Assembly (NCBI GenBank): GCA_026988395.1
Contig: JALSLI010000133.1
Span: 1 to 47,134 of the forward strand
Reading direction: 5' to 3'
From: Flavobacteriaceae bacterium
GTDB lineage: Bacteria; Bacteroidota; Bacteroidia; Flavobacteriales; Flavobacteriaceae
DNA: 47,134 nt
Part shown: positions 1 through 47,134 of the stretch, in pieces
Numbering within the stretch: the first letter of the stretch is position 1
Layout of the letters: every line of letters begins with the position of its first letter
Translations under genes and position numbers: made by a program
The notes under the pieces: model-generated
The model's database searches: none
Told to the model about the DNA's origin: nothing
The model's input: only the letters and a program-made list of their open reading frames with translations

Positions 1-605
1 ATGGTTCTATGTTTGGTGAAGAATATACATTAGTTGCTTGTGCCGATTATATTTTAGGCAAAAACAAAGGAAATACGGTTTCCAATCTGTCTTCATCTAG
101 AGCTTTGGCAGATATTACCAAAAAACACGGTGGAGAATATTTTGCTTCTGCTGTTGGCGAAGTAAATGTAGTAAAAACTATGAAAGATAAAAATGCCGTT
201 ATCGGAGGTGAAGGAAATGGCGGAATTATCTATCCTGATGCACATTATGGAAGAGATTCCTTAGTTGGTGTTGCTTTGTTTTTAAGCCATTTGGCCGAGA
301 AAAAAATCTCTGCTAAAGAGTTACGAGAATCCTATCCGCAATATTTTATGAGTAAAAATAAGATTCAGTTAACACCACAAATCAATGTGGAAGAATTGCT
401 ATTAAAAATAAAAGAAAAATATAAAAACGAAAAAGTTTCGACCATAGATGGTGTAAAAATTGATTTTAAAAATGAATGGGTACATCTAAGAAAATCAAAT
501 ACCGAACCGATTATTAGAATTTATACCGAAAGCACAACTCCGGAAAAAGCAACTGAATTAGCACAAAAAATGATGCAAGAAATAGCGGAAATTGCCGGGA
601 TTTAA
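1..605 (+). CDS. glmM: Phosphoglucosamine mutase-type phosphohexomutase, 3' part (5' end outside window)
   Basis: This is the C-terminal ~200 residues of an alpha-D-phosphohexomutase. The reading frame is open from the first bases of the window, so the true start lies to the left. The family moves phosphate between C6 and C1 of a hexose; GlmM makes glucosamine-1-phosphate for UDP-GlcNAc. The sugar-binding loop of domain 3 is visible (GEGNGGIIYPDAHYGRD), as is the phosphate-binding loop of domain 4 in the form RKSNTEPIIRIY, where many relatives have R-x-SGTEP. The active-site serine region is missing from the window. Substrate choice (glucosamine versus mannose or glucose) cannot be read from this part, so glmM is the likeliest assignment and not a proven one. 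The gene ends 4 bases inside the convergent DUF962 gene. Confidence 0.8.
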   Translation, partial: GSMFGEEYTLVACADYILGKNKGNTVSNLSSSRALADITKKHGGEYFASAVGEVNVVKTMKDKNAVIGGEGNGGIIYPDAHYGRDSLVGVALFLSHLAEKKISAKELRESYPQYFMSKNKIQLTPQINVEELLLKIKEKYKNEKVSTIDGVKIDFKNEWVHLRKSNTEPIIRIYTESTTPEKATELAQKMMQEIAEIAGI

Positions 606-1060
606 CCAAACATTTTCTTAAAAACCCAAGCAGGACCAATTAATAAAAACTGTATATCTTTAAAAAAGGAAGGTTTTTTTCCTTCTATTTTATGTCCGTA
701 AAATTGACCAATCCATGCTACAACAAATAGGCCTAAATTAAAGTAAAACAAATTTACATATTTAGATAAGTAATAATTTAAAACCAATACCAAAACAGAA
801 AATAACAACATCCTTAAAAAGGTTTTAATAGATAATTGCAAATAAAGTAACAACACTCCAATTAAAAACACACTTGACCAATTTACAAATAAAGGGCTTT
901 TAATTGGTATAATACGCTGTAAAAAAGAAGTATCAATTGCCATTAACATACCAATAATACTAAAATAAATGAGTGGTACACAAATATAATGTATCGCTTG
1001 ATTTTTAGGATTTTGATGGCTAACAGCATATTCTGCAAACCAATTTTGTTCTGATTTCAT
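602..1060 (-). CDS. DUF962 / Mpo1-like membrane protein
   Basis: A 152-residue integral membrane protein of the DUF962 (YGL010w/Mpo1-like) family. The N-terminus has the family signature: H15, then N-P-x-N-x-x-I-H24 running into the first hydrophobic segment. About four membrane segments follow (roughly 26-46, 58-78, 80-98, 101-120), and near the end there is a second histidine region, GHKIEGKKPSF. Yeast Mpo1 is an iron-dependent dioxygenase in fatty acid alpha-oxidation of phytosphingosine, and its metal-binding histidines correspond to this type of motif. Whether bacterial members act on sphingoid lipids is unknown. It is convergent with the phosphohexomutase gene, and the two stops overlap. 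A possible promoter (TTG-N21-TATCTTTA on the minus strand, 1080-1111) lies just upstream. Confidence 0.8.
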   Translation of the reverse strand: MKSEQNWFAEYAVSHQNPKNQAIHYICVPLIYFSIIGMLMAIDTSFLQRIIPIKSPLFVNWSSVFLIGVLLLYLQLSIKTFLRMLLFSVLVLVLNYYLSKYVNLFYFNLGLFVVAWIGQFYGHKIEGKKPSFFKDIQFLLIGPAWVFKKMFG

Positions 1061-1079
1061 AAAATAAGATTTAAAATGT

Positions 1080-1111
1080 TAAAGATAAGAAATTCATAAA
1101 AAAAGAAACAA
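1080..1111 (-). promoter_or_regulatory. Possible promoter of the DUF962 gene
   Basis: On the minus strand, TTG (1109-1111) is followed after 21 bases by TATCTTTA (1080-1087), close to the Bacteroidota consensus TTG-N19-TAnnTTTG but with the last G missing and two extra spacer bases. The start codon is about 20 bases downstream. Confidence 0.35.
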
Positions 1112-1142
1112 AATATTTTTTAAAACTTATTTTAGAAAAAAC

Positions 1143-1172
1143 TTGCTGTAAAAAAATATGTTCTTATATTTG
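1143..1172 (+). promoter_or_regulatory. Bacteroidota-type promoter of the tRNA-Met gene
   Basis: TTG (1143-1145), a 19-base spacer and TATATTTG (1165-1172) match the primary-sigma consensus of Bacteroidota at every specified base. Transcription would start near 1179, a few bases before the tRNA 5' end at 1186. The same 19-base arrangement recurs upstream of the HU gene and rpsL in this window. Confidence 0.8.
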
Positions 1173-1185
1173 CACTCGCAAAAAT

Positions 1186-1259
1186 GGCGAGGTAGCTCAG
1201 TTGGTTAGAGCATCGGATTCATAACCCGAAGGTCGGCAGTTCAAGTCTGCTCCTCGCTA
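1186..1259 (+). tRNA. tRNA-Met (CAT anticodon)
   Basis: A full cloverleaf can be drawn. The acceptor stem GGCGAGG pairs with CCTCGCT, including a G1-U72 wobble. The D arm begins TAGCTCAG, the anticodon loop is TTCATAA with anticodon CAT, and the T arm is GGCAG-TTCAAGT-CTGCT. The discriminator is A73 (1259) and the 3' CCA is not encoded. The anticodon stem has an A-C opposition next to the loop and lacks the three consecutive G-C pairs of an initiator tRNA, so this is probably elongator Met. A CAT anticodon could also be an Ile tRNA modified to lysidine; the body cannot exclude that with certainty. It has its own promoter and terminator. Confidence 0.95.
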
Positions 1260-1270
1260 CAACTTTTAAA

Positions 1271-1300
1271 AACACTTCATATTTGTATGAGGTGTTTTTT
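1271..1300 (+). terminator. Intrinsic terminator of the tRNA-Met gene
   Basis: AACACTTCAT (1271-1280), loop ATTTGT, ATGAGGTGTT (1287-1296) form a ten-pair stem with one G-U pair. A T-run continues to 1300, touching the last base of the convergent HNH gene. Confidence 0.85.
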
Positions 1301-2279
1301 ATTTGAAAATATTTTGTCGATGCCATTCTAAATTTTCAAGATTCGGTAAAAATCGCTTATCTTTTGGTAAAATGATTCTCTTTCCATGAAATTGTTTAAT
1401 GGAGTAGCTCTTATCGGAAACAAAATTTTCATTAAATTTATTAGACACAACAACTTTATAATCTTTATCGATAGTTAGCATTCCTCTATCAAAAGCTCTA
1501 TGAATATTTGGAGATAAACTAATCCCATTTGTAATTGTATCATCATAAGAAACACTAAAAGGTTTAATATGACAAGCATCTACCATAGAAATGTTAAAAG
1601 TTGCATTAATTTGTAAGCCTGTAACAGCACATCTATTCTTATATATAATTGGCACTTTCCTTTTAAAAATTGTACTACGTATAAAAGTTTCTTCAAAATA
1701 CTCTTCTTCTTTAAGGTTTTTTTGAAGTTCTTTTAAGGTAATTGAATATTCATCAGGGCTATCAAATAATATTTTTTCTTCGGCAGATTTATAATATAAA
1801 TCACTATTTTTGAAATTAAAATGATGTTTCGTACTTGGAAAATATTTGTCTAAAATAGCATTCAGAAGTTTATTTCTATCGATTTTATTTTGCATAAAAT
1901 CATACAAATCTTCATCCAAATATACATATTCAACCGCATCATTTAAATTACTAAAAGATTTCATTGCGATTTTAGAATTAACTATACCTTCAAAACCATA
2001 CTTAGGTTTTAAATACCAAAAACTCGAAGACCTTAAATGATAAAAAGGCAATGCAAAAATACAATGATGATCCGTCTCTACTAAATCACTCCAAATACGT
2101 TTAAATTCACCCACCAATTCCGGTGTAATAAACACCTTATTTTCTTTAATATTATCATTATAAAACTGAGAAATAACACTTAACAACAAAATTGGTTTGT
2201 GAGGGGCTCCTCCTTTTTTATAATCTCTACGTAAATGCGTAAAATCGTAAATAAATTTATCAAGAGTCTTTTTTTTCAA
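1299..2279 (-). CDS. HNH endonuclease, possible DNA-sulfur-binding type
   Basis: A 326-residue predicted restriction endonuclease. The C-terminal part is a complete HNH_2 nuclease: C217 (CAVTG), H237 (DACHIKP), N251 (NGISLSP) and H260 (HRAFDRG), with metal and catalytic positions intact. The N-terminal ~150 residues carry the PHKPILLL motif (26-33), LPFYHLR (77-83) and FWYLKP (87-92). These resemble the domain fused to HNH in ScoMcrA-like enzymes, which recognise phosphorothioated DNA; that assignment is from memory of the family and is not an alignment. No methyltransferase, dnd or other restriction gene is near. The start is a TTG, because no ATG or GTG lies nearby and an in-frame TAG is three codons upstream. 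It sits directly behind a tRNA gene, a common site for acquired genes. Confidence 0.85.
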   Translation of the reverse strand: MKKKTLDKFIYDFTHLRRDYKKGGAPHKPILLLSVISQFYNDNIKENKVFITPELVGEFKRIWSDLVETDHHCIFALPFYHLRSSSFWYLKPKYGFEGIVNSKIAMKSFSNLNDAVEYVYLDEDLYDFMQNKIDRNKLLNAILDKYFPSTKHHFNFKNSDLYYKSAEEKILFDSPDEYSITLKELQKNLKEEEYFEETFIRSTIFKRKVPIIYKNRCAVTGLQINATFNISMVDACHIKPFSVSYDDTITNGISLSPNIHRAFDRGMLTIDKDYKVVVSNKFNENFVSDKSYSIKQFHGKRIILPKDKRFLPNLENLEWHRQNIFK

Positions 2280-2298
2280 ATTTTTCTATTTAGATAAG

Positions 2299-2306
2299 CA
2301 AATATA
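2299..2306 (-). promoter_or_regulatory. Candidate -7 element of the HNH gene
   Basis: The minus strand reads TATATTTG, a perfect -7 box, about 20 bases before the TTG start. No TTG is present at the expected -33 distance. The very short predicted leader supports the TTG as the real initiation codon. Confidence 0.45.
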
Positions 2307-2357
2307 AAAATATTACACCTAAAGCCATTTAAAACAACAAAAAAACACAAAAATATT

Positions 2358-2387
2358 TTGCTATAATTTGCGATTTACATATATTGG
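2358..2387 (+). promoter_or_regulatory. Promoter of the START-domain gene
   Basis: TTG (2358-2360), exactly 19 bases, then TATATTGG (2380-2387), one base off the TAnnTTTG consensus. Predicted transcription start near 2394 and an untranslated leader of about 15 bases. Confidence 0.6.
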
Positions 2388-2408
2388 CAAAATTATAAAT
2401 TGAAACTG

Positions 2409-2795
2409 ATGAGTAAGAAAATAAAATTTGAATTAGAATTCCCGATACATGCATCCTCCTCTTTTTTACACCATTACCTTGCTACACCTGATGGTTTAAG
2501 CGAGTGGTTTGCCGACAATGTAAATTCAAGAGGTGAACTATTTACCTTTTTTTGGGATGGATCCGAAGAACAAGCAAAACAAAAAATATCCAGTAAGGAA
2601 GAAAAAGTACGATATAATTGGCTGGAAGAAGAAGATGAAGATGTTTATTTTGAATTTAAAATAGTAATTGATGAGCTCACCAATGATTTGGCTTTAATTG
2701 TAACCGATTTTGCTGAAGAAGATGAAGTGGAAGAACAAAAAATGTTTTGGGAAAACCAAATAGACACTTTAAAACGCTGTATAGGAGCTGCTTAA
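2409..2795 (+). CDS. START-like (SRPBCC/AHSA1-type) domain protein
   Basis: A 128-residue single-domain protein of the START-like superfamily, of a type common in Bacteroidota. The elements seen are the N-terminal strand followed by a helix with FLHHYLATPDGLSEWFAD (the AHSA1-like sequence in which a helix is followed by L-x-x-WF), alternating strands, and a C-terminal amphipathic helix ending in W-x-x-x-L-x-x-L-K. Such folds enclose a hydrophobic cavity; ligand and role are not known for this one. It is strongly acidic. ATG at 2409 is preferred over an in-frame TTG three codons earlier, since it sits 15 bases from the predicted transcription start. The aminotransferase gene follows after 10 bases, so both are likely co-transcribed. 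Confidence 0.8.
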   Translation: MSKKIKFELEFPIHASSSFLHHYLATPDGLSEWFADNVNSRGELFTFFWDGSEEQAKQKISSKEEKVRYNWLEEEDEDVYFEFKIVIDELTNDLALIVTDFAEEDEVEEQKMFWENQIDTLKRCIGAA

Positions 2796-2805
2796 TTACA
2801 TATGT

Positions 2806-3624
2806 ATGTTAAATTTTAATGGCGAAATTTTTGATAAAGAAAATTTCAAACTTCCGTATAACAACAGAGCATTTTATTACGGTGATGCTTTATTTGAAAC
2901 TTTAAAGTTTAAAAATAATACTGTTTTTTTTTCTGAAGATCACTATTTTAGATTAATGGCTTCTATGCGTATGTTACGTATGGAAATTCCGCTTTATTTT
3001 TCATTTGAATTTTTTGAATCGGAAATCCTAAAAACCCTAAATGCAAATAAACTAACAGAAGCAAGAATTCGTTTTCAAGTTTTTAGAAAAGAAGGTGGTT
3101 ATTATCTTCCTAAAACAAATGATATTCATTTTCTTATTGAAGTTTCTAATTTACAAGTCACTAAAAAAGAAACTTACGAATTAGATGTCTTTAAAGATTT
3201 TTATGTTTATAGCGGATTACTATCTAATTTAAAAACCACAAACCGAATAATTAATGTAGTTGCTAGTATTTTTGCCGATGAAAATCATTTAGACGACTGT
3301 ATCTTGTTAAACGAAAAAAAACGTGTTGTAGAAACTACTAAGGCAAATATTTTTTTAGTAAAAGGAACGGAAATTCGCACACCTTGTTTAACCGAAGGTT
3401 GTATAAAGGGTATTATGCGTAAAAAAGTTATAGAAGAAATACAACGGATTGGTATGTACCAATTAATTGAAACAGAGATTTCTCCTTTTGAAATTCAAAA
3501 AGCAGATGCTGTTTTTGTAACAAACTCTATAATCGGCATTCAACCGGTAAAAAAATACCGTAAAAAAATATTCAATACAGCAATAATTGACATCATTACA
3601 GAGGATTTTGAAATTGATTTTTAA
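2806..3624 (+). CDS. Class IV aminotransferase (PLP-dependent; BCAT or aminodeoxychorismate lyase type)
   Basis: A 272-residue fold-type IV PLP enzyme. K143 in SNLKTTNRI is the expected Schiff-base lysine, E176 and N181 lie in the conserved VVETTKANIFLV stretch, and TPCLTEGCIKGIMR is the phosphate-side loop. The N-terminal segment (NNRAFYYGDALFETLK) is typical of the family. Members include branched-chain aminotransferase, D-amino acid aminotransferase and 4-amino-4-deoxychorismate lyase (PabC). The short length (BCATs are usually 300 or more) and the N-terminus favour a PabC-like role in folate synthesis, but specificity cannot be settled by eye. It follows the START gene closely and converges on yqgE with a 2-base gap. 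Confidence 0.85.
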   Translation: MLNFNGEIFDKENFKLPYNNRAFYYGDALFETLKFKNNTVFFSEDHYFRLMASMRMLRMEIPLYFSFEFFESEILKTLNANKLTEARIRFQVFRKEGGYYLPKTNDIHFLIEVSNLQVTKKETYELDVFKDFYVYSGLLSNLKTTNRIINVVASIFADENHLDDCILLNEKKRVVETTKANIFLVKGTEIRTPCLTEGCIKGIMRKKVIEEIQRIGMYQLIETEISPFEIQKADAVFVTNSIIGIQPVKKYRKKIFNTAIIDIITEDFEIDF

Positions 3625-3626
3625 CC

Positions 3627-4184
3627 TCAATTAAGTCTTGGATCGATGGGTGCATTTGCCCAAATTTTATACTTATTACCAAGTTTTAAAATCTCTTCTT
3701 TCCATAAAGTCTTCGGGTTGGTTAAAAACACATTTTTATAAGAGTTCGTTTTAACAATCCATGATTTTTCTTTTAACTCAGAGAATAATTGTCCTTTTGA
3801 CCAACCGGAATAACCCAGAAAAAACCGAATATCTTTTGGTTGAAGCAACCCTTTAATCAATAAACTTTTTACGGCTTCAAAATTCCCTCCCCAATAAATA
3901 CCATTTGATATTTTTACACTATCCGGAATTAACTCCGGCACACTGTGCACAAAATATAAATTATTTTTGGCTACAGGTCCGCCTCTAAAAACCGGAAAAT
4001 CCACATCTAAATCCTGAAATAAATCGGACAAACGATAAGTACTTAACCTATTTAAAACAAAGCCAACAGAACCACTTGTACTATGCTCTGTTAATAAAAT
4101 TACAGCTCTGCTAAATTCATGATCATCTAATATTGCAGGTTCTGCAATTAATAAATCACCGGTATGTGGTATTGTTTTTATCAT
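3627..4184 (-). CDS. yqgE: YqgE/AlgH family protein (DUF179)
   Basis: A 185-residue member of the YqgE/AlgH family. Diagnostic segments are the N-terminal G-x-LLIAEP, then HEFSRAVILLTEHS, GSVGFVLNRL, the RGGPV loop and FFLGYSGWSKGQL. The family is widespread and its biochemical role is unresolved; AlgH has been linked to alginate expression in Pseudomonas. The ATG at 4184 is chosen because the longer reading would use a TTG that lies inside a good -7 box (minus-strand TACATTTG, 4194-4201). Transcription from that box would start almost at the ATG, giving a nearly leaderless message. Confidence 0.88.
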   Translation of the reverse strand: MIKTIPHTGDLLIAEPAILDDHEFSRAVILLTEHSTSGSVGFVLNRLSTYRLSDLFQDLDVDFPVFRGGPVAKNNLYFVHSVPELIPDSVKISNGIYWGGNFEAVKSLLIKGLLQPKDIRFFLGYSGWSKGQLFSELKEKSWIVKTNSYKNVFLTNPKTLWKEEILKLGNKYKIWANAPIDPRLN

Positions 4185-4193
4185 ATGTATACT

Positions 4194-4201
4194 CAAATGT
4201 A
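4194..4201 (-). promoter_or_regulatory. Candidate -7 element of yqgE
   Basis: Minus-strand TACATTTG matches TAnnTTTG fully and lies ten bases before the ATG at 4184. The matching -33 region falls in the HU terminator and has no TTG, so the promoter is only half supported. Confidence 0.4.
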
Positions 4202-4220
4202 AAAAAAATTCCGGAAATAA

Positions 4221-4250
4221 AAAAACTCTTCTTAAAAAAGAAGAGTTTTT
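4221..4250 (-). terminator. Intrinsic terminator of the HU gene
   Basis: A perfect 13-pair stem, AAAAACTCTTCTT / AAGAAGAGTTTTT, with a four-base loop (4234-4237). It lies 20 bases past the HU stop codon and is followed on the minus strand by further T residues. Confidence 0.9.
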
Positions 4251-4269
4251 ACATAAAATTTTTTACGTT

Positions 4270-4542
4270 CTAGTTTACTGCATTTTTCAATTCAGAACCA
4301 GCTTTAAATTTTACTACATTTTTAGCAGCAATTTTTATTGTTTCTCCTGTTTGAGGGTTTCTTCCGTTTCTTGCAGCTCTTTTAGATACATCCCAAGATC
4401 CGAAACCTACTAATGATACTTTTCCTCCTTTTTTAAGAGTTGATTTTACAGCATCCATCATTCCGCTTAATGCTTTTCCTGCTGCTGCTTTAGAAATACC
4501 TGCCTCAGCAGCCATTGCTTCAATTAATTCTGATTTGTTCAT
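4270..4542 (-). CDS. HU-family DNA-binding protein
   Basis: A 90-residue histone-like protein, the normal HU length. The N-terminal dimerisation helices (NKSELIEAMA, ISKAAAGKAL) are followed by VSLVGFGSW and the DNA-binding arm with the signature GRNPQTGETIKI (residues 60-71), including the proline that intercalates into bent DNA. It compacts and bends chromosomal DNA as a dimer. It is a single-gene transcript: a clear promoter lies 50-80 bases upstream and a strong terminator just downstream. A pair of 12-base direct repeats lies upstream of the promoter. Confidence 0.96.
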   Translation of the reverse strand: MNKSELIEAMAAEAGISKAAAGKALSGMMDAVKSTLKKGGKVSLVGFGSWDVSKRAARNGRNPQTGETIKIAAKNVVKFKAGSELKNAVN

Positions 4543-4592
4543 AATTAAAATTTTTTAATTGATTAATATTTTGTTTTTGCTATAAAGCAGAG

Positions 4593-4622
4593 CAAATATA
4601 GGTTTTACAAGGGTTTACACAA
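4593..4622 (-). promoter_or_regulatory. Bacteroidota-type promoter of the HU gene
   Basis: On the minus strand, TTG (4620-4622), exactly 19 bases, then TATATTTG (4593-4600). All consensus bases match. Predicted transcription start near 4586, leaving an untranslated leader of about 44 bases. Confidence 0.8.
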
Positions 4623-4645
4623 GTTTTAAGACAACAAATGTTACC

Positions 4646-4678
4646 TTTTGTTAATAAATAACAGCATTTTGTTAATAA
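4646..4678. repeat. 12-base direct repeat pair upstream of the HU promoter
   Basis: TTTTGTTAATAA occurs at 4646-4657 and again at 4667-4678. The copies start 21 bases apart, two turns of B-DNA, and lie 24-56 bases upstream of the -33 element of the HU promoter. The spacing would put both copies on one face of the helix, as expected for a pair of regulator sites. Confidence 0.6.
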
Positions 4679-4738
4679 CCTTGCTGTAAAAGATGCTATT
4701 TTATTACAAATCAAGTAAAATAAAGGTTTAAACCCAAT

Positions 4739-5692
4739 TTATTTTACATATGCATTTTCTGAAAATTTAAAGCCATTTAAAAAACTCACCACATCCATTT
4801 TTCGTTTTCCGGCTACTTTTAACTCCTTTATATATATAAAACCTTCAGATACGGCAATTTTCATTTCTTTTTTAGATGTCACAATTTTCCCTACAGGTAA
4901 ACTATGCTTTTCAACAATTTTATCTGCTTTATAAATTTTCATTTCTACAACATCTTTATCATTGTAGATTGTTGTCCATGCTAATGGATAAGGAGCCAAT
5001 CCTCTTATTTTATTATATATCGAAACAAGAGAATCCTTCCAATCAATTTTACAAGTATCTTTATATAATTTAGGTGCAGGTTTAAACTCTTTTTTGGGCT
5101 GTGGTTTTGTTTTTATTTCTCCTTTCTCTATTTGAGCAATTGTTTCATTGACCAAATCACTACCTAAATACATTAATTTATCGTGTAAATCTCCTGCATT
5201 TTCATTAGGAAGTATTTCTATTTCTTTTTGTAGAATAATTTCTCCGGTATCAATTTTATCATCAATAAAAAACGTGGTTACACCGGTTTTCTCTTCTCCA
5301 TTTATGATTGCCCAATTTATAGGTGCCGCACCTCGATATTGGGGCAATAAAGAAGCATGAAGATTAAATGTACCGTATTTTGGCATTTGCCATACTGCTT
5401 TGGGCAACATTCTAAAAGCTACCACAACTTGTAAATTTACATTTAAACTCTTTAGTTCTTCTAAAAAATCTTCATTTTTTAAGTTGGTAGGTTGTACTAT
5501 TTTTAGGTTATTTTCCAAAGCAAATTTTTTAACGGCGGATTGGTGTATTTTTCGTCCTCTTCCTGCCGGTTTATCAGGTGCTGTTATAACGCCTGCAACG
5601 GTATATCCTTTATCTATAATTCCTTTTAAAATGGTTACGGCAAACTCGGGCGTTCCCATAAAAACGATTTTTATGTCTTTTTTATTTTTCAT
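4739..5692 (-). CDS. fmt: Methionyl-tRNA formyltransferase
   Basis: A complete 317-residue Fmt. It transfers a formyl group from 10-formyl-tetrahydrofolate to Met-tRNA(fMet) for initiation. The N-terminal formyltransferase domain has FMGTPEFA (11-18), the PAGRGRK loop and the catalytic stretch N110-L-H112-ASLLPQYRGAAPINW with D148 in DDKIDTG. The C-terminal OB-like domain (about 210-317) is present. The start lies 5 bases downstream of the recQ stop, so fmt is the last gene of an ATPase-recQ-fmt unit. No clear terminator follows; the HU promoter region begins about 60 bases past the stop. Confidence 0.97.
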   Translation of the reverse strand: MKNKKDIKIVFMGTPEFAVTILKGIIDKGYTVAGVITAPDKPAGRGRKIHQSAVKKFALENNLKIVQPTNLKNEDFLEELKSLNVNLQVVVAFRMLPKAVWQMPKYGTFNLHASLLPQYRGAAPINWAIINGEEKTGVTTFFIDDKIDTGEIILQKEIEILPNENAGDLHDKLMYLGSDLVNETIAQIEKGEIKTKPQPKKEFKPAPKLYKDTCKIDWKDSLVSIYNKIRGLAPYPLAWTTIYNDKDVVEMKIYKADKIVEKHSLPVGKIVTSKKEMKIAVSEGFIYIKELKVAGKRKMDVVSFLNGFKFSENAYVK

Positions 5693-5697
5693 TCGTT

Positions 5698-7590
5698 TTA
5701 ATTTATGTAATACTGATTGGCATCATTTTTTTTAATGCTGTTTTGTTCTAACAGAAAGGTAATATTTTTTAAGATAGTTCCTTCCGGAAACGGCAACAAA
5801 AATACCAAATCTTTTGCACTGCAACTTTTCTTTTCTCGGATTAATTCCAAAATTTCTTGTGATACTTTTTTAACATTTTTAGTGTTGTTTTTTTTATGTA
5901 AACAGACATCACAAATACCACATTCTGTATATTTTTTTTCTTTAAAATATTGCAATAACTGAATGTTTCGGCAAACCGAATCGTTTGTTATGTAATTAAG
6001 AATTGCATCTTTTTTTTGTTTTTTTAGCTCATTTCTTAGTAAAACACGCTTTTTTATACGATTTATTACTTTATCATCTTCACGCATTACTAAAAACCGA
6101 ATAGCACTTACCGTGTCTTTTTTAAGATATCTAATGATATGATCTTTTTCTAAAACTAATAATAATTTAACGATATTTGATTTTCCGGTTTGCATTTTTT
6201 TTGCCAAAAAATATTCATCAACAAAAGTTGGATTATCAAAAATTCCGCCATAATAACGCAATAAAGTTTGAATTAATTTTTTTAACTGCTTCTTGTCTTT
6301 TTCATATCGAAATAATTCTTGATTTGTACAAATAAATTGTACACTACTTTGTATTTGAAAATCGGTTTCAAAAACTAAAACACCTTCTCTATCTAGTGTC
6401 ATCAAAGCATTATAGGTTTCAATTAAATTGAGATGGTATTTATTACAAAATTTTGGCAAATCTAAAATAAATTGTTTTTCAGGTTGCTCGCCAATTGCAA
6501 TTCTAAAATGCTGATTTAAACTAAAATACACCTTTTTTAAAAATGGAATAGCAACAATAGATTTGGCTACTTGTTTTTCGAAATTATAAATTGTAGTGTC
6601 GTTATAAAGTAATACGGCAAAACTTTTTTTACCGTTACGTCCTGCTCTTCCGGCTTCTTGCATGTAATTTTCGATGCTTTGCGGAATTGTCATATGAACT
6701 ACCAACTTTACATTATCTTTATCGATTCCCATACCAAAAGCATTGGTTGCCACCATTACAGGTATTTTTTCTTCCATCCAATTTTGATATGCTTTTTCCT
6801 TATCGGAAGCAAACATTCCGCCATGATAATAACTTGATTTAAAATTTTGCGTGTTTAGATAATCGCTTAATTCTTTAGTTTGCTTTCGCGAAAAAACATA
6901 AATAATGGTCGGTTTTTTAATCTTTGTAAGCATCTGTTTCAGCTTAAAAAAAAGATCTTCCGTTTTATAAATTTGATACGCTAAATTTTCTCTAACAAAA
7001 GATTTTTTATAGATTTGAGGTGTTTTCAACTCCAAATACCTAACAATATCATCTACTACTTTATCTGTTGCCGTTGCAGTTAAAGCAAGAATTGGAGTGA
7101 TTGGAAACAATTCACGAAGAACAGCAATTTTAAGGTATGATGCTCTAAAATCATGACCCCATTCTGAGATGCAATGTGCCTCATCTACGGCAATTAAATT
7201 AATGGTAAGTTGCTTTAATTTAGATTGTATAAAATTGGATTGCAGTCGTTCAGGCGAAAGATATAAAAATTTTGTTTTTCCAAAAAGGAGGTTATCAAAA
7301 ATATCTACTATCTCATTTTCATGGATAGAACCGGTAATTGCTACTGCTTGAATACCTCGTTTTTTTAAACCTGCCACTTGATCTTTCATCAAAGCAATTA
7401 ATGGCGAAATAACCACGCAAATACCGTTTTGCATTAAACCCGGAATTTGATAACACAAAGATTTTCCGCCACCGGTAGGCAAAAGAGCTACAGTGTCTTT
7501 TTGCTCTAAAACTGCTTGAATAATTTCTTCTTGTGGCGTTCTAAAACTATCATAATGCCAATGTTTTTGAAGAATTTCTAATGCAGTCAT
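5698..7590 (-). CDS. recQ: RecQ-type ATP-dependent DNA helicase
   Basis: A 630-residue superfamily 2 helicase. Motif 0 is FRTPQEEII (16-24), Walker A is TGGGKS (39-44), motif II is DEAHCISEWGHDFR, motif III is TATA, and motif VI is QEAGRAGRNG. The zinc module is complete: a lone Cys (SVCR) followed 16 residues later by C-x2-C-x2-C, ending at 563. The last ~65 residues form a short winged-helix-like tail (ILELIREKKSCSAKDLVFLL) and do not look like the usual HRDC domain. RecQ unwinds recombination intermediates with a 3'-5' polarity. It lies 13 bases after the ATPase gene and 5 bases before fmt. Confidence 0.95.
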   Translation of the reverse strand: MTALEILQKHWHYDSFRTPQEEIIQAVLEQKDTVALLPTGGGKSLCYQIPGLMQNGICVVISPLIALMKDQVAGLKKRGIQAVAITGSIHENEIVDIFDNLLFGKTKFLYLSPERLQSNFIQSKLKQLTINLIAVDEAHCISEWGHDFRASYLKIAVLRELFPITPILALTATATDKVVDDIVRYLELKTPQIYKKSFVRENLAYQIYKTEDLFFKLKQMLTKIKKPTIIYVFSRKQTKELSDYLNTQNFKSSYYHGGMFASDKEKAYQNWMEEKIPVMVATNAFGMGIDKDNVKLVVHMTIPQSIENYMQEAGRAGRNGKKSFAVLLYNDTTIYNFEKQVAKSIVAIPFLKKVYFSLNQHFRIAIGEQPEKQFILDLPKFCNKYHLNLIETYNALMTLDREGVLVFETDFQIQSSVQFICTNQELFRYEKDKKQLKKLIQTLLRYYGGIFDNPTFVDEYFLAKKMQTGKSNIVKLLLVLEKDHIIRYLKKDTVSAIRFLVMREDDKVINRIKKRVLLRNELKKQKKDAILNYITNDSVCRNIQLLQYFKEKKYTECGICDVCLHKKNNTKNVKKVSQEILELIREKKSCSAKDLVFLLPFPEGTILKNITFLLEQNSIKKNDANQYYIN

Positions 7591-7603
7591 CTATAAATAA
7601 TCG

Positions 7604-8140
7604 CTATTTTATATTTTCTAAAATAAAGGATGTTCTTTCATTGATTGTTCCTACAGGTACCTCAACAATATGATAACCTAAATTACCATACGCAGATTTT
7701 AAATGGTTATGTATTGCCAAAGATTGTTCAAAACTTTCGTATCGCTCATTGTCGGTAATGTAAATATCTTTCCAAGGAGGCATTAAAAAAATCGTATCAA
7801 AATATTTGTTTTTTTTACTTTCATCCACAAAAATATCAGGATATGTTACACCTAAATAATTCATATATGCAAAAACATCCGGAATACCTCTATCAAAAAA
7901 CACCATATTACTATCTAATTTTTCGGCTTTTTTAAATTGTTGCACACGACCTTCCAACAATAATTTACTAAATAACATTGGATCTTTTAAAAAAAGTTGT
8001 TCAATACCATTTTTACGAGCCATTAAAGTTACTTCTCTTGAAATTTCATGCATGCATTCAAAATTTCGGTTTTCCAATTCTTTGATAACAGTAGATTTTC
8101 CGGTTCCGGGACCTCCTGTAATGACAATCTTTTTTTGCAT
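7604..8140 (-). CDS. P-loop ATPase/kinase-like protein (AAA_28 type)
   Basis: A 178-residue protein with Walker A GGPGTGKST (9-17), then EISREV, a likely catalytic/Walker B segment FFDRGIPDVFAYMNYLG (about 84-100) and a lid-like region YITDNERYESFEQ rich in Arg and Glu. This pattern belongs to AAA_28-type ATPases, small kinase-like NTPases related to the ribosylnicotinamide kinase part of NadR. Substrate is unknown. The ATG at 8140 is chosen because the glycine-rich loop then follows at the usual distance; the 24 codons upstream lack family features and span a -7-like box. First gene of a unit with recQ and fmt. Confidence 0.8.
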   Translation of the reverse strand: MQKKIVITGGPGTGKSTVIKELENRNFECMHEISREVTLMARKNGIEQLFLKDPMLFSKLLLEGRVQQFKKAEKLDSNMVFFDRGIPDVFAYMNYLGVTYPDIFVDESKKNKYFDTIFLMPPWKDIYITDNERYESFEQSLAIHNHLKSAYGNLGYHIVEVPVGTINERTSFILENIK

Positions 8141-8159
8141 ATCTATATTTAATAGAATG

Positions 8160-8167
8160 CAAAGATA
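8160..8167 (-). promoter_or_regulatory. Candidate -7 element upstream of the ATPase-recQ-fmt unit
   Basis: Minus-strand TATCTTTG fits TAnnTTTG completely and lies 20 bases before the ATG at 8140. No TTG is found 19 bases further upstream, so support is partial. Confidence 0.4.
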
Positions 8168-8263
8168 TGGAAATATGTTTACAACCTTAAATCCAATTAT
8201 TTTTTTGTACATTTAGGTTAATTTTAAAAATGGTTTTATACATTCGCATAAAATTTAGTTACA

Positions 8264-8710
8264 ATGGAAAATAACAAAAATAAAAATACAGAAAACACAA
8301 CAAATAAAAGAGAGGAATTCTACAAAAAATTAAAAGAATCTTTGGATAATACAACCAAATTTCCGGCTGATTATCTGTTTAAATTTATCGTTCCTACCAA
8401 TCATACTTCTTTAAATTTAGAAAAAGAAGCTTTACACAAAGAAAAAGAAGATATTGATAAAAAGGATACGGAAGCAATTTCGGCTATAAACAATAAAATT
8501 GATGCTGTTAACGCTAAAATTAAAGCGGAAGATAAAAAATTAGAACAAGTAGATGCCATCTTTGATTCTAAAAATGCTTCTATTAATACTAAAAAATCAA
8601 AATCCGGTAAATATACCAGTAAAACAATTAAAGTAAAAATGGATTCTTCTGACGATGTAATCAAGAGTTATAAAGAAGCAGAAGATATTGACGGCATCAT
8701 TTCTTTGTGA
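8264..8710 (+). CDS. DUF493 family protein with coiled-coil insertion
   Basis: A 148-residue protein whose two ends match DUF493 (YbeD-like) proteins. FPADYLFKFIVPT (33-45) is the first strand. KSGKYTSKTIKVKMDS (113-128) with VIKSYKEAEDIDGIISL (132-148) is the conserved C-terminal part, which has an ACT-like alpha-beta fold in this family. Typical DUF493 proteins have about 90-100 residues. Here about 45 highly charged residues (roughly 48-92) rich in Lys, Glu and Asp, with heptad-like hydrophobic spacing, interrupt the fold between the first strand and the helix LEQVDAIFD. The first ~15 residues are Asn/Lys-rich and probably disordered. Function unknown. It is divergent from the ATPase gene. 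Confidence 0.75.
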   Translation: MENNKNKNTENTTNKREEFYKKLKESLDNTTKFPADYLFKFIVPTNHTSLNLEKEALHKEKEDIDKKDTEAISAINNKIDAVNAKIKAEDKKLEQVDAIFDSKNASINTKKSKSGKYTSKTIKVKMDSSDDVIKSYKEAEDIDGIISL

Positions 8711-8741
8711 TATTTTTAACAACAAATTACCATAATTATAC

Positions 8742-8749
8742 TATTTTTG
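8742..8749 (+). promoter_or_regulatory. Candidate -7 element of the folding-factor operon
   Basis: TATTTTTG matches TAnnTTTG. It would start transcription about 45 bases before the ATG at 8801. No TTG is present at the ideal -33 distance. Confidence 0.4.
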
Positions 8750-8800
8750 AGGCGTTTAAAATACCCTGAAATTACATTTATAAAACAAAATTTAATAACC

Positions 8801-10675
8801 ATGATTAAAAAGATTTTCTTTGCACTTTTTATAATATCGTTTGCAACATCTGCACAAACTAAAAAAGAAAAAGTATTGCTAACTATTGATGGAAAACCGG
8901 TTTACACATCAGAATTCCTTAGGGTTTATAATAAAAATAGAGATATTGTTAGCGAAGAAAATAAAAAAAATATAGACGAGTATTTAGACCTTTTTGTAAA
9001 CTACAAATTAAAACTACAAGAAGCTCATGACTTAAAATTAGACACTATTCCTTCTTACTTACGCGAGTTTAATAAATACAAAAAACAATTGGTCGAACCT
9101 TATCTAAAAGACCGAAAAGTTACCGATAATTTAGTAAAAGAAGCTTATAATCGCATGAAGGAAGAAATAAATGCCAGTCATATTTTAATTACTCTTCCAC
9201 CAAATGCAACTCCAAAAGATACTTTAAAAGCATACAATACATTAATTGAAGCCAGAAATAAAATTCTAAACGGTGAAAGTTTTGAAGCTGTAGCAAAAAA
9301 ATATTCTAAAGATCCAAGTGTAAAACAAAATGGAGGAAAACTTGGCTATTTTACTGCTTTTTCTATGGTTTACCCTTTTGAAACGGCTGCTTACAACACC
9401 AAAAAAGGAGAAATTTCTATGCCATTTAGAACACGATTTGGCTACCATATCGTTAAAATAAACGACAGAAGACCTTCTAAAGGTGAAATAAAAGTAGCTC
9501 ATATTATGATTCGTGAAAAGAAAGGACAACCTGATTACGCTAAAAATCAAATAAATGACATTTACAATAAATTTAAACAAGGTGAATCGTTTGAAAAATT
9601 AGCCAAACAATATTCCGATGATAAAATGAGTGCTATGAAAGGTGGTGTTCTTAAACGCTTCTCTTACGGAAGAATGATACCTGAATTTGCAGATGTTGCG
9701 TTCTCTTTAAAAAATAAAGGAGATGTTTCAAAACCTTTTAAAACAAAATTCGGCTGGCATATTGTTAAATTAATCGATAAATATCCGGTAAAATCTTATG
9801 ACGAATTAAAAGATTTTATTACAAAAAAAGTTGAAAAAGGAGATCGCTCTGTTGTTGTTGGTAAATCAATGGCTAATAAATTAATGAAAAAATACAACGT
9901 AAAAATAAATGATGCTGTTTTAGAGAAATACCTCAACAATCCAAAAAATAATACATCAGATACAGATATTCTTTTCTCAATCAAAGAAAAAAACTATTCT
10001 GTTGCCGATTTAAAAAATTACCTTAAAAAGAAAAGAGACAAAACCTACCAAGATTTTATAGATGATATGGTTTTAGAATATTATAAAAATCACCTTGCAG
10101 AAGAAAATCAAGATTTTGCAAATACACTACAAGAATATAAAGACGGACTTCTATTATTTGATTTATTACAAAAAAAGATTTGGACTAAAGCCGAAAAAGA
10201 TACCGTTGGTTTACAACAATTCTACAATAACCATATTGAAAATTACAACTGGAAAAAAAGAGTTAAAGCAGAAATCGCTTCTTGTACAAAAAAAGAAAAA
10301 TGTGAAGTGGTTAAAAATCTGCTAAAAGCAAACACACCAATTGAAAAAATTAAAGATATTGTAAATGACGGCGCTACAATTAACGTTTTATTTACTTCCG
10401 GAACATATGAAATAAACTCAAGCAAACTTCCAAAAAATATAGAAATTAAAAAAGGAGTTACCAATGTAATTTCAGAAGGTGAAAATGATTTTAAAGTAGT
10501 AAAAATTGAAGATATCCTTCCGGAAACGACTAAAAAACTGGACGAAACAAGAGGAAAAGTAATTAGTGACTATCAAGATTATTTAGAAAAAGAATGGATA
10601 AGTGATTTGCATAAAAAATACAGTGTAAAAAGAAATAAAAAACAGATTAAAAAATTAAAGAAAAAATATAAATAA
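8801..10675 (+). CDS. Periplasmic peptidyl-prolyl isomerase with two parvulin domains
   Basis: A 624-residue exported PpiC-type isomerase. A signal peptide covers residues 1-19 (IFFALFIISFATSAQ). A SurA-like helical N-terminal region follows, then two parvulin domains at about 124-222 and 231-326. Each has the family pattern: A/H-HI-I at the start, a QNGG- or MKGG-type loop, and F-x-T/K-FG-H-IVK at the end. The C-terminal ~300 residues are lysine-rich and have no recognised domain. It likely helps outer-membrane and secreted proteins fold. ATG 8801 is chosen because it directly precedes the signal peptide. The stop overlaps the next start (TAATG), which implies translational coupling with the two following genes. 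Confidence 0.9.
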   Translation: MIKKIFFALFIISFATSAQTKKEKVLLTIDGKPVYTSEFLRVYNKNRDIVSEENKKNIDEYLDLFVNYKLKLQEAHDLKLDTIPSYLREFNKYKKQLVEPYLKDRKVTDNLVKEAYNRMKEEINASHILITLPPNATPKDTLKAYNTLIEARNKILNGESFEAVAKKYSKDPSVKQNGGKLGYFTAFSMVYPFETAAYNTKKGEISMPFRTRFGYHIVKINDRRPSKGEIKVAHIMIREKKGQPDYAKNQINDIYNKFKQGESFEKLAKQYSDDKMSAMKGGVLKRFSYGRMIPEFADVAFSLKNKGDVSKPFKTKFGWHIVKLIDKYPVKSYDELKDFITKKVEKGDRSVVVGKSMANKLMKKYNVKINDAVLEKYLNNPKNNTSDTDILFSIKEKNYSVADLKNYLKKKRDKTYQDFIDDMVLEYYKNHLAEENQDFANTLQEYKDGLLLFDLLQKKIWTKAEKDTVGLQQFYNNHIENYNWKKRVKAEIASCTKKEKCEVVKNLLKANTPIEKIKDIVNDGATINVLFTSGTYEINSSKLPKNIEIKKGVTNVISEGENDFKVVKIEDILPETTKKLDETRGKVISDYQDYLEKEWISDLHKKYSVKRNKKQIKKLKKKYK

Positions 10676-11523
10676 TGCGAATTATTCTCTTGTCTTTTTT
10701 ACTGTTAAACCTTATTTCTTGCAAATACTTACAACCTGTGGATGATGATCAAGGTGATGTAATTGCAAACGTTGGTGAAGCAAAATTATACAAAAAAGAT
10801 TTAGCCAAATTATTACCTAAAAATATCGAAAAAGAAGATAGCACACTCTTGGCTACTAAGGCAATAAATTCTTGGGCAAAACAAGAATTATTTTATCAAA
10901 ATGCCAAATTAAACTTATCGGAAGAACAAGAAGGAATTAACAAATTAGTAGAAAAGTACAAACAAGACCTACTAATTAATAAATATAAAGAAGCATTAAT
11001 AGATAAAAATTTAGATACCGTTATAACACATCAAGATATAGAAAAATTTTATCAAGAAAATAAAAATATTTTTAAATTAAATGAAAAACTTATCCGATTT
11101 CGGTTTCTACAAACCAATAAAGATTTAAGCGATTTAAAAAATGTAATCTCTTTGTTTAAATCAGATAGTATTCATAATCTGGATTCTTTACACAATAAAG
11201 AACTGGAATTTAAAGCTTATCATTTACAAGATTCGGTTTGGGTAAAATTTAATGATGTTGCAAAACGAATTAAACCATTCAATAAAATTAATTTTAAAAA
11301 ATTAAAACCAAATAAAACCATTAAAATTGAAAACGATGCAGATTTATATCTATTTAAAATTTTTGAAATACGTAATAGAAATGAAATCGCTCCACAAGAT
11401 TATGTAAAGCCAACTATTAAACAAATGATTTTACATGACCGAAAATTAAAAGAACAAAAAAACATAGAAAAAACATTACTTAACGATGCAATTAAAAACG
11501 GAAAATTCCAAATTTATGAATAA
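10675..11523 (+). CDS. SurA-like periplasmic lipoprotein without a catalytic isomerase domain
   Basis: A 282-residue predicted lipoprotein. A short hydrophobic leader ends in the lipobox L-I-S-C16, followed by an acidic stretch (PVDDDQGD). The body is mostly charged helices that resemble the N-terminal chaperone region of SurA/PpiC proteins (IANVGEAKLYKKDL, and a KFYQENKNIFKL helix typical of that fold). No parvulin catalytic motifs are visible. It is sandwiched between two parvulin isomerases with overlaps of 1 and 8 bases, so it probably works with them as a membrane-anchored holdase. The start is fixed by the TAATG junction. The functional reading is inference from context and fold. Confidence 0.8.
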   Translation: MRIILLSFLLLNLISCKYLQPVDDDQGDVIANVGEAKLYKKDLAKLLPKNIEKEDSTLLATKAINSWAKQELFYQNAKLNLSEEQEGINKLVEKYKQDLLINKYKEALIDKNLDTVITHQDIEKFYQENKNIFKLNEKLIRFRFLQTNKDLSDLKNVISLFKSDSIHNLDSLHNKELEFKAYHLQDSVWVKFNDVAKRIKPFNKINFKKLKPNKTIKIENDADLYLFKIFEIRNRNEIAPQDYVKPTIKQMILHDRKLKEQKNIEKTLLNDAIKNGKFQIYE

Positions 11524-12880
11524 ATTAATCACTTCTTTGCTACTAATTTTAGCAATTACAATAACGGGTAAAGCACAAGAAAAAACCAAAATAGACGGCG
11601 TTGCCGCAGTTGTAGGTAATAACATTGTTTTATACTCAGAGATAAAAGCGGCAAAACAACAAATTGAACAAGAGCAAGAAGATAAAAAAGATGTTTCTGA
11701 ATGCTCTATCTTAGAAAAAATATTAACCGATAAATTATTAGCACATCACGCCGTAGTAGATAGTTTAACAGTAGATGAAGGAACTATAAACTCAGAGGTT
11801 GAAAGAAAAATAAACTACTTTAAAAAACAATTAGGCAATGATAAGAAAATGCTCGAATTCTTTGGCTTTAACAATTTAGTCGATATGAAAAAAGAATTAG
11901 CAAATGTCGAAAAAGAAAGTGCTTTAATCAGAAGAATGCAAGCAAAAATTACCGAAAATACCGATGTAACTCCCGAAGAAGTTACGCGTTACTTTAACTC
12001 TCTTAAAAAAGACGGGAACTTACCGGAGTTTGGAACTGAAGTAGTAATCGGTCAAATTGTTGTAGATGCGCAAAGTGATAAAAAACAAGAAGAAAAACTG
12101 ATTAAAAAATTAAATGAAATAAAAAAAGATATCGAAAACGGAGCTAGCATGCGTCTAAAAGCAATATTATACTCTAAAGATCCTGCTGCAAGTAAAGAAG
12201 GTGAAGGCTCCGGAGGATTATATCACGGCATTACTCTAGAAACTCCTTTTGTAAAAGAATTTAAAGAAAAAGCATTTAGCTTAGAAGAAGGTGAAATATC
12301 TGAACCTTTTAAATCGCAATTTGGTTACCACATCGTTAGAGTAGAAAAAATCAGAGGAAAACAACGTGATGTAAGACATATTTTATTACAATACGAAATA
12401 TCAGATGAAATGCTAGAAAAAGCAAAAGATTCCTTAAAACATATTAAAAATGATATTTTAACCAATAAAATTTCTTGGGATGATGCCGTAAAAAAATACT
12501 CTTCAGATAAAGAAACCAATAAAAATCACGGTTTACTAATTAATCCGGTAACCAATGACACACATTTTGAACTTTCAAGAATGGATCCGGCTCTTTATGC
12601 TCGAATTAGCAACTTAAAAAAAGGAGAAATCTCCGATGTGTTTTACGATGAAACTCGCGAAGGAAAAAAAATGTATAAAATCTTACTTCTTAAAGATAAA
12701 GTTGAAGCTCATAAAGCCGATTTAGATAAAGATTATGTTAAAATAAAAAATCTGGCACTTCAAAAAAAGAAACAAGAAATTATAAATAATTGGGTAAAGG
12801 AGAAAATTAAAGATACATACATAAAAATCCATAACCAATACAAAGATTGTGATTTTCAATACAATTGGTTAAAAAAATAA
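11516..12880 (+). CDS. surA: SurA-type peptidyl-prolyl isomerase
   Basis: A 454-residue periplasmic chaperone-isomerase. A signal peptide occupies residues 1-20 (ending GKAQ). Next comes the SurA N-terminal signature DGVAAVVGNNIVLYSEI (27-43), and two parvulin-like repeats at roughly 170-280 and 285-395. The first has the classical ending FKSQFGYHIVRV; the second is more divergent (DVRHILLQY at the start, then weaker motifs). SurA escorts unfolded barrel proteins to the BAM complex. ATG 11516 is used because it precedes the signal peptide and overlaps the lipoprotein gene by 8 bases. It is the last gene of the three-gene operon; a 102-base gap separates it from moxR. Confidence 0.9.
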   Translation: MNKLITSLLLILAITITGKAQEKTKIDGVAAVVGNNIVLYSEIKAAKQQIEQEQEDKKDVSECSILEKILTDKLLAHHAVVDSLTVDEGTINSEVERKINYFKKQLGNDKKMLEFFGFNNLVDMKKELANVEKESALIRRMQAKITENTDVTPEEVTRYFNSLKKDGNLPEFGTEVVIGQIVVDAQSDKKQEEKLIKKLNEIKKDIENGASMRLKAILYSKDPAASKEGEGSGGLYHGITLETPFVKEFKEKAFSLEEGEISEPFKSQFGYHIVRVEKIRGKQRDVRHILLQYEISDEMLEKAKDSLKHIKNDILTNKISWDDAVKKYSSDKETNKNHGLLINPVTNDTHFELSRMDPALYARISNLKKGEISDVFYDETREGKKMYKILLLKDKVEAHKADLDKDYVKIKNLALQKKKQEIINNWVKEKIKDTYIKIHNQYKDCDFQYNWLKK

Positions 12881-12982
12881 CCAAATGTATTTACAGTTAA
12901 ATTATATTTATTACTTTTAGCGAGCTATAAAAGAAAATACAAACCTTTAACGAAAAAAAATCGTTTAAAATTATAAAGAAAT

Positions 12983-13936
12983 ATGTCTGATGTTGCTGCT
13001 GTAAAAAAATTAGTAAACCAATATAAAACACTTAAAGAAGAAATTGCTAAAATTATCATTGGTCAAGAGGAAGCTGTTGACCATGTTTTATTGTCAATTT
13101 TTTCCGGAGGACATTCCTTTTTAGTTGGTGTTCCCGGATTAGCAAAAACCTTATTGGTAAACACCGTTGCACAAGGTTTGGGCTTGCAATTTAAACGCAT
13201 TCAGTTTACACCTGATTTAATGCCAAGTGATATTATAGGAAGTGAAATTTTAGGTGAAGATCGCAAATTTCAATTTGTAAAAGGTCCTATTTTTTCCAAC
13301 ATTATTTTAGCCGATGAAATTAACCGGACACCTCCAAAAACGCAAGCTGCACTTTTAGAGGCAATGCAAGAAAAAACCGTTACCGTTGCCGGACATTCAT
13401 ACACTTTAGACAAACCGTTCTTTGTATTAGCAACACAAAATCCAATTGAGCAAGAAGGAACTTACCCGTTACCGGAAGCACAGTTAGACCGGTTTATGTT
13501 TTCCATATTTTTAGACTACCCAAGTTTTAACGAAGAAATTGCTATTGTAAAAGCAACAACATCAAATATAAATAATTCGGTAAATGCAATTTTAAATGCA
13601 CAAGAAATATTGGATATCCAACAATTAATACGAAGAATTCCCGTAGCCGATAACGTAGTGGAATACGCTGTAAACCTCGTTGCTAAAACACGTCCTAAAA
13701 GTGAAAAAGCCTCCGAAATGGTTAAAAGATATATAGATTGGGGAGCAGGTCCAAGAGCATCTCAAAATCTTATTTTAGGAGCAAAAGCACATGCTGCCGT
13801 AAACGGGAAATATTCGCCGGATATTGAAGACGTACAAGCAGTAGCAAAAGGCATTTTACGTCATCGAATTGTTAAAAATTATAAAGCAGATGCCGAAGGA
13901 ATAACAGAAGAAAATATTATTGAAGATTTGTTTTAA
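12983..13936 (+). CDS. MoxR-family AAA ATPase
   Basis: A 317-residue AAA_3-type ATPase. Walker A is GVPGLAKT (49-56), Walker B is IILADEINR (107-115), and the family signature ATQNPIEQEGTYPLPEAQ is followed by LDRFMF. The lid domain contains the sensor-2 WGAGPRASQ region. MoxR ATPases act as chaperones that activate metal enzymes or von Willebrand-factor-A proteins, and they are usually followed by a DUF58 gene. Here the next gene encodes a DinB protein instead and no VWA or DUF58 gene is in the window. A hairpin (AACGA / TCGTT arms, 12949-12965) lies in the leader 17 bases before the ATG. Confidence 0.92.
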   Translation: MSDVAAVKKLVNQYKTLKEEIAKIIIGQEEAVDHVLLSIFSGGHSFLVGVPGLAKTLLVNTVAQGLGLQFKRIQFTPDLMPSDIIGSEILGEDRKFQFVKGPIFSNIILADEINRTPPKTQAALLEAMQEKTVTVAGHSYTLDKPFFVLATQNPIEQEGTYPLPEAQLDRFMFSIFLDYPSFNEEIAIVKATTSNINNSVNAILNAQEILDIQQLIRRIPVADNVVEYAVNLVAKTRPKSEKASEMVKRYIDWGAGPRASQNLILGAKAHAAVNGKYSPDIEDVQAVAKGILRHRIVKNYKADAEGITEENIIEDLF

Positions 13937-13940
13937 TAAA

Positions 13941-14444
13941 ATGATTTTAAAAACAGAATATCATCATTTTTATCAACCTTACCTAAATCAGGTTGACCTA
14001 AACAGTACTATTATTGATAATTTACAAGATAGTCTTAATGCTGTTTTTAACTTATTAGGAAATTTACCGGAAGAAAAAATAAATTACCGCTACGCTCCAA
14101 ATAAATGGAGCATCAAACAATTGGTACAACATATTATTGATACAGAACGTGTTTTTTCTTATAGAGCTCTTGCTATTTCCAGGAAAGACAAAACAAACTT
14201 GCCCGGTTTTGATGAAAATGAATACGTTGCTAATGCCAATAACAATACAAATTTTACGGACTTACTGAAAGAATTTTCACTACTCAGAAAATCAAATATT
14301 GCAATGTTTAAAAATTTTACTCCTGAAATACTAGAACAAACAGGCAATGCTAATGATGCTAAAATTTCAGTAAGAGCTATTGGCTATATTATGAGCGGTC
14401 ACGTACTCCATCATCTACAAATTATTGAAGAGAGGTATTTGTAA
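13941..14444 (+). CDS. DinB-family metal-dependent protein
   Basis: A 167-residue four-helix DinB_2-type protein. The putative metal triad is present: H64 in LVQHIIDTER and H154 with H158 in GHVLHHLQII, spaced four apart as in YfiT-like proteins. The PNKWSIKQLVQHIIDTER segment is characteristic. Related enzymes include bacillithiol transferases and other thiol transferases; no specific substrate can be assigned. ATG 13941 is five bases after the moxR stop, so the gene is very likely co-transcribed with moxR; an earlier in-frame ATG inside moxR is less likely. Confidence 0.85.
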   Translation: MILKTEYHHFYQPYLNQVDLNSTIIDNLQDSLNAVFNLLGNLPEEKINYRYAPNKWSIKQLVQHIIDTERVFSYRALAISRKDKTNLPGFDENEYVANANNNTNFTDLLKEFSLLRKSNIAMFKNFTPEILEQTGNANDAKISVRAIGYIMSGHVLHHLQIIEERYL

Positions 14445-14510
14445 TTTAATCATGCTAATTCTATTTTGTGTCTAAAAATTTTAACTTTTAAAATAATAAT
14501 TCTTAAATTA

Positions 14511-15320
14511 TTGGAAAAACTTAAAACTAAAATAAATTTCACAAATTCAATTAGAAATCAATTTAAAATAAGTGTTTTAATCGGGTTTTTTATTTTTTTT
14601 ATACTAAAATTTATAAGTCCTTTTAATAGTAATGAGTTCCATTCCAGGCACAAAACCTTTTATTTATTAGGCTTTGGACTAATTACAACTATTTTATATT
14701 TTTTTCATAGTAATATAGAAACTTTATTTTATAGGAAAAATAAAAAAAATTGGACTGTCAAAAACGAAATTTTTTCACTATTTATTTTCTTCTTAATTTC
14801 AGGAACAATTATCTATCTTTATAACTATATATTTATTAATCAATACAAATATTCCTTTAAAAGTCATTGTGAATATCTCATAAAAAGAGTATTCGTTTTT
14901 ATTCCAATAGTTTTACCATTTCTTGTATTTCTACGAAATTATTTTGGGGAATTAAATAAAGAAAAATTACACAATAAATATATAACCATTAAAGGATATA
15001 ATAAAAAAGAAAAATTAAAAATTAAGGAAGATAAATTAAAATACATCAAGGCTTCCGAAAATTATATTATTATCGTTTTTCTTAATAAAGAAAAAGAAAT
15101 TAAAACAATAATGTTTCGTAGCACATTATCAAATGTACATAAACAACTTCCTTTTTTAGAAAAATGCCATCGCTCTTATTTAGTAAACACGAAAAATATT
15201 AAGGAAATTAAGGGGAATTCTCAAAATGCAATTATTCTATTTAAAAATCACAATGCGAAAATACCACTTTCAAAAACTTTTTATAAAAAAATTCTTACAA
15301 TAGTTAATAATAACTCCTAA
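14511..15320 (+). CDS. Membrane-anchored LytTR-domain transcription regulator
   Basis: A 269-residue protein with four predicted membrane helices (about 18-37, 48-66, 88-106, 125-142) and a C-terminal LytTR DNA-binding domain (about 168-265). The LytTR signature CHRSYLVNTKNIKEI (219-233) is clear. There is no response-regulator receiver domain, so the signal is probably sensed by the membrane part or not by phosphorylation. No ATG or GTG is available before the membrane region. TTG at 14511, giving MEKLKTK, is the best start; an earlier TTG at 14466 would add 15 residues. The next gene encodes a secreted protease-like protein and may be its target. Confidence 0.8.
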   Translation: MEKLKTKINFTNSIRNQFKISVLIGFFIFFILKFISPFNSNEFHSRHKTFYLLGFGLITTILYFFHSNIETLFYRKNKKNWTVKNEIFSLFIFFLISGTIIYLYNYIFINQYKYSFKSHCEYLIKRVFVFIPIVLPFLVFLRNYFGELNKEKLHNKYITIKGYNKKEKLKIKEDKLKYIKASENYIIIVFLNKEKEIKTIMFRSTLSNVHKQLPFLEKCHRSYLVNTKNIKEIKGNSQNAIILFKNHNAKIPLSKTFYKKILTIVNNNS

Positions 15321-15338
15321 ATACAGTTATTATTTTGT

Positions 15339-15356
15339 CACTAATTTTAGTGTTTT
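15339..15356 (+). terminator. Weak hairpin after the LytTR gene
   Basis: CACTA (15339-15343), loop ATTT, TAGTG (15348-15352), then TTTT. The stem has only five pairs, so it is a weak terminator at best. It lies 18 bases after the stop codon. Confidence 0.35.
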
Positions 15357-15390
15357 ATCACAAACTAATTCTATTATTAAATTAGAAAAC

Positions 15391-15398
15391 TAAATTTG
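15391..15398 (+). promoter_or_regulatory. Candidate -7 element of the S41-like protease gene
   Basis: TAAATTTG fits TAnnTTTG. At the ideal -33 distance (15369-15371) the sequence is TTC, one base off TTG. The predicted leader is about 20 bases. It would give the protease gene a transcript separate from the LytTR gene. Confidence 0.45.
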
Positions 15399-15425
15399 AT
15401 TTCTCAATATTTTAATAAAAAAATT

Positions 15426-16766
15426 ATGAAACTACTTATTATAGCCTTTTCAATTTTGAATCTAAGTTCGATTTTCGCACAAACTCATAAGAATGAAAAT
15501 TATAAAACTGAAATAAATTTTGGTAACGGATTTATTGTAACCTCATTTTTAAAAGTAAAACAAAAAAAGAACAAAATTAGATTGACATCGCCTAAAAATT
15601 CAGATGTAAGACTGGTAGGTTTTTTAAAAGCAAAAACAGGGCGATTATTGGGTAAAAGCCCTAAAAAAGGGATTTTAGTAAGAATTAATGCTGTTCTAAA
15701 AAAAGATAGTTTATCAGGTTATATCTCAACGACATTACTCGATAAATTACAATTAAAAGGGAAACTAAAAAATGGCTTATTAACAGGTATAATTTACAAA
15801 AACAAAAAAATCGTTGGAAATATTAAAGGAAAAAAGAGCAAACAAACAAAAATAAAATACAGTCATTTGTATCAAAAAATAATAAAACTTACCGAACAAA
15901 ATTTATTTTCACACGAATTTTTAAAATCGGATAAATGGAAAAAATATAAAAAAGAATTAAAAAAGAAATTAGATAAAGTCCAAGATGATATAGAATTATA
16001 TATTGCCTTTAAAATGTTAAATTTCAAGCTTCCTTTTAGCCATTATTATTTGATTATACGAGAAAAATCAAATAAAAAGATGGATGAAATCAAGGAACAA
16101 GCAGTTGTTTACGAAAAGAAAAATGCAAATACCGATTATCTTAAAATTAAAAATTTTAGTACTTCTCAAAAAGAATTATCAATTATTTTACCCAAAATTT
16201 TAAAATCCAAACCCAATAATCTCATTATAGATTTAAGGGATAATCCGGGAGGTGGAATTGAGGCCGCTTTTGAATTTGGAAAATATTTCATAAGCAACAA
16301 CTCAGAAATCGGATTTTTTGTTACTAATAAACTTCAATATACAGGATTCGATTATCAGTTGTTTAGAACTCTTCCAAAAGCAAAGCCTCAAACTACTATC
16401 GAATTTATTGAATACTTAAAACACAAAAAAGGAGCACAACTTGTTTTTGATAAGTCTAATATACCTACGTTTTCGGGACATCTTTATGTTTTAACCAATC
16501 GATACACAGGTAGTACTTGTGAACCTATTGTTTATATACTAAAAAAGAGTAAAACAGCAACAATTATCGGAGAAAAAACAGCAGGAGCAATGCTAAGTGG
16601 TACTTCGTTTAATCTTTCCGATAAATACAACCTTTTCATACCAATAGCAGATTTTTATACTCGAGATGGTGTTCGTCTCGAAGGACTTGGTGTTACTCCT
16701 GATATTATTACAAAATCAGATGAAGCCTTGAATAAAACATTAGAAATTATAAAGAAAAATAAATAG
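15426..16766 (+). CDS. Secreted S41-family peptidase-like protein
   Basis: A 446-residue protein with a signal peptide (1-19, ending SIFAQ), a lysine-rich beta-type N-terminal region with no recognised domain, and a C-terminal S41 peptidase domain (about 235-440). Family motifs are LIIDLRDNPGGGIEAAFEFG and TGSTCEPIVYIL, where S363 aligns with the nucleophile, then GEKTAGAML. CtpA-type proteases carry their catalytic lysine in TFGKG; here that stretch reads TAGAM, so the Ser/Lys dyad is not evident and the protein may belong to the tricorn/IRBP-like branch or be inactive. No PDZ domain is seen. ATG 15426 directly precedes the signal peptide. Confidence 0.8.
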   Translation: MKLLIIAFSILNLSSIFAQTHKNENYKTEINFGNGFIVTSFLKVKQKKNKIRLTSPKNSDVRLVGFLKAKTGRLLGKSPKKGILVRINAVLKKDSLSGYISTTLLDKLQLKGKLKNGLLTGIIYKNKKIVGNIKGKKSKQTKIKYSHLYQKIIKLTEQNLFSHEFLKSDKWKKYKKELKKKLDKVQDDIELYIAFKMLNFKLPFSHYYLIIREKSNKKMDEIKEQAVVYEKKNANTDYLKIKNFSTSQKELSIILPKILKSKPNNLIIDLRDNPGGGIEAAFEFGKYFISNNSEIGFFVTNKLQYTGFDYQLFRTLPKAKPQTTIEFIEYLKHKKGAQLVFDKSNIPTFSGHLYVLTNRYTGSTCEPIVYILKKSKTATIIGEKTAGAMLSGTSFNLSDKYNLFIPIADFYTRDGVRLEGLGVTPDIITKSDEALNKTLEIIKKNK

Positions 16767-16808
16767 CACATAAATCCACCACATTAATACAAGTTGTTTA
16801 ATTAATCC

Positions 16809-17690
16809 CTAAAAATAAACACCTAAAAACTGCCATTTATTAACATTAGAATACACAAGTGCCGGAGCAGGAATTTTAATAAAATTAACCGTATTAAAAA
16901 GTAATTTTAAAAATTTTGATTTGGTTTTGATTTTCGTCAAATCCACATCTAACGAAAGATAAAACTGACGGTAACGGTTGTCCATTGGAATATTATTTCC
17001 GTGTAACATTCCTTCTGCTCCGTAGCCAAAAGCCACATTTAACCATTTAGGGAATTTACTTTTTTTGTTAAAAGACCAAATATTAACCGATAACCAATAG
17101 GTTTGCCCGTTATAATCTTTTAAAGTTTGTTCCATAAAATTAGCACCTAACAAATCCGGATTTTGAAATGCATAATCGGTTTGGTGAAAGGAATATTTTA
17201 ATAAAATACGTTGTTCATTCCATAACAATTCTTGACCTACCAACAAACCGGTACCCGATAAATTTGCCAACATATCACCTGTTGAAAACCCCCATTCTTT
17301 TGAAAATCCGTCCATTACCTCAACCGTAGTTAAAAAAACAAAACCTAAACTACTTCCAAACAACAATTGATTTTTTTTAGATTCACCTGACCAATCCAGT
17401 AATTCCATTCCGATTTTACCAACATAATACGAAGTCATCATATGTCCAATTTTATCCATCTGCAACCATTCTTTATTATCATTAATTGTATGAAAATGGC
17501 TTCTTGGATATTTTGCATACCACAATTGGTTTAGACCAAGCATCGAAACACCATAAGTTGTTAAACCGGAATACAACAAAACCTTTCTTTTTTGTATGTT
17601 TAAGCTGTCCGATTTTTTAAAAAAAGGATTGTTTTGTGCATAAAAAATTTGAGAAACAACTAAAAATAATATAACTACACGGTATTTCAT
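16809..17690 (-). CDS. DUF2279 family exported protein
   Basis: A 293-residue protein of the DUF2279 type found in Bacteroidota. A signal peptide covers 1-18 (ending IFYAQ). The conserved core has WLQMDKIGHMMTSYYVGKIG, the ATTVEVMDG-like stretch TTVEVMDGFSKEWGFS, and GDMLANLSGTG; these histidine and aspartate residues recall YfiM-like proteins. The C-terminal half alternates beta-strand-like segments, suggesting an outer-membrane association. Function is unknown. Its start overlaps the acyltransferase stop by one base (TAATG), so the two are translationally coupled and may share a role in the cell envelope. Confidence 0.8.
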   Translation of the reverse strand: MKYRVVILFLVVSQIFYAQNNPFFKKSDSLNIQKRKVLLYSGLTTYGVSMLGLNQLWYAKYPRSHFHTINDNKEWLQMDKIGHMMTSYYVGKIGMELLDWSGESKKNQLLFGSSLGFVFLTTVEVMDGFSKEWGFSTGDMLANLSGTGLLVGQELLWNEQRILLKYSFHQTDYAFQNPDLLGANFMEQTLKDYNGQTYWLSVNIWSFNKKSKFPKWLNVAFGYGAEGMLHGNNIPMDNRYRQFYLSLDVDLTKIKTKSKFLKLLFNTVNFIKIPAPALVYSNVNKWQFLGVYF

Positions 17691-18574
17691 TAATTTTTAG
17701 GAGCTTTATCTTTATGTTTAAATCTACGGTGCGACCACATATAAAATTCCGGTTTTTCTTTAATTTGCTGTTCTACATTATCTAAAAACATATCGGTAAT
17801 TTCATAATCTTGATAATTTTTTGGGTTCTTCGTTAACACTTTAAACTCTGTTTCATAAAATCCGCGTTTTATTTTTTTAGTCTTCATCATAACAACCGCA
17901 AAATCATTTCTTTTCGCCAAATATTCGGCACCTGTATGCACAGGAACTTTAACCCCAAAAAAGGCTCGCCAATAACGTGTTTTATAAACCATTGGTGATT
18001 GATCGCTTAACAAACCGTAAATTGCGGTAATATTCTTTTTTTTATTTTCTTCTAAAAATGTAATCAATCTTCCGGTTGTTTGCAAAGCTGTACCAAATCT
18101 ACCTCTGGATTTACGGATGACCTTATCAAAATATTTGTTCTGAATACGACTATAAGCAGCAACTCCCAAACAATCTACATAGGTATTTAGAATAAAAATC
18201 CACTCCCAATTTGCATAATGTGAACCCATTAAAATAATACTCTGTCCATTATTTACAATATTTTGAATTACCTCAATATTTTTAAACGTATATCGGTTTT
18301 TAAGGTTTTTTTCCGAAATGGTAAACGATTTTAACATTTCAATAAAAATATCGATAAAATGACGGTAAAATTTCTTCTGAATTTTAATAATTTCCTTTTC
18401 ATCTTTATCCGGAAAAGCTATTTTTAAATTATTATTTACAACCTCTTTGCGATAACCAAATACATAATAAACCAAATAATAAAAAAAATCGGATATTTTA
18501 TAAAGAACCGGTAAAGGCAAAATTGAAAAGAACCAAATTATTGGATATACTAATAAAAAAAGGAGTAATTGCAT
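17690..18574 (-). CDS. LpxL/HtrB-type lipid A acyltransferase family protein
   Basis: A 294-residue lysophospholipid acyltransferase of the HtrB/LpxL type. One N-terminal membrane anchor (2-19) precedes the catalytic box H119-YANW-E124 (an HX4E variant of HX4D/E) within SIILMGSHYANWEW. Later family motifs are GLLSDQSP and WSHRRFK near the C-terminus. Such enzymes add secondary acyl chains to lipid A or, in some Bacteroidota, make other N- or O-acylated lipids. ATG 18574 is preferred over a TTG six codons upstream. It is divergent from the rhomboid gene and coupled to the DUF2279 gene downstream. Confidence 0.88.
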   Translation of the reverse strand: MQLLLFLLVYPIIWFFSILPLPVLYKISDFFYYLVYYVFGYRKEVVNNNLKIAFPDKDEKEIIKIQKKFYRHFIDIFIEMLKSFTISEKNLKNRYTFKNIEVIQNIVNNGQSIILMGSHYANWEWIFILNTYVDCLGVAAYSRIQNKYFDKVIRKSRGRFGTALQTTGRLITFLEENKKKNITAIYGLLSDQSPMVYKTRYWRAFFGVKVPVHTGAEYLAKRNDFAVVMMKTKKIKRGFYETEFKVLTKNPKNYQDYEITDMFLDNVEQQIKEKPEFYMWSHRRFKHKDKAPKN

Positions 18575-18610
18575 TCTTAAAATTTTAAGCAAATATCGGA
18601 TTTTTAATTT

Positions 18611-18618
18611 TATATTTG
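18611..18618 (+). promoter_or_regulatory. Candidate -7 element of the rhomboid gene
   Basis: TATATTTG is a perfect -7 box 21 bases before the ATG at 18640. No TTG is present at the matching -33 distance. Confidence 0.45.
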
Positions 18619-18639
18619 TATAATCTAAATAAAAATATA

Positions 18640-19278
18640 ATGGATATCATTACACTAATTATTATTGGTATTACCGCAGCTATATCGTATAAAGGTTTTA
18701 ACGATAGAGACTTTTTTGACAAATATAAATTTAATATAAGTGCTATAAAACGAGGCGAAAAAATACGATTTCTTTCTGCAGGGTTTTTACATGCAGATAT
18801 GATGCATCTTATCTTTAATATGCTAACCTTATACTTCTTTGCAAATTATATTATCTTCCATTTAGGTCGTATTAATTTTGTAATTATTTATTTAGGAAGT
18901 TTGCTTGCCGGAAATTTAATTACGTATTATTTTCACAAAAATCAACCAAATTACAGTGCTATTGGAGCTTCGGGAGCTGTAATGGGAATTTTATACAGTG
19001 CCATTTTAATTAATCCACATATCACATTAGGTCTTTTTGGAATTATTCCGATTCCGGGATTTGTCTTTGCAATAGGTTATTTGGTTTATTCTATTTACGG
19101 TATGAAAAACAGTATTGGTAATATAGGTCATACGGCTCATCTTGGAGGAGCAATTGCAGGTTATTTACTAACTATTTTATTGTATCCGCAAGTTTTAGAA
19201 ACCAGTAGAACTATGGTAATTGTCTTGGCGATACCTATAATTTTAATTTACGTTTTTAGAGATAAGATAAAACTATAA
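18640..19278 (+). CDS. Rhomboid-family intramembrane serine protease
   Basis: A 212-residue, six-helix rhomboid. Catalytic S111 lies in GASGAVMG and H167 in GHTAHLGG. H56 and N60 in HLIFNMLTLYFF are the residues that form the oxyanion hole in GlpG-type enzymes. All expected active-site positions are present, so it should be active. Rhomboids cut transmembrane proteins within or next to the membrane; the substrate is not indicated. The ATG at 18640 (MDIITL) sits just in front of the first helix. It converges with ctlX, with the stops adjacent. Confidence 0.92.
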   Translation: MDIITLIIIGITAAISYKGFNDRDFFDKYKFNISAIKRGEKIRFLSAGFLHADMMHLIFNMLTLYFFANYIIFHLGRINFVIIYLGSLLAGNLITYYFHKNQPNYSAIGASGAVMGILYSAILINPHITLGLFGIIPIPGFVFAIGYLVYSIYGMKNSIGNIGHTAHLGGAIAGYLLTILLYPQVLETSRTMVIVLAIPIILIYVFRDKIKL

Positions 19279-20205
19279 CTAAAAAATCTCCGCTAGCATA
19301 CATCGCACACTGCCACCACCAAATTTTTCGATTGTTGGTATGGAAACACTTACAATTTTACCAAATTTTTCCAATTGTAAAATTTGCACTTCCGTAAGTG
19401 ATTTTTTTGCCCGATTGCTCATTACGATAATATCGGAATTATTTCCCTTTAACAAAAGTGTGTTTCCTGCAAAACTAGCGATTTGATCTTCTGTTAATTT
19501 AATAATTTCCTTACCGGAATTTTTTAACGAAAGTAACACCTTTTCTCGTTCTGACAAATCATCAATTGCATCTAAACAAATCATGGCATAATCTGTACCA
19601 ATACTCATCATTACATTTGTGTGATAAATTGGTTTTCTATAATTTTCAACTGTTTGGAAAGATGTAAAAGTAACAGGTTTATACTTATTTTCACTACAAA
19701 ATTGCATAAAAAGAGATTTATCGGCACGAGATGATAAAGAACAATATGCAACATTATTTTTTCTGTCTAATACCATTGCTCCTGTGCCTTCTAAAAATTT
19801 ATTTTCAGTTTCAAAGGATGTATAATCAATAATTTTACGGTACTTAAATCCGGATAAAGCAATTGTATCTAAAATATCCAAACGCCTTTCTTTACGTCTA
19901 TTTTCGGCAAGCATCGGATACAAAACTACTTTTTCGTTTCTATGAAAAGAAATCCAATTATTAGGGAATATCGCATCAGGCGTAAAAGGCGATATGGTAT
20001 CTTTAATTGAAATTACTTGTATTCCGTTAGATTGTAATATTTCTTTTAAACCTAAAAATTCCTCCAAAGCAAATTGCTGTACATGTTTTGAAGGAATTGT
20101 ATCATCTTGTTTTTGATAATAATTTGATTTAACGGTTTCTTCATTCATCTGAAAAGAAACTGGTTCAATCATCAAAACAGTATTCGTTACAAAATTTTTA
20201 TGCAT
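19279..20205 (-). CDS. ctlX: Citrulline hydrolase-like amidinotransferase-fold protein (CtlX type)
   Basis: A 308-residue member of the guanidino-group-modifying superfamily. Visible family marks are VLMIEPVSF, FPNNWISFH, FLEGTGAMVLDR, the histidine segment YHTNVMMSIG, and the C-terminal nucleophile C302 in GGGSVRCMLAEIF. These match the CtlX (citrulline utilization hydrolase) group related to arginine deiminase. ATG 20205 is chosen; it overlaps the arginase stop by 8 bases, implying translational coupling. Together with arginase it suggests handling of arginine and citrulline to ornithine. The CtlX assignment rests on overall pattern; substrate is not proven. Confidence 0.8.
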   Translation of the reverse strand: MHKNFVTNTVLMIEPVSFQMNEETVKSNYYQKQDDTIPSKHVQQFALEEFLGLKEILQSNGIQVISIKDTISPFTPDAIFPNNWISFHRNEKVVLYPMLAENRRKERRLDILDTIALSGFKYRKIIDYTSFETENKFLEGTGAMVLDRKNNVAYCSLSSRADKSLFMQFCSENKYKPVTFTSFQTVENYRKPIYHTNVMMSIGTDYAMICLDAIDDLSEREKVLLSLKNSGKEIIKLTEDQIASFAGNTLLLKGNNSDIIVMSNRAKKSLTEVQILQLEKFGKIVSVSIPTIEKFGGGSVRCMLAEIF

Positions 20206-21163
20206 CAATATTTGTATTGTAAACTTTTTCAGTAACCGTTTCCAAAATATCAAAAGCGGTTTCAGCCATAACATTTCCTTTGATATCTAATAACGGATTT
20301 ACCTCTACAAACTCAATACAAACTACTTTTTTCGAATCAATAATACGCTTTGTAATATCCTTTATTTCTTGCGGATCAAAGCCTTTTGGCACAGGTGTTC
20401 CGGTTCCGTAAGAAACCATATCGCAATCCATACTATCTACATCAAAAGAAATATAAATCACATCGCAATTTTTTAATTTGTCTAATGCTTCATCTACGCA
20501 AACATCTAAACCGCGATAACGAACTTCTGCAACTTTATAATTTCTAATATTATATTTTTCAATTTGTGCATCCTCAGGAGCTTCAGTATCTCGAACACCA
20601 AAATAAACCAAATCTTCCGGCAATAATTTCTGCACAGGTATTTCAATATTTTTCATTCTCTCCCACAACTCTGCCGTATCTCTAGAAACTTCATTTACCT
20701 GATAATCTAAATTATCATCCGCAATAGCAGCTGCCAAAGGCATACCGTGAATATTTCCGGAAGGCGAAGTATATGGCGAATGAATATCTGCATGTGCATC
20801 AATCCAAATTACACCAACACGCTGTCGCGGAAAAGCCGCTTTTACTCCACTTATACTTCCTAATGCAGAAGAATGATCACCGGACAAAACAATGGGAAAT
20901 CTCTTTTCCTGCAAGTTAACTTTAACATGATTTGCCACTCTAATACATTGTGTTAAAACACTATCTATTCTTTTTGCAAACGAATTATTTACTTTGTTAT
21001 AAATGGATTCATTTTCGGTTACTACATCTTCATGAGCAAATTTATTAAAATAATCATTTTGTGCATTTATTGCAGCAATTTCAATGGCATCGACTCCTAA
21101 ATCGGAACCTCTTGTTCCTGCACCAATATCGGATCTATTCTTAATTAATCTAATAGATTTCAT
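20198..21163 (-). CDS. rocF: Arginase
   Basis: A 321-residue ureohydrolase. Manganese ligands are H97 (GDHSS), D122, H124 and D126 (IDAHADIH), and D241 and D243 (SFDVDSMD). The substrate loop SPSGNIHGMPLA, which reads the amino-acid end of arginine, is intact and favours arginase over agmatinase or formiminoglutamase; GTGTPVPKG and VEFVEVNP also fit. It hydrolyses arginine to ornithine and urea. The downstream ctlX start lies inside its last codons. A hairpin at 21181-21204 separates it from gltA, so it may be expressed by readthrough or from a weak promoter. Confidence 0.92.
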   Translation of the reverse strand: MKSIRLIKNRSDIGAGTRGSDLGVDAIEIAAINAQNDYFNKFAHEDVVTENESIYNKVNNSFAKRIDSVLTQCIRVANHVKVNLQEKRFPIVLSGDHSSALGSISGVKAAFPRQRVGVIWIDAHADIHSPYTSPSGNIHGMPLAAAIADDNLDYQVNEVSRDTAELWERMKNIEIPVQKLLPEDLVYFGVRDTEAPEDAQIEKYNIRNYKVAEVRYRGLDVCVDEALDKLKNCDVIYISFDVDSMDCDMVSYGTGTPVPKGFDPQEIKDITKRIIDSKKVVCIEFVEVNPLLDIKGNVMAETAFDILETVTEKVYNTNIDA

Positions 21164-21180
21164 AATATATTGTTTAAACC

Positions 21181-21204
21181 AAAGACTGCCTTACGACAGT
21201 CTTT
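21181..21204 (-). terminator. Hairpin between gltA and the arginase gene
   Basis: AAAGACTG (21181-21188), an eight-base loop, CAGTCTTT (21197-21204): eight perfect pairs. On the minus strand it follows the gltA stop but the run of T behind it is short (TTTGGTTT). On the plus strand a stronger T-run follows, though no plus-strand gene precedes it. It could partly terminate gltA transcripts and set the arginase level. Confidence 0.5.
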
Positions 21205-21217
21205 TTGTTTTATTAAT

Positions 21218-22504
21218 TTATCTTTTATTTATCGGTACAAACTTACGTAATTTTTCTCCTACGTATAATTGTCTTGGTCTTCCGATAGGTTCATTATTTA
21301 AACGCATTTCACGCCACTGGGCAATCCATCCCGGCAATCTACCAATAGCAAACATTACGGTAAACATTTCGGTAGGAATACCTAATGCTCTATAAATTAT
21401 ACCGGAATAAAAATCTACATTTGGATATAATTTACGTTTCACGAAATACTCATCTTGTAAAGCTACTTTTTCCAACTTTTTAGCAATTTCCAAAATAGGA
21501 TCTTCAATACCTAAATCAGCTAAAACTTCATCTGCCGATTTTTTAATAATTCTCGCTCTAGGATCAAAATTTTTATATACACGATGACCAAATCCCATTA
21601 AACGGAAAGAATCATTTTTATCTTTTGCTTTATTGATGTATTTTTCTACGTCACCACCATCTTTAGCAATATCTTCCAACATTTCAATTACAGCTTGATT
21701 TGCACCTCCATGTAATGGTCCCCAAAGAGCGGAAACACCTGCCGAGATAGAAGCAAACATACCAGCATGCGAAGAACCAACCAGACGCACCGTAGAAGTA
21801 GAACAGTTTTGCTCATGATCTTCATGTAAAATCAATAATTGGTCCAATGCGTTTACAACTATTGGATTAGGTTTATATGGTTCAGTTGGAATTTTAAACA
21901 TCATTTCCAAAATATTTTCGATATATCCAACTTGATTGTTGGCATAATTTAGTGGTTCTCCTAAATTCTTTTTGTGTGCCCAAGCTGCAAGTACCGGAAT
22001 TTTAGCTAAGGTTTTACAAATTGCCTGATACATTTCTTCTTCATCTTCTATATTAACAGACTGCGGATTAAAAGCAGTCAAAGCAGAAGTTAACGAAGAT
22101 AAAATACCCATTGGATGTGCACTTTTAGGAAAACCATCAATAATGTCTTTCATTTCTTCATTAATCATGGTGTAAGACTTGATTGTTTTTATAAACTTAT
22201 CAAATTCTATTTTTGTTGGTAATTCACCAAAAATAATTAAATATGCTACTTCTAAAAAAGTAGAATTTTCGGCTAAATCTTCTAAAGCATAACCTCTATA
22301 TCGTAAAATTCCTTTTTCACCATCTAAAAAAGTAATTTTACTTTTACAAGAACCGGTATTTTTAAAACCTGGATCTAATGTAATTAAACCTCCTGTTAAT
22401 ACTCTTAATTTTTTGATATCGATGGCTTTTTCACCTTCGGTACCTATTTCAATCGGCAATTCTATTCGCTCACCATTTACCTCAATTATTGCTTTATCTG
22501 ACAT
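21218..22504 (-). CDS. gltA: Citrate synthase
   Basis: A 428-residue type II (Gram-negative-like) citrate synthase. The catalytic regions are SSHAGMFASISAGVSALWGPLHGG and MGFGHRVYKNFDPRA, and the family C-terminus GRLPGWIAQWREM is present. The N-terminal ~50 residues form the small beta domain seen in large hexameric enzymes. It condenses acetyl-CoA and oxaloacetate. A strong terminator ends the eno transcript upstream, so gltA should have its own promoter in the ~100 bases before its ATG; a TAGCTTTA box (22568-22575, minus) is a weak candidate. Confidence 0.97.
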   Translation of the reverse strand: MSDKAIIEVNGERIELPIEIGTEGEKAIDIKKLRVLTGGLITLDPGFKNTGSCKSKITFLDGEKGILRYRGYALEDLAENSTFLEVAYLIIFGELPTKIEFDKFIKTIKSYTMINEEMKDIIDGFPKSAHPMGILSSLTSALTAFNPQSVNIEDEEEMYQAICKTLAKIPVLAAWAHKKNLGEPLNYANNQVGYIENILEMMFKIPTEPYKPNPIVVNALDQLLILHEDHEQNCSTSTVRLVGSSHAGMFASISAGVSALWGPLHGGANQAVIEMLEDIAKDGGDVEKYINKAKDKNDSFRLMGFGHRVYKNFDPRARIIKKSADEVLADLGIEDPILEIAKKLEKVALQDEYFVKRKLYPNVDFYSGIIYRALGIPTEMFTVMFAIGRLPGWIAQWREMRLNNEPIGRPRQLYVGEKLRKFVPINKR

Positions 22505-22607
22505 AATTTTATTTTTTAATATTCTCTAATAATTCGGCTACTAATTTACAATTTTTTAGGCAATCTGTAAAGCTAAAATATTGTTTTTTATCAACCGTAA
22601 ATATGAA

Positions 22608-22635
22608 AAAAGCTGTTGTTAAAACAACAGCTTTT
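22608..22635 (-). terminator. Intrinsic terminator of the carA-eno transcript
   Basis: AAAAGCTGTTGT (22608-22619), a four-base loop, ACAACAGCTTTT (22624-22635): twelve perfect pairs, followed on the minus strand by T residues. It is 35 bases past the eno stop. Confidence 0.9.
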
Positions 22636-22669
22636 AGCTTTATTCCTGATTGTGTATTAACCCGAAAAA

Positions 22670-23968
<1,299 letters not shown>

Positions 23969-25084
23969 TTAATTTAAAATTTTGTTTTTATGTTCTTTTA
24001 TTCGTTGTATAAATTCATCAAATAAATAAGATGAATCATGTGGCCCGGGACTTGCCTCAGGATGATATTGTACCGAGAAACAATTTTTATTTTTCATTTG
24101 CATTCCTGCAAGAGTTGCATCATTTAAATGCTCGTGTGTCATTTCAAAATCCGGATGTTTCATAACTTGTTCTTTATTAACAACAAAACCGTGGTTTTGC
24201 GAAGTAATCTCAGCTTTACCTGATTTTAAATTCTTTACAGGATGATTAATTCCACGATGTCCGTTATGCATTTTATACGTTTCTATTCCGTTTGCAAGAG
24301 CAATAATTTGATGCCCTAAACAAATACCAAATAATGGCAAATCTTCTTCTATAATATCCTTAGCTAACTTTTGTGCTTCTTTCAATGGATTTGGATCTCC
24401 GGGTCCATTAGATAAAAAATATCCATCAGGGTTAAAATTTTTCATTTCAGAAAGTGTGGCATTATATGGAAAAACCTTTACATAACAATCTCTTTGTATA
24501 AAGTTTCTAAGAATATTTTGTTTGATACCAATATCCAAAGCAGCAATTTTGTATTTGGCTTCTGAATTTCCGACAAAATACGGCTCTTTGGTAGATACTT
24601 TTGAAGCCAATTCCAAACCTTCCATTGATGGTAACTCAGCTAATTGTTTTGTTAAATTGTCAATGTCTAAATCTGTAGAAATTATGGCATTCATTGCCCC
24701 TTTTTCTCTAATATATCTAACCAATGCTCGTGTATCAACATTTTCAACCGCAACAATTTTATTTTTAAATAGAAAATTATATAAAGAATCTGTTGCTTTA
24801 AAAGAGGAATATGATTGGCTAAAATTACGACAAATCAATCCGGATATTTGAACCTTATCGGATTCATTTTCCATTTTATTTACACCATAATTACCAATAT
24901 GTACATTAGTAGTTACCATTAATTGACCGGAATAAGAAGGATCTGTAAAAATCTCTTGGTAACCTGTCATACCTGTATTGAAACAAATTTCACCATTGGC
25001 TGTTCCTTCGATACCAATAGAAGTTCCGTAAAAAGTTGTGCCATCTTCTAATAAAATTACGGCTTTTTTAGATGTATTGGTCAT
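23969..25084 (-). CDS. carA: Carbamoyl-phosphate synthase small (glutaminase) subunit
   Basis: A 371-residue CarA. The class I glutamine amidotransferase triad is present: C255 in GICLGHQ, H341 and E343 in QYHPEASPGPHDS. The N-terminal domain shows the usual FNTGMTGYQEIFTDPSYSG. It supplies ammonia to CarB for carbamoyl phosphate, the shared precursor of arginine and pyrimidines; carB is not in this window. The gene lies between the rplQ terminator and eno. A TATTTTTG box (25124-25131, minus) right behind that terminator is a plausible -7 element. Confidence 0.97.
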   Translation of the reverse strand: MTNTSKKAVILLEDGTTFYGTSIGIEGTANGEICFNTGMTGYQEIFTDPSYSGQLMVTTNVHIGNYGVNKMENESDKVQISGLICRNFSQSYSSFKATDSLYNFLFKNKIVAVENVDTRALVRYIREKGAMNAIISTDLDIDNLTKQLAELPSMEGLELASKVSTKEPYFVGNSEAKYKIAALDIGIKQNILRNFIQRDCYVKVFPYNATLSEMKNFNPDGYFLSNGPGDPNPLKEAQKLAKDIIEEDLPLFGICLGHQIIALANGIETYKMHNGHRGINHPVKNLKSGKAEITSQNHGFVVNKEQVMKHPDFEMTHEHLNDATLAGMQMKNKNCFSVQYHPEASPGPHDSSYLFDEFIQRIKEHKNKILN

Positions 25085-25123
25085 GGAGAAAATTTATAAT
25101 TGTTGTGTTGTAAATCGATATAG

Positions 25124-25131
25124 CAAAAATA
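25124..25131 (-). promoter_or_regulatory. Candidate -7 element of carA-eno
   Basis: Minus-strand TATTTTTG matches TAnnTTTG. It directly abuts the rplQ terminator, whose stem would cover the -33 region; no TTG is seen there. Predicted leader about 35 bases. Confidence 0.4.
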
Positions 25132-25132
25132 A

Positions 25133-25165
25133 AAAAAGATAAGCTATTTTATAGCTTATCTTTTT
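25133..25165 (-). terminator. Intrinsic terminator of the ribosomal super-operon
   Basis: AAAAAGATAAGCTAT (25133-25147), a three-base loop, and ATAGCTTATCTTTTT (25151-25165) give a 15-pair perfect stem 25 bases after rplQ. It marks the end of the ribosomal transcript. Confidence 0.9.
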
Positions 25166-25190
25166 AATTAATTTATGTTGTAAAATAACA

Positions 25191-25658
25191 TTACTCTTCT
25201 TCTTTAGAGTTAACAGGTGCTGTTTGTGCAGTTTGTGCTTTGTTACCACCACGTCTTCTTCTGCTTTTCTTTTTCTTCTTAGCGTTAGGATTATATACTT
25301 CATTATAATCTACCAATTCGATTAAAGCCATGTCTGCATTATCACCTTGACGATTACCAAGTTTTATAATACGTAAGTAACCTCCCGGTCTATCTGCAAC
25401 TTTTACAGCTACATCTCTAAAAAGTTCGGATACAATTTCTTTACGTTTTAAATATTTAAAAACAATACGTCTGTTGTGTGTTGTATCTTCTTTTGATTTT
25501 GTAATTAAAGGCTCTAAATATTGTCTTACAGCTTTTGCTTTTGCTATGGTTGTATTAATACGTTTATGTTCAATAATAGAACATGCCATATTAGATAACA
25601 TCGCTTTTCTGTGTGCCTTTTTTCTACTTAAATGATTAAATTTTTTACCGTGTCTCAT
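25191..25658 (-). CDS. rplQ: Ribosomal protein L17
   Basis: A 155-residue L17, last gene of the ribosomal cluster. The family core ([20 protein letters not shown], then the [20 protein letters not shown] region and [20 protein letters not shown]) fills residues 1-120. A tail of about 30 residues follows: a run of Lys and Arg ([12 protein letters not shown]), then a flexible Ala/Thr/Gln part ending in EEE. Escherichia coli L17 is about 127 residues, so the tail is an extension. It lies near the peptide exit tunnel on the large subunit. Confidence 0.96.
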
Positions 25659-25675
25659 TTTGATTTATGCTTTAT

Positions 25676-25712
25676 GATTTAGGATTTGTATTAAAAAATA
25701 CATTCTAAAATC
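25676..25712 (-). other. Imperfect hairpin between rpoA and rplQ
   Basis: Outer arms GATTTAG (25676-25682) and CTAAAATC (25705-25712) enclose a perfect inner stem TGTATT / AATACA (25687-25692, 25697-25702) with a four-base loop. The structure fills much of the 60-base gap before the rplQ start. Function unknown. Confidence 0.45.
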
Positions 25713-25718
25713 AAAATA

Positions 25719-26711
25719 TTATTCTTTATCTAATTTATATTTACTTAAATCCATTCCGAAAGTTAAACCTTTCATGTTTACCAATTCATCTAATTCGGTA
25801 AGTGATTTTTTACCAAAATTACGGAACTTCATCAAGTCATTTTTATTAAAAGAAACTAAGTCTCCTAATGTATCTACCTCTGCAGCTTTTAAACAGTTTA
25901 ATGCTCTTACAGATAAATCAAGGTCTGTTAATCTTGTTTTAAGTAACTGACGCATGTGTAATGATTCTTCATCATAAGATTCTGTTTGTGCTTTTTCATC
26001 AACTTCTAAAGTAATACGCTCATCAGAGAAAAGCATAAAATGATGAATTAAGATTTTAGCAGCTTCTGTTAATGCATTTTGCGGTGTGATAGAACCATCG
26101 GTCTCTACATCAAAAACAAGTTTTTCGTAATCTGTTTTTTGCTCTACACGATAATTTTCAATTGCATATTTAACATTTTTGATAGGTGTATAAATGGAAT
26201 CAATTGCAATTGTTCCTAAAGGAGCAGTTACTTTTTTGTTTTCATCTGCTAAAACAAAACCACGACCTTTTTCGATAGTAATTTCAATATCTAGTTTTAC
26301 AGATTTATCCATATTACAAATTACCAAATCGGGATTTAACACTTGAAATCCTGAAATGAAATTTTGAAAATCACCGGCTGTTAATTGCTCTTGACCTTTT
26401 ACAGAAATATTGACAGTTTCATTATTTATGTCTTCTATTTGTTGTTTAAAACGAATTTGTTTTAAATTTAAAATAATCTCTGTTACATCTTCGATAACAC
26501 CTTTTATTGTAGAGAACTCGTGATCTACTCCTTCAATACGTAAAGATGTTATAGCAAATCCTTCTAAAGAAGAGAGTAAAACTCTTCTTAATGCATTTCC
26601 TACTGTCAAACCAAAACCAGGTTCTAAAGGTCTGAATTCAAATCTGCCTTTAAAATCATCTGATTCAACTAAAATAAGTTTATCTGGTTTTTGAAAATTT
26701 AAAATTGCCAT
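25719..26711 (-). CDS. rpoA: RNA polymerase alpha subunit
   Basis: A 330-residue alpha subunit. The N-terminal assembly domain has the hallmark [20 protein letters not shown] and [13 protein letters not shown], and the C-terminal domain (about 260-330) has the helix-hairpin-helix stretch [20 protein letters not shown] with FGKKSLTEL. It starts polymerase assembly and its C-terminal domain contacts upstream DNA and activators. It lies 20 bases after rpsD and 60 before rplQ, in the usual alpha-operon order. Confidence 0.98.
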
Positions 26712-26731
26712 AAATTTATCTTTATTATTTA

Positions 26732-27337
26732 TTATTTAGAGTATAATTCTACAATAAATTGTTCATTAATATTTTCAGGTATCTGAATTCTTTCCGGTAC
26801 TTTAACAAATGTTCCGGTCATCGTATCTTGATTAAAGTTTAACCAATCGTAAACTGTATTGTCGTTATTTAAAGAATTTTGAATAGCGATAAGTGATTTA
26901 GATTTTTCTCTAACGCCAATTACATCACCTTCTTGTAAAGAATAAGATGGAATATTTACGATTTCGCCATTTACAGTAATATGTCTATGAGAAACTAATT
27001 GACGAGCAGCACTTCTTGTTGGTGCAATACCCATTCTAAATACAACATTATCTAGTCTGGATTCACATAATTGCAAAAGAATCTCACCTGTAATTCCTGA
27101 AGAACCGGAAGCTTTTTTAAATAAATTACGGAATTGTCTTTCTAAGATACCGTATGTATATTTTGCTTTTTGTTTTTCTTGTAACTGCATAGCGTATTCA
27201 GATTTTTTACCTCTACGTCTATTGTTACCATGTTGTCCTGGAGGATAATTTCTTTTTTCAAAAGATTTATCTTCTCCAAAAATTGCCTCACCAAATTTAC
27301 GTGCAATTTTAGTTTTTGGTCCTGTATATCTTGCCAT
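26732..27337 (-). CDS. rpsD: Ribosomal protein S4
   Basis: A 201-residue S4. The N-terminal part lacks the zinc-binding cysteines of C+ forms (it reads [17 protein letters not shown]). The S4 RNA-binding domain is visible as [19 protein letters not shown] and [15 protein letters not shown]4 nucleates the 16S 5' domain and in E. coli and Bacillus represses its own operon by binding mRNA. A 134-base gap with RNA structure lies upstream, unusually large for this cluster. Confidence 0.97.
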
Positions 27338-27353
27338 TTTTAATTTATTTTTT

Positions 27354-27402
27354 TAAAGGGATTATGAATTAAGGCTTGTCCTTCGATAATCTAATTCCTT
27401 TA
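27354..27402 (-). promoter_or_regulatory. Structured leader between rpsK and rpsD (candidate S4 control element)
   Basis: Read on the minus strand, nested complementary arms occur just before rpsD: AAAG/CTTT outermost, then GAATT/AATTC, then AAGG/CCTT closing a five-base loop, with a nine-base bulge on the 5' side. The last arm ends about 17 bases before the rpsD ATG. Upstream in the same gap are a further AAAAGC/GCTTTT pair and a TAATTTTG box (27435-27442). S4 regulates its own synthesis in other bacteria, so a binding site here is plausible; the fold is drawn by eye. Confidence 0.45.
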
Positions 27403-27471
27403 AGGATATTTATAATATAATTAATAAAAGCAAACAAAATTAAGTTGTATGCTTTTAAATTTAAAATTGAA

Positions 27472-27852
27472 TTAAACTCTTCTACGTTTCGGAGGTCTAC
27501 ATCCGTTATGTGGTATTGGTGTTACATCAATAATTTCAGTAACTTCGATACCATTGTTATGTAAAGTACGAATAGCAGATTCTCTACCATTACCCGGTCC
27601 TTTTACATATACTTTAACTTTTCTTAAACCGGCTTCATGAGCTACTTTAGCACAATCTTCAGCTGCAGTTTGAGCAGCATAAGGAGTGTTTTTCTTAGAA
27701 CCTCTAAAACCTTGTTTACCTGCAGAAGACCATGCAATAACATCACCATTCTTGTTTGTTAAAGAAATAATAATATTATTAAATGAAGCATGAATATGAG
27801 CCTCACCGGTTGATTCAACATTAACTTTACGTTTTTTATTTACTTTTGCCAT
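27472..27852 (-). CDS. rpsK: Ribosomal protein S11
   Basis: A 126-residue S11 of the 30S platform. Conserved parts are [22 protein letters not shown], shown here shortened to [12 protein letters not shown], then [26 protein letters not shown] and the C-terminal [13 protein letters not shown]. Small-subunit assembly and mRNA exit-channel contacts are its known roles. It follows rpsM after 54 bases and precedes the structured rpsD leader. Confidence 0.98.
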
Positions 27853-27906
27853 ATTAAATTGTGGATTTAAAATTTACGATAATACTAATACTATCGAAAT
27901 TGTCAT

Positions 27907-28278
27907 CTATCTAGTTGCTTTTTTATTAGCTACAGTTTTTCTTTTACCTTTTCTAGTTCTAGAATTGTTTTTTGTACGTTGCCCTCTTAAAGGTAAACCG
28001 GCACGATGACGAATTCCTCTGTAACATCCGATATCCATCAAACGTTTAATATTCATTTGAATTTCAGAACGCAATTCACCTTCAATAGTGAAATTACCTA
28101 CATTCTCACGAATTTTTGAAATTTGCTCATCAGTCCAATCTTGAACTTTAATGTTTTCATCTACTCCTGCATCAGCTAAAATCTGTTTAGCTCTGCTTCT
28201 CCCAATACCAAATATATAAGTTAAAGCGATAACGCCTCTTTTATTTCTTGGGATGTCAATACCTGCTATTCTTGCCAT
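27907..28278 (-). CDS. rpsM: Ribosomal protein S13
   Basis: A 123-residue S13 of the 30S head. [20 protein letters not shown] at the N-terminus, then the helix-two-turn-helix [13 protein letters not shown], and the basic tail [20 protein letters not shown] are typical. It contacts the P-site tRNA and forms bridges to the 50S subunit. It starts three bases after the rpmJ stop, the standard alpha-operon order. Confidence 0.98.
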
Positions 28279-28281
28279 AAT

Positions 28282-28398
28282 TTACCCTTGTCTTTGTTTA
28301 AATCTAGGATTTTTTTTGTTAATAACGTATAATCTACCTTTTCTACGCACAATCTTACAATCTGCGCTTCTTTTTTTTATGGATGCTCTTACTTTCAT
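28282..28398 (-). CDS. rpmJ: Ribosomal protein L36, zinc-free form
   Basis: A 38-residue protein beginning [20 protein letters not shown] and ending NPRFKQRQG. In zinc-binding L36 the ligands are C11, C14, C27 and H33; here positions 11, 27 and 33 are Ser, Asn and Phe and only C14 remains, so it cannot form the zinc ribbon (C- type). It stabilises 23S rRNA near the peptidyl-transferase base. It lies between infA (106-base gap) and rpsM (3-base gap). Confidence 0.97.
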
Positions 28399-28419
28399 CT
28401 TATTGTTTGTGTTTAAAAA

Positions 28420-28470
28420 TTTTGTTTTGCAACAAAAACTTCATTTTTAAATATTTGGTTTGCAAAATTA
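28420..28470 (-). promoter_or_regulatory. Hairpin and candidate internal promoter upstream of rpmJ
   Basis: On the minus strand TAATTTTG (28463-28470) is a full -7 match, with CTG instead of TTG 18 bases before it. The message would then carry a seven-pair stem UUUUGUU/AACAAAA (28420-28437) capped by the GNRA tetraloop GCAA, ending about 20 bases before rpmJ. It could drive rpmJ-rpsM-rpsK-rpsD-rpoA-rplQ independently of the upstream promoter. Confidence 0.4.
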
Positions 28471-28504
28471 CAAAAAATATTTAATTAACAGCTTTTTATT
28501 TGCA

Positions 28505-28720
28505 TTAATATCTATAAGTAATTCTTGCTATGGATAAGTCATAAGGGCTCATCTCTAATTTAACACGATCACCTGGTAATAACTTAATATAGAATTTGCG
28601 CATTTTTCCGGAGATATGAGCTGTTACTACATGTCCGTTTTCTAATTCCACACGAAACATTGCATTTGATAATGCTTGTGTGATAACGCCATCTTGTTCT
28701 ATTGCCGGTTGTTTAGCCAT
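28505..28720 (-). CDS. infA: Translation initiation factor IF-1
   Basis: A 71-residue OB-fold protein. [11 protein letters not shown], then [39 protein letters not shown] and ELSPYDLS-like [16 protein letters not shown] cover its whole length. IF-1 occupies the A site during initiation. It is three bases after secY; the order secY-infA-rpmJ without a map gene between them is seen here. Confidence 0.98.
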
Positions 28721-28723
28721 AAT

Positions 28724-30061
28724 TTATGAAATTGATGTTCTTTTCTTTCCTGTTTTCATTAAACTATCATAGTGACTGTTTAATAAGTATGCTTGAATTT
28801 GTTGAATTGTATCAATAGCAACACCAACCAAAATAATTAATGATGTTCCTCCATAAAACATCGCCCAACTAGGTTGTACGCCTAATTTAACAATGAACGC
28901 AGGAAGTATTGCTAATAAAACCAAGAATATAGATCCAGGTAAGGTTATTCTAGATAAAATTCTATCTAAGTATTCTGCCGTTTCTGTTCCAGGTTTAACT
29001 CCCGGAATAAATCCTCCTGATCTTTTTAAATCATCAGCCATTTTATTAGTGTTAATTGTTATTGCAGTATAGAAAAAACCAAAAATGATAATCAATAAAC
29101 CAAATAACAAATTATACTGCCAACTAAACATATCTGTAAATTTAGAACCAAAAGAAGCTAATGCTTCATTTTGAGAAGTACGTAACATTGCCGGAACAAA
29201 CATTAAAGCTTGTGCAAAAATGATTGGCATAACACCGGCAGAGTTTAGTTTTAATGGAATATAATCTCTAGCTCCACCTAAATCACCAATATTTCCTATT
29301 ACGGTTCTTCGAGCATATTTTACGGCTATTTTTCGTACGGCAGTTACCAAATAAATAGCAGCCATAATTACAACAAACCATAATATGATTTCAATTAGAA
29401 TCATCATTAATCCTCCATTACCGGATTTTAATTTAGATGCAACTTCTTGAACAATTGCCATAGGCAAACGTGCAATAATACCAATGGTAATCAATAAAGA
29501 AATACCATTACCAATACCTTTTTCAGTGATACGCTCACCTAACCACATTGCAAAAACAGTACCCGTAGTTAATAATAATATAGATGAGAACCAAAATTTT
29601 GGACCATGACCTAACAAGTAAGCAGATTCAGGTACACCTAAACTTGGTAAACTATAAATAAATGTTGGAGCTTGAAAAATTAAAATTACAATTGTTAACC
29701 ATCTGGTTATCTGTGTTATTTTCTTATTTCCACTTTCTCCTTCATTACGTAACTTTTGTAAATACGGAATTGCAATTCCCATTAATTGTACTACAATAGA
29801 AGCTGAAATATAAGGCATAATTCCAAGTGCCATAATAGATACACGGGCAAATGCACCACCTGTAAACATGTTTAACACTCCTAATAAACCTCCACCTCCA
29901 ACTTTAGATTGAATTCCGGATAATTGAGTTGCATCAATCCCTGGTAAAGTAACGTGTGCACCAAAACGGTACACTACCATTAAACCCAGGGTTAATAGAA
30001 TTTTATTTCTAAGCTCCTCAATTTTCCAAATATCTTTTATGCTACTTATAAAATTTTTCAT
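28724..30061 (-). CDS. secY: Protein translocase subunit SecY
   Basis: A 445-residue, ten-helix SecY forming the protein-conducting channel with SecE and SecG. Visible are the first helix with RFGAHVTLPGID, the plug region (GGGLLGVLNMFTGGAFARVS), GERITEKGIGNGISLLI, and the cytosolic loop KRSGGFIPGVKPGTETAEYL that contacts SecA and the ribosome. ATG 30061 is chosen; a TTG two codons earlier is possible but less likely. It lies 16 bases after rplO in the usual spc order. Confidence 0.97.
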   Translation of the reverse strand: MKNFISSIKDIWKIEELRNKILLTLGLMVVYRFGAHVTLPGIDATQLSGIQSKVGGGGLLGVLNMFTGGAFARVSIMALGIMPYISASIVVQLMGIAIPYLQKLRNEGESGNKKITQITRWLTIVILIFQAPTFIYSLPSLGVPESAYLLGHGPKFWFSSILLLTTGTVFAMWLGERITEKGIGNGISLLITIGIIARLPMAIVQEVASKLKSGNGGLMMILIEIILWFVVIMAAIYLVTAVRKIAVKYARRTVIGNIGDLGGARDYIPLKLNSAGVMPIIFAQALMFVPAMLRTSQNEALASFGSKFTDMFSWQYNLLFGLLIIIFGFFYTAITINTNKMADDLKRSGGFIPGVKPGTETAEYLDRILSRITLPGSIFLVLLAILPAFIVKLGVQPSWAMFYGGTSLIILVGVAIDTIQQIQAYLLNSHYDSLMKTGKKRTSIS

Positions 30062-30077
30062 CTTCAAAAAGTATAAT

Positions 30078-30527
30078 TTATAGTGTTACTGCTTTACCAC
30101 CAGCTTTTTCAATAGCTTCTTTAGCAGTAGCAGTAAACTTGTGTACCGTAATTTCTAATTTTGCTTTAAGTTCTCCACGACCTAATATTTTTACAAGGTC
30201 ATTTTTTCTTGCTAATTTAGTTGCTACAAGTACTTCCATATTAACAACATCTTTAATTTTTCCGTTATCTACAAATTCTTGTAGTTTGTCTAAATTAATT
30301 CCGTTGTATTCTTTACGGTTAATATTTGTAAAACCAAATTTAGGTACACGTCTTTGTAAAGGCATTTGACCTCCTTCAAATCCAATTTTTTGTGAATATC
30401 CTGAACGAGATTTTTGTCCTTTATGTCCTCTGGTAGATGTCCCTCCTTTACCGGATCCTTCACCTCTACCAATTCTTTTTCTTGTCTTTACAGAGCCTTT
30501 TGCAGGTCTTAAGTTATTTAATTGCAT
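30078..30527 (-). CDS. rplO: Ribosomal protein L15
   Basis: A 149-residue L15. The glycine-rich N-terminal extension that threads into 23S rRNA is clear (GSGKGGTSTRGHKGQKSR), followed by FEGGQMPLQRRVPKFGF and a C-terminal domain with LVKILGRGELKAKL and a KAGGKAVTL end. A late-assembling 50S protein. It begins 10 bases after rpmD. Confidence 0.98.
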   Translation of the reverse strand: MQLNNLRPAKGSVKTRKRIGRGEGSGKGGTSTRGHKGQKSRSGYSQKIGFEGGQMPLQRRVPKFGFTNINRKEYNGINLDKLQEFVDNGKIKDVVNMEVLVATKLARKNDLVKILGRGELKAKLEITVHKFTATAKEAIEKAGGKAVTL

Positions 30528-30537
30528 AACTATTATA

Positions 30538-30720
30538 TTATTTAACTTCCTCTACGGAAACTAGATGATTAACTGTTTTTACCATTCCTAAAATCGAAGG
30601 TGTTGCTTCATGAACAACAACTTGATTCATTTTCTTTAATCCTAAAGCAGCTAAAGTTTGCTTTTGATTTTTAGGTCTTCTTATCGGACTCTTTACTTGC
30701 TTAATTTGTATTTTTTTCAT
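30538..30720 (-). CDS. rpmD: Ribosomal protein L30
   Basis: A 60-residue L30, typical of the short bacterial form. MKKIQIKQVKSPIRRPKNQK, then LAALGLKKMNQVVVHEATPS and a C-terminal helix MVKTVNHLV. The ATG at 30720 is used; a GTG one codon earlier would add a single residue. It lies between rpsE and rplO. Confidence 0.96.
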   Translation of the reverse strand: MKKIQIKQVKSPIRRPKNQKQTLAALGLKKMNQVVVHEATPSILGMVKTVNHLVSVEEVK

Positions 30721-30739
30721 CACTTCTGTGTTTTAAAGA

Positions 30740-31264
30740 TTAACCGTTAAATACTTTATTTAAAGAAATACCTCTTTGTTTAGCAATAATATTAGCATCT
30801 CTCATTTGTAATAAAGCATCAAAAGTTGCTTTAACCACATTGTGCGGATTCGAAGATCCTTGTGATTTAGATAATACATCATGTACACCTACAGACTCTA
30901 ATACGGCACGTACAGCTCCACCGGCGATAACTCCGGTACCATGTGATGCAGGTTTTAAGAATACTCTTGCTCCACCAAATTTTCCTTTTTGTTCATGCGG
31001 AATTGTTTGTTTGTGAATAGGAATTCGAACTAAATTCTTTTTAGCATCTTCAATTGCCTTAGCAATCGCAGAGGTTACATCTTTAGATTTACCCAAACCA
31101 TGACCTATTACACCATCTCCATTACCAACTACAACAATTGCAGAAAACCCAAAAGTTCTACCTCCTTTTGTTACTTTGGTAACTCTCTGAACACCTACTA
31201 AGTGATCTTTTAATTCTAAACCACTAGGTTTTACTCTTTCTATATTTGAATATTTTTTGTACAT
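30740..31264 (-). CDS. rpsE: Ribosomal protein S5
   Basis: A 174-residue S5 with the double-stranded-RNA-binding-like N-terminal domain ([20 protein letters not shown]) and [18 protein letters not shown]. The C-terminal domain has [20 protein letters not shown]. It guards decoding accuracy with S4 and S12 and lines the mRNA entry channel. Nine bases separate it from rplR. Confidence 0.98.
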
Positions 31265-31273
31265 CGTGTAATA

Positions 31274-31627
31274 TTAAAATTTTAAACCACCTTCTCTTGC
31301 TCCTTCAGCAAATGCTTTTACTCTACCATGGTATAAATAACCATTTCTATCAAAAGAACAAGTTTCAATACCTTTTTTTAATGCTTTTTCAGCTAATAAC
31401 TTTCCTAATTGCGTTGCCATTTCGGTTTTATTACCGGAAACTTTATCTTCTTTTGATTTAGATGAAACAGATACTAGTGTTACACCTTTTAAATCATCAA
31501 TTAGTTGTGCATCCATGCCTTTATTACTTCTAAAAATAGATAATCTAGGTCTTGTAGCAGTACCAGAAACATGCTTTCTGATTCTTCTTTTTATACGTAA
31601 TCTACGTTCTAACTTTGTTAATGCCAT
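31274..31627 (-). CDS. rplR: Ribosomal protein L18
   Basis: A 117-residue 5S rRNA-binding protein. [20 protein letters not shown] at the N-terminus, then [18 protein letters not shown] and the end region [20 protein letters not shown] are diagnostic. With L5 it places 5S rRNA in the central protuberance. A 59-base gap with inverted repeats separates it from rplF. Confidence 0.97.
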
Positions 31628-31636
31628 TTCTTTTTA

Positions 31637-31670
31637 AATTTTAGGTTATCTTTTAGAAAATTCTAAAATT
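31637..31670 (-). other. Competing inverted repeats between rplF and rplR
   Basis: CTAAAATT (31663-31670) can pair with either AATTTTAG (31637-31644) or TTTTAG (31651-31656) on the same strand, giving two mutually exclusive hairpins. The region is very AT-rich, so this may be chance, but the same arm sequence occurs in the rpsJ-rplC gap. Confidence 0.35.
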
Positions 31671-31686
31671 AACACTAATTTATAAA

Positions 31687-32229
31687 TTATGCAGTTTTAC
31701 CTGCTTTTCTTCTTAATACTTCTCCTAAAAATTTAACACCTTTTCCTTTGTATGGTTCCGGTCTTCTGTAAGAGCGAATCTTAGCTACCACTTCTCCTAA
31801 CAATTGCTTATCAAAAGAAGATAATTTAATAATTGGATTTTTACCTTTAACAGACTCTGTTTCAACTTTAACTTCAGGAGCAATTAACATCGTAATAGTA
31901 TGTGAATATCCTAAAGCCAAATCTAAAACCTGACCTTGATTAGATGCACGATAACCTACACCTACCAATTCTAATTCTTTTGTCCATGCTTTGGATACAC
32001 CAATTATCATATTGTAAAGCAAAGAGCGGTATAAACCGTGTTTTGCTTTATGTGCTTTTGATTCTGATGGTCTTTCCAATGTAATTACACCATCCTCAAT
32101 TTTAATCGCTATCTCACTAAATTCTTGAGTTAACTCGCCTAGTTTTCCCTTAACGGTAACGATATTATCTTTAATATCTACTGTTGTACCATCGGGAATT
32201 GTTATTGGGCTTTTACCTATTCTTGACAT
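31687..32229 (-). CDS. rplF: Ribosomal protein L6
   Basis: A 180-residue L6 with its two duplicated domains. MSRIGKSPITIPDGTTV opens the first, GLYRSLLYNMIIGVSKAW links them, and the C-terminal RNA-binding part has RSYRRPEPYKGKGVKF. It sits near the sarcin-ricin loop where elongation factors bind. It lies between rpsH and rplR. Confidence 0.98.
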   Translation of the reverse strand: MSRIGKSPITIPDGTTVDIKDNIVTVKGKLGELTQEFSEIAIKIEDGVITLERPSESKAHKAKHGLYRSLLYNMIIGVSKAWTKELELVGVGYRASNQGQVLDLALGYSHTITMLIAPEVKVETESVKGKNPIIKLSSFDKQLLGEVVAKIRSYRRPEPYKGKGVKFLGEVLRRKAGKTA

Positions 32230-32247
32230 TTTTCTAAATTTATTAGA

Positions 32248-32646
32248 TTAATAAACGTAACATAAAACTTCTCCACCAACGTTTTCTTGTCTTGCTTTTT
32301 TATTTGTCATTACACCTTTTGATGTAGAAACAATAGCAATACCTAAGCCGTTTAAAACTCTTGGCATTTCGCCGGAGCCAACATACTTACGTAAACCCGG
32401 TTTACTGATACGTTCTAATTTTTTAATAACTGGTTTTTTGGTAACATTATCATATTTTAATGCTATTTTGATGGTACCTTGCACGGTATCATCATCAAAT
32501 TTATAGCTTAAAATATATCCTTGATCAAAAAGGATTTTTGTTATCTCTTTTTTAAGATTAGAAGCTGGTATAGTAACCACTCTATGCCCTGCATTAGCGG
32601 CATTTCTAATTCTTGTTAAGTAATCTGATATTGGATCTGTAATCAT
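32248..32646 (-). CDS. rpsH: Ribosomal protein S8
   Basis: A 132-residue S8. [19 protein letters not shown] at the N-terminus and the rRNA-contacting C-terminal [18 protein letters not shown] are conserved. It is a central-domain assembly protein and in E. coli represses the spc operon by binding mRNA. A 75-base gap with an AT-rich hairpin separates it from rpsN. Confidence 0.98.
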
Positions 32647-32670
32647 TTTATCTAAATTTCGATTTTGGTT

Positions 32671-32686
32671 TTCATAAAATTATGAA
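32671..32686 (-). other. Hairpin in the rpsN-rpsH gap
   Basis: TTCATA (32671-32676), loop AAAT, TATGAA (32681-32686). Flanking GGTT and CC allow an extended stem with a two-base bulge. It lies 25-40 bases before the rpsH start. S8 autoregulation is known elsewhere, but the link here is a guess. Confidence 0.3.
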
Positions 32687-32721
32687 CCTTAAATCATTAA
32701 TATTTAATTTTATTTGTTGGT

Positions 32722-32991
32722 TTACCAACTAGCTTTTTTAACTCCCGGTATTAAACCTTGGTTTGCCATTTCTCTAAAAGTAACACGACTTAACCCAAAA
32801 ACACGCATATAACCTCTTGGTCTACCTGTTAATTTACAACGATTGTGTAAACGTACCGGAGATGCATTTTTTGGTAATCTTTGCAATGCTTCATAATCTC
32901 CTGCTTCTTTTAAAGCTTTTCTTTTTGCAGCATATTTAGCAACTATTCTTTCTCTTTTTCTCTCACGAGCTTTCATTGATTCTTTAGCCAT
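32722..32991 (-). CDS. rpsN: Ribosomal protein S14, long zinc-free form
   Basis: An 89-residue S14. The basic N-terminus [20 protein letters not shown] and the C-terminal [20 protein letters not shown] are typical of the long form that lacks the CxxC zinc ribbon; only one cysteine is present. It belongs to the 30S head. Its start follows the rplE stop by three bases. Confidence 0.98.
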
Positions 32992-32994
32992 ATC

Positions 32995-33543
32995 TTAATT
33001 CTTTTTGAAAGGTAAACCTAATTCTTTTAATAGTGATTTTGCTTCTTTATCTGTAGGAGCAGAAGTTACAAAAGTAATATCCATCCCGGAGATTTTATTG
33101 ATTTTATCAATTTCAATTTCAGGGAAAATAATTTGCTCTTTAATCCCTAAGTTGTAGTTTCCTCTACCATCAAAACCAGTAGCTTTAACTCCTTTGAAAT
33201 CTCTTACACGAGGTAAAGACGCGGTTACCAAACGATCTAAAAATTCATACATTCTATCACCTCTTAGAGTAACTTTTGCTCCAATCGGCATTCCTTTACG
33301 CAATTTAAAGGTAGCAATATCTTTTTTAGAAATTGTAGATAAGGCTTTTTGACCTGAAATCATTGTAAGTTCTTCAACAGCGTAATCAATTAATTTTTTA
33401 TCAGCAACTGCGGCACCAACTCCTTTACTAATTACAATTTTTTGCAATTTAGGAATTTGCATTACATTTTTATAACCAAACTCTTCCATTAAGGTTTTTT
33501 TGATTCGGTTATTATATTCTTCTTTTAGTCTAGGAATATTCAT
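32995..33543 (-). CDS. rplE: Ribosomal protein L5
   Basis: A 182-residue L5. Conserved parts are [33 protein letters not shown]-type [34 protein letters not shown] and the C-terminal [17 protein letters not shown]. It binds 5S rRNA and the P-site tRNA. The order rplX-rplE-rpsN is kept with gaps of two and three bases. Confidence 0.98.
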
Positions 33544-33545
33544 AT

Positions 33546-33854
33546 CTATATAACTTCGTTAGATTTTTTAGAGTAACGTACTTTTTTATCACCATCCTTA
33601 CGAAAACCTACACGAGTAACTTTACCGTTTTCTAACAACATAAGATTAGAAATATGGATTGGTGCTTCAAATTTACTAATTCCACCTTGTGGATTTTGAG
33701 CACTTGGTTTAACATGCTTGGATACCATGTTAACACCTTCTACTATGGCACGATCAGTTTTGGTTAAAATCTTCACGATTTTTCCTTCGGCACCTTTATT
33801 TGCACCTGCAATTACCTTAACTGTATCTCCTGTTTTTAATTTAAATTTTTTCAT
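33546..33854 (-). CDS. rplX: Ribosomal protein L24
   Basis: A 102-residue L24 with a clear KOW motif [18 protein letters not shown] near the N-terminus, then [18 protein letters not shown] and IHISNLMLL. It is one of the first proteins to bind 23S rRNA. It lies 11 bases after rplN. Confidence 0.97.
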
Positions 33855-33865
33855 TTTTCTGTATA

Positions 33866-34237
33866 TTAAAGTACTTCCGGAGCTAATGAAACAATTTTCA
33901 TAAATTTCTTATCTCGTAATTCTCTAGCTACCGGTCCAAAAACACGAGTTCCTTTCATTTCACCGGAGTTAGCATCTAAAAGTACACAAGCATTATCGTC
34001 AAAACGGATATAAGATCCATCTTTTCTTCTAATTTCTTTTTTGGTTCTTACTACAACCGCTTTAGATACTTGTCCTTTTTTCATGGTTCCGTTTGGAGTA
34101 GCTTGCTTAACAGAAACAACAATTTTGTCTCCAATTGAAGCGTAGCGTTTTTTAGTACCTCCAAGCACTCTAATAACAAGAACTTCTTTAGCTCCTGTAT
34201 TATCTGCAACTTTTAATCTTGATTCTTGTTGTAACAT
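33866..34237 (-). CDS. rplN: Ribosomal protein L14
   Basis: A 123-residue L14. [20 protein letters not shown] and [20 protein letters not shown] are signature segments, and [20 protein letters not shown] closes the protein. It forms an inter-subunit bridge and is the docking site for the silencing factor RsfS. It abuts rpsQ with a single base between them. Confidence 0.98.
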
Positions 34238-34238
34238 A

Positions 34239-34496
34239 TTATTTAGCTCTTTCTAAAATTTCTACTAATCTCCAACGTTTCGTTTTACTTAAAGGTCGAG
34301 TTTCCATTATTCTAACTTTATCACCTATATTGCAATCATTTTTTTCATCATGTGCAATATATTTTTTAGTTTTCAATACGAATTTACCGTACATTGGGTG
34401 TTTTACTCTTTTTACCTCAGATACCACTATGGATTTTTCCATTTTGTTACTGGATACCACACCGATTCTTTCTTTTCTAAGATTTCTTTTTTCCAT
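34239..34496 (-). CDS. rpsQ: Ribosomal protein S17
   Basis: An 85-residue OB-fold protein. [19 protein letters not shown] at the start, [20 protein letters not shown] in the middle and [18 protein letters not shown] near the end are characteristic. It binds 16S rRNA in the 5' domain. It lies 17 bases after rpmC. Confidence 0.97.
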
Positions 34497-34513
34497 CTTT
34501 ATATTTTGAAATA

Positions 34514-34699
34514 CTAATCTCTATTATTTATTTCTGTTGCTAATCTTGCAATAGTTCTTCTCATCTCTCTTAAATGTAACGGATTTTCAAGAGGTGATAT
34601 AGTATGTTTCATTTTTAAATCTACATACTCTTTACGTAGTCCATCTACCTTTTCTTCTAGTTCTTCGATAGATAATTTTGTTATTTCTGTCTGTTTCAT
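34514..34699 (-). CDS. rpmC: Ribosomal protein L29
   Basis: A 61-residue two-helix protein. [20 protein letters not shown] is the first helix and [19 protein letters not shown] the second. L29 borders the peptide exit tunnel next to L23, where nascent-chain factors dock. It lies between rplP and rpsQ. Confidence 0.95.
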
Positions 34700-34711
34700 T
34701 TTCTAAATAAA

Positions 34712-35140
34712 TTAAACGTTAGCATAATCACGTGCAACAATAAACTTTGTTTTTACAGGTAATTTTTGAGCTGCTAAACGCAAAGCTTCCTTTGCAATTT
34801 CTTGCGAAACACCACCTATTTCGAACATGATACGACCTGGTTTTACTACTGCAACGAAATATTCCGGTGCTCCTTTCCCTTTACCCATACGTACCTCTAA
34901 AGGTTTTTTCGTAATTGGTTTATCCGGGAAAATTCTAATCCAAAGTTGCCCTTGTCTTTTCATATATCTTGTAGCTGCAATACGAGCTGCTTCTATTTGT
35001 CTAGACGTAATTAAATCTTGATCTAAGGCTTTAATTCCAAACATTCCGAAAGCTAATTGGTGACCTCTATATGAGTTCCCTTTCATGTTTCCTTTACCTT
35101 TCTGAACTTTACGACGTCTTACTCTTTTTGGTTGTAACAT
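34712..35140 (-). CDS. rplP: Ribosomal protein L16
   Basis: A 142-residue L16. [50 protein letters not shown] and [17 protein letters not shown] are diagnostic. It helps place tRNA in the A site and finish the peptidyl-transferase centre. It is 12 bases after rpsC. Confidence 0.98.
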
Positions 35141-35152
35141 AACTTTAAAGTA

Positions 35153-35872
35153 TTATCTATTTTTTTGAAATTTTCTTCTTCCGGATTTTCTATCACCGCC
35201 TTTACCAGACTTTTTAGATAACCCTACTAAAGGAGAAAGTTCTCTCTTACCATACACTTCGCCTTTCATAATCCATACTTTGATACCTATTTTACCATAA
35301 GTAGTACTTGCTTCGACTAAAGCATAATCTATATCTGCTCTAAAAGTTGAAAGCGGTATTCTTCCATCTTTATATTGCTCTGTACGTGCCATTTCAGCAC
35401 CGTTTAACCTACCTGCTATTTGAACTTTAATTCCTTCAGAATTCATTCTCATAGTAGATTGAATAGCCATTTTGATTGCTCTTTTATATGAAATTCTATT
35501 TTCAATTTGACGAGCAATACTTGCTGCAACCAAAGTTGCATCTAATTCAGGTCTTTTAATTTCAAATATATTAATCTGAATATCTTTACCTGTGATTTTC
35601 TTTAACTCTTCTTTCAGTTTATCAACTTCAGAACCACCTTTTCCGATAATAATACCAGGTCTGGCTGTAGTGATTGTAATGGTAACTAATTTTAAAGTTC
35701 TTTCAATAATAACACGGGAAACACTAGCTTTGTATAATCTTGCTTGAATATACTTTCTAATTTTGTAATCTTCTACAAGTTTATCGCCATAGTTTTTTCC
35801 TCCGTACCAATTAGATTCCCATCCTCTGATGATACCTAATCTATTTCCTATTGGATTTGTTTTTTGTCCCAT
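35153..35872 (-). CDS. rpsC: Ribosomal protein S3
   Basis: A 239-residue S3. Its type II KH domain has [20 protein letters not shown], and the C-terminal domain has [20 protein letters not shown] and [18 protein letters not shown] lysine-rich tail ends the protein. It lies at the mRNA entry site with helicase-like activity shared with S4 and S5. Five bases separate it from rplV. Confidence 0.98.
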
Positions 35873-35877
35873 ATTAT

Positions 35878-36288
35878 TTATGAATTGCTTTCTAAATTAT
35901 TAACACCTAATTCTAAAGTAACGTGATTAGATCTTTTTCTAATACGATGAGCTCTACCTTGTGGTGCCGGTCTTAAACGTTTTAACATACTTGCACTATC
36001 AACTGTAATGGTTTTAATGAATAATCCGGCATCTTCGATACTTTCATCTTCATTTTTAGCTTGCCAGTTGGCTATTGCCGATAATAATAACTTCTCTAAG
36101 TTAATTGAAGCTTCTTTAGAATTAAACTTTAAAATGTTTAACGCTTTTTCTACTTCTAATCCTCTTACTAAGTCAGCTACTAAACGCATCTTTCTTGGCG
36201 ATGTAGGACAACCATTTAATTTAGCAACGTAAGTATTTTTACGTGCTTCTTTAAGTTGTTCTGCTCTTAATCTTTTACGACTTCCCAT
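35878..36288 (-). CDS. rplV: Ribosomal protein L22
   Basis: A 136-residue L22. [37 protein letters not shown] and the extended loop [18 protein letters not shown], which lines the exit tunnel and binds macrolide-sensitive RNA, are intact. It is seven bases after rpsS, which is read first. Confidence 0.98.
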
Positions 36289-36295
36289 AATCTAC

Positions 36296-36574
36296 CTATT
36301 TTCTACCTTTATTTTTATTACCACCATGTCCTCTAAAAGAACGTGTTGGAGAAAATTCACCTAATTTATGACCTACCATATTCTCAGTAATATATACCGG
36401 AATAAATTGTTTTCCGTTGTGCACTCCAATTGTTTGTCCTACAAAATCAGGACTAATCATTGACGCTCTCGACCAGGTTTTAATAACTGTATTTTTACCT
36501 GATTCTATGTTTTTTTGGACTTTTCTTTCAAGTTTATAACTAATAAAAGGTCCCTTTTTTAATGAACGAGCCAT
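36296..36574 (-). CDS. rpsS: Ribosomal protein S19
   Basis: A 92-residue S19. [20 protein letters not shown], then [20 protein letters not shown] and the end [16 protein letters not shown]. With S13 it forms part of the 30S head facing the 50S subunit. It is seven bases after rplB. Confidence 0.98.
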
Positions 36575-36581
36575 AATTTAT

Positions 36582-37406
36582 CTATTTTTTTCTACGTTCT
36601 ATAATATGTTTATTACTATCTTTTTTCTTAGATCTTGTCTTGTATCCTTTTGCAGGAATACCATTTCTAGATCTTGGATGTCCACCTGAAGAACGACCTT
36701 CTCCACCACCCATTGGGTGATCAACAGGGTTCATTACAACCGGACGTACACGAGGTCTTCTACCTAACCATCTACTTCTACCTGCTTTACCGGAAACAAC
36801 CAATTGGTGTTCTGAATTTGAAACTACTCCAATAGTAGCCTTACAGGTAAGTAAAATTAAACGAATCTCACCGGAAGGTAATTTAACCGTTGCATATTTA
36901 CCATCTCTTGCCATTAATTGGGCAAAAGTTCCTGCACTACGTGCCATAATAGCACCTTGTTCCGGACGCAATTCAATACATGAAATAACAGTTCCTAAAG
37001 GAATATCACTTAAATAAAGTGTATTACCAACTTCAGGAGCAACATTTCTACCTGAAAGTAAAACTTGACCTACTTTTAATCCGTTTTGAGCGATTACATA
37101 TCTTTTTTCTCCATCTGCATACGCTAATAACGCGATGTATGCAGTACGATTTGGATCGTATTCAATTGATTTAACGGTTGCAGGAATATTTTCTTTATCT
37201 CTTTTAAAATCGATAATTCTATATCTCTTTTTATGACCTCCACCTATATTACGTGTAGTCATTCTCCCTTTATTGTTTCGTCCACCACTTCTCTTCATAG
37301 GAGCCAAAAGACTCTTTTCAGGACGAGATTTAGTAACCATATCAAAATCGGTTACTACTCTAAAGCGTTGTCCGGGAGTTACTGGTTTTAATTTTCTTAA
37401 TGCCAT
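36582..37406 (-). CDS. rplB: Ribosomal protein L2
   Basis: A 274-residue L2. The N-terminal [12 protein letters not shown], the RNA-binding [20 protein letters not shown], and the conserved [20 protein letters not shown] with the histidine needed for peptidyl-transferase function are present. One of the largest and most conserved 50S proteins. It lies three bases after rplW. Confidence 0.98.
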
Positions 37407-37409
37407 CTT

Positions 37410-37700
37410 TTAGATATTACTATATAAATCTATACTTTCACCTTCTGCTAACTTTACCACTGCTTTTTTATAAGCAGCTTTAGTACCTGTAACCATACCT
37501 TTTTTAGTGAATTTGGTTTTTCGTTGTACAGGATAGTTCATTGTTCTCACATCATCAACTGAAACGCCATAAGCCTCTTCAACTGCATTTTTGATTTCAA
37601 TTTTATTTGCGCCTTTGTTTACAACAAAAGAATAGCAATTTAGAACCTCACTCTGATCCATTGCTTTTTCGGAAATAATTGGTTTAATTAAAATATTCAT
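37410..37700 (-). CDS. rplW: Ribosomal protein L23
   Basis: A 96-residue L23. IIKPIISEKAM-type ILIKPIISEKAMDQSE, FVVNKGANKIEIKNAVEEAY and RTMNYPVQRKTKFTKKG are typical. At the tunnel exit it is the docking point for trigger factor and SRP. It lies five bases after rplD. Confidence 0.97.
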   Translation of the reverse strand: MNILIKPIISEKAMDQSEVLNCYSFVVNKGANKIEIKNAVEEAYGVSVDDVRTMNYPVQRKTKFTKKGMVTGTKAAYKKAVVKLAEGESIDLYSNI

Positions 37701-37705
37701 TCTTC

Positions 37706-38335
37706 TTATTTTGTAAAATTAGACTCAATTTGACTCAAACAAGATTCAGAAATTACCAATTTACCTGCATTCATTACAGTGTAAGTATTTAACTCTGAAC
37801 TAGTTAAAGTTTTTGTTCGTTTTAAATTTCGTGAGGACAAATATACGTTTTTATTTGATTCTGCCAAGACAAAAACGGATTTTTTATCTTCTAACCCTAA
37901 ACCTTTCAATACATTAATGAAATTTTTTGTTTTTGGAGCTTCAAATTGAAAATCTTCAATAACTACGATTTCATCATTTTTAGCTTTAACAGAAAGTGCA
38001 GAAATTCTAGCTAATTTCTTTAAACCTTTATTTAGTTTAAAAGAATAGTTTCTTGGTCTAGGACCAAACATTCTTCCTCCACCTCTAAATACACCTGATT
38101 TAATACTACCTGCACGTGCTGTACCGGTACCTTTTTGTTTTTTAATCTTACGTGTACTACCAGCTATTTCAGCTCTTTCTTTCGCTTTATGCGTACCTTG
38201 TCTTTTGTTCGCTAGATGTTGTTTTACATCTAGATATATAGCGTGTTCGTTTGGTTCAATTCCAAAAACAGCATCTGAAAGTTCAACTTCTCTTCCAGTA
38301 TTTTTCCCGTTGATATCTACTACAGCTACTTTCAT
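37706..38335 (-). CDS. rplD: Ribosomal protein L4
   Basis: A 209-residue L4. The tunnel loop is recognisable as [20 protein letters not shown] with [18 protein letters not shown], and the C-terminal half has the [14 protein letters not shown]-like stretch. In E. coli L4 represses the S10 operon by binding its mRNA leader. Its ATG overlaps the rplC stop (TAATG), so it is translationally coupled to rplC. Confidence 0.97.
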
Positions 38336-38952
38336 TATTTTTGAATTATTACGTATGAATTTTTGTGTCCCGGAACAGCACCTTTTACTACTAAAAGATT
38401 TTTATCCGTAACTACTTTCAATACTCTTAAGTTTTGTACTTTAACCGTATCGCCACCCATTCTACCTGCCATTCGCATACCTTTAAATACTCTTGCAGGA
38501 TATGAAGCAGCACCAATAGAACCAGGAGCTCTTAAACGGTTATGCTGACCGTGAGTTGCTTGACCAACACCACCAAATCCGTGTCTTTTAACAACACCTT
38601 GAAAACCTTTTCCTTTTGAAGTTCCGGTAACATCTACAAATTCACCTTCTTCAAATAAATCTACGGTGATTACATCACCTAATTTGTACTCCTTATCAAA
38701 ACCATTAAATTCCGCGACACGTTTTTTAGCGACAGTTCCAGCTTTTTTAAAGTGACCTTTTAAAGCTTTTGTCGTCTGCTTTTCTTTTTTGTCATCGAAA
38801 CCTAATTGAAGTGCGTTGTATCCGTCTACTTCTTCGGTTCTGACTTGGGTAACTACACAAGGACCAACTTCGATTACAGTACAAGGGATATTTTTTCCTT
38901 GTTCATCGAAAATACTGGTCATTCCTACTTTTTTACCTATTAACCCAGACAT
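38335..38952 (-). CDS. rplC: Ribosomal protein L3
   Basis: A 205-residue L3. [39 protein letters not shown] and [20 protein letters not shown] (with the glutamine that PrmB methylates in other bacteria) are present. It starts 50S assembly near the 3' end of 23S rRNA. A 175-base structured gap separates it from rpsJ. Confidence 0.98.
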
Positions 38953-38968
38953 TTTTAATTTAGATTAA

Positions 38969-39095
38969 GAATTTTAGTTTCCTAAAATTCGATTATTAAT
39001 AATATATTTAACTACTCTTGTTTATATAAAAACAGGGTCAAAATACTTCAACCCTGAAAATATTTTTACCGTTTTTCCTCTGCCAATCCCAGAGG
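38969..39095 (-). promoter_or_regulatory. Structured leader between rpsJ and rplC (attenuator-like)
   Basis: In minus-strand order three hairpins occur. The first is CCTCTG/CAGAGG with a seven-base loop (39077-39095). The second is CAGGGT/ACCCTG (39033-39056), followed at once by TTTTT (39028-39032), the layout of an intrinsic terminator. The third is a perfect nine-pair stem GAATTTTAG/CTAAAATTC (38969-38990) capped by the GNRA tetraloop GAAA, 16 bases before the rplC start. The position, upstream of the genes for L3, L4, L23 and L2, matches where E. coli has its L4-controlled S10 leader. Structure is seen in the sequence; the regulatory role is inference. Confidence 0.55.
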
Positions 39096-39127
39096 ACATG
39101 TTACTCCTTTTTAAAGAGCTTTTATCC

Positions 39128-39433
39128 TTAAACTTTGATTTCTACTTCAACGCCACTAGGTAATTCTAATTTCATTAAAGCATCAATTGTTTTAGAAGAA
39201 GAACTATAAATATCAATTAGTCTTTTATAAGCACTTAACTGAAATTGTTCTCTTGACTTTTTATTTACGTGAGGAGAACGTAAAACAGTGAAAATCTTTT
39301 TTCTTGTAGGTAATGGAATTGGACCATTTACCACTGCTCCTGTACTCTTTACGGTTTTTACGATCTTCTCAGCAGATTTATCTACTAAATTGTAATCGTA
39401 AGATTTTAATTTTATTCTAACTTTGTGACTCAT
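39128..39433 (-). CDS. rpsJ: Ribosomal protein S10
   Basis: A 101-residue S10. [20 protein letters not shown], the [19 protein letters not shown] stretch and [20 protein letters not shown] are typical. It is part of the 30S head and, as NusE, of antitermination complexes. It follows fusA after 18 bases, leaving no room for tuf, and precedes the structured leader of rplC. Confidence 0.98.
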
Positions 39434-39451
39434 AATTTATAATTTAGTAAA

Positions 39452-41578
39452 CTATCCGTTTGCTTTTGCTATTACTTCTTCTGCTATGTTTGATGGTGTT
39501 TCTTCGTAATGATCAAACTCCATTGTTGATGTTGCTCTACCTGAAGACAAGGTTCTTAAAGTAGTAACGTAACCAAACATATTTGCTAATGGTACCATTG
39601 CTTTAATAATCTTAGCACCATTTCTATCACTCATATCATTTACCTGCCCTCTACGTCTGTTTAAATCACCAACGATATCTCCCATATATTCTTCCGGAGT
39701 TACTACCTCTAATTTCATAATTGGCTCTAAGATTACAGCACCTGCAGCTTTTGCGGCAGATTTAAATCCTAATTTAGCAGCCAACTCAAATGATAATTGA
39801 TCGGAATCTACAGGGTGAAAAGACCCATCTTTTAAGACTACTTTTAGCGTATCAACAGTAAAACCGGCTAATGGTCCATTTTTCATGGCCTCTACAAAAC
39901 CTTTTTCTATAGAAGGGATAAATTCTTTAGGGATATTACCACCTTTAATTTTGTTTTCAAATTGTAAACCTTCTCCTTCAAAATCATCATCAACAGGACC
40001 TAAAGTAAATACAATATCTCCAAATTTACCACGACCACCTGATTGTTTTTTATAAACTTCTCTGTGATCTACAGTTTGGGTAACTGCCTCTTTATATTCA
40101 ACTTGAGGTTCACCTACATTTACTTCAACCTTAAACTCACGTTTCATACGGTCAATAATAATATCTAAGTGCAATTCCCCCATCCCTGAAATGATAGTTT
40201 GACCTGAAGCCTCATCTGTTTTCACTTGGAAAGTAGGATCTTCTTCTGCTAATTTACCAATAGCGATACCCATTTTCTCAACATCTGCCTTTGTTTTAGG
40301 TTCTACGGCAATACCAATTACCGGAGCCGGAAATTCCATACTTTCTAAAACAATTGGATGTGTTAAATCGGATAAAGTATCTCCTGTACGGATATCTTTA
40401 AATCCAACAGCTGCTCCAATATCACCTGCTTCAATATAATCAATTGCATTTTGCTTATTTGCATGCATTTGATAAATACGAGAAATACGTTCTTTCTTGT
40501 CGGTTCTATTATTTAAAATATAAGAACCGGCATCTAATCTACCTGAATACGTTCTAAAGAAAGCCAAACGACCAACAAAAGGGTCTGTTGCAATTTTAAA
40601 AGCTAAAGCTGCAAATGGATCTTTAACATCCGGTTTTCTAATTTCTTTTTCTCCTGTTTTTGGATTAATACCTTCGATATTATCTTTGTCTAAAGGTGAA
40701 GGTAAATACCTACAAACAGCATCCAACAAAAATTGAACACCTTTATTTTTAAAGGCAGAACCACATACCATTGGTATGATTGCCATATCCATAACAGCTG
40801 CTCTTAAAGCTGCATGTACTTCATCTTCAGTGATAGAATCTTCATCTTCAAAGAATTTTTCCAATAAAGCCTCATCATATTCAGCTACAGCTTCGATTAA
40901 TTCAGCTCTATATTTTTTTACTTCATCAACCATATCTTCAGGTATGTCAACTACTTCATAAGTAGCTCCCATATCTTCTTCATTCCAGATGATTGCTTCA
41001 TTTTTTACTAAATCAACAATCCCTTTAAAGTCTGCTTCATCACCAATAGGTAAAACGATAGGCACTGCATTAGAGCGTAACATTTCACGAACTTGTGTAT
41101 TTACATTTAAGAAATCAGCACCTTGTCTATCCATTTTATTTACAAAACCGATACGTGGTACTTTATAATTATCAGCAAGTCTCCAGTTTGTTTCAGATTG
41201 CGGTTCAACACCATCTACTGCACTAAACAAGAATACTAATCCATCTAACACACGTAAAGATCTATTTACCTCAACGGTAAAATCAACGTGGCCCGGAGTA
41301 TCGATAATATTAAAGTGATAAGGTTTGGTTTCACCTTTTATAGGTTGTCCTTGTTGCGTTGGAAAGTTCCAAGTACAAGTAGTTGCTGCAGAAGTAATTG
41401 TAATCCCTCTCTCTTGCTCTTGTTCCATCCAATCCATTGTAGCAGCACCATCGTGCACTTCTCCAATTTTGTGAGAAACTCCTGTATAATAAAGGATACG
41501 TTCTGTTGTAGTCGTTTTTCCTGCATCAATATGTGCAGCAATTCCGATATTTCTAGTATATTTTAAATCTCTTGCCAT
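39452..41578 (-). CDS. fusA: Elongation factor G
   Basis: A complete 708-residue EF-G. GTPase motifs are G1 AHIDAGKT (15-22), switch region [12 protein letters not shown]3 DTPGH (93-97) and G4 NKMD (147-150). Domains II-V follow, with [19 protein letters not shown] and the C-terminal [20 protein letters not shown]. It drives tRNA-mRNA translocation. It is 18 bases downstream of rpsG in the normal str order rpsL-rpsG-fusA. Confidence 0.99.
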
Positions 41579-41596
41579 TCTTGTTTATTCTAAATA

Positions 41597-42073
41597 CTAT
41601 CTAAAGTGTGAAAATGCTTTATTTGCTTCTGCCATTTTATGTACATCCATTCTTTTCTTAACGGCTGCACCTTCTTCTTTTGCTGCTGCAATAATCTCTC
41701 CGGCTAAACGTTGAGCCATAGATTTCTCATTACGTTTACGAGCATAAAGAATTAACCATTTTATAGCCATAGAAACTTTTCTATCAGCTCTAATAGGCAT
41801 TGGTATTTGGTAAGTTGCTCCTCCAACTCTACGACTACGCACTTCTACGTGTGGCATAACATTAGATAATGCATCTTTCCATATTTCTAAAGCAGTTTTT
41901 TCTTCTCCTTCAGCTTTTCTTGATTCTACAATGTCTAATGCATCATAAAACACCTTAAATGCAACGGATTTTTTTCCATGAAGCATCATATTATTTACGA
42001 ATCTTGTTACCAACTGATCTCCAAACTTTGGATCTGGTAATAAAATTCTTTTTTTGGCTACTTTTTTTCTCAT
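41597..42073 (-). CDS. rpsG: Ribosomal protein S7
   Basis: A 158-residue S7. MRKKVAKKRILLPDPKFGDQ, VRSRRVGGATYQIPMPI and MAQRLAGEIIAAAKEEGAA are diagnostic. It organises the 30S head and, in E. coli, represses the str operon by binding between rpsL and rpsG. The gap to rpsL here is 51 bases. Confidence 0.98.
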   Translation of the reverse strand: MRKKVAKKRILLPDPKFGDQLVTRFVNNMMLHGKKSVAFKVFYDALDIVESRKAEGEEKTALEIWKDALSNVMPHVEVRSRRVGGATYQIPMPIRADRKVSMAIKWLILYARKRNEKSMAQRLAGEIIAAAKEEGAAVKKRMDVHKMAEANKAFSHFR

Positions 42074-42124
42074 TTCTGTTTAAATTTTAGACATTAATGT
42101 CCATTCATTTTTTGTTGTAATCGA

Positions 42125-42499
42125 TTATTTTTTAGGTCTTTTAGTTCCGTATTTAGAACGTCTTTGAGTTCGACCTTCTACACCTGCGGTATCTAATGCA
42201 CCACGAACGATGTGATACTTAACCCCTGGCAAATCTTTTACTCTTCCACCTCTGACCAATACTATCGAGTGCTCTTGTAAATTATGCCCTTCTCCTGGTA
42301 TGTACGCATTTACTTCATTTCCGTTTGTTAATCTTACCCTTGCAACTTTACGCATTGCAGAGTTTGGTTTTTTAGGAGTTGTAGTATAAACACGAGTACA
42401 CACACCTCTACGTTGAGGACATGCATTTAAGGCAGCCGATTTATTCTTCTTGATCGTTTTGATTCTTCCTTTTCTTACTAATTGTTGAATAGTAGGCAT
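42125..42499 (-). CDS. rpsL: Ribosomal protein S12
   Basis: A 124-residue S12, first gene of the super-operon. [12 protein letters not shown] contains K43 and [13 protein letters not shown] contains K88, the two sites where streptomycin-resistance changes usually occur; both are wild type. D89 is the residue that RimO methylthiolates in other bacteria. S12 governs decoding accuracy. The promoter lies 70-100 bases upstream. Confidence 0.99.
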
Positions 42500-42535
42500 A
42501 CTAATTGTTTATTTTTAATTTATTTTTTCACCTCT

Positions 42536-42556
42536 AAACAGAGCTCACCCCTGTTT
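42536..42556 (-). other. Leader hairpin of rpsL
   Basis: AAACAG (42536-42541) and CTGTTT (42551-42556) pair around a nine-base loop in the predicted ~60-base leader of the super-operon mRNA, starting a few bases after the predicted transcription start. Its role, if any, is unknown. Confidence 0.4.
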
Positions 42557-42567
42557 TTAAGAGTTTG

Positions 42568-42597
42568 CAAATGTATAAATTATTTTCAATTAAACAA
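42568..42597 (-). promoter_or_regulatory. Promoter of the ribosomal super-operon
   Basis: On the minus strand TTG (42595-42597), exactly 19 bases, then TACATTTG (42568-42575): a full match to the Bacteroidota consensus. Transcription should start near 42561, giving a leader of about 62 bases before rpsL. The remaining bases up to the acyl-CoA dehydrogenase gene are AT-rich with nothing else recognised. Confidence 0.8.
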
Positions 42598-42761
42598 TAA
42601 CAGAATTTAAAAAACTTTTATTTTTTTTTGATTTTGAAAAAGTTAGCTACTATTTAAAAAATAAAATATTGATTTTCAACACTATAATAAATACTAAAAA
42701 ATGGATTTTATTTTTTAACAAAACGCATAAAAAATGCTATTCAGTAATTTGAAAAACTTTT

Positions 42762-43922
42762 TTAAGAAGTGGTTTTTTTATACTCTTTTTTATCGATAAT
42801 CATTTTTGCGATAACTTCTTTTAATATTTCGGAGGTTCCTCCTCCAATTGGACCAATACGACTATCGCGAAACATTCTTGCCATAGGATAATCTTCCATA
42901 TAGCCGTAACCTCCTAAAATTTGCAAACAATCATAAATGACTTGATCGGCAATTTTAGTGCTTAATAATTTAGACATGGTTGCTTCCTTGACTACATATT
43001 TTCCTTTGTTTAATTTATCTACAATAGAATAATTAAACTCTTTACACATTTCAATTTCACTTGCCATTTCGGCTACTTTATGTCTTAGTACTTGAAATTG
43101 GGCTATTTTTTTACCAAAAGCTTCGCGTTCTTGCATATAATTAATAGCGTAATCCAAAGCAAATTCTGCTCTTGCGTGTGCATTAATACCCATAATTACT
43201 CTTTCTAAGGCGAAGTGTTGCATAATATAACCAAAACCTTTTCCTTCTTCTCCCATTAAATTACTTGCCGGAATAGTAACGTTATCAAAAGCTATTTCGG
43301 CAGTATCTGATGCTCGCCAACCCAATTTATCTAATTTTGTAGCAGATATTCCTTTAGTATTTCTATCTACCAAAAAAATACTTATTCCACGATGTTTATC
43401 TTTTGGATTTGTTTTTGCCGCAACTACCAAATAATCACTATACACGCCATTTGTGATAAAGGTTTTTGAACCGTTTATTACATAAGTATCTCCTTTTTTA
43501 ACTGCTGTAGTTCGCATACCTGCAACATCGGAGCCGCCAAATGGCTCAGTAATACAGAGACAACCTACTTTTGTTCCTTCGATACTTGGCGTTAGATAAT
43601 TTTTTTTAATTTCTTCAGAACCTTCTGCTTTAAGGTGTGTCATTGCCAAATAATTATGTGCCCACATTGCTGCCGCAAAACCACCGGAATTTACTTTTTG
43701 CATTTCTTCTAAAAAAATTGTGGTATAGAATAAATCTAAATCCAATCCACCGTATTGCTCCGGATAAACCAAGCCGAAATAACCCATTTCGCCAAATTTT
43801 TGATAAATGGATTTAGGTACTTTACCGTTTTTTTCCCATTCATCTACAAATGGCACTACTTCTTTTTGCAAAAATTCTTTAAAACTTGCTCTAAAACTTT
43901 CATGTTCTTCGGTGAAATACAT
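42762..43922 (-). CDS. Acyl-CoA dehydrogenase
   Basis: A 386-residue FAD-dependent acyl-CoA dehydrogenase. LCITEPFGGSDVAGMRTTA and SKTFITNG are the flavin-contact regions, and REAFGKKIAQFQ and LQILGGYGYMEDYPMARMFR are family signatures. The usual catalytic Glu of the C-terminal IYEGT motif is replaced (PIGGGTSEI, Gly at 361). A Glu is instead present at 240 in FALERVIMG, the position used by isovaleryl- and long-chain enzymes. It should therefore be active on branched or long acyl-CoA; exact substrate unknown. It is last in a unit with the helix-hairpin-helix and symporter genes, 17 bases after the former. Confidence 0.93.
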   Translation of the reverse strand: MYFTEEHESFRASFKEFLQKEVVPFVDEWEKNGKVPKSIYQKFGEMGYFGLVYPEQYGGLDLDLFYTTIFLEEMQKVNSGGFAAAMWAHNYLAMTHLKAEGSEEIKKNYLTPSIEGTKVGCLCITEPFGGSDVAGMRTTAVKKGDTYVINGSKTFITNGVYSDYLVVAAKTNPKDKHRGISIFLVDRNTKGISATKLDKLGWRASDTAEIAFDNVTIPASNLMGEEGKGFGYIMQHFALERVIMGINAHARAEFALDYAINYMQEREAFGKKIAQFQVLRHKVAEMASEIEMCKEFNYSIVDKLNKGKYVVKEATMSKLLSTKIADQVIYDCLQILGGYGYMEDYPMARMFRDSRIGPIGGGTSEILKEVIAKMIIDKKEYKKTTS

Positions 43923-43939
43923 ATTTTTATTGGTTTAAT

Positions 43940-44818
43940 TTATTCTGTGGACAAATATAGAATTATTCTATCATATTTATCTATTGGAAATCCGTCTATT
44001 TTTTTTAATTCTTCCAAAGATTGAATTTCGGCAAATTCATCACGGTAATTAAATATTTTTTTGGTTAACTCATAATCAATATACGGAAGGTGTAATACTT
44101 GTTTAAAAGTGGCTTCGTTAATATTTAATTTTTTGATTTTGGGTTTGGATAAAATTTGAAAACGGGTATTAATTTTAGCAATCACTTCGGGAGATAGACC
44201 ATAAACTTCATTTATTTGATCTTTAAAATAAAATCCGTTTAACTTAGTACGATATTTGATAATTCTTTTGGATAATGCTTCACCAATTCCGTTTACTACC
44301 TGCAAATCTTTTGCCGTTACTTTATTAAGGTCTTGTATGACAATTGGTTCATTGGATTCTTTGTTGTTGTATGTTTTCCACTTGTTCTTTTTAGGTTTAT
44401 TTACCCATGAAGGAAATTTAAAAAGTGGTTTTATTTTACCTAAAAGACTATCACTTATCTTGGTTATATTTTGAAATTCTTTGGTGGAATTTACATATTT
44501 TCCGGTTTTTCTATAAGCTAGCAAACGATCGATTTCGGCAACTGATAATCCTAATTTAGAAGCTCTGAAATCGGTAAGAAAATTTGGATTGAATGTGTAT
44601 GATGTATTGTGTTTTTTGTTACTTGCTATTAATTTGAGAGAATCTATCTTGGCATTGAAAAATTGTTGTTGGTCTTGGAAATCTGCTCCCAATTCATTGG
44701 AAGAAAAATCCACAATATAATAAACAATTTGAATAGTTATTATTAATATCGTTAAAAACAAAACCCCTCTTCTTTGTCGTTTATTAAACTGTAAGAAGTG
44801 GGATTTTATCGTTTTCAT
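43940..44818 (-). CDS. ComEA-like helix-hairpin-helix membrane protein
   Basis: A 292-residue protein with one N-terminal membrane anchor (19-38) and three helix-hairpin-helix modules of the ComEA type, at about 85-135, 160-222 and 225-290. Each has the DNA-backbone-binding turn, for example VVNGIGEALSKRIIKYR in the second and LPYIDYELTKKIFNYR in the third. The orientation would place the modules outside the cytoplasm. ComEA binds DNA during uptake, but no other competence gene is present. Neighbours are a symporter 13 bases upstream and an acyl-CoA dehydrogenase. Confidence 0.85.
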   Translation of the reverse strand: MKTIKSHFLQFNKRQRRGVLFLTILIITIQIVYYIVDFSSNELGADFQDQQQFFNAKIDSLKLIASNKKHNTSYTFNPNFLTDFRASKLGLSVAEIDRLLAYRKTGKYVNSTKEFQNITKISDSLLGKIKPLFKFPSWVNKPKKNKWKTYNNKESNEPIVIQDLNKVTAKDLQVVNGIGEALSKRIIKYRTKLNGFYFKDQINEVYGLSPEVIAKINTRFQILSKPKIKKLNINEATFKQVLHLPYIDYELTKKIFNYRDEFAEIQSLEELKKIDGFPIDKYDRIILYLSTE

Positions 44819-44831
44819 TTTAGTTGTTTTT

Positions 44832-46430
44832 TTATCCTTTTTTTGCTTTAATAGCTTTTAGATATTTATTTAACTCTTCGGTAACTTTTGGTGATAATAA
44901 AACTACACCTATCATATTTGGAACTACCATGGCAAAAATCATAGCGTCGGAAAAATTAAGTACTGAACCTAATTTTATTGTAGCTCCGATTACAACAAAT
45001 AATAAAAATAGTAATTTGTAAACTAAATCCATTTTTTTACTGTGCCCGAAAAGAAATTTCCAACCTTGCATACCGTAGTAAGACCAAGAGATCATTGTTG
45101 AGAATGCGAATAAGATAACTGCAATGGTTAATGCGATAGAGAAATGTGGAATTACAGAATCAAAAGCATTTGCTGTAATTTCTACACCTTCTTTTACTTC
45201 GGTTCCGTATTGAAACAATGCCATACCTGCTTCTTCTGCTTTTAGATTTGTAATAACTAAAACCAAAGCGGTCATTGTACAAATCACAACCGTATCTATA
45301 AATGGCTCTAATAGAGCTACGATACCCTCGGAAGCCGGATATTTAGTTTTTACGGCAGAGTGTGCAATTGCGGCAGAACCTACACCTGCTTCGTTTGAGA
45401 ATGTTCCTCTTTTAAAACCTTGAATGATTACACCTATAAAACCTCCTGCAATACCTTTACCGGTAAAAGCACCGTTAAAAATATCAGTAAATGCCTGCGG
45501 AACTAAACCAATATTCATAAAAATAATAACTAATGCCGCTCCAACATAAAGAAGTGCCATAAAAGGTACTATTTTTTCGGTAACCGAAGCAATTCTTTTA
45601 ATTCCACCGATAATTACAACAGCAACAATTACTGCCATTAATATACCAAAATACATTCCTGCATTTTCATTAGTTAAGTTGAATAATTTTACAAATTGTG
45701 CAGAAGCTTGATTTGCTTGAAACATATTTCCTCCTCCAAAAGAACCTCCAACTACCATAACAGCAAAGAAAATAGCCAAAACTTTTCCAAATTTTGCCAT
45801 TCCTTTCTCTTTAAGACCTTTACTTAAATAATACATTGGGCCACCAAAAACAACACCATTTTCATCTACATCACGGTATTTTACACCAAGTGTACATTCG
45901 GCAAATTTAGATGCCATACCTAAAAATCCGGCAAGAATCATCCAAAAGGTTGCTCCAGGACCACCGATAGAAAGTGCAACGGCAACTCCGGCAATATTAC
46001 CCAGACCTACGGTTGCGGATAATGCTGCTGTTAAGGCTTGAAAGTGTGAAACTTCACCTTCTGCTCCTTCTACTGCAATGGTTTCAAAAACATCTTTTGT
46101 ATCGGTAACATCGCCATAAGCATGCATTCCTTCATGATGGTCTATATCATCATATTTACCGGAAACCACTTTAATGGAAGTTGGTAATAAACGTATTTGA
46201 GCAAATTTGAAACGGAAAGTAAAATACAAGGCTCCTCCTAATAACACTAATAAAACCCAAGGAATTTTAACGGTATCGGTAAATGGGATTGCATAAAAAA
46301 TCAAATCTACAAACCAACCTGTTAAATATTTAAAAGTATGATCAATCTTATCTGAAATACTTTGTTCTTCTTGAGCGAATGTAAAAACCGGTAAAAAAGA
46401 GATTATTAATATAAGGAGTTTTTTCTTCAT
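44832..46430 (-). CDS. Alanine/glycine:cation symporter (AGCS family)
   Basis: A 532-residue sodium:alanine symporter-type protein with about ten or eleven membrane helices. Family signatures are the ALSATVGLGNIAGVAVALSI segment, GGPMYYLSKG, RGTFSNEAGVGSAAIAHSAV and the later GMQGWKFLFG. An N-terminal signal-peptide-like segment (1-20, ending FTFAQ) and a stretch of about 35 residues precede the first transporter helix. An additional hydrophilic insert with HHEGMHAYGD lies before the core motif. ATG 46430 precedes this signal. It is first in the unit with the ComEA-like and acyl-CoA dehydrogenase genes. Confidence 0.93.
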   Translation of the reverse strand: MKKKLLILIISFLPVFTFAQEEQSISDKIDHTFKYLTGWFVDLIFYAIPFTDTVKIPWVLLVLLGGALYFTFRFKFAQIRLLPTSIKVVSGKYDDIDHHEGMHAYGDVTDTKDVFETIAVEGAEGEVSHFQALTAALSATVGLGNIAGVAVALSIGGPGATFWMILAGFLGMASKFAECTLGVKYRDVDENGVVFGGPMYYLSKGLKEKGMAKFGKVLAIFFAVMVVGGSFGGGNMFQANQASAQFVKLFNLTNENAGMYFGILMAVIVAVVIIGGIKRIASVTEKIVPFMALLYVGAALVIIFMNIGLVPQAFTDIFNGAFTGKGIAGGFIGVIIQGFKRGTFSNEAGVGSAAIAHSAVKTKYPASEGIVALLEPFIDTVVICTMTALVLVITNLKAEEAGMALFQYGTEVKEGVEITANAFDSVIPHFSIALTIAVILFAFSTMISWSYYGMQGWKFLFGHSKKMDLVYKLLFLLFVVIGATIKLGSVLNFSDAMIFAMVVPNMIGVVLLSPKVTEELNKYLKAIKAKKG

Positions 46431-46485
46431 AATTTGAAATATTGTTATGGTTAAGGGTGCAAGATAAAGAATTATCTGCAAAAGC

Positions 46486-46493
46486 CAAATTTA
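46486..46493 (-). promoter_or_regulatory. Candidate -7 element of the symporter gene
   Basis: Minus-strand TAAATTTG fits TAnnTTTG; no TTG lies at the ideal -33 distance. Predicted leader about 50 bases. Confidence 0.35.
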
Positions 46494-46547
46494 TGGTTTG
46501 AAAAAAATAATATTTCGATAGAAAATAAAATTAAACAAAGCTTTTTT

Positions 46548-47134
46548 TTAAAAGATACCATCACCATCAATTTCTTGATTTTTATGGGTTTTTCTTTGTC
46601 TGTTTTTAATTTTTTTAGAGCCAAAATCATAACTAAATCCAAAATAAATACTTCTAGAATCTAGTTGAATAAACCCTTTTTGTTCATATGGAGGTTTGGC
46701 ATAAAATGAATATTTTGAAGTATTTAAAACATCATTAAATTTTAATGTAATGCTTGCTTTATTTTTTAAAATACGGTATCGGCCGCCAATATCTACTTTA
46801 CCATACGGAACTGTATTTACTTGCAATGTTTCGGCTGCACTATTGTATTTGCCTAACACTGTAATCTTAAATTTAGAATTAATAGTAAAACTTTGATACA
46901 ATGTTGTATTAATTGTATTATAATTTATCTTTTTTAGAACACCGTTTACAATGCCTTGATCGGAAGAAATTAAAGCGTAATTTGCCAAACTTACAGACCA
47001 CCAATTATTAATTTTGTAATAAAAACTCATTTCCAACTCTTTTAAATAACGATAAGTACCATTGTCATATGATAATATCAAACGATCAGGATCATTAGGA
47101 TCTGGACTTAAACTTTGGTAAATAGTATTTGTAT
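46548..47134 (-). CDS. TonB-dependent receptor-like outer-membrane barrel protein, C-terminal part
   Basis: The last ~195 residues of an outer-membrane beta-barrel protein; the frame is open to the right edge, so the start lies outside. Alternating amphipathic strands with aromatic girdles are clear, e.g. LEMSFYYKINNWWSVSLANY, FKITVLGKYNSAAETLQ, KVDIGGRYRILKNKASITLK and VLNTSKYSFYAKPPYEQ. The penultimate strand SIYFGFSYDFGSK is followed by a basic tail. This pattern is that of the OMP_b-brl family of TonB-dependent-like proteins common in Bacteroidota; substrate cannot be told from this part. Confidence 0.8.
   Translation of the reverse strand, partial: TNTIYQSLSPDPNDPDRLILSYDNGTYRYLKELEMSFYYKINNWWSVSLANYALISSDQGIVNGVLKKINYNTINTTLYQSFTINSKFKITVLGKYNSAAETLQVNTVPYGKVDIGGRYRILKNKASITLKFNDVLNTSKYSFYAKPPYEQKGFIQLDSRSIYFGFSYDFGSKKIKNRQRKTHKNQEIDGDGIF

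Follow-up and report, generated by a model that had tools for sequence, protein, structure and literature searches.

A conserved candidate leader RNA between rpsJ and rplC in Flavobacteriaceae

A structured gap separates rpsJ from rplC

The window analyzed here, a 47,134-nt stretch of DNA from a Flavobacteriaceae bacterium, carries on its minus strand the gene order fusA, rpsJ, a 175-nt gap, rplC and rplD (Table 1). The identities of rpsJ, rplC and rplD were assigned with NCBIfam models, and the names of the remaining genes of the ribosomal protein (r-protein) cluster were read from their order and length. A first-pass annotation of this DNA had singled out the 175-base gap as exceptional in a super-operon where most gaps are under 20 bases, and both statements held: at 38953-39127 it is the largest of the 31 gaps between consecutive r-protein cluster genes, 22 of which are shorter than 20 nt as read from the open reading frame lists. 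The second largest gap (134 nt, 27338-27471) contains a known element, the S4-Flavobacteria leader RF03141 (27360-27391, minus strand, 50 bits), which precedes a gene read as rpsD.

The stretch 38930-39127 was predicted to fold at -43.4 kcal/mol, compared with a shuffle mean of -30.3 (z -3.5), and its fold beat those of 199 of 200 dinucleotide shuffles; the plus-strand fold of the gap was set aside because the genes are encoded on the opposite strand. All three hairpins that had been described in the gap are present on the minus strand, with five U residues directly following the middle one as described, and this middle hairpin was the only terminator-like site found in 38800-39500 (shuffle mean 0.3).

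When the window was compared with Rfam 15, only a tRNA and the distant S4 leader scored at or above the gathering threshold, and no such match lay over the element. A ylbH match in the gap was rejected at 19.5 bits (threshold 50), as were the sub-threshold matches to RefA9 and PyrR in one homologous locus (L300, 1772-1906), which were the sole Rfam matches at E ≤ 1 among 16 homologous loci.

Table 1. Features of the rpsJ–rplC region of the window
Feature	Coordinates	Strand	Description
rpsJ (S10)	39128..39433	-	gene upstream of the element; NCBIfam NF001861 and TIGR01049
P0, 5′ hairpin	39103..39119	-	7-bp stem with two G-U pairs and an AAA loop; recovered in both the MFE and the centroid prediction for the window
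ACAUG	39097..39101	-	conserved unpaired segment 5′ of P1; alignment A1 columns 1-5, 116 sequences
P1 hairpin	39076..39096	-	base (UCC...GGA) almost invariant, tip variable
AAAACGG	39069..39075	-	near-invariant unpaired segment 3′ of P1; alignment of 116 sequences
Helix A, proposed antiterminator	39040..39066	-	39066-39057 with 39049-39040; closes over CAGGGUU
Helix B, proposed terminator stem	39033..39056	-	39056-39047 with 39042-39033; loop 39046-39043
U tract of terminator-like site	39028..39032	-	five U directly 3′ of helix B
Match of covariance model R1 (P1 plus B)	39023..39101	-	78.1 bits, E 2.5e-14
Third hairpin of the first-pass annotation	38969..38990	-	9 bp, GAAA loop; present, not conserved, outside the element
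rplC (L3)	38335..38952	-	first gene downstream; NCBIfam TIGR03625, 280 bits
rplD (L4)	37706..38335	-	second gene downstream; NCBIfam TIGR03953, 233 bits

Architecture of the element

Read from 5′ to 3′, the element consists of P0, ACAUG, P1, AAAACGG, the overlapping helices A and B, and the U tract. Its parts were compared across 166 motif-bearing loci, which represent 160 distinct gaps and were cut to 116 sequences at 93% similarity before alignment. The sequence of P0 is hypervariable between species, and in the window a simple hairpin scorer chose an overlapping hairpin instead of it. A near-invariant ACAUGUC separates P0 from P1: within ACAUG, the U and G were invariant, the second A was kept in 115 of 116 sequences and the C in 104. 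In the MAFFT alignment of the 116 nonredundant cores, UGUC (columns 4-7) was invariant, with the preceding A in 115/116, and GAAAAACGG, which follows P1, was invariant or nearly so. Judging by the sequences, ACAUG and AAAACGG may together constitute a protein-binding site, and we refer to the structure up to this point as the putative sensor.

Helix A joins an A-rich strand directly 3′ of the sensor (AAAAUAC type) to a U-rich strand (GUAUUUU type), and its pairing types include AAAAUAC/GUAUUUU, AAAACAAA/UUUGUUUU, AAAGAAAA/UUUUCUUU and CAAAAUUAA/UUAAUUUUG. In the window it comprises 10 bp closing over CAGGGUU, which is the 5′ arm of helix B. Helix B itself pairs strands of the CAGGGUU and GACCCUG types and is followed by the U tract; at least five U were counted in the 8 nt 3′ of B in 100 of 116 homologues and fewer than five in the other 16 (e.g., L054, with 3 of 8), where helix B may be a poor terminator. 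The match of covariance model R1 in the window was the sole one at E ≤ 0.01 in its genome and exists partly by construction, the locus (L031) being among the 116 sequences of the model. The span first proposed for the leader, 38969-39095, thus covers two hairpins of the conserved element but misses P0 and ACAUG.

Tests of base pairing

We assessed pairing with a swap test, in which the sequences were grouped into disjoint pairs of closest available relatives, as judged from the rplC coding sequence, and the own strand combinations were compared with the swapped ones. Own partners won 53 times against 4 for P0 (1 tie) and 45 times against 2 for helix B (9 ties). The corresponding ratios were 28:11 for helix A (p = 0.005, 18 ties) and 27:13 for P1 (p = 0.02, 18 ties), meaning that 11 of 39 decided pairs oppose A and 13 of 40 oppose P1; twelve control combinations of non-partner strands gave p values from 0.07 to 0.70. 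With relatedness corrected for in this way, pairing within these sequences is firmly supported for P0 and B and moderately supported for A and P1.

Other measures were obtained for the individual helices. All seven counted pairs of helix B showed compensatory changes on both sides, and across the whole structure 92% of cells were paired, compared with 33-60% when it was slid. The best hairpin near ACAUG scored a mean of 15.6 over 159 distinct upstream stretches versus 10.2 in mononucleotide shuffles. For helix A, 86% of cells were paired in the MAFFT alignment, with both-side changes at 2 of 6 pairs; one pair failed in 47 of 110 cells of the plain MAFFT alignment, which we think reflects misalignment. 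RNAalifold predicted P1 and B, and helix A was absent from its prediction. An alignment-free search located helix A at a score of at least 6 in 111 of 116 sequences, with a mean of 7.54 for own partners versus 6.50 for partners taken from other sequences, the maximum of 5000 permutations (which ignore relatedness) being 6.95.

Covariance analysis across the Flavobacteriaceae had been put forward in the first-pass annotation as the check on its hairpins, and the comparison came out strongly for B, as it did for P0, a fourth hairpin 5′ of the span first given, and moderately for P1, but not for the stretch that holds the third hairpin: pairing within the stretch downstream of the element was not significant (swap test 25:19, p = 0.23). 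The third hairpin is real in the window, with the perfect 9-bp stem and GAAA loop originally described, but it is not kept across relatives. Perfect downstream stems of at least 8 bp occurred in 3 of 158 homologous gaps, compared with 2.6% in shuffles, and we rejected this hairpin as a conserved part of the element; three relatives of the same genus differ in sequence downstream of the element.

These results bear on whether the gap merely contains chance hairpins of an AT-rich spacer that have no function. Such an account fits the third hairpin taken alone, but it is at odds with near-invariant columns over 116 family sequences and with the compensatory changes in P0 and B, and we give it almost no credence. 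The original proposal of an undescribed RNA leader has, by the same conservation and compensatory changes, gained strong comparative support across the Flavobacteriaceae.

Distribution of the element

The family sample consisted of one genome per genus; 140 were drawn, of which 133 had an rpsJ match and the other 7 were left out. The element was present in 115 of these 133 genera: the motif was found in 114 of 132 parsed rpsJ–rplC gaps, and the 133rd genome (G151) carries it elsewhere. Motif-bearing gaps of this sample had a median length of 163 nt, and the 18 gaps lacking the motif measured 2-93 nt, apart from one of 402 nt. Presence or absence was called by pattern, and 35 loci, mostly motif-less gaps, were rechecked with the covariance model, the best score on those loci being 18.5 bits (E 0.04) at a site where rplC does not follow rpsJ.

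Two further samples comprised a 60-genome draw from the order and 80 named contigs. Gaps were obtained from 265 of 288 loci, with L001-L030 dropped from the gap counts as duplicates; the 23 loci that gave no gap include 12 of the 80 named ones (Chryseobacterium, Kaistella, Bergeyella, Weeksella, Algoriella or ‘Weeksellaceae bacterium’). Among the 80 named loci, 51 had the motif, 17 had parsed gaps without it and 12 were unparsed, and the carriers include Polaribacter, Tenacibaculum, Lutibacter, Aquimarina, Winogradskyella, Gramella, Leeuwenhoekiella, Maribacter and Dokdonia. Outside the family, the motif was found in none of 34 parsed gaps (the order draw contained 51 loci from outside the family, of which 41 were taken).

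A search with R1, which sequences of alignment A1 match by construction, returned 17 of 395 genomes of the class at E ≤ 0.01. Nine of these belong to the family, each with a single match at E ≤ 1.2e-10, and all nine matches sit between rpsJ and rplC; three of the genomes with a match in this position (G466, G547 and G566) were new to the sample. The eight non-family matches (E 4.9e-5 to 9.2e-3) were set aside as weak, since a pattern search placed none of them close to the end of rpsJ or the start of rplC; the best of them is located between two genes that resemble, by eye, pnp and one for a sigma factor, a position typical of ordinary terminators. In the order, 25 of 296 genomes had an R1 match at E ≤ 0.001: 24 belong to the family, each matched once, and the remaining one, from outside, matched weakly (E 2.1e-4).

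The element stays with rplC

In G151, a single-contig genome of the family, rpsJ (799462-799764) and rplC (790184-790798) lie 8.7 kb apart. The motif (86.2 bits) stops 30 nt short of the rplC start, with a promoter-like box, TAAATTTGC, about 70 nt 5′ of it and a P0-like hairpin discernible by eye. The element has thus stayed with rplC across 8.7 kb, behind a promoter-like box, and we therefore read it as the leader of the rplC operon; that it is a cis-acting leader of rplC is, in our judgment, nearly certain.

The consensus of the Bacteroidota-type promoter box is TAnnTTTGC. Among the 160 distinct motif gaps, this box occurred in 3 of 26 with 60-109 nt before the motif and in 11 of 16 with at least 110 nt, where it lay 41-95 nt upstream of the motif; shuffling the upstream stretches of those 16 gaps gave a mean of 0.45 and a maximum of 3 in 500. 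A -33-like part was also present, by pattern, in 8 of the 14 promoter-box gaps, several of which show by eye a terminator-like hairpin right after rpsJ. In none of the 118 gaps with fewer than 60 nt between rpsJ and the motif was the box found, and read-through from rpsJ is to be expected in these.

Such read-through would suit a fixed partial terminator, in which helix B passes a constant fraction of transcripts and so sets the ratio of fusA and rpsJ to the rplC operon independently of any ligand, the upstream domain serving RNA stability. Helix B with its U tract is indeed the most obvious feature of the element, and no ligand is known. However, setting a ratio would be pointless behind a promoter-like box, as in G151 and in 11 of the 16 long gaps, and a fixed terminator leaves the near-invariant ACAUG and AAAACGG, the conserved P0 and P1 and the covariation of helix A unexplained, making it an unlikely account of the element as a whole.

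In three loci outside the family from which no gap was obtained (L073, L118 and L160), a terminator-like hairpin ends rpsJ. In the four f5 genomes searched, likewise outside the family (G040, G053, G191 and G199), some 6-20 kb separate rplC from rpsJ, and rplC showed no significant motif match; in one of these (G053, locus L313), rplC has a promoter box of the TAAATTTGC type of its own and the motif is absent.

Helices A and B as proposed alternative structures

Helix A measured 7-9 bp in 91 of 114 sequences, and the linker that would have to span A to reach B was at most 2 nt in 103 of 114 and zero or overlapping in 50; two of the 116 sequences, in which the anchor pair is not standard, were dropped from this count. 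In the geometry of H-type pseudoknots, linkers as short as these would hardly let both helices form in full. With so short a linker, A and B look like alternatives, suggesting from sequence that the two helices may exclude each other and form an antiterminator/terminator switch. A pseudoknot in which A and B coexist was set aside on the loop lengths and the same geometry, with partial coexistence still conceivable.

Folding of transcripts truncated ahead of the 3′ arm of B gave helix A a probability above 0.5 in 108 of 116 sequences, and folding of full transcripts favored B in 98 of 116 and A in 10 of 116, both being counts with no shuffled control. Mean predicted hairpin energies were -5.5 kcal/mol for A and -15.1 kcal/mol for B. 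In this folding model, helix A would form early and only for a time, acting as an antiterminator whose loop sequesters the 5′ arm of B.

The attenuator role that the first-pass annotation had ascribed to the middle hairpin finds support at the level of sequence, in the U tract and in the presence of an alternative helix, and we consider it likely that the leader acts by termination. Control at the level of translation or mRNA stability was weighed against this. A bound protein would then block initiation at rplC or recruit an RNase, and B would be structural or would protect the transcript end, a role for which the 16 of 116 homologues without a good U tract could be cited. Yet the U tract is kept in 100 of 116, and the tests of the stretch up to the rplC start revealed no conserved pairing, sequestration of the start site thus not being visible; we regard this alternative as distinctly improbable.

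Proposed mechanism and candidate ligands

We propose that termination at helix B is controlled as follows. Polymerase arriving from the upstream genes, or from a promoter within the gap, would make P0-ACAUG-P1-AAAACGG, the conserved sensor. Helix A would form next and enclose the 5′ arm of B, so that the terminator would be delayed and transcription would read through into rplC. If an r-protein of the operon (L4 as a first guess and L3 as a second) were in excess, it would bind the sensor, and the bound sensor would disfavor A or stabilize a paused complex, allowing B and the U tract to form and transcription to stop before rplC. We infer this sign of control, in which protein excess leads to a stop. 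That the ligand is an r-protein seems fairly likely, and we hold, with slightly more reserve, that the element probably represents a new r-protein leader family of the rplC-rplD-... operon in Flavobacteriaceae, acting by transcription attenuation.

The link to L4 that had been suggested for this leader is drawn by analogy from E. coli, and L4 can be named as ligand only tentatively; L3 would be an unlikely choice, and another protein of the operon a more doubtful one still. When R1 was compared with the rRNA of one relative, no 23S match was found and the 16S match reached 12.3 bits (E 0.41). The score of a local alignment to 23S was reached by 40 of 200 consensus shuffles and 84 of 200 shuffles of the window sequence, and CATGTCCG and other short words in common with 23S were rejected as not beyond chance. 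With neither rRNA of that relative showing significant likeness to the element, mimicry gives no pointer to the ligand; r-protein leaders need not mimic rRNA, as a survey of such leaders states (PMC7247131).

A different role was considered for the same conserved segments. They could form a processive antitermination or polymerase-modifying element, put-like or Nus-factor-like, that serves the long operon and has nothing to do with r-protein feedback. The product of rpsJ, S10, is NusE, and the boxA of rrn operons is bound by NusB/NusE. Here, a hairpin and near-invariant single strands head a very long operon, and the 5′ arm of P0 in the window (39112-39119, minus strand) spells a boxA-like GCUCUUUA right after the S10 gene. 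We took this word to be a chance occurrence, found as it was in 1 of 160 distinct gaps. A terminator-like hairpin within the element fits attenuation better, and we consider an antitermination element of this type very improbable.

Relation to known leaders

As in r-protein leaders, a structured RNA lies consistently 5′ of r-protein genes, and its structure is conserved with covariation; as in attenuators, a G+C-containing stem is followed by a U tract. The closest comparison is with the E. coli S10 leader, through which L4 controls the S10 operon by termination in the leader and also at translation, according to a review (PMC10931766). In both cases the RNA precedes an S10-type operon with rplC-rplD and has an attenuator hairpin, a putative one here, and the feedback proposed here, by a protein of the operon itself, is likewise shared. 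However, the E. coli leader heads the operon and precedes rpsJ, whereas the element described here lies downstream of rpsJ and in another lineage, and the two are likened by description.

Eckert and Weinberg (2020; PMC7247131) list a candidate L4 leader in Archaeoglobi (genes rplC, rplD, rplW, rplB), which is also located upstream of rplC-rplD and had its ligand assigned by analogy; it is archaeal, judged borderline by its authors, and set beside our element by description. The S4-Flavobacteria leader RF03141 comes from the same lineage and gene cluster, but it is a hairpin of 33 positions that precedes the rpsD-like gene, and the rpsJ–rplC gap does not match it. With the rplJL attenuator of Bacillus subtilis, which is reported to respond to L10(L12)4, the proposed element would share r-protein feedback by transcription attenuation; operon, ligand and phylum differ, and this likeness, too, is one of description.

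Eckert and Weinberg (2020) tabulate 20 new leaders, including Flavobacteria S4, S15 and S16 as well as the archaeal L4 candidate, and their Table 1 has no leader at rplC of Flavobacteriaceae (PMC7247131). A transcriptome paper on Flavobacterium psychrophilum names conserved new 5′ elements, in a main text from which rplC is absent (PMC9723704). In literature titles and the beginnings of abstracts, we found neither an rplC leader of Bacteroidota nor an account of how Bacteroidota control the rplC operon, and an alignment in a supplement could exist. The element is thus apparently a real, conserved and undescribed leader RNA.

The S10-region operon with its neighbors encodes about half of all ribosomal proteins in E. 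coli, and a large share of all ribosomal proteins is encoded by the operon behind rplC. A leader found in most sampled genera would provide a defined, testable RNA for r-protein control in Bacteroidota and would add an independent solution for comparison with the E. coli L4 leader; the control unit is clear from the promoter-like boxes of some lineages and from G151, where the element has remained with rplC. It is possible, although we think it rather doubtful, that this is the first regulatory RNA of the large S10-spc operon in Bacteroidota and at the same time the first leader for L3 (or another large-subunit protein that is not a known self-regulator), with a near-invariant ACAUG/AAAACGG sensor governing a two-state switch of hairpins, the antiterminator having the 5′ arm of B inside its loop.

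Lineages without the element

In genus g147, which is probably Flavobacterium, the motif occurred in none of the genomes listed in the class and order searches: the family misses among those listed were five in the class search, all of g147, and g147 and one g363 genome in the order search. A named Flavobacterium locus (L147) is likewise without the motif. The gaps of g147 (L271, L273, L276 and L281) and of L147 have a promoter-like TAnnTTTGC box and no motif. Because 18 of 132 parsed family gaps and the listed g147 genomes lack the element, the control it would exert appears to be dispensable.

One assembly (G140, 64% complete) has a second, divergent rpsJ-like copy (C118, 1439-1735; 59% identity), which may be contamination. 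Unrelated simple hairpins, some of them followed by U runs, were seen by eye in the motif-less gaps of further lineages, at L037, L043, L072, L076, L136 (Nonlabens) and L263, and it is possible that these are replacement attenuators or terminators. Four loci of family f9 (L061, L062, L064 and L066), with gaps of 99-111 nt, show by eye a different, conserved-looking hairpin of the GGAUAxC-UU...AA-GCGxUGUCC type with a variable stem, which is possibly a separate leader in another family of Flavobacteriales.
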